DNA of 42,718 nucleotides from Candidatus Pacearchaeota archaeon. Its GTDB lineage: Archaea; Nanobdellota; Nanobdellia; Pacearchaeales; GW2011-AR1. Location: contig JAIFVW010000003.1 in assembly GCA_019662115.1 (NCBI GenBank), positions 1 to 42,718 of the forward strand. The letters are read 5' to 3'. Of this stretch, positions 1 to 42,718 are shown one piece after another. Each line of letters begins with the position of its first letter. Positions within the stretch are counted from its first letter, which is position 1. Position numbers and translations under genes: made by a program. The notes under the pieces were generated by a model. That model was not told the DNA's origin and searched no databases. It was given only the letters and a program-made list of their open reading frames with translations.

Positions 1-78
1 TGTTTCTACACGTTTTGTATTGATTGTTACATACGGCCTATGTATTCTTTCTATTATTCCTTCGAGAGTTACATTCAT
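1..78 (-). CDS. Partial CDS (N-terminus only, runs off the window start): MNVTLEGIIERIHRPYVTINTKRVET...
   Basis: Open frame from ATG (complement of cat 76-78) to the window edge, with AT-rich TATA-like sequence upstream (98-108). Short, so weak. Confidence 0.35.
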   Translation of the reverse strand, partial: MNVTLEGIIERIHRPYVTINTKRVET

Positions 79-159
79 TGATTTTGCTGATTGAGTTGGT
101 TTAAATATATTGACATATGTCGCGTAAATCTTATTATCACACTGTTTTTTCTATTAGGG

Positions 160-804
160 ATGATTACAAGAGAGCAGTTTTATACAGATTATGATAGAAT
201 AGTTCCCACTATCTTTGAACCTTACAATCGCTTCATTGAAATTGCGGCAAAAGCAATTCCTAATAATGTAGAAAGTGTTTGTGACCTAGGGATAGGTACT
301 GGAAATTTAAGCGCTGCAATCAAAAAATATCTTCCAAGAGTCAAGATCATTGGGGTAGACAAATATGAATCATTTGCTGAGAAGGCTAAGATTAAAATTC
401 CAGGACTTGCATTGCACATTAGAGATATATTTGATGGTGGCCTGCCAAATGCTGATTATTTAGTAAGCTCCCTTACAACCCATCATTTCGACACGCAAAC
501 AAGAAGGGAAAAACTGAAGTCAATTGCAAGAAGCGGATTGGGATTTGTTAATTTTGACATGATGCTTTGCGATGACCTTGATTTGGAAGATACAATTTCT
601 CTGATTGTTGATTTTGCCTCCAGGTCATATTCCGATAGGGAAACCCTTGAAGAACTGGGGAAATCAATAAGGGAGAATGATAATCCTATGACCTTGGATG
701 AACAGCTTGAGTTATTCGATTCGATTGGAATGAGAGTTGATGTTTTAGCAAAGGAAAACCCGTTTGCTGTCTATCATGCTTATTGGCCAACAAGAAAGTT
801 GTAA
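160..804 (+). CDS. Class I SAM-dependent methyltransferase
   Basis: Motif I VCDLGIGTGNLS and acidic motif II (IIGVDKYE). The ORF track starts at TTG 91, but a TATA-like tttaaatatat lies at 98-108 and ATG 160 (MITREQFYTDYDRIV) fits better. Confidence 0.75.
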   Translation: MITREQFYTDYDRIVPTIFEPYNRFIEIAAKAIPNNVESVCDLGIGTGNLSAAIKKYLPRVKIIGVDKYESFAEKAKIKIPGLALHIRDIFDGGLPNADYLVSSLTTHHFDTQTRREKLKSIARSGLGFVNFDMMLCDDLDLEDTISLIVDFASRSYSDRETLEELGKSIRENDNPMTLDEQLELFDSIGMRVDVLAKENPFAVYHAYWPTRKL

Positions 805-1529
805 TTGTCTTTTATCACATTCTCAATCAATTTTGGGTTTATTATAAGGGAGTTATGGGTGCCATCTTCTATTACAGTTCTACCATTTTTCATTTTTTTC
901 ATGCATTGCTTGGAATATTCTAAAGGAATGAATTCGTCGTCTTTCGTTGCAATATACAGTATAGGGATCTCTAGATTGTATAGTTTTTCCTCATTAGATG
1001 CCTTTTTGTAAAATAAAAGATTATTTTTGAATGATTCAGGAAAAGTAGATTTTAGGCCTATTTCAGATAATTCCTTTTCAGTTGCGTTTCTTAGTTTCCT
1101 ATAGTCAATCAACTCTTGGCTTTTGAAGTTTGACTTGGATAAATTTTGGTAGTATTCGAATACTTCATCTACATTGATATTTGGCCTGGCGCTCTTAATT
1201 TCTCCTATACAGGCGTTCAGGAATATTGCCGCAGAGGCATTTCCTGTTTTTTTGATATAGTCTGCTGCAAGGAGGCCTCCAAATGAGTGTCCTATGAAAA
1301 TTGGATTTTTTAAACCGTATAAATTTATTATTTCTGATAATAATGTATCTAGATCATTTTGTGCTGATGAGTTTCCATGGCCTGGAAGATCAAACAGTAG
1401 AGTTGCATGACCCTTTCTTTGGAAAAATGAGGCAAGAGAGATGAAAACAGTGTGATTCTGGAGATCCCCGTGAATAAAAAGTACCGGCTCTTTTTTCCCA
1501 GAATGGTAGATTGTGTTGATATTATCCAT
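780..1529 (-). CDS. Alpha/beta hydrolase
   Basis: LFIHGDLQNH, nucleophile elbow GHSFGG, C-terminal D..(I)P and GTHNS. ATG at 1529 preferred over the TTG at 1571 because TATA-like agatataaag lies about 27 nt upstream. Confidence 0.8.
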   Translation of the reverse strand: MDNINTIYHSGKKEPVLFIHGDLQNHTVFISLASFFQRKGHATLLFDLPGHGNSSAQNDLDTLLSEIINLYGLKNPIFIGHSFGGLLAADYIKKTGNASAAIFLNACIGEIKSARPNINVDEVFEYYQNLSKSNFKSQELIDYRKLRNATEKELSEIGLKSTFPESFKNNLLFYKKASNEEKLYNLEIPILYIATKDDEFIPLEYSKQCMKKMKNGRTVIEDGTHNSLIINPKLIENVIKDNYNFLVGQ

Positions 1530-1604
1530 GATTTTTCCTGCATCTCTCGCTTTATATCTGTTTCTTTTCAAAAGGATTATAAAGCAATCAGGCTTTCAGC
1601 GATC

Positions 1605-2270
1605 ATGTGGGTTGCCAAGATAAGGATGAATGGTGAAAAAGCCCTCATTGGAAGTCTTTGCAAGAAGCATAATGTCGCTGCAAGCGGTTATCCTATATCT
1701 ACACAATGGAAGGGAAAATACATCTACCTTAATTTTGTGATTTTTGCTTTCGGAAGCAATGATGATATCAATAATTTCTTCAAGGAATTGAGCCAGCACA
1801 GGAGAATGAGCCATTTTGAGAGAAGAGGGCATATTATTGTAGGGTATTTGAGAGAGTCTTCCAAGCTAAGCCCTATGTATCACCATCATGTTTTCCATGT
1901 TGAGCCTGTTGTTTTTGAAAAAAATGGAGAGGAGATGTGGACAGTTGCTTCCTGGGAACGAAAAGAACTAATGTCCTTCTCAAGACTATTGGAAAAGAGA
2001 TATGGGTCGAAACTTCTTAAGATTCAACAGGAAAGCATTTCTAACCTTTCTGTTCTCACTTTGCATCCCGAGTTGACCATACAACAAAAGAAGGCAGTTG
2101 AAGTCGCTATAGAGCAGGGATACTATGATGTCCCTAGGAAAGTGGAGCTTAAGGAACTTGCTCACAAGATAGGAATATCATATTCTACGTACCAAACACA
2201 CCTTCGCAAGGCAGAAAAAAAGCTTCTTCCATTTTTCTTTGAGAGAGCCTATCGCGACATATATCGTTAG
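1605..2270 (+). CDS. Bacterio-opsin-activator (Bat)-type HTH transcriptional regulator
   Basis: C-terminal LTIQQKKAVEVAIEQGYYDVPRKVELKELAHKIGISYSTYQTHLRKAEKKL is typical of the HTH_10 family. TATA-like gattataaa lies about 25 nt before ATG 1605. Confidence 0.75.
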   Translation: MWVAKIRMNGEKALIGSLCKKHNVAASGYPISTQWKGKYIYLNFVIFAFGSNDDINNFFKELSQHRRMSHFERRGHIIVGYLRESSKLSPMYHHHVFHVEPVVFEKNGEEMWTVASWERKELMSFSRLLEKRYGSKLLKIQQESISNLSVLTLHPELTIQQKKAVEVAIEQGYYDVPRKVELKELAHKIGISYSTYQTHLRKAEKKLLPFFFERAYRDIYR

Positions 2271-2303
2271 AAAGTTAATTACCTCGATCAAGCACACCTT
2301 TCC

Positions 2304-2810
2304 ATGCTTGAATTGGAGAGTGAGATAAATGAAGAGGTGTTGCAATCTAGTATTGATACTATGCTTCTCCCTTACCTTCCTCACTGCAGATATCTAAAAA
2401 GTGCCTCAATTCATTATTCCGAAGGAAAATTATCTTCCTCAGGAAGATTTGAGATCCCTGAATCATGCTATATAAAATCAACAGGACATTTTAATGCAAC
2501 AGAATTCATATTTTGCTTTAATCAGCTTGGATATGTAATGTTTGGAGAGGGAATAGAAAAAGGCCTTATGCCTGAGATTGGTCTCAAGAGCAGGGAGGAT
2601 TTCCAAAATATACAGCTTAAGGATTGCTATATTGCTCAGATGAAAGAAATAAAATTCAAGAGACCTATCAATCCTAGATCATTTACTGGAGACCTTAGGA
2701 TTGCAAATCATAAAAGAATGGGAAACGTCTTCTATTCTATTGACGCTGAATTCAGGGATGCTTTGGGCGGAAGCGCCAAAGGCAATGTACTTATTTCTGT
2801 ATTAAGATAA
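2304..2810 (+). CDS. Hotdog-fold protein, FcoT-like thioesterase
   Basis: GHFNATEFIFCFNQLGYVMF resembles the FcoT-type hotdog helix region; overall length about 168 aa fits. Confidence 0.5.
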   Translation: MLELESEINEEVLQSSIDTMLLPYLPHCRYLKSASIHYSEGKLSSSGRFEIPESCYIKSTGHFNATEFIFCFNQLGYVMFGEGIEKGLMPEIGLKSREDFQNIQLKDCYIAQMKEIKFKRPINPRSFTGDLRIANHKRMGNVFYSIDAEFRDALGGSAKGNVLISVLR

Positions 2811-2811
2811 C

Positions 2812-2934
2812 TGATCCCACGGAGATTTGAACTCCGGACCCCCGCCTTTCTTAGCTTTTTAGCATGAAATCACGGCCCTTGCGGACCGAGCTCTTATAAG
2901 AGCGGTGCTCTGAACCAGGCTGAGCTATGGGATC
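2812..2934 (-). tRNA. Intron-containing tRNA, anticodon UAU (candidate tRNA-Ile), intron 2848-2894 (47 nt) at 37/38
   Basis: Reverse complement folds as acceptor GATCCCA/TGGGATC, D-arm GCTC...GAGC, anticodon stem CCGCT/GGCGG, T-arm CGGAG-TTCAAAT-CTCCG, discriminator A. Bulge-helix-bulge: bulges UAA and AAA flank 4-bp helix CUUA/UAAG, giving spliced loop CU-UAU-AA. Confidence 0.85.
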
Positions 2935-2984
2935 GAAAATAGATGCTGAGGAACGTATTTAAAGGTTGTTTTTAATCTTTGTTC

Positions 2985-4160
2985 ATGTTGCTTGGATTAG
3001 TAGGAAGACCAAATGTGGGAAAATCAACTTTCTTCAAGGCAGCAACGCTTGCGGATGTCCTGATTGCAAACTATCCTTTTGCGACTATAAAACCTAATCA
3101 TGGCATGGCTTATGTCAAGATAGAGGATCTTGCAAAAGAATTCGGGAAAGTTTCAAATCCTCGAGAGGGATATGTAAAGAAGGGATGGAGATTTGTTCCT
3201 TTTGAGCTTATGGATGTTGCAGGACTTGTTGAGGGTGCAAGCGAGGGAAAGGGTTTGGGAAATGAGTTTCTTAATGATCTTTCTGCAGCTGATGGTTTCA
3301 TACATGTTGTGGACATGTCTGGAGAGACAGATCATGAAGGCAAGCCAAGCCAGAACTATTATCCTGGAAAAGATATACATGTGATAGAAAGGGAGTTGGA
3401 TTTGTGGTATGCCGGGATTCTAAAAAAGACATGGAAAACATTTGCAAGAACAATAGAAATGCAGCACAGCAATTTTGCGGAAGCAATTGCAAAGCAGTTT
3501 TCGGGACTTAAAGTTAGCGTTGATGACGTAAAGCATGTTGTTCTTAAGAACAATATTAATGTTGAAAAGCCAACTTCTTGGACAGATGAAAACGTAATGG
3601 CTTTCTCCAGAGCTTTAAGAAAATATACAAAGCCTATGATTATAGCCGCAAATAAAGTTGACAGACCGCAGGGACATGAGAACTATGAGAGGATTAAGAA
3701 AGAATTTGACTATCCTATTGTTGCCTGCTTTGCTGATGGAGAACTTAGCTTAAGACAGGCAGATAAGGCTGGACTGATAGATTATGTGCCTGGAGAAAAA
3801 GAGTTCCATATTGTCAAGGACTTGACAGACAAGCAGAAATCAGCACTTGATTCCATAAAAGATATTCTCAAGAAGTATGGAAGTACAGGAGTTCAAGAGG
3901 TATTGAACAAGGCAGTCTTTGAGGTTCTAGGATATATTGCGGTATTCCCTGCCGGAGCTAAGCTTGCAGACAGCAAGGGAAATGTATTGCCTGATTGCTA
4001 TCTCATGAAGAAAGGATCAACTGCCCTTGATTTTGCATATCGCTTGCATACTGACATAGGAAATAGTTTTGTCAAGGCAATTCATATAAGGACAAAGCAG
4101 GCTGTCGGAAAAGATTATGTTCTTAAGCATAGAGACGGCTTGGAAATCATGACTAAATAG
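2985..4160 (+). CDS. OBG/YchF-family GTPase with C-terminal TGS domain
   Basis: G1 GLVGRPNVGKST, G3 DVAGLVEGASEGKGLGNEFL, G4 NKVD, C-terminal TGS-like DCYLMKKGSTALDFAYRLHTDIG. ATG 2985 lies about 25-30 nt after tatttaaa. Confidence 0.92.
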   Translation: MLLGLVGRPNVGKSTFFKAATLADVLIANYPFATIKPNHGMAYVKIEDLAKEFGKVSNPREGYVKKGWRFVPFELMDVAGLVEGASEGKGLGNEFLNDLSAADGFIHVVDMSGETDHEGKPSQNYYPGKDIHVIERELDLWYAGILKKTWKTFARTIEMQHSNFAEAIAKQFSGLKVSVDDVKHVVLKNNINVEKPTSWTDENVMAFSRALRKYTKPMIIAANKVDRPQGHENYERIKKEFDYPIVACFADGELSLRQADKAGLIDYVPGEKEFHIVKDLTDKQKSALDSIKDILKKYGSTGVQEVLNKAVFEVLGYIAVFPAGAKLADSKGNVLPDCYLMKKGSTALDFAYRLHTDIGNSFVKAIHIRTKQAVGKDYVLKHRDGLEIMTK

Positions 4161-4194
4161 CAAGTTTTTTATAGTGCTATTTTGTGGTCGCTCA

Positions 4195-4476
4195 ATGGAA
4201 TTGAAGTATAATCATGATGTTTATGAAAACAAGAAAGACTTTGTTTTAAAGCAATTTAGATATGTCTACACAGCATTAAAATCAGCGTGTTATAGTGCCT
4301 CTGCAAAAGGAGTCGATGCATATATTTCAGATATTTCTCTCTATGCAGATTATATTAGCAGGCTATCAGATCATTCATCTTCAATTCCATTGGAAATATT
4401 GTTATCTAAAGAATATCCTATACCTTTCAACAGAGGAGTTACTCCCTTGTTGTCAGAATACGCACATCTTCAATAG
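4195..4476 (+). CDS. Hypothetical protein (MELKYNHDVYENKKDF...)
   Basis: ATG-initiated ORF in a gap between confident co-directional genes. Confidence 0.55.
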   Translation: MELKYNHDVYENKKDFVLKQFRYVYTALKSACYSASAKGVDAYISDISLYADYISRLSDHSSSIPLEILLSKEYPIPFNRGVTPLLSEYAHLQ

Positions 4477-4517
4477 AGTGTATCAATCTTTAAAAAGTAT
4501 ATAGAGTATGAAATAAT

Positions 4518-4733
4518 ATGCAGGTGATTGTAAAAGCGAGGTTTAACAGCTCTCAGCAGAAGATAGAGGGATTTGGAAGCGGGAGATATCTTGTTTATCT
4601 TCCTTTTCAGGAGGATGAAGACTCTGTTTCCGTTCTTATAACTCTCTTGTCACGCCATCTGGGAGTGCCTGCTCACAAACTATCATTCAAGGGATTTGAC
4701 AAATACAAAGACAGAGTTTTTGAAATACAATGA
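4518..4733 (+). CDS. DUF167/YggU-family protein
   Basis: MQVIVKARFNSSQQKIEG..YLVYLP....V..LITLLSRHLGVPAHKLSFKGFDKYKDRVFEI matches the DUF167 layout. Confidence 0.75.
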   Translation: MQVIVKARFNSSQQKIEGFGSGRYLVYLPFQEDEDSVSVLITLLSRHLGVPAHKLSFKGFDKYKDRVFEIQ

Positions 4734-5152
4734 AATATATTGACGCTCCGGATTTACAGGAAAGAATGGTTGAGATAGTAAAGACCCTGGAGATGGAACA
4801 TATAGATCTTTCAAGAGTTAAATGCCTTAGGAGCTTTGGATCATCCACAAAAAGGACTATTGCAAGATGCCATACTATGGGCAAGCTAATGCAGAAGGCA
4901 ATGGGTGTAAGTGCATTCTATGCCATAGAGTTTTTGGAGAGGTTTGAAAGAATGAGCAAGGTTGACCAGGATAAGGTAATTATTCATGAACTTATGCATA
5001 TTCCCAAGACATTTGGGGGAGGATTCAGGCAGCATGACTTTGTATGCGAAGAGAATATAGAGGTTTTCCACAGAGAGTATCTTAAGCGCAAGCAAAAGCA
5101 GGATATTTTTGTTTCTCCTGAACCGAAGAAATTTCCTTTCTGGAAATTTTGA
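4730..5152 (+). CDS. Putative metallopeptidase (phage-metallopeptidase-like, HELMH)
   Basis: VIIHELMHIPKTFGGGFRQHD zinc-binding motif. Start overlaps the DUF167 stop by ATGA. Confidence 0.75.
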   Translation: MKYIDAPDLQERMVEIVKTLEMEHIDLSRVKCLRSFGSSTKRTIARCHTMGKLMQKAMGVSAFYAIEFLERFERMSKVDQDKVIIHELMHIPKTFGGGFRQHDFVCEENIEVFHREYLKRKQKQDIFVSPEPKKFPFWKF

Positions 5153-5186
5153 TTAAATATTTATAGCGTACTTTACTAGGACTTGC

Positions 5187-6128
5187 ATGTCAAAAAGATG
5201 GTGCTTTGCTATTGCCTTTTTAGCTGGACTTCTTTTTCTATCTTTATCTCAGGCAGCTAATAATACTGCAACTGGAAAGGCAATTGATTGCAATCCTCAA
5301 TATACATGCGAAGACTGGGGAAACTGCATTGACGATTTCCAGACCCGGACATGCATAGATATTGCATGCGGAAATGAGAATATAACTGAACGAAGAGTGT
5401 GCTCTGTCTCAAATTCTTCTTGCACTCCCAATATCCAATGTGGGGATTGGGGATCATGTACTTACACAGGAAAGGCAGAAGATGTATTCTCAAGCAGTCT
5501 AAATTTTGAAGGATATCAGGAAAGACAGTGCATTGACTTGGGAAATTGCGCAGCCCCCTCTACCGAGGAAAGGTTTTGTCAGGAGGGATATCCTGTAAAG
5601 TTCATTGTTGCCGATCATTGTGGAGAAAAATTTCTCACACTTGTAGATCCAACATACAATAAGCCAGTTACAAGGATTAATCTTGCATCATGGAGATACG
5701 GTGAGAAGTTAGAGCTAGGATTCGTGCAGGGAGACAAGTCTTATTGCCCAACATGCTCTGATGGAATTAAAGATGATGATGAAGAGGGAATAGATTGCGG
5801 CCCTTCTTGCTCTGCCTGCAAACCTCCACGCTCTCCATTTATAGCTTATTTCAGTGCTTTTCTCTGGATTGGATCCCTTTCTATCTTTCTTACGCTTATT
5901 GGAACATCCTCTTTTATGAGGATAAGAAGAATCCACGTTCTTATAAGAAAAGGAGAGCATGCATTGGTTAAACAAAATACTGGAAAGGCAAAGAAGATTA
6001 ATGCACGTTTGCTTCAATTGTTTTCAGATCTTTCTCCCGAGGAAAAATTAACCGTGAAGAATGCAGTTCACGACTATGAGTTCAAGGTTCAGCATCTCAG
6101 CAAGAAAATCTTTTCTAGTAAGATATGA
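5187..6128 (+). CDS. Secreted/membrane-anchored Cys-rich protein with CxxWGxC (thrombospondin-like) repeats
   Basis: N-terminal signal peptide, repeats CEDWGNC and CGDWGSC, CSDGIKDDDEEGIDCGPSCSAC motif, C-terminal TM (AYFSAFLWIGSLSIFLTLIGTS) and cytoplasmic tail. Confidence 0.75.
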   Translation: MSKRWCFAIAFLAGLLFLSLSQAANNTATGKAIDCNPQYTCEDWGNCIDDFQTRTCIDIACGNENITERRVCSVSNSSCTPNIQCGDWGSCTYTGKAEDVFSSSLNFEGYQERQCIDLGNCAAPSTEERFCQEGYPVKFIVADHCGEKFLTLVDPTYNKPVTRINLASWRYGEKLELGFVQGDKSYCPTCSDGIKDDDEEGIDCGPSCSACKPPRSPFIAYFSAFLWIGSLSIFLTLIGTSSFMRIRRIHVLIRKGEHALVKQNTGKAKKINARLLQLFSDLSPEEKLTVKNAVHDYEFKVQHLSKKIFSSKI

Positions 6129-6192
6129 TTTAATGTTCCTCTTGTATAGTGGTTACAGAAAGATTTAAATAACCTCATCTAGGTAAGATTCT

Positions 6193-8130
6193 ATGAGAAA
6201 AACGCTTATAGCAATAGTCTCGGTATTGTTTATACTAAGTTTGCTTGTAAGCGTAGATGCTGCAAGTTCTCGTATCAAACTTAAGTCACTTACAAGTTCA
6301 TCTTCAATTCCAGGAAACATTAACTCTTGTCAAACATTAGATAAATCCGGAACTTATATCTTAACAAAGAATCTTGTTGATGGAGAAGTTTCCTCAGGAT
6401 GTTTCAAAATTACCACTTCCAATGTCGATTTAAACTGTAATGGATTTTCCATTAGAAACACTCTTCTTAATGGCCCAGCTGTTACTGCTTCTGGAGTCAA
6501 TAACATCACTGTGCGTAATTGCAATATTCGTATGAATTCAGTTGCTGGAACTGGTATTGATTTTTACAGTGTAACTAACTCTCTTGTTAATAACACAGTC
6601 GCTCTTAATAATAACTATGGAATCTCATTTTCAGAGGGATCTCATAATAGGATCGTAAATAGCAGTGTAATCTCAAACATTAATGGAGTCGTATTAGATG
6701 CTGGATCAACTATCTCAAAAAGCGTTATTATGCTTAATCAAGTAGGAGTATTAATTTCTGATACAAGCAACTCTGTCCTTTCTAATAATTTTTGGTCAAA
6801 TGTAAGAGCGGTAAGAGCAACAAATGATCTTTCAGGTTCTCTAGTAAGTGGAAATGCATTTAGTGATGAGGAATCTGCAGTATATATCGAAGGATCTGGA
6901 TTGAGAGTCATTAATAACACCTTTTACGCTGAAAACCCCTTTACTGTAGGAGTAACCATTCCTGCTGGATCAAACAATCTTATTGGTAACAATACTTTTA
7001 CAGGATTGCAATTTGGAATTCATCTTATCGCAGGTAGTTACAATGTTATTGATCACAATGTTATCGATCACAGCAGTTCCTCTGGAATCTATTTTGAGTA
7101 CAATCCATTCTTTACAAATGTAACTAATAACATTATTTCTAATTCAGCATGGCGTGGTGTTGACTCAGATGATTTTGGAAAGAATAATTCTTTTGTTAAT
7201 AATACTGTTGAATTTAGTGGAAATGATGGAATTTACGTATCTTATGGATGGATAAGCTTGGTTAACAATACTCTAAAGAATAATGGAAATTATGGAGTAA
7301 ATGTAAGGGGAAACTTGATCTTGGAGAACAATATAATTAATAACAATAAGGGTGGAGTTTACTTAAATCCTCCTGGAGGATATTATGATTTTGAGAATCA
7401 GATTATAAAAGGAAATAAGATACAGTTTAATGGAGGTCTTCATGGGATTGATTTGGAGGAGGAGACTAGCCATGTTAGAATCGTTAATAATATAGTGACT
7501 TCGAATACTCCTTATGATTTGTATCTATCAGGAAATAATCAGGATATCTCTGTTGTTGATAACACTATAGGAAGCTATAATCTTGCTGGAGAGGGCAACC
7601 TCGTTGAATTTGAGAATACTGCATATGGAAAGATCACCTTTGTGAACCAGGTCACAGAATCTGGTGCAAGTTTGGATAGCGATATCATAATCAAAAATAA
7701 TGAAGCCACGATCAATAGCGGTAAAACTGGATTCAATAAGGCATCAAACATCACCCTTTATAATTTACCTAGTGATCTAAAAGACCCTCAGATCTTCAGA
7801 AACGGTGCTGTTTGTTCAGAATCTCAAGGATGTTATGCATTTACATCTTTGAATGCAGGCACTGTTAAGTTTGCTGCTCCAGGTAATGGATATTATACAA
7901 TAGGCTCTTCAATAGCTTCCGCTAATAACTGGTGCAATAATACAGACATTAATCATGATGGAAGCGTTACTATAAGCGACTTCATGGATGTAAGCTCTCA
8001 TTTCAATGAAGTTGGATGCACTGCAAGTACGGGATGGTGCTCTAATACAGACATTAACCATGATGGAACAGTCAGCATTAGCGATTTCATTGATGTCTCT
8101 TCTGCCATAGGCAAAACTACCTGTATTTGA
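6193..8130 (+). CDS. Secreted parallel beta-helix (NosD-like) protein with C-terminal dockerin-like calcium-binding repeats
   Basis: Signal peptide, many N-N/I-V-N beta-helix rungs, and C-terminal duplicated DINHDGSVTISDF / DINHDGTVSISDF loops. Confidence 0.82.
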   Translation: MRKTLIAIVSVLFILSLLVSVDAASSRIKLKSLTSSSSIPGNINSCQTLDKSGTYILTKNLVDGEVSSGCFKITTSNVDLNCNGFSIRNTLLNGPAVTASGVNNITVRNCNIRMNSVAGTGIDFYSVTNSLVNNTVALNNNYGISFSEGSHNRIVNSSVISNINGVVLDAGSTISKSVIMLNQVGVLISDTSNSVLSNNFWSNVRAVRATNDLSGSLVSGNAFSDEESAVYIEGSGLRVINNTFYAENPFTVGVTIPAGSNNLIGNNTFTGLQFGIHLIAGSYNVIDHNVIDHSSSSGIYFEYNPFFTNVTNNIISNSAWRGVDSDDFGKNNSFVNNTVEFSGNDGIYVSYGWISLVNNTLKNNGNYGVNVRGNLILENNIINNNKGGVYLNPPGGYYDFENQIIKGNKIQFNGGLHGIDLEEETSHVRIVNNIVTSNTPYDLYLSGNNQDISVVDNTIGSYNLAGEGNLVEFENTAYGKITFVNQVTESGASLDSDIIIKNNEATINSGKTGFNKASNITLYNLPSDLKDPQIFRNGAVCSESQGCYAFTSLNAGTVKFAAPGNGYYTIGSSIASANNWCNNTDINHDGSVTISDFMDVSSHFNEVGCTASTGWCSNTDINHDGTVSISDFIDVSSAIGKTTCI

Positions 8131-8196
8131 TTGATATTAAGGAAATACTTATAAATCTGATTTTGTTCTTTAATTCGAGGACAATTTTATTAAAAA

Positions 8197-10935
8197 GTGG
8201 TGAAGCAGAGATACTTAGCTGATGAGAATTTTAGTAAATTGGTCCAGTGTTTATTACTTTTTGGTCTAGCTGCGATCGCAGTTATCATTATAGGGGCATT
8301 TGTTTCTGCCTCAACCCCTGGAAATATTGCTTCATGCCAGGTCTTAAATGTTTCAGGCAATTACAATCTGACACAAAGTATCTTCAATGCCAGCTTTAAC
8401 TCCACAGGCTGTTTTACCATTAATGCCTCTCACATAGACTTAAACTGCAACGGATTTACTCTTAGAAATATAACTTTAGGTCAACCAGCTATTCGCGCTA
8501 TTACTGTTGTAAATACAACTGTCCGCAACTGCAATATTCGGATGGATTCCGGAATTGGCATTGAATTCAGAGATGTTAATAATTCTGTTATTGTTAACGC
8601 AACTGTTTCTAATACTGTGACAGGTATTTCTCTTGCAAGCAATGTTGGAGGTTACCCTTATTATAATAGAATTGTGAATAGTACACTTAATCTTAACTCC
8701 TTAGGAGTTGGTCTTGGATTTAGCTCGAACATTTCCGGAAGCAGCATCAATTCCAATACTATTGGAGTATCTGGCGATAACATGATTGTCTATGGAAACA
8801 CCTTTAGCGGCAACACACAATCTGTTTCAAATGGCGGAGGTGGAGGTATTGACAATATTTCCTCTAATCTTTTTACAGGAGAGGATGGGAGTAGCATCGT
8901 AAACTCCACTGCTGGAACTAGAATCTTCAACAATACTTTTTCAGATGTAATTGATGCTATTACTTCCGGCTCTGGTCTTATTATAGAGAATAATACGTTT
9001 TTTGGGTTTAATACTGCGATCAGCATTTATTCAAATAATATCATTAGAAACAATAGTATCTCAAGTGGTGTTAATGCGATTGAGTTTGTAGGCACATCTT
9101 CAACTGGAAACAATCTATCAGGCAACTACATAAGTTCTTTTTCAACGCATGGAATACACGCTCTTGAAGACTTTGGACCAAATAATATTTTTGTTAATAA
9201 CATTATACAATCAGGTAGTAGCGATGGAATTTTTATCGAGGACAGTTTCTTTAATCCCATCTTGATCAATAATACCATCTCAAGCAATGCCGGAAATGGC
9301 TATGTTGCTGCTCCTGGTCCTGTGAACATGATTGGAAACAATATTAGTTTCAATGGATTGAGTGGAATATACCTTTCTTCTGGAAATCACAATATAACTA
9401 ATAACATAGTTAGCTCAAATGGAAGATACGGAATTTACATTCCTGGAGGTAGTGAAAATAATAATGTGTACAGTTTTAATAGAGTGATCTCAAACAACTT
9501 TTCAGGAATTTATTTAGATAATGGATTTGTATATGACAATGTTACCATTAATTCTAATATCATCAATTCGAATAGGCAGTACGGTATCTATGTTGGTAAC
9601 TTAATAGGTAACAATACCCTGATTAACAATTCATTATACAATAATAGCAAGGGAATTTTGCTTAATCAGAGCTATAACAACATTATCGGTGCGACCATTA
9701 ATAGTACTTATGGAGGCCCTGCTTTGGAGATCATCGCTTCCAATTCTACCTTTAACAATACTCTTAACATCAGTATTGTTGTGACCAATACTAATTCCTC
9801 ATACTTGGACCTTAATCTATCTTCTGTTGTAAATCTCAATCGAACATACATAATTAATAGCTATATAGAGGACTATTCATTTGGCAAGGCTGGGGGTCTC
9901 ATCAATTTCAAAAATACTCAGTATGGCGAGATACGATTTTTACAGCCAATTAATGGTAGCGGAGCAAATCTTAGTGGAGATGTAAGAATTGAAAATAATA
10001 AAATAACTGTAGATGGAACCCAAAAGAACTTGAATAAGAGCGCTAATGTGACATTTTACAACCTAGCTACAAATTTTGATGTGCCTTTTATTTTTAGAGA
10101 TGACATCTTATGCTCTTCCAATATATGCTCTAACTTCACTTCGTTGAACGCAGGCAATGTCAGCTTTAATGTGACTGGTTGGGGAAGCTATAGGATAGGA
10201 GTTGTATCCACTCTTCCGGATAGCGGAGGCGGTGGAGGCGGTGGAGGAGGGGGCGGAGGTACATCAAGTGTTAGACCGGTATTGCTCAAATTATTGTTGC
10301 CAGATCCTATTTCGTCTGAGAAGAATGGAAGGATTGTCTTGCCAATTAGATTGGAGAATAAGGGATCTACTGATTTAAATGGCATTGTGGTCAAGGCAGC
10401 AGTTGCGAAGAATGGTATTGTAAGAAGTGATTTGCTTGCGTCATTTGATACATCAATAATCTCTTCTTTACCTATTGGAGCTTCCCGGAATATTACGCTA
10501 ATTGTTGATGTAAATACAGAGGAAGAGGGAGTATATGAGATTCTTTTGAATGCAACTGTCAGAGATCCGGCATATCAAGACAATGGAAAGATATTTTTGA
10601 CGGTAGGGCAGGGAACACAAATTAAAGACAAGGTGCTCTTAACGGAAGAGTTAATTGCGCAGAATCCTGAATGTCTTGAGATAAAGGAGACAGTAGATGA
10701 GGCTAAAGATCTTATAGCTAGGGGACAACAGCAGGCAGGAGAGGACAAGCTTGATGAGGCCATTGACTCATGTAAAAGAGCAATCTCACAGAAAGTGTCT
10801 ACGACACATAAGAATATCTTTGTCCAGAGCTCGATATTTATCTATGTAGGAGGAGCAATAGCAGTCTCCTTTATTGCAGGTATAGGGTATTATCTCTACA
10901 AACGATGGAGATTCACAAAATATTACGGCTACTAA
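8197..10935 (+). CDS. Surface parallel beta-helix protein with Gly12 linker, CARDB-like domain and C-terminal TM anchor (GTG start)
   Basis: N-terminal STPGNIASCQVLN...NCNGFTLRN parallels the previous gene. Beta-helix rungs, GGGGGGGGGGGG linker, C-terminal hydrophobic segment followed by a basic tail (YKRWRFTKYYGY). Confidence 0.8.
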   Translation: MVKQRYLADENFSKLVQCLLLFGLAAIAVIIIGAFVSASTPGNIASCQVLNVSGNYNLTQSIFNASFNSTGCFTINASHIDLNCNGFTLRNITLGQPAIRAITVVNTTVRNCNIRMDSGIGIEFRDVNNSVIVNATVSNTVTGISLASNVGGYPYYNRIVNSTLNLNSLGVGLGFSSNISGSSINSNTIGVSGDNMIVYGNTFSGNTQSVSNGGGGGIDNISSNLFTGEDGSSIVNSTAGTRIFNNTFSDVIDAITSGSGLIIENNTFFGFNTAISIYSNNIIRNNSISSGVNAIEFVGTSSTGNNLSGNYISSFSTHGIHALEDFGPNNIFVNNIIQSGSSDGIFIEDSFFNPILINNTISSNAGNGYVAAPGPVNMIGNNISFNGLSGIYLSSGNHNITNNIVSSNGRYGIYIPGGSENNNVYSFNRVISNNFSGIYLDNGFVYDNVTINSNIINSNRQYGIYVGNLIGNNTLINNSLYNNSKGILLNQSYNNIIGATINSTYGGPALEIIASNSTFNNTLNISIVVTNTNSSYLDLNLSSVVNLNRTYIINSYIEDYSFGKAGGLINFKNTQYGEIRFLQPINGSGANLSGDVRIENNKITVDGTQKNLNKSANVTFYNLATNFDVPFIFRDDILCSSNICSNFTSLNAGNVSFNVTGWGSYRIGVVSTLPDSGGGGGGGGGGGGTSSVRPVLLKLLLPDPISSEKNGRIVLPIRLENKGSTDLNGIVVKAAVAKNGIVRSDLLASFDTSIISSLPIGASRNITLIVDVNTEEEGVYEILLNATVRDPAYQDNGKIFLTVGQGTQIKDKVLLTEELIAQNPECLEIKETVDEAKDLIARGQQQAGEDKLDEAIDSCKRAISQKVSTTHKNIFVQSSIFIYVGGAIAVSFIAGIGYYLYKRWRFTKYYGY

Positions 10936-10972
10936 GAAAGGATTATAAACCTTTATCGCTTTCTGCATCCGA

Positions 10973-11980
10973 ATGAAGAAGGTGATTCATAGTTCTCATA
11001 GTTCTGACAAGAAGCTAAGCGGTGCTCAGGTTGAAGAAGTTTCAAAGACATTGCTTAGAGTAAGAGATGAAGTGTCAAAAGTTTTTTTTGGTCATGGTGA
11101 CACTGTAGATTCTCTCCTTAGAGCTTTATTGTGCGATGGACATGTATTAATTGAGGGAGTTCCTGGAATTGCCAAAACCCTTCTTATAAAATCCCTAGCG
11201 CATGTTTCTGGATGCAGCTCAAAGAGAATACAGTTTACAGTTGATCTTCTTCCTACTGATATAGTAGGACTAACAACCTATGAGCCAAGACACGGATTTA
11301 AGGTTGCTAAAGGCCCGATCTTTGCCCAGTTCATAATTGCTGATGAAATAAACAGAAGCCCTCCAAAAACACAGTCTGCTCTTATTGAAGCGATGCAGGA
11401 AAAGCAGGTCACTATTGGAAATCATACATATCCTCTTCCCTCTCCATTTTTTGTCATGGCCAACCAGAATCCACTTGAGCATGAGGGAGTTTATTCTCTT
11501 CCAGAAGCCCAGCTGGACAGATTTCTCTTTAAGGTACTTTTAGGATATCCTGACGAAGCACATGAGGAGAAGATTATGGAGGACAACGTTACCTTCAAGA
11601 AATTTGAATCTCTCAGCCTGAAACCTGTTATCTCACCTGAAAAGATACTTCAGATGCAGAAGATTACACATCAGATATATCTTGATCCTAAAATAAAAAA
11701 ATATATTGTCTCTCTTGTATCTCGGACCAGAAAAAAAGATTTTCATCATGGGCAATATATCCAACTAGGTGCATCTCCAAGAGCAACGATTGCATTATAT
11801 ATCGGAGCCAAAGCAGAAGCTCTGCTAAAAGGAAGGAATTATGTAATTCCTCAGGATGTCAAGGCTGTTGCTTACGATTCATTAAGACATAGGCTTATAC
11901 TTTCTTATAGAGCAAGGGCAGAAGGAGTTACAGTTGATGCAATAATCCATGATCTTCTAAATACTATTGAGACTCCATAA
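10973..11980 (+). CDS. MoxR-family AAA+ ATPase
   Basis: Walker A-like EGVPGIAKT, Walker B IIADEINRSPPKTQSALIEAMQE, sensor FFVMANQNPLEHEGVYSLPEAQLDRF. Confidence 0.95.
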   Translation: MKKVIHSSHSSDKKLSGAQVEEVSKTLLRVRDEVSKVFFGHGDTVDSLLRALLCDGHVLIEGVPGIAKTLLIKSLAHVSGCSSKRIQFTVDLLPTDIVGLTTYEPRHGFKVAKGPIFAQFIIADEINRSPPKTQSALIEAMQEKQVTIGNHTYPLPSPFFVMANQNPLEHEGVYSLPEAQLDRFLFKVLLGYPDEAHEEKIMEDNVTFKKFESLSLKPVISPEKILQMQKITHQIYLDPKIKKYIVSLVSRTRKKDFHHGQYIQLGASPRATIALYIGAKAEALLKGRNYVIPQDVKAVAYDSLRHRLILSYRARAEGVTVDAIIHDLLNTIETP

Positions 11981-12879
11981 TGGTCAGGCTTAATGTTGAT
12001 GTCGCAAGCAGGATTTCCGAGCTTCAGGGTTCTATAAAGGAATTTGAGCTGAATACAAAACTATATCATACAATCCTTAGGGGGAAAGGCCTTGAATTTG
12101 ATAGCTACAGGATGTATTCAGAAGGAGACGATGCCTCTATTATTGATTGGAAGGCAAGCACAAGATCCAATAAGCTTTTAGTCAAGCAGTATAAGGAAGA
12201 GAAGAATATTGGAGTTTTATTCGTCATAGATATAGGAGAACACATGGTTTTTGGATCTACGGACAAGCTTAAGTGTGAATATAGTGCTGAACTTGCGGCG
12301 TCTCTTGCAAATCTTATCTTAAATTCAGATGACAAGGTAGGGCTTGTCCTTTTCAACGACTCTGTTTCATATAAGCTTCCTCCGGTCAAGGGGCAGAATC
12401 AGCTTGATTTGTTCGTGGATATTCTTTCCAATTCATTAACATATGGAGGAGGATGCGATATGGGAAAAGTTTTTTCATATCTAGTTGATTTCATAGACAA
12501 CTCTGTAAGTGCTGTTTTTATTATTTCAGACTTCGTGAGATTGAAGGAAAAAGACTTTTCTTCGCTCCGGCTTTTAGGGAATAAATTTGAGACTGTTGCC
12601 ATAATGGTAAAGGACCCAAGGGACAAGGAGCTTCCCCAAGTGTCAGGGGAATTTATCATAGAAGATCCATCAACTGGTAATCAGCTTCTTATTGATCCAA
12701 AAGAGGCTAAGGAGGGATATCAGCATTATGCTTCTGAACAGGAAAAATTTGTCAGGTCAAGTCTTCAGAGATCGGGCATTGATTTGCTTGAGCTAAGCAC
12801 TGTGTCTTCATTTATTCCTCCTCTGACAGTTTTCCTAAATGAGAGAGCGAGGGAGAAAAGGAGTCCAGTATTCTTATGA
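11980..12879 (+). CDS. DUF58 domain protein
   Basis: RGKGLEFDSYRMYSEGDDASIIDWKASTRSNKLLVKQYKEEKN is the DUF58 signature; overlaps the MoxR stop. Confidence 0.93.
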   Translation: MVRLNVDVASRISELQGSIKEFELNTKLYHTILRGKGLEFDSYRMYSEGDDASIIDWKASTRSNKLLVKQYKEEKNIGVLFVIDIGEHMVFGSTDKLKCEYSAELAASLANLILNSDDKVGLVLFNDSVSYKLPPVKGQNQLDLFVDILSNSLTYGGGCDMGKVFSYLVDFIDNSVSAVFIISDFVRLKEKDFSSLRLLGNKFETVAIMVKDPRDKELPQVSGEFIIEDPSTGNQLLIDPKEAKEGYQHYASEQEKFVRSSLQRSGIDLLELSTVSSFIPPLTVFLNERAREKRSPVFL

Positions 12880-13796
12880 TAATCAGCTTTAGTCATCCAT
12901 TTTATCTTTTCTTTCTTTTTGTAATTCCACTTATTATCCTAATACATTTTGTATCAATAAAGACAAGGAGAAAGGATGCGCTGAAATTTTCAAATTTTGA
13001 AGCAGTCGCTAGAATTAAAGGGGTTGACCTATATTCCAAGAATATCGTTATACTTTCATGCAGTATATTGATATCTTTTCTACTGGTTTTTTCTATTGCT
13101 GGCACGATAGTGCAGAGGGATGCTCTTACAAGCTCTTCCTCCATTGTGATCGCCATTGATTCTTCAAGAAGCATGGAAGCCAGGGATATTTCTCCTAGCA
13201 GACTTGAAGCAGTCAGAGACAGAATTTCATCTTTTGTTGCTTCTTCTCCTGCAGGGACTAGAATGGGCGTGGTTTCTTTTTCAGGTGCAACTCTTATAGA
13301 GCAGGATGTTACAGATGATAGGCAGCTTGTAAGCGAGTCAGTTAAAAATATACAGCTAAGTTCTATTGGAGGAACTGATTTGTATGAATCCATTGTAACT
13401 GCTACCAATCTATTAAAAAATGAAGAATACAAGGCAATCATCCTTTTGAGTGATGGGAGATTCAATGTGGGCAATATACAGGAGGCTGTTGACTATGCAA
13501 ATAAGAATTCGGTAGTTGTTGACACCATTGCTGTCGGCACGGAAGAGGGAGGAGAGACTACTTATGGAATTTCCAAGGTTGAGTTAGATTCCTTACAATC
13601 TATTTCCTACCTTACCGGAGGCCAGTCATTTCAGGCAACATCTTCTGGCGAGCTTGCAGATTCGTTGCAAAAAATAAGGGATTTGAAGATAAGGAAGGTT
13701 TCCACAGATATGTCGCAGTATCTTTCCATTGCAGCATTATTCATTTTCATTTTTGAGTATATATTATTCAATACAAGGTATAGAATATTTCCTTAG
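12876..13796 (+). CDS. VWA-domain membrane protein (BatA/BatB-like)
   Basis: Two N-terminal TMs, MIDAS DSSRSM, SFSGATLIEQDVTDD, ILLSDGRFNVG, C-terminal TM. Confidence 0.92.
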   Translation: MIISFSHPFYLFFLFVIPLIILIHFVSIKTRRKDALKFSNFEAVARIKGVDLYSKNIVILSCSILISFLLVFSIAGTIVQRDALTSSSSIVIAIDSSRSMEARDISPSRLEAVRDRISSFVASSPAGTRMGVVSFSGATLIEQDVTDDRQLVSESVKNIQLSSIGGTDLYESIVTATNLLKNEEYKAIILLSDGRFNVGNIQEAVDYANKNSVVVDTIAVGTEEGGETTYGISKVELDSLQSISYLTGGQSFQATSSGELADSLQKIRDLKIRKVSTDMSQYLSIAALFIFIFEYILFNTRYRIFP

Positions 13797-14449
13797 ATAA
13801 GATGATGGCCAGAATCGGTGTTTATCTTGCTTGTAAGTTTCTTTTCTATTCTTTCTAGAACATCCATGCTTCCTATAGCTTTGTGTTCCGCTTCTTCCTT
13901 AACTTCTTCTTTTTTCTGTATAGGCTGTGTTTGAGCAGGTTGCGGAGTTGATTGAGGAGATTGAGGCGGCTGTTGCTGGGATTGTTGAGGAGTTGGTTGT
14001 ATTTTTATTTCATTTTGCTTCTGGTCTTTTTGAATTTCTTTTTCATGAGCTTTGTTCAATATGGAAAGAAATTCATTAGTAAGAGCTTCAACCTGAGGCC
14101 TTCTTATTTCATCACCGGAATAGAGCGCTTTCAGCATCTTTTGGCAGAAATGCACAAGCTCATTTTTTCTTTTGCGATAAAGAGAGTCGATCATTTCTGC
14201 ATAATCATCATGAGGTGCAAAGGAGTATGTTTCTCTTAGGTATTCTTTTACAGTCTTATTCAGGTGGTCAAGCATCTCACGGCTACTTCTGGTTTTTCCC
14301 ACATTGTCTACTTCAGATGTAAATATTGTATTTTTGTCTATAGTCTGAGGAGCATGAGGGATAAGTCTTCTTTGGAATATTATAAGAGCTATGCATAAGA
14401 CTACCACAATTGTCGCGACAATAACAAGAAGCTGTGACGGATCAAGCAT
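13793..14449 (-). CDS. Single-TM protein with DUF4129-like cytoplasmic helical domain and P/Q-rich linker
   Basis: One TM (QLLVIVATIVVVLCIALIIFQRR), then helical EMLDHLNKTVKEYLRETYSFAPHDDYAEMIDSLYRKRK and a QQPPQSPQSTPQPAQTQP linker. ORF track begins at TTG 14521; ATG 14449 preferred. Confidence 0.65.
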   Translation of the reverse strand: MLDPSQLLVIVATIVVVLCIALIIFQRRLIPHAPQTIDKNTIFTSEVDNVGKTRSSREMLDHLNKTVKEYLRETYSFAPHDDYAEMIDSLYRKRKNELVHFCQKMLKALYSGDEIRRPQVEALTNEFLSILNKAHEKEIQKDQKQNEIKIQPTPQQSQQQPPQSPQSTPQPAQTQPIQKKEEVKEEAEHKAIGSMDVLERIEKKLTSKINTDSGHHLI

Positions 14450-14539
14450 TACAAATTCACTTCCATTGGGAGGTAAATAATAGGAGGTATAAAAATCTTC
14501 TCTCGATAGAATTAAAAACAACTGGCATCTTTTTGTATT

Positions 14540-14905
14540 ATGAGAATTTATAATGAGGCTGGAAGCTGTGATTTGGACGCAAAAAGGCTTTCCTTTCTTG
14601 GAAAAGCAACAGGATTAATGTTTAAGTCATCATCAACCCAGAATTTACTTTTTGAGTTTAATGGATATGTCAGGGCATCCATTACATCCTGGTTTGTATT
14701 TTTTCCGTTTATGGCTATCTGGCTCGACGATAAAAACAGAATTCTTGAGTGGAAGGTTGTAGATCCTTTTGTCCTGCGCATACTTCCAAAGGAAAAGTTC
14801 AGGAAGCTCGTCGAGGTTCCCCTTCATGAACGCAACAGAAAGATATTGGATTTTGTCGTCGGAAAAAGAAAAGGTTTAAATAGAGCGATGATTAGAAATA
14901 GCTAG
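14540..14905 (+). CDS. DUF192 family protein
   Basis: ATGLMFKSS...LLFEF..........SWFVFFPFMAIWLDDKNRILEWKVVDPF matches the DUF192 layout. Confidence 0.7.
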   Translation: MRIYNEAGSCDLDAKRLSFLGKATGLMFKSSSTQNLLFEFNGYVRASITSWFVFFPFMAIWLDDKNRILEWKVVDPFVLRILPKEKFRKLVEVPLHERNRKILDFVVGKRKGLNRAMIRNS

Positions 14906-14935
14906 AAAGTATTTTAATTCAAAAAGGAGGTTGAC

Positions 14936-15061
14936 ATGGGAAAAGTAATTTTAAAGAATGCCATTGAAAGAAAACACGGACATCTATACTACGTTGACTC
15001 CAAAGGAAACGTATGTGAGGCTAAAATGGCTCGTGGTGGCAGAAAAAAGAAAAAGAAGTAG
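14936..15061 (+). CDS. 41-aa basic small protein MGKVILKNAIERKHGHLYYVDSKGNVCEAKMARGGRKKKKK
   Basis: Uninterrupted 42-codon frame absent from the ORF track, preceded by strong Shine-Dalgarno aaaggagg 7-8 nt before ATG. Protein-like composition with poly-Lys tail. Confidence 0.8.
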   Translation: MGKVILKNAIERKHGHLYYVDSKGNVCEAKMARGGRKKKKK

Positions 15062-15121
15062 CTTTTAGTTACTTCAAGTTTTTTTATATTCACACTTTAT
15101 TTGCTTGTTTTTAATCTATTA

Positions 15122-15307
15122 TTAGCCTTCCCCTCTATGATGGGAATGGTGTTTTTCTCTTTTGATCCTCATTAGATGCTCTAGAGGATTTCTATCTAAT
15201 TCTTGGCTTTCCTTACTATTAACTTTTTCTTCATAACCTCGAGGTACATTTATACGAGGAGAATACTTCCGTTCTGAATCTTTATTAGAATACTGTCGAG
15301 AAAACAC
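15122..15307 (-). CDS. Hypothetical small protein (GTG start)
   Basis: TATA-like cttataaata on the - strand about 25 nt upstream of GTG 15307 suggests a leaderless gene divergent from kae1. Confidence 0.4.
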   Translation of the reverse strand: MFSRQYSNKDSERKYSPRINVPRGYEEKVNSKESQELDRNPLEHLMRIKREKHHSHHRGEG

Positions 15308-15357
15308 AATAGCATATAGTCAGTATTATTTATAAGGATGTCTATAATATATTGGAT

Positions 15358-16320
15358 ATGATATTAGGGATAGAATGCACTGCACATACATTCGGCGTAG
15401 GGATTGCCCATAAAGGCAAGATTCTTGCAAATGTGCGTGACATGTACAAGACCGAGAAAGGAGGGATTATTCCTATGGAAAGTGCAAAACATCATAGGAC
15501 TGTTGCAGAGTCCATTTATTCTAAGGCAATTGAGATATCTGGAATTAAGGAAAAAGAAATTAAGGCTATTGCAGTCTCGAATGCTCCCGGCCTTGCTCCA
15601 TGCTTGCTTGCCGGCCTGGAATTTGCAAGGAAAAAGGCAAAAGAACTTAACATTCCTCTTGTTCCAGTCAACCATTGCATTGCTCATCTTGAGATTGGAA
15701 GAAGTCTAGGAGCAAAGGATCCTGTTCTATTATATTCTTCAGGCGCAAATACACAGATTATTGCATATGCTTCTGGAAAATATAGGGTGTTTGGTGAGAC
15801 CTTGGATATAGGAATTGGAAATTTTATTGACAAGGTTGCAAGGCATATGGGCATGGGATTCCCTGGAGGGCCTCAGATTGAGATAAAGGCAAAGCAAGGG
15901 AAATATATTGAGCTTCCTTATTCCATAAAGGGAATGGATGTATCATTTTCAGGAATGCAGACTAAGATTCAACAGTTGTTTGATAAAGGGATTTCAGCAG
16001 AAGATCTAAGCTATTCTCTTCAGGAGACTGCATTTGCTATGCTTGTTGAGGCTGCTGAGAGGGCGCTTGCACATACAGGCAAGAGAGAGCTTGTTTTAGG
16101 AGGAGGTGTTGCCTGCAATGCAAGATTTCAGGAGATGTGCTCTATAATGTGTGGCGAAAGAGGGGCTAAATTATTCTGTCCAGATAAATCCCTTTTGGTA
16201 GATAACGGGGGAATGATTGCTTATACAGGAGAATTACTTTTTAATGCAGGCATTCAGGAAAAAGATATTGATATAAAGCCAAGGGAAAGAACTGATGAGG
16301 TAAAAGTTGCCTGGAGATAA
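15358..16320 (+). CDS. kae1: Kae1 (tRNA t6A threonylcarbamoyltransferase)
   Basis: MILGIECTAHTFGVGIA, HHRTVAESIYSKA, NHCIAHLEIGR, SGANTQI, GGGVACNARFQEM. TATA tttataag about 27 nt upstream of ATG 15358. Confidence 0.95.
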   Translation: MILGIECTAHTFGVGIAHKGKILANVRDMYKTEKGGIIPMESAKHHRTVAESIYSKAIEISGIKEKEIKAIAVSNAPGLAPCLLAGLEFARKKAKELNIPLVPVNHCIAHLEIGRSLGAKDPVLLYSSGANTQIIAYASGKYRVFGETLDIGIGNFIDKVARHMGMGFPGGPQIEIKAKQGKYIELPYSIKGMDVSFSGMQTKIQQLFDKGISAEDLSYSLQETAFAMLVEAAERALAHTGKRELVLGGGVACNARFQEMCSIMCGERGAKLFCPDKSLLVDNGGMIAYTGELLFNAGIQEKDIDIKPRERTDEVKVAWR

Positions 16321-16350
16321 TATTATAAACGACTATCTGCATTCTAGTGG

Positions 16351-17208
16351 ATGAAAAAAGGGCTGAGTGATATTATCACAACTGTTCTTATCATCCTTCT
16401 TGTGCTTGCCGCGGTAGTTATTGTTTGGTCTTTTATCAGGCCTGCCATAAAGAATGCAGGAGAGGGTATAGAGTCTGATTCACTGTCAACAGTATTAACT
16501 GTTATTCCTGATAGTATAGCATATAATCCCTCATCAAAATCCATAAGGTTCATAGTCAAAAGAGGAATTGGTGGAGGGGAAATGGTTGGATTTACTATCA
16601 TTCTAGAGGATTCCGATGGCAAGAGTGCAACATTCAGAGGGTATGAATCAACTCCCTTGAAGGAATTTGAGACTGTTCAGGTAAATATAACTAACTTTTC
16701 TCCTCTTACATCAGTAAAGAAAATTCTTTTAGTTCCTTTGATTAAGAATCCTCAGACTGGGAAAATCATTGTTGGAAAAATCCCAGGTAGCTATGTTGTT
16801 AGCTCTGCATCTAATTCAACTGTGAATACGGGATCTTCATGCGGCAATAGAATTGTTGACAGTGGTGAGCAGTGCGATGGCAATACTCATATCATTAACT
16901 GCCTAGCAACTCAGTATGGTTATTATGGAACACAAACTTGTAATCAAAATACTTGTAAATGGAATAATGACTGTACAGTCATAGGCAATCCATATTGTGG
17001 AGACGGAGTTGCCCAGGCTGGAGAGTCGTGTGACGGAAATGATTTCTTTGCAGATGACTCGGGAAATGTACCTCAAACGCAACAGGAAATTGAATCGGAT
17101 TCTCAATGCAGCAATTGGATTAATGCCCCAGGGAATGATCAGTTGTATGTTACTTGTACATCTTCTTGTACTAGAGATGAGTCTCAATGCGTACAAGGCG
17201 GCGCATAG
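16351..17208 (+). CDS. Archaeal type IV pilin-like protein with Cys-rich (DUF4215-like) C-terminus
   Basis: N-terminal MKKGLSDIITTVLIILLVLAAVVIVWSFI class III signal-like segment. C-terminal CGNRIVDSGEQCDGN and CGDGVAQAGESCDGND repeats. Confidence 0.75.
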   Translation: MKKGLSDIITTVLIILLVLAAVVIVWSFIRPAIKNAGEGIESDSLSTVLTVIPDSIAYNPSSKSIRFIVKRGIGGGEMVGFTIILEDSDGKSATFRGYESTPLKEFETVQVNITNFSPLTSVKKILLVPLIKNPQTGKIIVGKIPGSYVVSSASNSTVNTGSSCGNRIVDSGEQCDGNTHIINCLATQYGYYGTQTCNQNTCKWNNDCTVIGNPYCGDGVAQAGESCDGNDFFADDSGNVPQTQQEIESDSQCSNWINAPGNDQLYVTCTSSCTRDESQCVQGGA

Positions 17209-17287
17209 TTCTTGAACCAAAGGGTTTATAAATCATTATTTCAAAAGAATATAAACCTATGAGGTATTAAATCATACGGAGGTCATC

Positions 17288-17593
17288 ATGGACTTCTATA
17301 CCATCGTTGAAAAAGCAAGAAAAACAGGAAAAGTAGACAAGGGAACCAATGAAGTGACGAAAGCGGTAGAGAGAGGTGTCGCTAAATTGGTCGTTTACGC
17401 AAAAGATGTAGAACCAAAAGAAATTGTTATACATCTTGCAGTGCTATGCAAGGAAAAGAAAATTCCTTGTGTTGAAGTTGATTCCAAGCAAAAACTAGGA
17501 TTGGCTGTAGGCATTGGAGTAAACACATCTGCTGTTGCTGTTATTCAAGCTGGAGACGCTGATAAAGAAATTGCTCAGATCAAATCTAAGTAA
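17288..17593 (+). CDS. rpl7ae: Ribosomal protein L7Ae
   Basis: [59 protein letters not shown]-like ggaggt upstream. Confidence 0.97.
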
Positions 17594-17607
17594 TTTTTAA
17601 TTTTATT

Positions 17608-17895
17608 ATGGCACAAAAACAACAAAAACAAGAAAACAAGACGCAAGAAACGACAAAGCCAGGCAGGCTTAGCATGGAAGAGGCAGTTAATGCTGTCGTT
17701 GAGGAGATTGTAGGAAGAACAGGAGCTAGAGGAGAGGTAACTCAAGTTAAGGCTAAAGTATTATCAGGAAGAAATGAAGGAAGGAGTATGCGAAGAAACG
17801 TCAAAGGCCCTGTAAAAATTGGGGACTTACTAACACTCAGAGAAACTGAAATTGAGGCCAGAAGAATTCGTGGAAGCGTAGGGAGATCTGTATAA
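17608..17895 (+). CDS. rps28e: Ribosomal protein S28e
   Basis: [56 protein letters not shown]. Confidence 0.96.
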
Positions 17896-18233
17896 TGGCC
17901 ACAAACACTTTAGCAAGATCAAGAACTAGAAAAAATAATCTTAATGATATTGAAAAGAAAATATTAACAGGATTAATATCGAGGCATTTTGGTGTTACTG
18001 AGGTATTGGCTAAATCTACTAGGAGAGCTATTAATAGTGGCGAGGAATTTATTGTGGGTGATAAATCAAGACAATACGGCTATCTCTTTTTTAATAATCT
18101 TAGAAGCCCTAATTATGAGAAAAATATGCAAAGAACATTGAGAGAATATGAGGACGACAATAACAAACCAATTCATTATATATTTATAGACAGACAGAAT
18201 AAGTTGGCTGGCTTTCATTGGAGGAAGAGATAA
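17895..18233 (+). CDS. Uncharacterised 112-aa protein inside the ribosomal operon
   Basis: Starts within the S28e stop (TAATGG) and ends in the L24e start (TAATGG); no family recognised. Confidence 0.8.
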   Translation: MATNTLARSRTRKNNLNDIEKKILTGLISRHFGVTEVLAKSTRRAINSGEEFIVGDKSRQYGYLFFNNLRSPNYEKNMQRTLREYEDDNNKPIHYIFIDRQNKLAGFHWRKR

Positions 18234-18490
18234 TGGTGAAATGTGTTTTCTGCGGCAAAGATGAAAGTTTTCACAAGGGAGTGCACCTTATTCATAATAA
18301 TGGAACAATAAGCTATTTCTGCTCAAGTAAATGCAGAAAAAATGCCCTGAAATTGGAGAGAGATAAGAGAAAACTCAAGTGGACTGAAGCATATAGGCTT
18401 GCAAGAATCCATGCAGAATTACAGTCGGAAAAGGCAAAGGCCAAGAAGGAAGAGAAAAAAGAAGATAAGCCGAAAAAGAGCAAAAAGTAA
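18233..18490 (+). CDS. rpl24e: Ribosomal protein L24e
   Basis: MVKCVFCGKDESFHKGVHLIHNNGTISYFCSSKCRKNALKLERDKRKLKWTEAYR with CxxC...CxxxC zinc motif and Lys-rich tail. Start set at ATG 18233. Confidence 0.96.
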   Translation: MVKCVFCGKDESFHKGVHLIHNNGTISYFCSSKCRKNALKLERDKRKLKWTEAYRLARIHAELQSEKAKAKKEEKKEDKPKKSKK

Positions 18491-18580
18491 CTTTTCTTTA
18501 ATTTTATCGTCGACAAATTCATTTTTCTTGTAGAAAGGTTTTTAAAGGAAGTTTTGTTTTTGTGGCTGGAGAATTTAACC

Positions 18581-20482
18581 ATGGGTGATCAAAAAACTGA
18601 TAAAAAGGACTATTCGGCGGAGAAAATCCGTGTTCTAGAAGGATTAGAAGGTGTTAGATTAAGGCCTGCAATGTATATAGGAAGCACAAGCAAGCCTGGA
18701 TTGCATCACTTAGTATATGAGATAGTTGATAATTCGGTTGATGAGGCTATGGGAGGCCATTGCGATAAAATTACAGTATCTCTGAACAAAGATGGAAGTG
18801 TAACTGTTGTTGATAATGGTCGTGGAATTCCAGTTGATCTTCATCCTGTATACAAAAGGCCTGCACTGGAAATAGTGGTTACTAGATTGCATGCCGGAGG
18901 AAAATTCGACAAGGGAAGCTATGCTGTTTCTGGAGGATTACATGGAGTTGGAATCAGCGTTGTTGCAGCACTTTCAACTTTGATGAAAGTAACTGTAAAG
19001 AAGGGAGGAAAAATTTATCATCAGGAATACAAGATTGGAAAGCCATTGCATGATGTCAAGGTTATTGGAGAGTCTGAGAAAGGAGAGCATGGAACTACTG
19101 TAACATTCTACCCTGATGACACTATATTTTCAACCACAAAGTTTGACTTTTCTTTGCTAGAGACACGGTTCAGAGAAATTGCTTTTCTTAACAAGGGACT
19201 TACTATTGTATTAAGCGAAGAGGCAACAAAGAAAAAAGAAGAGTTCTATTATGAGGGTGGTCTTGTTGAATTTGTCAAGTGGGTTAACACTGGAAAAGAA
19301 ACTTTGCACAAGCCTATTTATTTTGTTAAGCAAGAGGCTGGAGTTGTTGTAGAGGGTTCTGTTCAGTATAACGATGGATATCAGGAGAATGTCTTGAGTT
19401 TCGTTAACACTATCAATACAATTGAGGGTGGAACTCACGTTGTTGGATTCAAGACTGCGCTGACCAGAGCGATTAATGATTATGCAAACAAGAACAAGAT
19501 GATTAAGGATGAGAACCTTACAGGTGATGATGTTCGTGAAGGATTAACTGCAGTTATATCTGTAAAAGTTCCTGAACCTCAATTTGAAGGACAGACTAAG
19601 ACCAAGCTTGGAAATAGCGAGGTAAAAGGAATTGTTGATAGCGTTACAATGAATTCATTGATAATGTTCTTTGAGGAAAATCCTGCTATTGCAAAGAGAG
19701 TTGTAATAAAAGCACTTGAGGCTCAGAAAGCAAGAAATGCTGCAAAGAAGGCAAAGGATCTTGTAAGAAGAAAGAGCGCTTTTGGTTTGGGAGGACTTCC
19801 TGGAAAATTAGCTGACTGTTCGGCTAAGAGTAGTGAGAATACAGAATTATTTCTTGTAGAGGGAGACTCTGCTGGTGGAAGCGCAAAGCAAGCAAGAAAC
19901 AAAGAATTTCAGGCAATACTTCCTTTGAAGGGAAAAATCTTGAATGTAGAAAAGGCAAACCCTATCAAAGTTCTTTCAAACGAAGAGGTTTCTAATCTTA
20001 TAACTGCTGTTGGAATGGGCATAGGAGAGCAAATGGATCCAACTAAATTAAGATATTCTAAAGTTATAATAATGACTGATGCAGACGTTGATGGAGCACA
20101 CATCAGAACTTTGTTATTGACCTTCTTCTTCAGATTCATGCCTGATTTAATTAAAAATGGGAATATCTACATTGCAGTTTCACCTTTGTATAGAGTTAGA
20201 AAGAGAAAAGATCATTATGTTTTCTCGGATGAAGAGTTGAAGGAGCTTATCTCCAAATTAGGAGGAAGTGCAGAGGTTCTTAGATTCAAAGGATTAGGAG
20301 AAATGAATGCAGATCAGCTGTGGGAGACTACTATGGATCCTAAAGCTAGATTATTGAAAAAAGTAACTATTGAAGATGCAGGAAAGGCAAACGAAGTATT
20401 CTCGAAACTTATGGGAGATGATGTTGAGCCTAGAAGACAGTTTATTGCAGAAAGAGCCAAGGAGGCAATGGTAGACCTATGA
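18581..20482 (+). CDS. gyrB: DNA gyrase subunit B
   Basis: ATG 18581; VLEGLEGVRLRPAMYIGSTSKPGLHHLVYEIVDNSVDEAMGG, VDNGRGIPV, GGLHGVG, TOPRIM ELFLVEGDSAGGSAKQARN, IIMTDADVDGAHIRTLLLTFFFRFMP. Confidence 0.97.
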   Translation: MGDQKTDKKDYSAEKIRVLEGLEGVRLRPAMYIGSTSKPGLHHLVYEIVDNSVDEAMGGHCDKITVSLNKDGSVTVVDNGRGIPVDLHPVYKRPALEIVVTRLHAGGKFDKGSYAVSGGLHGVGISVVAALSTLMKVTVKKGGKIYHQEYKIGKPLHDVKVIGESEKGEHGTTVTFYPDDTIFSTTKFDFSLLETRFREIAFLNKGLTIVLSEEATKKKEEFYYEGGLVEFVKWVNTGKETLHKPIYFVKQEAGVVVEGSVQYNDGYQENVLSFVNTINTIEGGTHVVGFKTALTRAINDYANKNKMIKDENLTGDDVREGLTAVISVKVPEPQFEGQTKTKLGNSEVKGIVDSVTMNSLIMFFEENPAIAKRVVIKALEAQKARNAAKKAKDLVRRKSAFGLGGLPGKLADCSAKSSENTELFLVEGDSAGGSAKQARNKEFQAILPLKGKILNVEKANPIKVLSNEEVSNLITAVGMGIGEQMDPTKLRYSKVIIMTDADVDGAHIRTLLLTFFFRFMPDLIKNGNIYIAVSPLYRVRKRKDHYVFSDEELKELISKLGGSAEVLRFKGLGEMNADQLWETTMDPKARLLKKVTIEDAGKANEVFSKLMGDDVEPRRQFIAERAKEAMVDL

Positions 20483-20709
20483 GCGAGGAAATTTGCCCAG
20501 AATGTGGATCTGATCAGGTTGATATGATGCCTGGAAGTTCTGGAGTATATATGATTTGCAGGGAATGTGGATATTCCGATAAGACTTCTCTTAGCAAGGA
20601 AAGCGATCAGCTCGATGAGGAAATGGATGAGGAACCTATAAAGAAGGCAGTCAAGAAATCAGTAAAAAAGAAGGCTGTTAAAAAAACTAAGAAGGTGAAG
20701 AAGCGATGA
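20479..20709 (+). CDS. Small zinc-ribbon protein with Lys-rich tail
   Basis: [34 protein letters not shown] (CxxC...CxxC); overlaps both gyrB and gyrA by ATGA. Confidence 0.9.
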
Positions 20710-23234
20710 ACAAGCCAGTTGATGAAGATGAGGTAGAAAAGGAAATTCTAAAGGAAGAGGAAAAGAGAAGAGAAAAATCTCAGCTTGGAAATGAGAAAGG
20801 AATAATTGGAACCGAAATTGTAGAGGAAATGGAAAAGGCATATATTGACTATGCCATGTCGGTTATTGTGCAGAGAGCATTACCTTCAGTTGAAGATGGA
20901 TTGAAGCCAGTGCATAGAAGAATCTTATGGACTATGAATCTTCTAGGTCTTGATAATTCAAAAGCTACAATAAAATCTGCACGTATTGTCGGAGACACTA
21001 TGGGTAAGTTCCACCCTCATGGTAATATCGCAGTTTATGACGCTTTAGTTCGTATGGCTCAGGACTTTTCATTAAGATATCCTCTTGTTCATGGACAGGG
21101 TAACCTTGGATCTTTGGATGGAGACTCTGCGGCTGCTGATCGTTATACTGAGGCAAAGCTAAGCAAGATTTCTAGTGAACTGCTTTCTGATGTTGATAAG
21201 GATACAGTAAAAATGCTTCCTAACTACGATAACTCTCTTAAAGAGCCTGAAACTCTTCCAGCGGCGCTCCCTAATCTTCTTTTGAACGGTGCTACCGGTA
21301 TTGCAGTTGGAATGGCTACAAACATTCCTCCTCATAATCTTGTTGAAGTATGTGATGGAATAGTAGAGTATATTCAGAAGCCAAACATAACTGTTGATGA
21401 ACTTGCCGAGATTGTAAAGGGCCCTGATTTTCCTACCGGAGGACTAATTACAGGAAGTGGAATCAAGGATATGTACAAGACCGGAAAGGGAAAAATTATT
21501 GTCAGAGGAAAAACAACAACTGAGGATCATAAGGGAAAAACATGGATAATTATTACAGAAATACCTTACATGGTAAACAAGTCGGATCTTGTAAAGGATA
21601 TTGCAAGGCTGTCTACAGAAAAGAAACTTCCAGATGTCTCAGACTTAAGAGATGAATCTGCAAAGGGAAAAATAAGAGTTGTCATTGAGCTGAAGAAAGA
21701 TGTTGATCCTAAGTTTACATTGAATAAGCTCTACAAGATGACAAACTTACAGACGAGTTTTGATGCTAATCTTCTTGCTCTGGTAGGAAAACAGCCTAGA
21801 GTATTAAATCTTAAGAATATAATTGAAGAATATGTAAAATATAGACAGCTTATAGTTAGAAATAGGACAAAGTTTGACCTAAAGAAGGCAGAGGACAGAA
21901 TTGAGATTGTTCTTGGATTGCTTATTGCATTGAAGGAGATTGATAGGGTTGTTGAATTCATAAAGAAGTCTGAGAATGCAAGTGCAGCTCATGAAGGGCT
22001 TATGAAAAAATTCGATCTGACTGACAGGCAGGCAAAGGCAGTTCTTGAGATAAGGTTGCAACAGTTAACTCATCTTGAATCAGGAAAGCTAAAAGAAGAG
22101 GAGAAAAAACTTAAAGAAATTATAAGCGAGCTAAAAGCAATTCTTGCTGACGAAAAGGAAATTCTTAAAATCATTAGACAGGAAGTTAATGAACTTAAGA
22201 AGAAATATGGTGATGAGAGAAGGACTAAGATTTTGAAGAGAGTTGATGAAATTACAGAGCAGGATTTGATTGAGAAGAAGGACGTTGTTGTCATGATAAC
22301 AGAATCTGGATATTTGAAGAGAGTTGACATGAAGACTTATAGAGAACAAAAAAGAGGGGGAGCGGGTGTTACTGGAACGGATTTGAAGGAAGAGGATTTC
22401 GTAAGGATGCTAATTACATGCTCGACTCACGACTATCTTCTTTTCTTCACATCAAGAGGAAGAGTATACTGGCTTAAGGCTCATGATGTTCCTGCAAGCG
22501 AAAGGCAGAGCAAGGGAAAGGCCATTGTAAATGTACTTGATTTGCGAGAGGAGAAGATTGCAAATGTAATGGCATTAAGGGATTTTGAATCTGGATATGT
22601 AATGTTCGCCACTAAACTTGGATTGGTAAAGAAATTGCCTTTGAAGGATCTTTCAAAACCAAGAAGCACAGGAATAAGAGTTATCAATCTTCCAATGGAT
22701 AACTCAGACTCTATCATCAATGTTGAAAGAGTTTCTGACAAGCAGGAAGTATTGCTTATCACAAAAGACGGGCAAGCAATAAGATTCAATACTGATGAGG
22801 TAAGACCTATGGGAAGGGCAAGTTATGGAGTGAAGGGAGTAGAATTAGACGGAAAGGATGAGGTTATATCTCTAGAGGCTCTTCCATTGGATGGAAAGAC
22901 TACAATACTTACAATTACAACAAAAGGATTTGGAAAGAGATCAGACCTTGAGGAATACAGGAAGACATCAAGAGGAGGGAAGGGAGTAATTAATCTTAAG
23001 ACTACGGATAAGACTGGAGATGTCATTGCCTCTCTTTCTGTTGATGATAAAGATTCTGTAATTGCAACAACGACTAAGGGAATGGTATTGAGAACAAATA
23101 TGAAAGAGCTTAGAGTTATGGGAAGGGCAACACAAGGTGTTCGAGTCATAAAGCTTAAGGATGGAGACAGAGTTGCAAGCGTTGCAAAGGTCCCTCTTGA
23201 AGAGCCTATTGCTCAGCAGACCCTTGATGCTTAG
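20706..23234 (+). CDS. gyrA: DNA gyrase subunit A
   Basis: [30 protein letters not shown], catalytic-Tyr region [17 protein letters not shown], GyrA-box QKRGGAG at 22347-22367, C-terminal pinwheel repeats. Confidence 0.97.
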
Positions 23235-23272
23235 AATCTAAATTATTAAAAAGACTGATTCTCTATAGGTAT

Positions 23273-23857
23273 ATGCCTGTTAGACTAAGAGAAATACATC
23301 TAACTCGTTCCTTTCCGGATAATTCTGTCGTATTTTTTGGAACTGTAGGTCGTGAAGGTGCAAGTCCAGGCCATGTAGCTCTTCTTCTAGACTATGATTC
23401 TTTACCAGAGGATTGTCATTTTATTATGAATAAAGAAAGAGTTTGGAGTACACCAGCAAGTTTTGAGATACCTACTATGAAGGATGTACGTATGGATTTT
23501 TCTCTTGAAAGGGAAGTAGCTAAAGTAACTCTTGTTCGATCACTAATAAGAGAGAATGATATTTCTTCGCTTGAAGTGTATGACAATCACAATAATTTCC
23601 TTGCAGAGGTTTGGCCTAGAAGATGGTGGACTACAGGACTTCTTTCTAAAGCTGCGATAAGCTATGGTGTTATGCGTGCTCAACGTTATGCTATTGATGG
23701 CAAGAAGTCGTACAAATCTCTTCGTCGTAAAATTAATGATGTGACATTACAGCTTCGAGATGGGATGAGAATCACCCAATCATGTTACGAGGATATGGAG
23801 AAGAAATTACAGGGACTCTATAAGCATGTTTTCAAAGAACTTCAAAAGCCTTCTTAA
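23273..23857 (+). CDS. Hypothetical protein
   Basis: 194-codon ATG ORF, TATA-like AT-rich sequence upstream, no recognised family. Confidence 0.65.
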   Translation: MPVRLREIHLTRSFPDNSVVFFGTVGREGASPGHVALLLDYDSLPEDCHFIMNKERVWSTPASFEIPTMKDVRMDFSLEREVAKVTLVRSLIRENDISSLEVYDNHNNFLAEVWPRRWWTTGLLSKAAISYGVMRAQRYAIDGKKSYKSLRRKINDVTLQLRDGMRITQSCYEDMEKKLQGLYKHVFKELQKPS

Positions 23858-24375
23858 TAATTCCAGTTGTAAACTTGCATGTGCCAGTCGTACTGAGGCT
23901 GGTAGTAATAATCTGAGTTTGAGTTGTCATAAAATTGCGAGTCATAAACTGGTCTTTCCCTGAAGCTTGTTGGGGAGGATCCGCACTGATTTTTGTAATA
24001 ATATGCCTGACATGAAGTCCTTGGGGGAAGATCGTCTGCATAACTTCCTATCTGTTTGTGTATTACATATGGTCTGCTGTAGTCAGGAACAATTACTTTT
24101 ACATAAACAGGATTGGTTGGTTTTGCATAATTTACATAGACCGGATTATATGCGTAGTTAGTATCTTTCTGCTGTGTATATTCCTCTTTCTTTATTGTCT
24201 TTGTTGTCATCTCTTCATATTGGTATAGTTTCGAAGAGGAATCATAATTGCTAGAGCCATAATTGTCAGGCTGATTGAATGTATATGTCTGATAGTTATA
24301 TCCATAGGCTGCGCTAAATTGTAGCATTAATAGAAATGATATAACTGAAAGGCCCAATAAAAACTTTCCATTCAT
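23854..24375 (-). CDS. Secreted Tyr/Asn/Gln-rich hypothetical protein
   Basis: N-terminal signal peptide MNGKFLLGLSVISFLLMLQFSAAYG, then Y/N/Q-rich low-complexity sequence. Confidence 0.65.
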   Translation of the reverse strand: MNGKFLLGLSVISFLLMLQFSAAYGYNYQTYTFNQPDNYGSSNYDSSSKLYQYEEMTTKTIKKEEYTQQKDTNYAYNPVYVNYAKPTNPVYVKVIVPDYSRPYVIHKQIGSYADDLPPRTSCQAYYYKNQCGSSPTSFRERPVYDSQFYDNSNSDYYYQPQYDWHMQVYNWNY

Positions 24376-24439
24376 ACATTAATAATAACTATGTTATATT
24401 TAAGGTTTATTGATTGTTTTTTACTTATAAGAGTAGTAA

Positions 24440-25156
24440 TTATTGCCCAAGTTCTTTGTCTATAGCTGCCTTCAAATCTGACCAGGGTATTGCGCCGCTT
24501 ATTAGCTTTCCGTTGACAAAGAATGCTGGTGTTCCTCTTACTCCATTTGAGGTGCCCATTTCCTCATCTAGCTGGAATTGATTGTTATATTTTCCTGAAG
24601 TGAGGCATTCATTTAACTGGGTCATGTTTGCTCTAATATCTTGAGCCAGAGATTTCATTTTTTCCGTATTGCCTGTATCTTCTTGATTCTCGAATGCCTT
24701 GTCATGGAATTTCCAGAATAGTCCCTGATCATTCAGGCACCATGCTACATTATGAGCTGCCTGTCCTGTTCCATGTCCTGTTGCATATTTGAATACAAGC
24801 TTTACCTTTCCCTCTGCAACATATGTGTCCTTGAGCATTTTTATTGCAGGCTCCCATCCTGGATGCTGAGCTCTTAGAGCATCAGCGGTAGGCTGATTAT
24901 ATCCTGCAGCTGCTGAACAAAATGGGCATGAGAAATCTGAGAATTCATATACTGTAACAGGGGCGCTTTTGTCTCCCAATACGGGAGCGTTTCCTATAGA
25001 GAGAGGAACAAAATCTGTGCTGTTATTTTGGATAGTTGTTGAATGATTAAACAAACCGAAGCCGTTAGTTATCAATCCTACAACGAATAATGCAATAACT
25101 ATTCCTGTAATTATAAGGGCCTTGTTGGCACTTTTTGAATCAATTTGTTCTGCCAT
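24440..25156 (-). CDS. DsbA-like thioredoxin-fold disulfide oxidoreductase, N-terminal TM
   Basis: VTVYEFSDFSCPFCSAAAGYNQPTADAL (CPFC active site), GVRGTPAFFVNGKLISGAIPWSDLKAAIDKEL. Confidence 0.92.
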   Translation of the reverse strand: MAEQIDSKSANKALIITGIVIALFVVGLITNGFGLFNHSTTIQNNSTDFVPLSIGNAPVLGDKSAPVTVYEFSDFSCPFCSAAAGYNQPTADALRAQHPGWEPAIKMLKDTYVAEGKVKLVFKYATGHGTGQAAHNVAWCLNDQGLFWKFHDKAFENQEDTGNTEKMKSLAQDIRANMTQLNECLTSGKYNNQFQLDEEMGTSNGVRGTPAFFVNGKLISGAIPWSDLKAAIDKELGQ

Positions 25157-25233
25157 TGTCTTCTTTATTTTATTAATTATTTAAACATATCGAGCCGTTA
25201 TGTTTTTAAACCACCTTTTCTGTTTCACATTAG

Positions 25234-25305
25234 GCTCGCATAGTCTAGTGGTCAGGACACATCCCTGTCGCGGATGAGACCCGGGTTCAATTCCCGGTGC
25301 GGGCG
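25234..25305 (+). tRNA. tRNA-Asp(GUC)
   Basis: Acceptor GCTCGCA/TGCGGGC, D-arm GTCT/GGAC, anticodon arm CATCC-CTGTCGC-GGATG, T-loop TTCAATT, discriminator G. Confidence 0.95.
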
Positions 25306-25361
25306 CTCTTATTTTATTTATGATCAAAACTTATTTAAATCGTTGTCAACACCACAAAATT

Positions 25362-25631
25362 ATGGGAATCAATGAAAGGCCACTTTTTCACAAGGAAGTA
25401 AGGAATGATGGCTTAAATGGCGGTAAGCGAGAGACTGTTTACCATGCAGGGCCTTTAAACTATACTGTAAATCATAGATATAGTGATGAGTATGATAGAA
25501 AGGTACTTGCAGTTCCTGTCTTTTCCGCACTTCTATTGCTTGGAGGTTATATCTTGTCACATCATATGGAATGCAGGCAGTCTCCAGATCATGATAGGTA
25601 TGTACAGAGCTTAGAGAGCAAGACTAGATAA
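25362..25631 (+). CDS. Hypothetical single-TM small protein
   Basis: ATG 25362; hydrophobic VLAVPVFSALLLLGGYILSHH. Confidence 0.5.
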   Translation: MGINERPLFHKEVRNDGLNGGKRETVYHAGPLNYTVNHRYSDEYDRKVLAVPVFSALLLLGGYILSHHMECRQSPDHDRYVQSLESKTR

Positions 25632-25669
25632 GTTTTATATAACTATTTGATATTATAGGTTAAGATTCT

Positions 25670-26248
25670 ATGGATTTTGATAATTTTCTTGAAGTGGCAG
25701 CAGTTGACAATCAGACTGCAGTATCCTGGACTGGGATGTATCATAAAAGCGTTGATTATCTCTATCTGCATTCATGGGAACTGCTAGTTGCAGTTGGTGT
25801 TTTGATTGTTGGATTTTTCGTCATCAGGATTCTCTCTAATATTATTGGACGAATTTTTAGGAGATGGAAATATGATCAGACTGCAACAACTTTCCTACAA
25901 AGGACACTATCCATATTTTTATGGATTATACTTCTTATTGTTGTTTTAAGCAATCTCGGAATAAATGTAACTGGATTTATTGCAGGGCTTGGGGCTGCAG
26001 GATTCATCATTGGTTTCGCAACTAGGGATATTTTCTCCAATATTGCTGCAGGGCTTTTGCTATTAATATATAAGCCTTTCAGGCGGGGTGATGAGGTAGA
26101 GGTCGCAGGAATAAGAGGAATTGTACAGGAAATTAATATGTCTTTATGCATCTTAGTTGCTGAAAAGGAAACATATATTGCTGTTCCTAATTCTAGAATA
26201 TGGGGTGGGCCAATCAAGAACTTCACTCGCTTGAAAGTTAAGAAATAG
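25670..26248 (+). CDS. Short MscS-family mechanosensitive channel
   Basis: LGINVTGFIAGLGAAGFIIGFATRDIFSNIAAGLLLLIYKPFRRGDEVEVAGIRGIVQEINM (MscS TM3 and beta-domain). Confidence 0.9.
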   Translation: MDFDNFLEVAAVDNQTAVSWTGMYHKSVDYLYLHSWELLVAVGVLIVGFFVIRILSNIIGRIFRRWKYDQTATTFLQRTLSIFLWIILLIVVLSNLGINVTGFIAGLGAAGFIIGFATRDIFSNIAAGLLLLIYKPFRRGDEVEVAGIRGIVQEINMSLCILVAEKETYIAVPNSRIWGGPIKNFTRLKVKK

Positions 26249-26283
26249 GCAAATTATAAATAGATGCATGCTTTCCATATTGT

Positions 26284-26580
26284 ATGAATTCTTTTGATCA
26301 ATTACAGGATATCGTACGTGCGTTGAAGCGTATAAAGAAAGAGGAGAAATTGCGTGTAGAGGATTCTATAGTACTTGATAGCGCTGTAAGGATATACAAC
26401 TCCACAACAATAAACAAATCATCCAAAAGAGAGCCGAGAGATATGAATGCGCCAATAACTGAAAAGCAAATAAAACTATTAAAAGACTTGAATTACGAGG
26501 GAAATATGAACCTAACGAAGTTGCAGGCAACACAACTTATACAAAGATACTTTGAAAATCGAAAGGCTAAATCTCAGTAA
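26284..26580 (+). CDS. Hypothetical protein with ITEKQIKLLKDLNYEG.(M)NLTKLQATQLI motif
   Basis: ATG ORF with TATA tataaatag upstream; C-terminal small helical motif often seen in hypothetical proteins. Confidence 0.65.
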   Translation: MNSFDQLQDIVRALKRIKKEEKLRVEDSIVLDSAVRIYNSTTINKSSKREPRDMNAPITEKQIKLLKDLNYEGNMNLTKLQATQLIQRYFENRKAKSQ

Positions 26581-26617
26581 ACCAAAGTAATTTATATTCT
26601 GTTTCTTACCAGTATGC

Positions 26618-27211
26618 ATGAAATTGTCCCATAATCATTATAAGTATAAGAGAAGAATCATTGTCGGATTATCCTTCATAATCCTTCTTATTATTTATTT
26701 TTTCAAGAATTCTTCATCTTTATTGCGTTCTATTTCATTCATTGCATTGATTGTCTTTTTCTACATTGCAGACCATGTTTTTGACATAAGATTTCAGCCT
26801 AAGCATTATATTTTCATTATTCTTATAGGAGTTTCAAGTTTGTTGTTAAGCCCATTATATTACATATATCCTAATTATGATAAGATACAACACCTTATAC
26901 AGCCAATGCTTTTAGGATCAATGATATTTTACATGGTTTCTAAACTTCCTCTTCAATTAAAGTGGAAGCTGACTTTTACTTTTTTCATCACTGTCGGCTT
27001 GCTTGGATTGTTTGAGATTGGAGAATACGGATTAGACCTGCTTTTTAATCTGAAGTTACAGGGAGTATATTTAAGAGACATTCACGGAGTGGACAAATTC
27101 AATCTTGTACTTAATCGGATAGATGATACAATGATTGACCTTATATTTGGGGTATCTGGAGTCTCTATATATATCATAGGATTATTTTTATACCTAAGAA
27201 AGAAAAATTAA
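26618..27211 (+). CDS. Polytopic membrane protein
   Basis: At least five hydrophobic helices; FEIGEYGLD and DDTMIDLIFG near the C-terminus. Confidence 0.7.
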   Translation: MKLSHNHYKYKRRIIVGLSFIILLIIYFFKNSSSLLRSISFIALIVFFYIADHVFDIRFQPKHYIFIILIGVSSLLLSPLYYIYPNYDKIQHLIQPMLLGSMIFYMVSKLPLQLKWKLTFTFFITVGLLGLFEIGEYGLDLLFNLKLQGVYLRDIHGVDKFNLVLNRIDDTMIDLIFGVSGVSIYIIGLFLYLRKKN

Positions 27212-27216
27212 TTATC

Positions 27217-27390
27217 TTAGTCTATTACTGGATCTTCAAATCCTAGGTTTTCCAGGTCTCCCTCAGGGTGAAGACTGCTTTTCTTCTTTGGCTTTCCACT
27301 TGCAATTTTCCTTCCTCTTGCTCCTGTGTTTTCGTTTAAACCTTCAAGATCTACTACTGGCTCGTTATCTGCTTCTTCATTTTTATTCAT
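27217..27390 (-). CDS. 57-aa hypothetical protein MNKNEEADNEPVVDLEGLNENTGARGRKIASGKPKKKSSLHPEGDLENLGFEDPVID
   Basis: ATG-initiated open frame in an otherwise empty gap, not in the ORF track. Confidence 0.5.
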   Translation of the reverse strand: MNKNEEADNEPVVDLEGLNENTGARGRKIASGKPKKKSSLHPEGDLENLGFEDPVID

Positions 27391-27425
27391 ATTTTAACTA
27401 AGGCTTGCAAGAATAAATAATTTTT

Positions 27426-28184
27426 CTATCCGAATCTTTCTGTTCTTATCTCGTGGGAATTCAATCCCAGTTTGATTAGCCCATCGGCTATTGATTCTAC
27501 AAACTGAGTTGGACCGCATATATAGACCATAGGCATTTCCTTTCTTATGTCTTTAAGCTCTTTTGATACCATTTCCATGTTTATTCTTCCTTCATATCCT
27601 TTCCAGCCTGGAGGAGACTTCGAAGTTAGAGTATACACAATTTTGATATTCTTGTCTTTATATGATTCCAGCTCTTTGTAATAAGGTATTTTGTCTAGCG
27701 TTTTAGCGCTTACTATTAGGATTATTTTTTTATTTATTTTTTTACTGCGTACATGCCTTATCATGCTCATGAAAGGAACTATACCACTTCCTCCTCCTAT
27801 AAGCACTAAAGGTCCAGGCATGGAGTCGTCCCATATGAAGTGCCCTCCTAAAGGCCCCTTTATCTCGACATTTTCTCCTGGCTGGAGATCAAATAGATAT
27901 GGAGACACCTCTCCATTTTCAAGCAATTGGATTCCAAACTCAACTAGTCCCTTCATATTAGGAGGAGAGGCTATAGAATAGCTCCTTGCTGCCTGATATC
28001 CTGACTCTGAGGTTAGACGTATGTCATAATGCTGTCCAGGCTTGTGTTCTGTCCAGTTCTTGACTGAAAAAGTCAAAGACTTAATGTCTGAGGCAGTCAT
28101 CTCCGATTTTACAAGTGTTGCCTCATGCCAGTGCCTTGCATCTTTAGTCAAAGCTAAATCGTTGTTCTTTCCAGGGGTCGCCAT
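27426..28184 (-). CDS. FAD/NAD(P)H-dependent ferredoxin-reductase-like oxidoreductase
   Basis: KPGQHYDIRL, RSYSIASPP (FAD binding), LIGGGSGIVPFMSMIRH (NAD binding), MVYICGPTQFVESI. Start set to ATG 28184. Confidence 0.9.
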   Translation of the reverse strand: MATPGKNNDLALTKDARHWHEATLVKSEMTASDIKSLTFSVKNWTEHKPGQHYDIRLTSESGYQAARSYSIASPPNMKGLVEFGIQLLENGEVSPYLFDLQPGENVEIKGPLGGHFIWDDSMPGPLVLIGGGSGIVPFMSMIRHVRSKKINKKIILIVSAKTLDKIPYYKELESYKDKNIKIVYTLTSKSPPGWKGYEGRINMEMVSKELKDIRKEMPMVYICGPTQFVESIADGLIKLGLNSHEIRTERFG

Positions 28185-28740
28185 AATTATGATATCCTCG
28201 TGTTTCCCAGAATCCAGGCTTGTCTCCTTCCACAAATTCCAGAGCATTAAGCCATTTTGCGCTTTTCCAAAAATATAAATGAGGAACAAATAATCTTGCT
28301 GGACCTCCATGGTCTGCAGGAATATCTTGCCCTTCATATTCTACTGCGACCCATGCTTTTCCGCCGGTCAGATCCTTTATAGGAATATTAGTAGTATAAC
28401 CATCTGAAGAATGTGCGATGACATGGGTTGCTTTAGGAGATACCTGGGATTTTTTCATTATGTAATCCATGGATATTCCTTTCCATTTAGTATCAAATTT
28501 AGACCATCTAGTCACGCAATGTATATCTGTCTTTATTTCATTTATTGGAAAAGATGTAAATTCCTTCCAGTTCCATTTATTTGGCTTTGCAAGACCTTTT
28601 ATTTCAAGACTCCAGGATTCTTTCTGCACATGGGGTGTTGGACCAAGTGATAATACTGGAAAATCTTGGGTTTCATATTGCCCCGGAGGCAACCTCTGAT
28701 TAGGAGCTCTTTTTGCCGTAAACCCTTTGTTTACTACCAT
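28144..28740 (-). CDS. Sulfite-oxidase/YedY (MsrP)-like molybdopterin-dependent oxidoreductase
   Basis: WSLEIKGL..P..W.WKEF, IHCVTRWSKFDTKWKGI (Cys ligand), HVIAHSSDGYTTNIPIKDL, PADHGGPARLFVPHLYFWKSAKWLNALEF. Confidence 0.93.
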   Translation of the reverse strand: MVVNKGFTAKRAPNQRLPPGQYETQDFPVLSLGPTPHVQKESWSLEIKGLAKPNKWNWKEFTSFPINEIKTDIHCVTRWSKFDTKWKGISMDYIMKKSQVSPKATHVIAHSSDGYTTNIPIKDLTGGKAWVAVEYEGQDIPADHGGPARLFVPHLYFWKSAKWLNALEFVEGDKPGFWETRGYHNYGDPWKEQRFSFD

Positions 28741-28812
28741 TTAATGCTTGAGGGAAAGGCATTTTTATACTTTCCTAGAAAGATATAAATAATCGTCGGT
28801 AAACAATGAATT

Positions 28813-29736
28813 ATGATTTCATTTGATAATTTATTCCAATTAAGTGCGAGTTCTCTTGGAGTAGATAAAGGGGATAAGGAAGAAGTTACTTTAGTCAGCC
28901 ATGCGCATACAGATCATACTCCGACTAGATACAAAAATAATCATCTTTTATGCTCCAATGTGACACGAAAAGTCATAGAACTAAGAAGAAAGCTTAAGCA
29001 GACAAAGAGGTTTTCTCATTCTAACATAAAATCAAGGGATGCAGGACATATATTAGGAAGCAGAATGTTTTTCATTAATAATAAGCTGTTGTACACTGGC
29101 GACTTCAACCCTCAGGGAGAATATTCAGGAAAGGCAAGGCCTGTAAAATGCTCAACATTAATCATGGAATGCACATACGGAAGGCCAAGATATGTTTTTC
29201 CTCCCAAAACTGAAGTGCTAAAGGAATTGAAAGAGTATGTTGAGGAAAACAATAAAGTTGTAATCACAGGAATGGACTCTTCATTTGGGAAGGTACAAGA
29301 ATTATGCTCTGCCCTTGATAGGTTCAAAATTCCTTTTAGTATAAATGAGAGGATCCTAAGAATGAACAAGGGCCTTGGTTTGCATTTCAAGCATAACGAT
29401 CAAGACTCTAAGATAAGAATTACAGATGATTACGAGCCTTTTGATTATTCAGGATATAAGAAGATTAGGCTTACAGGGTGGAATTTAGATGGATGGTGGG
29501 GCAGTGGAGGAGATAAAAATTTTGTATTTTCAAGCCATTCTGACTATCCTTCATTGGTACAGTTTGTAAAGAAATGCAATCCTGACACGATATACACCCA
29601 TCATGGATATGCCAGAGAGTTTGCCGATGATCTTCGCAAGATGGGATTCAATGCAGCACCTCTCTCATTGTTAGGCACAAGAAGGAAAAAGCATCAGAGC
29701 AGTTTGTTTGATTTTATTCATCAGAAGGTTTTTTAA
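28813..29736 (+). CDS. Metallo-beta-lactamase fold nuclease (CPSF/exonuclease-like)
   Basis: VSHAHTDHTP, DAGHILGSRMF, YTGDFNPQGE, FSSHSDYPSLVQF, THHGYAREFADDLRKMGF. Confidence 0.88.
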   Translation: MISFDNLFQLSASSLGVDKGDKEEVTLVSHAHTDHTPTRYKNNHLLCSNVTRKVIELRRKLKQTKRFSHSNIKSRDAGHILGSRMFFINNKLLYTGDFNPQGEYSGKARPVKCSTLIMECTYGRPRYVFPPKTEVLKELKEYVEENNKVVITGMDSSFGKVQELCSALDRFKIPFSINERILRMNKGLGLHFKHNDQDSKIRITDDYEPFDYSGYKKIRLTGWNLDGWWGSGGDKNFVFSSHSDYPSLVQFVKKCNPDTIYTHHGYAREFADDLRKMGFNAAPLSLLGTRRKKHQSSLFDFIHQKVF

Positions 29737-29757
29737 TGTTAGTGTTTTCTTTTCAAC

Positions 29758-30123
29758 ATGCACGAAGAGTATGAGGAAGACGATGAGAATGTCGATGCTG
29801 CTTTGGAATACTGGGATGAAGATCATAAGGAAGAATTTCACAGGTTACATGAAGAGCTCAAGGAAGATGTAGATAATAAATTAAAACCAAGGCTAGCTAA
29901 ATTTCTGCTAAACATCATAAAAGAAACTCCTCATCATGAGGAGAATATAAGAGAGTCAGCACGTTTAATCGCTAGTTTTCTTGCCTACACATTTGATGAT
30001 CAGCTTGATGAAGCACTTCTTCTTGCCGGACAGATTGAGCTGCCTTCACATAAAAGAGAGGAAAATACATTTGCAATGTGGAAGAAACTTAGAGAGATAA
30101 TCGAGAAGTATGTGGGAAGGTAG
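29758..30123 (+). CDS. Acidic helical hypothetical protein
   Basis: 121-codon ATG ORF directly after the previous gene. Confidence 0.65.
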   Translation: MHEEYEEDDENVDAALEYWDEDHKEEFHRLHEELKEDVDNKLKPRLAKFLLNIIKETPHHEENIRESARLIASFLAYTFDDQLDEALLLAGQIELPSHKREENTFAMWKKLREIIEKYVGR

Positions 30124-30161
30124 GGAAAACTATATATACAAGTTCGACATTTAATATCAGT

Positions 30162-31115
30162 ATGAGTCGGTTTCTAGTAATTCTTCTTATGGGCATTGTT
30201 ATGCTCGGATTCGTTTCCGCGCAATATGACACAAGCTCTAGCACTGACGCTAGTATAGACTCGGGTTCTGATACTGGGCAGTCGTTTGTAGATAATACTG
30301 CTGCCTCAGATAATGGAAGCACAGACAGCGGAGCTAGCACGATGTTTGATGCTAGCACTTCCAATGGCAGTGATAATTCATCTTCAATATTTGAGTCGCC
30401 ATTTTCTGATAATACATCCAATTCTACTTCCAGTGAAAATGCGTCTAACACAACTGTTATCATAGGCAATGGAAGTGAAAATGGAACTGGAAACACAACT
30501 AATACAAGTACAGGAGCCATTCAGATAGTAAATAATGTGAACGGGCAAAGTACAATCATTGTTGGTAACGTGGCAGCGGACACTGATCTTGATGTTTCAT
30601 CTTATAATTCCGGAGGAGGCACACAGCTTCTTCAGGTGGCAGGAGATAATGGAACCTCTTTCATTATTCTTCCTGATGCAGCAGTAAATGCTGTAGAATC
30701 AAATACTTCAAGTGTAGTATGTGACGTCAATTGCACTATTGAACTTAAAGAGCAGAATTATGATGGTCAGCCAAAGGTTGTTTACGAAGTGGGAACTCAG
30801 AAACCAGCCAAATTATTCGGGTTATTCAGCACAACAATGAATGTAGGAGTGGACGTTGATGCCCAAACAGGACAGGTATTAGATGTTAACAAACCATGGT
30901 GGGCTTTTCTTGCTGTGGAATCTTCTAATAATTCAAATGTATCAACAAACCAGGAGACAAATACCGGAAATGAAAATGCTGCATCAAATTCCCAAAATTC
31001 TCAGAGCTCAGACAATTCTAGCAACAGTGATAATAGCAATACTGGAAACTCGGTAGATAACTCTGGATCTGATAATTCAGGAAGTTCTTCTGGATCGCAA
31101 TCTAGTGGATACTAA
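30162..31115 (+). CDS. Secreted Ser/Asn/Gly-rich low-complexity protein
   Basis: Signal peptide MSRFLVILLMGIVMLGFVSAQ; S/N/G/D-rich flanks around a short globular middle (VNGQSTIIVGNV...VVYEVGTQKPAKLFGLFSTTMNV). Confidence 0.75.
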   Translation: MSRFLVILLMGIVMLGFVSAQYDTSSSTDASIDSGSDTGQSFVDNTAASDNGSTDSGASTMFDASTSNGSDNSSSIFESPFSDNTSNSTSSENASNTTVIIGNGSENGTGNTTNTSTGAIQIVNNVNGQSTIIVGNVAADTDLDVSSYNSGGGTQLLQVAGDNGTSFIILPDAAVNAVESNTSSVVCDVNCTIELKEQNYDGQPKVVYEVGTQKPAKLFGLFSTTMNVGVDVDAQTGQVLDVNKPWWAFLAVESSNNSNVSTNQETNTGNENAASNSQNSQSSDNSSNSDNSNTGNSVDNSGSDNSGSSSGSQSSGY

Positions 31116-31162
31116 TTCTATTGTGTATGAATCTTTATAAAGAATTGAACTCTTTCTAACTA

Positions 31163-32860
31163 ATGAAAAAAGAGGATGCTATTATCCTTCTAATTGTCTG
31201 CTTGCTTATTGCAGTTCTTTTGATTTTCGTAGTTGTATTATTAAGAGCTAGATCTACAGGATTTGTTTCCTATGATCCGAGCCCTACACCTATGTCTGAG
31301 GAAAACCTGACTCTTTCCCTTATTCAGGCAGGAAAGGCATACAATGAGGAGAATGGAAACTTAAGACAGGAGGCTTTTACTAATGCACTTGAGCTTTCTG
31401 AGAAAAGAAAGAGTGCCCTTATTCTATTGGCTTCCAAAGATCCTGGAAGGTTTTTAGAATTAGTTTTGCCTGAGGAGGCAAAAGATATACTTCCTGTTAT
31501 AACTAGATCATCACTTGAGCAAGAGGTTGATATTGAAGGAGACTTAAGTGTTCTTCATGCAGACAGGGATGATGGTTCTGAAAATTCCTACTTTCTTCAT
31601 ACCCCTGAAGAAGATCTTTCTGTTTATTTCATTGATGAAAAGTCTTATTTTCCTGGGCTAGTAAAATTGCATGGAATAAAGCTAGGCAATACAATTGTTG
31701 TACCTCCGGGAAACAGCAATGTAATTTCTGCGTTTACAAAGAAGGGAATTCCTCATAACGTGGCTTTTATTTTATTCAGTGTTGGAGGACTTACAAGGCC
31801 CGCTTCATCAGAAGAAACCGTGAAATCTCTTCTTAAAGACAATCCCCTTATAGAAAATAATACTAAAAAAGAGATATATGGATGGTATACTATTACTCGT
31901 GAAAGCTGCCCAGTACTAAGTTGCAGTCCTGATCTTTCCTCTTCATGGATGAATGGGGCAAAGAAGATAGCAACTGATAATGGATTTATAGAAAGTCAGT
32001 ATGATTCCGTTGTTTATCTGGCCCTCGCCAATGACTCATGCGGATTTACAGCTTTAACATGTCTTAATCAAAGATCGGTTTTATCGTCATATTCTACAAA
32101 AAATTGGGTTTCCCAGGAACTTGGGAACAGCATTGGGCTAAGCCATGCAAGAAATGATATTTATGATGTAATGGGCGGAGGCAATAATCTAAGCGGATTC
32201 CATATGCATGAGCTTGGAATGATTGGAGACAGAGAGGTTGGAGAGATAACCTCGACAGGAATTTATTCCCTTTCGCCCCTGGGAGGAAAAGGAGTGCAGG
32301 TTTTGAGAATACCTTATGATGATTCACATTACTACTATCTTGAATATCGCCAGTCGGGCCTTACTATATACAAGGCACCCGATTACCTATCTTCTGAAGA
32401 AAGTGAGTTTGTAGGAAACTTTGGTAATGGAGAGAATTTCTTTGATCCTATCAGGGATGTAAGAGTTAGTCTAACTTCTGTTTCTGATTCAATAACCTTA
32501 AGCGTCCTTTTTGGCCCTGCGCGATGTACCCGTGAAAATCCTTCAGTTGTGCTTTCGCCTTCCTCACACTGGGGAAATTCATCCAATATGAGTACATATA
32601 CTCTAAATATCCTCAATCGAGACTACAAATGTCCGGATTCCACTTTTAATATAGGAGTTTTCCTTCCTTCAGATTGGAGACATATATCTCAAACAAGCGT
32701 CAATATGGCATCGGGAGCAAACGCAAGCATTCCTGTTACAGTCATTTCTCCAAAGGATTCAGGGACAGGATTCTATCCTTTCAATGTAGATGTGATTAAT
32801 AGCAATGTTCCAGAGTTTCATAGCAATACAAGAGGGAGCTATGCAGTTTCCGGAATCTAA
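31163..32860 (+). CDS. Membrane-anchored M11 (gametolysin)-like protein with degenerate zinc motif
   Basis: N-terminal TM; SQELGNSIGLSHARNDIYDVMGGG...HELGMIGDREVGEI...GVQVLRIPYDDSHYYYLEYRQ resembles the M11 domain but lacks the first two His ligands. Confidence 0.7.
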   Translation: MKKEDAIILLIVCLLIAVLLIFVVVLLRARSTGFVSYDPSPTPMSEENLTLSLIQAGKAYNEENGNLRQEAFTNALELSEKRKSALILLASKDPGRFLELVLPEEAKDILPVITRSSLEQEVDIEGDLSVLHADRDDGSENSYFLHTPEEDLSVYFIDEKSYFPGLVKLHGIKLGNTIVVPPGNSNVISAFTKKGIPHNVAFILFSVGGLTRPASSEETVKSLLKDNPLIENNTKKEIYGWYTITRESCPVLSCSPDLSSSWMNGAKKIATDNGFIESQYDSVVYLALANDSCGFTALTCLNQRSVLSSYSTKNWVSQELGNSIGLSHARNDIYDVMGGGNNLSGFHMHELGMIGDREVGEITSTGIYSLSPLGGKGVQVLRIPYDDSHYYYLEYRQSGLTIYKAPDYLSSEESEFVGNFGNGENFFDPIRDVRVSLTSVSDSITLSVLFGPARCTRENPSVVLSPSSHWGNSSNMSTYTLNILNRDYKCPDSTFNIGVFLPSDWRHISQTSVNMASGANASIPVTVISPKDSGTGFYPFNVDVINSNVPEFHSNTRGSYAVSGI

Positions 32861-33402
32861 TTTTTCTTCAGAAATTTTATCAGCTCTTTGCTTATAAGAG
32901 GCTTCCCGTTTTTTATAAGATATTTGTATGGGAAAAATGTGGATTCAACTTTATTGATCTTGATTTCAAGCCCTTTCTTAAATTTCATTTTTCCAATGCT
33001 CTTGCCTTTCACTATCTCATGCACTACTGCAACGGCGTTGTCTGTGCTCATCTGGTCTTTTCCTATATTTCTTGCAGGGTACCTTACAAATCTTGTCAGC
33101 TCTTCCTTTGTTCTTTTCTTAGGCGGATGATCTCCCAAAATTCCTCCGAATATAAAATATTCAAATTTCTTAGCCTCTCCAGGAGTCAAAGTTTTTTTAG
33201 CTTCAGGATCTAGGACGCATGCATTCTCTAAGTTGAGTTTTTTTACTGATTGCCTTATGGTTTTTCCGTATTTTTTCAGCTTTCCATTTGTAGTGTTTGT
33301 AAACCAAAGATTTCCCTTTCCAACTATCTTTGATATATGCTTGTATTCTATCACGCACCATTCCCATACTTTTGGCTCTAGGTGTTCTATAATGTATTTC
33401 AT
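32857..33402 (-). CDS. SFM1-like SPOUT-family methyltransferase (DUF431)
   Basis: WEWCVIEYKHIS, CVLDPEAKKTLTPGEAKKFEYFIFGGILGDHPPKKRTKEELTRF, RNIGKDQMSTDNAVAVVHEI match the SFM1/DUF431 pattern. Confidence 0.8.
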   Translation of the reverse strand: MKYIIEHLEPKVWEWCVIEYKHISKIVGKGNLWFTNTTNGKLKKYGKTIRQSVKKLNLENACVLDPEAKKTLTPGEAKKFEYFIFGGILGDHPPKKRTKEELTRFVRYPARNIGKDQMSTDNAVAVVHEIVKGKSIGKMKFKKGLEIKINKVESTFFPYKYLIKNGKPLISKELIKFLKKN

Positions 33403-34811
33403 TATCCTTTAACAACAGCAAGAGGTTTTAGCCTTGCAACCATCATTCCAAGACCTAGCTCATTACTGACTCTCACTACTTCATTGACATCCTTGTATGT
33501 TTGGGGAGCTTCCTCTACTATTCCCTTATTGCTTCCTGCTTTTAACAGGATGTCCTTGCTTTCCAGGTCTTTCTTTACTGATTCGATCGATATGTTTTTT
33601 GAGGCATAGCTTCTTGATAGTGCACGGCCGGCTCCGTGAGCTGTAGATGCAAACGACATCTCTTCTGCTTTTTTTGTGCCAACTAGAACGTATGAGAATG
33701 TTCCCATGCTTCCTGGAATAAATATTGGACAGCCTATATTTCTATACTCTTTTGGTATTTCCTTTCTTCCAGGCCCAAATGAGCGAGTTGCTCCTTTTCT
33801 ATGAACGCAGAGAGTCTGAGATTTTCCATGTATCTCAAATTCCTCAAATTTAGCTATATTGTGTGCAATGTCGTAAATTACTTTTGTTTCTGCTGAAAAG
33901 TATTTTTTCATTAACTCCCTAATCTTATGTGTGATGACCTGCCTGTTTGCAAATGCAAAGTTTGCTGCAGCAGCCATTGCAGATTGATATTCTTTCCCAA
34001 GCTTTGAATCAAGAGGAGCGTATGTAAGCTCTCTATCAGGAAGATTTGCGATCCCATACTCTTTTTCCATCTTATGGATATAGTCTGAGGCTGTCTGGTG
34101 GCCAAGGCCTCTGCTACCTGTATGAATCATTATAACAATCTGATCTTCATGCAATCCAAATATCTCTGCAGTTCTTTTGTCAAATATCCTCTCCACTTCT
34201 TGCATCTCCAGAAAGTGATTTCCTGCCCCTATAGTTCCAAGTTGGTTCCTTCCTCTTGCCTTGGCTTTCTGTGATACTTTAGATGCATCTGCCCCGATAA
34301 TCTTTCCTTGATCTTCTGTCTTTTCTATATCATCCTGGGTTGCGTATTTGTTCTCCAGCGCCCATGAAGAACCCTTGTTAAGTATTTCATCAACATCTTT
34401 ATCTGAAAGCTTTTGCTTGTTTCCCTCTCCCACTCCTGATGGAATTGTCTTGTACAAATCAGAAAGAAATTCCTTTCTTTTTTTCATGAATTCTTTTTTT
34501 GAAATATTTGTAGAGAGCAATCTAACTCCGCAATTAATGTCATATCCAACTCCCCCTGGAGAGATAACTCCCTGCTTGAGATCGAATGCAGCTACGCCTC
34601 CAATAGGGAATCCATAGCCCTGATGAGCGTCCGACATTACAACCATTTTTTCAACAATTCCAGGAAGCATGGAAACATTCTTTGCCTGCTCAACAGTCTT
34701 GTCATGCCTTATCTTGTCCATTAAAACGTCTGAAGCAAAGACTATTGCCGGAACTTTCATTTTCCCTTCCTTTTCAATTTCCCATATATTTTCCTTTATT
34801 TTCTTTATCAT
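33402..34811 (-). CDS. rtcB: RtcB tRNA-splicing RNA ligase
   Basis: VVMSDAHQGYGFPIGGVAAFD, GGVGYDINCGVRLL, GTIGAGNHFLEMQ, HTGSRGLGHQ, HNIAKFE, CVHRKGATRSF. ATG at 34811. Confidence 0.97.
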   Translation of the reverse strand: MIKKIKENIWEIEKEGKMKVPAIVFASDVLMDKIRHDKTVEQAKNVSMLPGIVEKMVVMSDAHQGYGFPIGGVAAFDLKQGVISPGGVGYDINCGVRLLSTNISKKEFMKKRKEFLSDLYKTIPSGVGEGNKQKLSDKDVDEILNKGSSWALENKYATQDDIEKTEDQGKIIGADASKVSQKAKARGRNQLGTIGAGNHFLEMQEVERIFDKRTAEIFGLHEDQIVIMIHTGSRGLGHQTASDYIHKMEKEYGIANLPDRELTYAPLDSKLGKEYQSAMAAAANFAFANRQVITHKIRELMKKYFSAETKVIYDIAHNIAKFEEFEIHGKSQTLCVHRKGATRSFGPGRKEIPKEYRNIGCPIFIPGSMGTFSYVLVGTKKAEEMSFASTAHGAGRALSRSYASKNISIESVKKDLESKDILLKAGSNKGIVEEAPQTYKDVNEVVRVSNELGLGMMVARLKPLAVVKG

Positions 34812-35209
34812 ACATCTAGCACAACTTGTGCCTCCCATCCTTTAGGAGTTTTCTTCACATACATTTCTGCATATGTTGCAGCCTTTATGTGATCTAGATC
34901 ATAGCCTTTCGTCTCATCACCGTATAATTCAGCTTTAAGATTGAATCCTCTAAGTTGAACGTCTGCTCTTGCTGTAACAAAGTTCTCAGCATCTACAAGG
35001 AAAATAAGCTCATCTAGGAATGAGTATAAAAGGGATTCATAATCTGTTCCTGAAACTTGAATTGTCTTTCCTTTTTTGCTTTTTATCTTATCTCCATGAG
35101 AGAGATAACTTGAGAGAGCTTCTGCTGCGTTCTCAAAAAGCTCATTCACTGTCCCTCCATAGGCCTTGAATTTTATATCTGCAGTATGCTCTAAAAACGT
35201 GAATTTCAT
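34808..35209 (-). CDS. Archease
   Basis: MKFTFLEHTADIKFKAYGGTVNELFENAAEALSSYL and VDAENFVTARADVQL...YGDETKGYDLDHIKAATYAEM are archease motifs; overlaps rtcB by 4 nt. Confidence 0.96.
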   Translation of the reverse strand: MKFTFLEHTADIKFKAYGGTVNELFENAAEALSSYLSHGDKIKSKKGKTIQVSGTDYESLLYSFLDELIFLVDAENFVTARADVQLRGFNLKAELYGDETKGYDLDHIKAATYAEMYVKKTPKGWEAQVVLDV

Positions 35210-35259
35210 TTTATATAATCAACAAGTAAGTTTATAAATTTCCCTCTCTTTTTAGAGGG

Positions 35260-36168
35260 ATGAAAGTTGGTGATTTCTTTGTATTCATATTTCTATTTAT
35301 TGCGCTAGGGGCGGGCCTTTATGTGCTCTGGTTATACCTTCCTGGAGAGGCAATACCATATGCTCCTGTAACTCAAGTCATGTCTAATAATGGGGCAAAA
35401 GGACTTCAGTTTTATCCTAATATGAGGTACAGAGATTCTACTATAACTTACTACATCGAACCTGCATGCGATGAGAGTAAGAGTAGATCTGCTGCAGCAT
35501 CATTTGATATTCTGTCTCAGAGGACTGTACTAAATTTTATTCCTTCAAGTCAGAATCCTGAGATTAGGATTCTTTGCTCTCAGATTGCTCCAGGCTCTAA
35601 AGAACAGGGACACTTCGTAGCAGGAGAGGGAGGACCCAGCGAAATAATAAACACAAGTTCTTATTCAGTCATATTCACGGGAAAGGTTGCCCTCTACCGT
35701 TCAGAAAAGTGCGACACACCCCACATTGCGCTCCATGAGATACTTCATGCTTTGGGCTTTGACCATATTCAGGATCCTCATAGCGTGATGTATCCAATTA
35801 CAAGCTGTGACCAGGAGCTTGACCAGTCAATAGTAGATGAGATTAATAGGCTTTATTCCATTCCTTCAAAAGCAGATCTTGGAATTGAACATGTAAATGC
35901 AAACACTACTGGAAGATATCTTAATTTCGATATAACTCTTGGCAACTTTGGACTAAAAGATGCCTCGGGAGTAAAGTTAAGTGTTAGTGCGGGTGATAAT
36001 TTAGTTAGAGAGTTTGACCTTTATGAACTTCCTATTGGAACAAGAAAATTCCTAAATGTGGAGAATGTCCGTATTCAGAAAGATGCTCCAGTTATCACCT
36101 TCAGCCTGTCTTCTTCAGACGGCGAAATATCATATGGTAACAATAATGTGACTCTCTCGTTGGTTTAA
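35260..36168 (+). CDS. Secreted matrixin-like zinc metalloprotease with C-terminal CARDB-like domain
   Basis: N-terminal TM/signal; HIALHEILHALGFDHIQDPHSVMYP (HExxHxxGxxH plus Met-turn). Confidence 0.88.
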   Translation: MKVGDFFVFIFLFIALGAGLYVLWLYLPGEAIPYAPVTQVMSNNGAKGLQFYPNMRYRDSTITYYIEPACDESKSRSAAASFDILSQRTVLNFIPSSQNPEIRILCSQIAPGSKEQGHFVAGEGGPSEIINTSSYSVIFTGKVALYRSEKCDTPHIALHEILHALGFDHIQDPHSVMYPITSCDQELDQSIVDEINRLYSIPSKADLGIEHVNANTTGRYLNFDITLGNFGLKDASGVKLSVSAGDNLVREFDLYELPIGTRKFLNVENVRIQKDAPVITFSLSSSDGEISYGNNNVTLSLV

Positions 36169-36209
36169 AAGGCAATCTTTAAATACAACCTTCTCTCTTT
36201 TTAAATTGT

Positions 36210-36713
36210 ATGGCTGAAAAAGAGCAGATTACAAAGGAAAAGGTAGATAATTCTGGGTTATTTGATTTTGCGGCACTTTACGGCTTTGCACATTCATGGC
36301 TTAAAGACCAGGAAGGCTATGGAGTTGTAGAGGAGAAATATTCTGAGAAGGTTTCTGGCAATTCAAGAGATATAGATGTAGAATGGAAGGCTACTAAAGG
36401 AGTTACTGATTACTTCAGGATTGAGTTAGGAGTAAAATTTGAGGTTAGAGGGCTTACTGACGTTGAAGTTGAGGTAGATGGAGCCAAGAGAAAGATGAAT
36501 AGAGGTAAAGTTTCAATAGACATAAAAGGCACATTGATAAAAGATCCTGATAGCAAATGGGAAAGTTCCCCTCTAAACAGATTCATGAGAGATGTTTACA
36601 ACAAATATATCATCCCAAGCCGCCTACTTGAAATGAAGGGCAGAGTGTCAGGAGATGTAGTAGGGTTTAAGGATAATTTAAAAGCGTTTCTTGATCTTAC
36701 CGGGAAGAGATAA
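36210..36713 (+). CDS. Hypothetical protein
   Basis: 167-codon ATG ORF with TATA-like tttaaata upstream. Confidence 0.7.
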   Translation: MAEKEQITKEKVDNSGLFDFAALYGFAHSWLKDQEGYGVVEEKYSEKVSGNSRDIDVEWKATKGVTDYFRIELGVKFEVRGLTDVEVEVDGAKRKMNRGKVSIDIKGTLIKDPDSKWESSPLNRFMRDVYNKYIIPSRLLEMKGRVSGDVVGFKDNLKAFLDLTGKR

Positions 36714-36757
36714 AAGAGGACACAAATATTTATATATCTCTGGTTATGCTTCTAGAA

Positions 36758-38131
36758 ATGAGAAAAAATTTTGTGGTGATAGTCCTTGCAATTTTTTTAA
36801 TTCTCTCATGTTTTTTTGTATCCGCTGATATAACTGTTGAGACAAAAAATGTCGCTCCAGTCATCATAAGTGACTTGAATAATCCTGCAGTCTTTAATTT
36901 TACAATTTTCAACCATGGAGAGACTCAGGGAGTACAACTTTATTCCTTGCTTGGAGTTTCCATGACTCCAAAAGGTAATTTTGACATTCAGCCTGGAGAA
37001 AATAAAATAGAAGTAAGAGCTTACCTTCCTCCTGAAATGAGAAAGAACCCTGGATTCTTCACATTTACCTATGAACTGAAAGGGTCCGATTCTGGAATAT
37101 ACAAAGGAGCTCTCAATGTTGAGATAGTGGAGCTTAAGAGCACAATGGCAATAAGCGCTGATAACTTCAAGCCTGGAGATTCTCAGGCTATTGTTAGAGT
37201 TAAAAATCTGAAAAACACATATTTAGAGAATGTTAACGTTAAGTTTTCATCTGCCTTGTTTAGCGGTGAGAAAACAGTTTCACTTAAGCCAGGAGAGGAG
37301 ACTTCATTCAATGTTAGCGTTGATCTAAATTCAATAAAGAAATTAGTTGCAGGACCATATGTAATAAAAACTGAAATTAGCGTTGATGACAAGAAAGCAA
37401 AGATAGAGGGAGTAGTTAATTATCTAGAAAGAGAAGGGATTTCGGTAAACAGCCATACAACAGGATTCATTGTACGTGAGACCACAGTCACTAAAGTGAA
37501 TGAGGGAAACAAACCAACATCTGCCAAAATAGACATGAGAAAAGATATTGTTTCAAGGCTATTCACAAGCTATTCTATTCAGCCTTTAGTTGTCCAGAGA
37601 AGTGGGCTATTGGTTGATTATGCATGGGAAAAGCAGCTTGCTCCTGCTGAAGAGCTTGCAGTAACTTCAACAACAAACTATACACTTCCATTTGTACTTA
37701 TCATTCTCGTTGGGATCTCGGTTGTTGTTGCCAGGACATATGTAAGAACTGCACTTACTGTAAGCAAGAAAGTATCATTTGTAAAAACCAAGGGCGGAGA
37801 GTTTGCCCTTAAGGTAACCTTGCATGTACATGCTGGAAGCCCTGTTGAGGAAATACAAGTCCATGATCATCTTCCAGGCTCTGCAGTACTATACGAGAAA
37901 TTTGGATCAAAGCCAGACAGCATTAATGGTAGAACTTTGGGATGGACAATACATAGGCTTAACAGAGGAGAGGAAAGGACAATATCCTATATAATTTATT
38001 CAAAGCTTAGGATTGTAGGTGCTTATGAACTTCCATCCGCAAAGGCAACTTTCAAGCATAACGGACAGGAAAATACAGTATTCTCAAACAGAGCATTTTT
38101 TGTCTCCGAGACTGCACGAAGCGAAGATTAA
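36758..38131 (+). CDS. Secreted/membrane-anchored surface protein with tandem Ig-like/CARDB-like domains
   Basis: Signal peptide MRKNFVVIVLAIFLILSCFFVSA, beta-rich ectodomain, TM LPFVLIILVGISVVVARTYV, C-terminal VHDHLPGSAVL...LGWTIHRLNRGEERTISYII. ORF track begins at ATG 36746; 36758 also plausible. Confidence 0.72.
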   Translation: MRKNFVVIVLAIFLILSCFFVSADITVETKNVAPVIISDLNNPAVFNFTIFNHGETQGVQLYSLLGVSMTPKGNFDIQPGENKIEVRAYLPPEMRKNPGFFTFTYELKGSDSGIYKGALNVEIVELKSTMAISADNFKPGDSQAIVRVKNLKNTYLENVNVKFSSALFSGEKTVSLKPGEETSFNVSVDLNSIKKLVAGPYVIKTEISVDDKKAKIEGVVNYLEREGISVNSHTTGFIVRETTVTKVNEGNKPTSAKIDMRKDIVSRLFTSYSIQPLVVQRSGLLVDYAWEKQLAPAEELAVTSTTNYTLPFVLIILVGISVVVARTYVRTALTVSKKVSFVKTKGGEFALKVTLHVHAGSPVEEIQVHDHLPGSAVLYEKFGSKPDSINGRTLGWTIHRLNRGEERTISYIIYSKLRIVGAYELPSAKATFKHNGQENTVFSNRAFFVSETARSED

Positions 38132-38457
38132 GCTGAATATATTCTTCTGTCTCTATAATTATTAACTAGCTGTCCAATTTCTGCAAGAAACTCTTCTGCT
38201 GGAACTTTTTTTTCAGCCAGATCTTCAATGCTATCAATAAAGTCCCCAAGGTTGTCAGTTATTGCTTTGTGAGGTCCGCCTTGATATTCCTCAGATAGAA
38301 CTCCATCAACATAGATACGAGTCGATCTATGGTTCATGAATACATCAGTTCTTCCATCATAATCCATAGTAACTCCTTTGCACTTTATCCTTCCAGTTAC
38401 TATCTTGACAAGCTCTTTTTCCTCGGTTCTGTAGCTCATCCTATACCTTGCTTCCAT
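38128..38457 (-). CDS. Hypothetical protein
   Basis: 109-codon ATG ORF with TATA-like tatatttaaac upstream on the - strand. Confidence 0.65.
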   Translation of the reverse strand: MEARYRMSYRTEEKELVKIVTGRIKCKGVTMDYDGRTDVFMNHRSTRIYVDGVLSEEYQGGPHKAITDNLGDFIDSIEDLAEKKVPAEEFLAEIGQLVNNYRDRRIYSA

Positions 38458-38580
38458 AGATAAATGCTAGAAAAACTATATTTAAACCTATTGAATAGAC
38501 AAGCTTAAAAAGCCATTTTAACAATCATTTATACTTTAGCTCGGTACAGAGGGCAATTCTTCTTGCAGAGTTTAAAGCGT

Positions 38581-38724
38581 CCCTCCGTAGCTCAGTGGTT
38601 AGAGCGTCTGGCTGTAGATACCTAACGCAGACATTCCTACGGGATTAGAATGAAGCGTGATAAGCCGATTCTTCAGGTTCAAGCAGAACCCGGAAGATCC
38701 CCAGTTCGATTCTGGGCGGGGGGA
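38581..38724 (+). tRNA. tRNA-Tyr(GUA), intron 38618-38688 (71 nt) at 37/38
   Basis: Acceptor CCCTCCG/CGGGGGG with archaeal Tyr-type C1-G72, D-arm GCTC/GAGC, anticodon stem TCTGG/CCGGA, T-arm CCCAG-TTCGATT-CTGGG, A73. BHB: bulges AGA/AAC around CUGU/GCAG. Confidence 0.9.
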
Positions 38725-38758
38725 TTAAACTTATAATTATCGGAGTACTGTAGATATC

Positions 38759-39661
38759 ATGGGAAGAAAATATACCAAATGGGAAAATGGCAAGGAAGTC
38801 ATGTATGAAGAAACTCCTGGAATATTCTCCGAAGATCGACGTATAGGCGAACTCGAGGAGCGCTCAAGTTTATTTTTTTATTACGCTCCCGGTAAGTATG
38901 TAGATGACCCAGAAACTAAAGAGGAGATTCATGTTAGTCATTCCGATGCCGATGATCATCGAAGAACATCTATTGGAGGGCAAGGAGGAAGCCTTGATAC
39001 TCCTAATTTTGGAGACAGTCACGCTTTTACCGCTAATAGAGTTTTCATTCCAGACAAGAAGCCTGAGCCTAAAGCAAGAGAATCTGAAAGTGATAGCGAT
39101 TCTAATTATTACATTAATGATGATTCCAGTTCTTCTTCAAATAATACCAATACATATGTTCCACCTGTGCCAAAGAAGAAGGAAATAAAGCCGAAGCCCA
39201 AAGTCGAACCTATAAAAGAGAAGCTTGATCCTTATATAGAAAGGCTTAATCGCATGACTCCTTCGCAGCTTGAATACGCCGCATCCTCAGAGGAAAAGGA
39301 TAGTAAATTGCGAGATTATGCTGTAAGAAGAGAGATTATTAATAAAGAAAATAATATCTTTAGATTAGCTATTTTAAAAGGAATGGAGGATTTGAAGTGG
39401 AGTTATGAATCAGGCAGGCGGCTTGAGCAAATATTTGCTGAAAGGCCTCATCTTTCTATTATCAAGAAAAGAGTTTATTCGATGGAATTTGGACGTCTAG
39501 ATCATCATGCCCGGTATGATCCTGATGGAAAAAAGCTTATTGAAGAAGAGGAAAGGAATCAGAGAGAATATAATGCACAAATGGAAAAAATCAGGAAAGA
39601 GGATGAGCAAATAGAGCGTGAAAAAGGACTTATGGGCTTTCTAAGGATGCTATTTAGTTAA
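38759..39661 (+). CDS. Hypothetical charged/coiled-coil protein
   Basis: 300-codon ATG ORF; K/E-rich helical C-terminus and P/S/N-rich middle. Confidence 0.7.
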   Translation: MGRKYTKWENGKEVMYEETPGIFSEDRRIGELEERSSLFFYYAPGKYVDDPETKEEIHVSHSDADDHRRTSIGGQGGSLDTPNFGDSHAFTANRVFIPDKKPEPKARESESDSDSNYYINDDSSSSSNNTNTYVPPVPKKKEIKPKPKVEPIKEKLDPYIERLNRMTPSQLEYAASSEEKDSKLRDYAVRREIINKENNIFRLAILKGMEDLKWSYESGRRLEQIFAERPHLSIIKKRVYSMEFGRLDHHARYDPDGKKLIEEEERNQREYNAQMEKIRKEDEQIEREKGLMGFLRMLFS

Positions 39662-40134
39662 ACAGCTATCTTTTCTCTGTATGAGCTTCTAGCCTCTAAT
39701 ACCTTTTTGTAAGTTTCTTGGACAAAATCCAAAAGAGGGAAAGGATCTGGCTTGAAGAATATGTTTTTTACGCCTGCTTCATGTATATTGCGCATCGCTT
39801 CATCATTTCTTAGAGCGGTATATACACAAGAAATTATATTGGGATTTAGCTCTCTTACTTTCATAAGTGCCTTGTCACCGTTCATTATAGGCATGTTAAG
39901 GTCTGAGATTATAATTCCGTATCTATAACGATTGGCCTGAACTTTCTTTACAAGGTCAAGGCCATTTTCTACTTCATGGATAGTAGCTTCAGGTAATTCG
40001 AGTTGAAGAAGCTTATACAACCCTTTTCTTGAATCTTCATGATCTTCAGCTAATAGTATAAGAGGTTCTCTATATAAGCTTCTATCTACATATTGTATGC
40101 GGTCTATCATAACTTGTAAAATGCTTTCAAGCAT
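39658..40134 (-). CDS. Stand-alone response-regulator receiver (CheY-like) protein
   Basis: LILLAEDHEDSRKGLYKLL, IIISDLNMPIMNGDKALMKVRE, VYTALRNDEAMRNIHEAGVKNIFFKPDPF. Confidence 0.9.
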   Translation of the reverse strand: MLESILQVMIDRIQYVDRSLYREPLILLAEDHEDSRKGLYKLLQLELPEATIHEVENGLDLVKKVQANRYRYGIIISDLNMPIMNGDKALMKVRELNPNIISCVYTALRNDEAMRNIHEAGVKNIFFKPDPFPLLDFVQETYKKVLEARSSYREKIAV

Positions 40135-40246
40135 ATACTAAGAACAAACAGCTTTAAAGCACCCTTTTTCTATTTTTCATAAGCATCACTTCTTTATATA
40201 CTTTTTGTATCGATAGATTAAAAAAGCCCGTTTTCTTTTTTAAAGC

Positions 40247-40450
40247 ATGATTCAAAGAGGTGTTTTGAAAAGCATTCTTACTGATATAATATTTTTCTTC
40301 GCTGCATACATATCATTGGTTATCCATAGAGATATTGTATTATACTATCTATTTGGACTTGCTTTCCTGATATCAGGAGTTTATGGAGTGATATGCATAG
40401 TAAATAATGTCAGATTCATCTTTGCGGAAAACCGCAAACTAAAGATTTAA
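40247..40450 (+). CDS. Small two-TM membrane protein
   Basis: 67 codons with two hydrophobic segments; ATG start. Confidence 0.5.
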   Translation: MIQRGVLKSILTDIIFFFAAYISLVIHRDIVLYYLFGLAFLISGVYGVICIVNNVRFIFAENRKLKI

Positions 40451-40471
40451 AAAGAGTTTTTTATACAAAGC

Positions 40472-40600
40472 ATGATGCAAGAAAATCACATGAAGAAGAA
40501 AAAGAAAGACATGGATGAGGATGACCTTGACGAAAACAAAGACCTTGACGACGAGGACTTGGATGACGACGAGGAAGAAATTGAAGACGACGGATTTTAA
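40472..40600 (+). CDS. 42-aa acidic small protein MMQENHMKKKKKDMDEDDLDENKDLDDEDLDDDEEEIEDDGF
   Basis: Uninterrupted 43-codon frame not in the ORF track, with TATA-like tttaaaaag and ttatacaa upstream. Confidence 0.5.
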   Translation: MMQENHMKKKKKDMDEDDLDENKDLDDEDLDDDEEEIEDDGF

Positions 40601-40690
40601 ATCCATTTGAATTTTTGATCTTATTTGTTTATTTTATACCTAGCAACGCCAGTATACATAATCTTAAAAGTCAAACGCAGGTAGAACTTT

Positions 40691-42280
40691 ATGGCTGAAA
40701 AGCAACCTGTTTACATAATGCCTGAAGGCGTTTCAAGAACTCTTGGAAAGGACGCACAAAGGAATAATATTCTTGCAGCAAAGATCGTTGCAGACATAGT
40801 AAAGACAACTCTTGGTCCTAAGGGCATGGACAAAATGCTTGTTGACTCTCAGGGCAATATAATTGTGACAAATGATGGAGTTACAATCCTGGAAGAAATG
40901 GAGCTTGACCATCCTGCTGCAAAGATGATGGTTGAGATAGCAAAGACACAGGAAAGTGAGGTAGGGGATGGAACCACTACTGCAGCATTATTGGCTGGAA
41001 CTCTATTAGATTATGGAGAAAAGCTGCTTGACAAAAGGATTCATCCTACTGTTGTTGTAAAAGGATATCGTCTTGCTTCGGAAAAGGCTCTTGAGATACT
41101 GGAAGAGCTTGCATATCCTGTTCATGATATATCCGTCCTAAGGCAGATTGCAATGACTGCTATGACTGGAAAAGGAGCCGAGGGAGACAAGGAAAAGCTT
41201 GCAGACATTATTGTAAAAGCGGTAGATACTATTGCTTCAGGAAATGAGGTGGATTCACATCATATTAAGATAGAGAAGATAAAAGGAGACAGGATAGCCG
41301 ACAGTGAACTTATTCATGGACTTGTCCTTGACAAAGGAAGGGCGAATGCTGAGATGCCATCTAAGGTTGCGCGTGCTAAAATACTTCTTGCCGATTTTGC
41401 TCTTGAGATAAGAAATCCTGAAACTGAGGCAAGGATTTCAGTTTCAACTCCAGAACAGCTTGAGAGTTTTATATCATCTGAGGAGAGGTATCTAAAAGAG
41501 ATGACAAGGAAGATCATAGACTCTGGAGCCAATGCCGTTTTCTGCCAAAAAGGCATTGATGATGTAGCTCAATATTATCTTGCAAAGGCAGGTATTTTCG
41601 CATCCAGAAGAGTATCTAAATCTGATATGGAAAAGCTTTCAAGGGCAACTGGGGGGAAAATAATATCTAACCTTAATGAGGTAAATACCTTACAATTTGG
41701 CCAGGCTGAAAGCATTGAGGAGGTTAAGCATGGTGAACAAGAATTAACCTATATCAGAGGATGCAAGAATCCAAAGGCAGTAAGCATAATCATAAGGGGA
41801 AGCAGCGAACATGTAATGGATGAGATTGAGAGGGCAATCCAGGATGGAATTGGAGATGTTGTTGCTGCGGTAAGAAGCAGGAAGATTGTTGCAGGAGGAG
41901 GTGCTGTTGAGATTGAGCTTGCAAGAAGATTGAGAGAATTTTCTAGGCCTCTGGGAGGAAGGGAGCAGCTTGCCGTGGAGGAATTTGCACATGCTCTTGA
42001 AGTCATTCCAGAGACACTGGCAGAAAATGCAGGGCTTGATCCTATTGAGATTCTTACAGAACTTAAGAAAAGACATGAACTTGGCATGACTACTCATGGT
42101 CTTAACTTATTTACAGATAGTGTAGAAGACTGCCTTACAGCAGGCATTGTTGAACCATTGAAGGTCAAAACTCAGGCTATAACTTCAGCTTCTGAAGTTG
42201 CCATGATGATCTTAAGAATTGATGATGTTCTAATAAGCGCTAAGCAGATTGAGAAGCTTCCGCCACCCGAACTCGAATAA
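40691..42280 (+). CDS. thsA: Thermosome subunit (group II chaperonin)
   Basis: [74 protein letters not shown]. Subunit letter not determined. Confidence 0.96.
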
Positions 42281-42309
42281 TATATATAATGTAGTATCTT
42301 CATTCTCTT

Positions 42310-42576
42310 ATGGTTGATAGAAAGGCAGAAATAGAATATGTCAATGGGAACAAAGAAACCATTGATTTGTCTTGTGTCGTGCAGTATGCATTTGCTCCAA
42401 ATTTCCACTCCTATGGAACTGGATGTGATATGTATTACATTGCTCAATTACTCCAAGAGAGAAAATCAATCATTATAGCTAAAAATCACGGAAACACTTC
42501 AGAAGAGGGTATAGAACAGGTGATAAATACAAATAATGTATTGAATATTCGACCTGTTGGAACGAAAGGTTTATAA
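42310..42576 (+). CDS. Hypothetical 88-aa protein
   Basis: ATG ORF with TATA-like tatatataat upstream (42280-42290). Confidence 0.6.
   Translation: MVDRKAEIEYVNGNKETIDLSCVVQYAFAPNFHSYGTGCDMYYIAQLLQERKSIIIAKNHGNTSEEGIEQVINTNNVLNIRPVGTKGL
42570..42576 (+). promoter_or_regulatory. TATA box for the candidate ncRNA
   Basis: tttataa with purine-rich cgaaagg upstream, about 27 nt before A42600. Confidence 0.5.
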
Positions 42577-42599
42577 CGCATCTATTCAAGCTCTTGTTA

Positions 42600-42665
42600 A
42601 CTGAGCGGTGAGGGTACGATCCACGTTCACTAACCCAACCTTCGCTGTCTCGGTTTTATTTTTTA
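42600..42665 (+). ncRNA. Candidate structured ncRNA (long hairpin plus U-rich 3' end)
   Basis: ACUGAG-CGGUGAGGG pairs with CCUUCGCUG-U-CUCGGU (15 bp, one bulged U, several G.U pairs), followed by ttttatttttta. Confidence 0.45.
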
Positions 42666-42718
42666 TACAAATCTAGAACCTCTTTACTTGAAAGAGCTGT
42701 CTTGTAAATCCTTAATTC
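42656..42718 (-). CDS. Partial CDS, C-terminus of a LamG/ConA-like lectin domain protein
   Basis: Frame ...ELRIYKTALSSKEVLDLYKK* resembles the usual LamG ending (VRIYNRALSxxEIxxLY). Confidence 0.6.
   Translation of the reverse strand, partial: ELRIYKTALSSKEVLDLYKK

Follow-up and report, generated by a model that had tools for sequence, protein, structure and literature searches.

Trans-encoded archaeal small RNAs from intergenic regions, such as sRNA154 and sRNA162 of Methanosarcina mazei, are short RNAs built around a stable stem. sRNA154 is predicted to form two stem-loops that contact target mRNAs through their loops (PMC5867862). A locus of comparable layout lies at one end of a 42,718-nt stretch of Candidatus Pacearchaeota DNA that we analyzed as a whole (the window), contig C28 of a genome whose 49 contigs total 673 kb. 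A sequence-only reading of the window had proposed that the locus encodes an undescribed small structured RNA, transcribed independently from the + strand. Sequence comparisons across genomes support this proposal and suggest that the RNA very probably represents a real, undescribed family. In the literature searched, two papers cover both Pacearchaeota and noncoding RNA, neither with a title on small RNAs, and a search for DPANN hairpin RNAs returned nothing relevant.

A hairpin between two convergent genes

The hairpin (42599-42655, + strand) is flanked by an 88-aa ORF on the same strand, which follows the thermosome gene, and by a convergent gene on the - strand (Table 1). Its core stem pairs exactly as first read, with six pairs (ACUGAG/CUCGGU), a single bulged U, and nine pairs (CGGUGAGGG/CCUUCGCUG). 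Two further pairs, A42599-U42655 and U42615-A42638, bring the total to 17 and reduce the loop from the 24 nt originally read to 22 nt. RNAfold gives the + strand -22.7 kcal/mol, compared to -13.1 +/- 2.5 for shuffled sequences (z -3.8, 0/200), and folds the - strand no better than shuffles (z +0.3). The stem contains four G.U pairs, and the strand preference that the sequence-only reading had drawn from at least four such pairs is borne out by these energies. The hairpin is also richer in GC (54%) than the DNA upstream (35%) or downstream (27%), and the T-rich tract that follows it does overlap the end of the convergent gene (YKK and a stop codon at 42656-42658), both as noted earlier. When loci were ranked on TATA box plus hairpin, this one came top in its own genome and in that of a same-genus sister (21, versus 14 and 16 for the runners-up).

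Table 1. Features of the hairpin locus, in window positions; pair counts are across three copies
Feature	Position	Strand	Evidence or comment
88-aa ORF, no known family; context, outside the RNA	42310..42576	+	No Pfam match; kept at the same place upstream in the sister genome
BRE/TATA element GAAAGGTTTATAACGC; TATA box TTTATAA at 42570-42576	42564..42579	+	tRNA-promoter matrix score 13.7
5' stem arm AACUGAGCGGUGAGGGU	42599..42615	+	Fold z -3.8; 17 pairs, 6 with both partners changed; 98% of cells paired
22-nt loop ACGAUCCACGUUCACUAACCCA, conserved element	42616..42637	+	Same in the sister genome; 20/22 in the third copy despite a different stem
3' stem arm ACCUUCGCUGUCUCGGUU, including bulged U42648	42638..42655	+	Fold and pair counts as for the 5' arm
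T-rich tract, probable transcription terminator	42654..42667	+	Directly 3' of the hairpin in 3/3 copies; termination putative
Convergent CDS, 3' end; partial, leaves the window; context	42656..42718	-	ELRIYKTALSSKEVLDLYKK (to the stop) resembles the C-terminus of a Laminin_G_3 protein encoded at the corresponding position of the sister genome

Rfam 15 yielded no gathering-level match in the window except three tRNAs, and no match to the window hairpin on either strand at E up to 10; a cutoff of E 5 likewise gave none on the hairpins of the two further copies described below. The earlier view that the segment is not a tRNA, 5S rRNA, SRP RNA or C/D-box RNA agrees with these scans. Among the tRNA genes of the window, tRNA-Ile(UAU) (2812-2934, - strand, 123 nt) and tRNA-Tyr(GUA) (38580-38725, + strand, 146 nt) are long enough for an intron, and tRNA-Asp(GUC) (25234-25306) lacks one.

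Two further copies and their covariation

The same-genus sister genome (G001, JAIFVX010000001.1) carries a syntenic copy with 45 identical nucleotides and three stem substitutions, all of which preserve pairing (fold z -5.0), next to a flanking ORF with many changes. The two genomes share a mean protein identity of 74% over 635 ortholog pairs. Because they have 137 identical runs of at least 36 nt in common, several of them tRNA genes, the exact run at the hairpin is not extraordinary. A separate 69-nt stretch (locus L061, contig C9 of the window's genome, 16507-16575), identical in both and outside called tRNA genes, is possibly another conserved element. In the sister genome, ARAGORN also called a tRNA-Cys spanning about 1.1 kb (contig C1, 370507-371617), which either carries a very large insertion or is a false call; group I introns have been reported in archaea (PMC6125680).

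The decisive evidence for the family is a third copy. A covariance model built from two copies and run on 186 genomes matched a genome of another genus in the same family (G090, CAIQQL010000142.1) at E 1.8e-8, in an intergenic locus unrelated to the first two. The sequence-only reading had pointed to loci downstream of the thermosome gene as the place to look for homologues; this proved right within the genus and not for the copy in G090. There, a stem of largely different sequence (AAAGCAUUGGAGAG/CUUUCCAAUGCUUU) closes the loop ACGAUCCAAGUUCACAAACCCA (z -4.9). The - strand of this copy also folds above chance (z -3.1), so the choice of strand there rests on its promoter, T tract and G.U pairs. 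Downstream of it (locus L026, about 1580-1880, - strand), the convergent gene seems broken by a frame change, possibly as a pseudogene or through sequencing error.

Across the three sequences, six of 17 pairs have changed on both sides, bearing out the expectation of conservation and covariation in relatives. The covariation score was 0.69, compared to 0.42 for shuffles (0/500) and at most 0.28 for slid controls; as there are only three copies, two of them syntenic, it reflects mainly one comparison. Compensatory changes have kept the helix in these three sequences, which points to a structured noncoding RNA. The loop behaves differently from the stem: it measures 22 nt in every copy and follows the consensus ACGAUCCAMGUUCACWAACCCA, so that the loop, and not the drifting stem, is the conserved element.

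The family is rare and patchy among the genomes searched. The RNA is single-copy in the two same-genus genomes, which were read nearly whole and in which we found no paralogue of comparable quality with a different loop. Allowing up to three mismatches, the loop pattern recovered only the three real copies from 200 genomes of the order. A covariance model of all three sequences had no match in the 37 genomes nearest in thermosome sequence. In an evenly drawn sample of 378 genomes from the class it gave no match beyond the genus, and G090, presumably not drawn, does not appear among the matches. G110, the other member of G090's genus, lacks a copy. By thermosome identity, the two genera that carry the RNA rank among the nearer relatives of one another. 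Collections of genomes and viral contigs contained 20 stretches with the loop pattern, two of which, both archaeal, have the hairpin; the other 18 do not and are consistent with chance. Phage and plasmid collections gave no match. Three weak model and pattern matches were discarded after folding and ORF checks: one in G181, antisense within a thymidine-phosphorylase-like gene; one in G241, apparently coding and without a hairpin; and one in G481, antisense within a coding gene. Loss, transfer or gaps in incomplete assemblies could each have produced the patchiness.

Promoter, loop partner and competing readings

To score promoters we used a matrix derived from the upstream regions of tRNA genes in the window's genome and its sister. 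It picked out GAAAGGTTTATAACGC in the window, CAAAGATTTATAATCC at the sister copy and CAAAGGTTTAAATGCC at the copy in G090, with 6, 31 and 9 of 284,500 positions, respectively, scoring as high. The motif AAAG-N-TTTAWA lies upstream of all three copies, and the TATA box starts 28-30 nt before each hairpin (29-30 nt in the window), compared to 29-31 nt upstream in most tRNA genes here, in line with the normal archaeal spacing claimed by the sequence-only reading. The overlap of the window's TATA box with the TAA of the 88-aa ORF is as first read. As the T tract likewise overlaps a gene, each of these two elements has another reason for being present in the window. In G090, the promoter and the hairpin both lie in the intergenic DNA that follows an NAD-kinase gene, with the promoter clear of any stop codon; as that promoter was outside the search model and is intergenic, it provides independent support. 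Very likely, then, the small RNA gene has its own BRE/TATA promoter.

We consider it likely that the locus is a small RNA gene with its own promoter, whose product of about 60-70 nt uses the stem as a scaffold and the loop to act in trans. Its structure, covariation, loop conservation, promoter match and spacing, and single-copy occurrence are all directly observed. Transcription would start from the BRE/TATA promoter at or just before 42599, cross the hairpin, and end in the T-rich tract. The stem may be selected only for staying paired; the single-stranded loop that it presents, exactly 22 nt long, would hold the sequence that is under selection and does the work of the molecule. Since the loop is more conserved than the stem, we infer recognition in trans of another molecule, most likely an RNA through base pairing, as in archaeal intergenic sRNAs, with a protein nearly as likely.

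Where a null was run, searches for an RNA partner gave no candidate above chance. The loop showed no such complementarity to tRNAs; a 9-bp match to the anticodon arm of tRNA-Val(GAC) was rejected, as the C-to-A loop change in G090 breaks it unless the tRNA has changed too. Nor was there any to the SSU of G090, where a bipartite match to 16S spotted by eye (GUGAAC-CUCACCA-GGAUCG) is about at chance level by a rough estimate. Against the LSU of three relatives and a partial fourth, the best run was 8 pairs, with a null mean of 7.9. In the 5' regions of mRNAs from 597 orthologous genes, to which the energy searches were confined, the best energy fell within the range of 30 shuffled loops, and conserved 8-mers were not above chance across orthologous genes, SRP RNA or RNase P RNA (the latter two recognized by eye among the identical runs of the two sister genomes). 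The absence of a complementary target above chance weakens an antisense role. The shuffled loops kept composition only, and the own-genus assemblies lack SSU and most LSU sequence, so antisense action may still hold, with a protein ligand only slightly less probable. The 16S match in G090 itself (locus L052, 1501-2926 and beyond) is unusual in its 3' part, with neither TGCACACACCGCC nor a GGATCACCT end found in the locus; this could reflect an intron, a rearrangement or an assembly fault.

A trans-acting RNA whose loop is bound by a protein, as an RNP scaffold or a decoy with no RNA pairing, differs from our preferred reading only in the partner and is compatible with it. We regard it as a tentative but serious possibility. 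It would account for the failure to find an RNA target above chance in any set tested, and the near-complete conservation of an unpaired loop also suits a protein footprint. Against it, no protein gene is linked to the RNA at both loci, and 22 contiguous conserved nucleotides are long for the usual protein-binding loop.

The position of the hairpin raises the question of whether it is instead part of an upstream mRNA, as a 3'-UTR stability element or a 3'-processed RNA without an independent gene. The copies have a co-directional gene upstream and a convergent gene on the other side, and in the window the hairpin begins 23 nt past the stop codon of the + strand ORF. Yet a strong promoter stands at a tRNA-like distance from all three copies; the upstream genes differ (the 88-aa ORF versus NAD kinase); in G090, about 90 nt including the promoter separate gene from hairpin; and the hairpin is absent from the other NAD-kinase loci read in the family. 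We therefore find this reading improbable. Still less probable is a transcription terminator for the flanking genes. A hairpin with a T-rich tract behind it, placed between convergent genes, has the right look, but a terminator needs neither a loop conserved at 20 of 22 positions across genera nor an upstream promoter. Archaeal transcripts are terminated at U-tracts, with no requirement for a hairpin. Moreover, because the window fold is restricted to the + strand, such a terminator would not serve both genes. A hairpin acting at the DNA level, such as an integron attC site or an IS200/IS605-type transposon end, would fit the imperfect stem with its extrahelical base and the patchy distribution but is scarcely credible, given that G.U pairs and U.G to U-A changes favor RNA from one strand, the 3' end retains no attC core site (GTTRRRY), the element is single-copy with no transposase adjoining in the stretches read, and attC sites conserve their ends and not their loop.

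Relation to known archaeal RNAs

The small RNA gene we favor is a single-copy element with covariation, a promoter and an exact loop length, present at unrelated sites in two genera whose genomes measure about 0.7-1.2 Mb. It suggests that these reduced cells keep regulatory or structural RNAs not captured by current family libraries, and its loop consensus provides a specific probe for metatranscriptomes. A more speculative and rather doubtful extension is that it represents a new class of RNA restricted to a few Pacearchaeota; its drifting stem would hold open an invariant 22-nt loop as guide, template or ligand for an undescribed dedicated partner, possibly tied to a reduced and probably symbiotic way of life. 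No CRISPR-like array was found in the parts of the two same-genus genomes that were read.

Archaeal C/D box sRNAs resemble the RNA in being short, at about 60 nt. Unlike them, it has a long continuous stem and no C and D box set: RUGAUGA is absent from all copies, and the CUGA of the window copy falls within the stem and is missing in G090. Archaeal H/ACA guide RNAs are similar in being hairpins with unpaired segments that could guide. The hairpin here differs in having no upper stem and no bipartite pocket, with the single stem in G090 closing a fully unpaired loop, and in lacking an ACA immediately 3' of the stem in all copies. Rfam matches to either class are also lacking.

Closest in layout are archaeal intergenic sRNAs. 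The Pacearchaeota RNA has one hairpin with a 22-nt loop, whereas sRNA154 has two stem-loops and reported targets in nitrogen metabolism; it also comes from a different lineage, with no detected target and no Rfam-level similarity to sRNA154. Intergenic sRNAs are thus the nearest described kind, and the likeness is one of layout and not of shared family.
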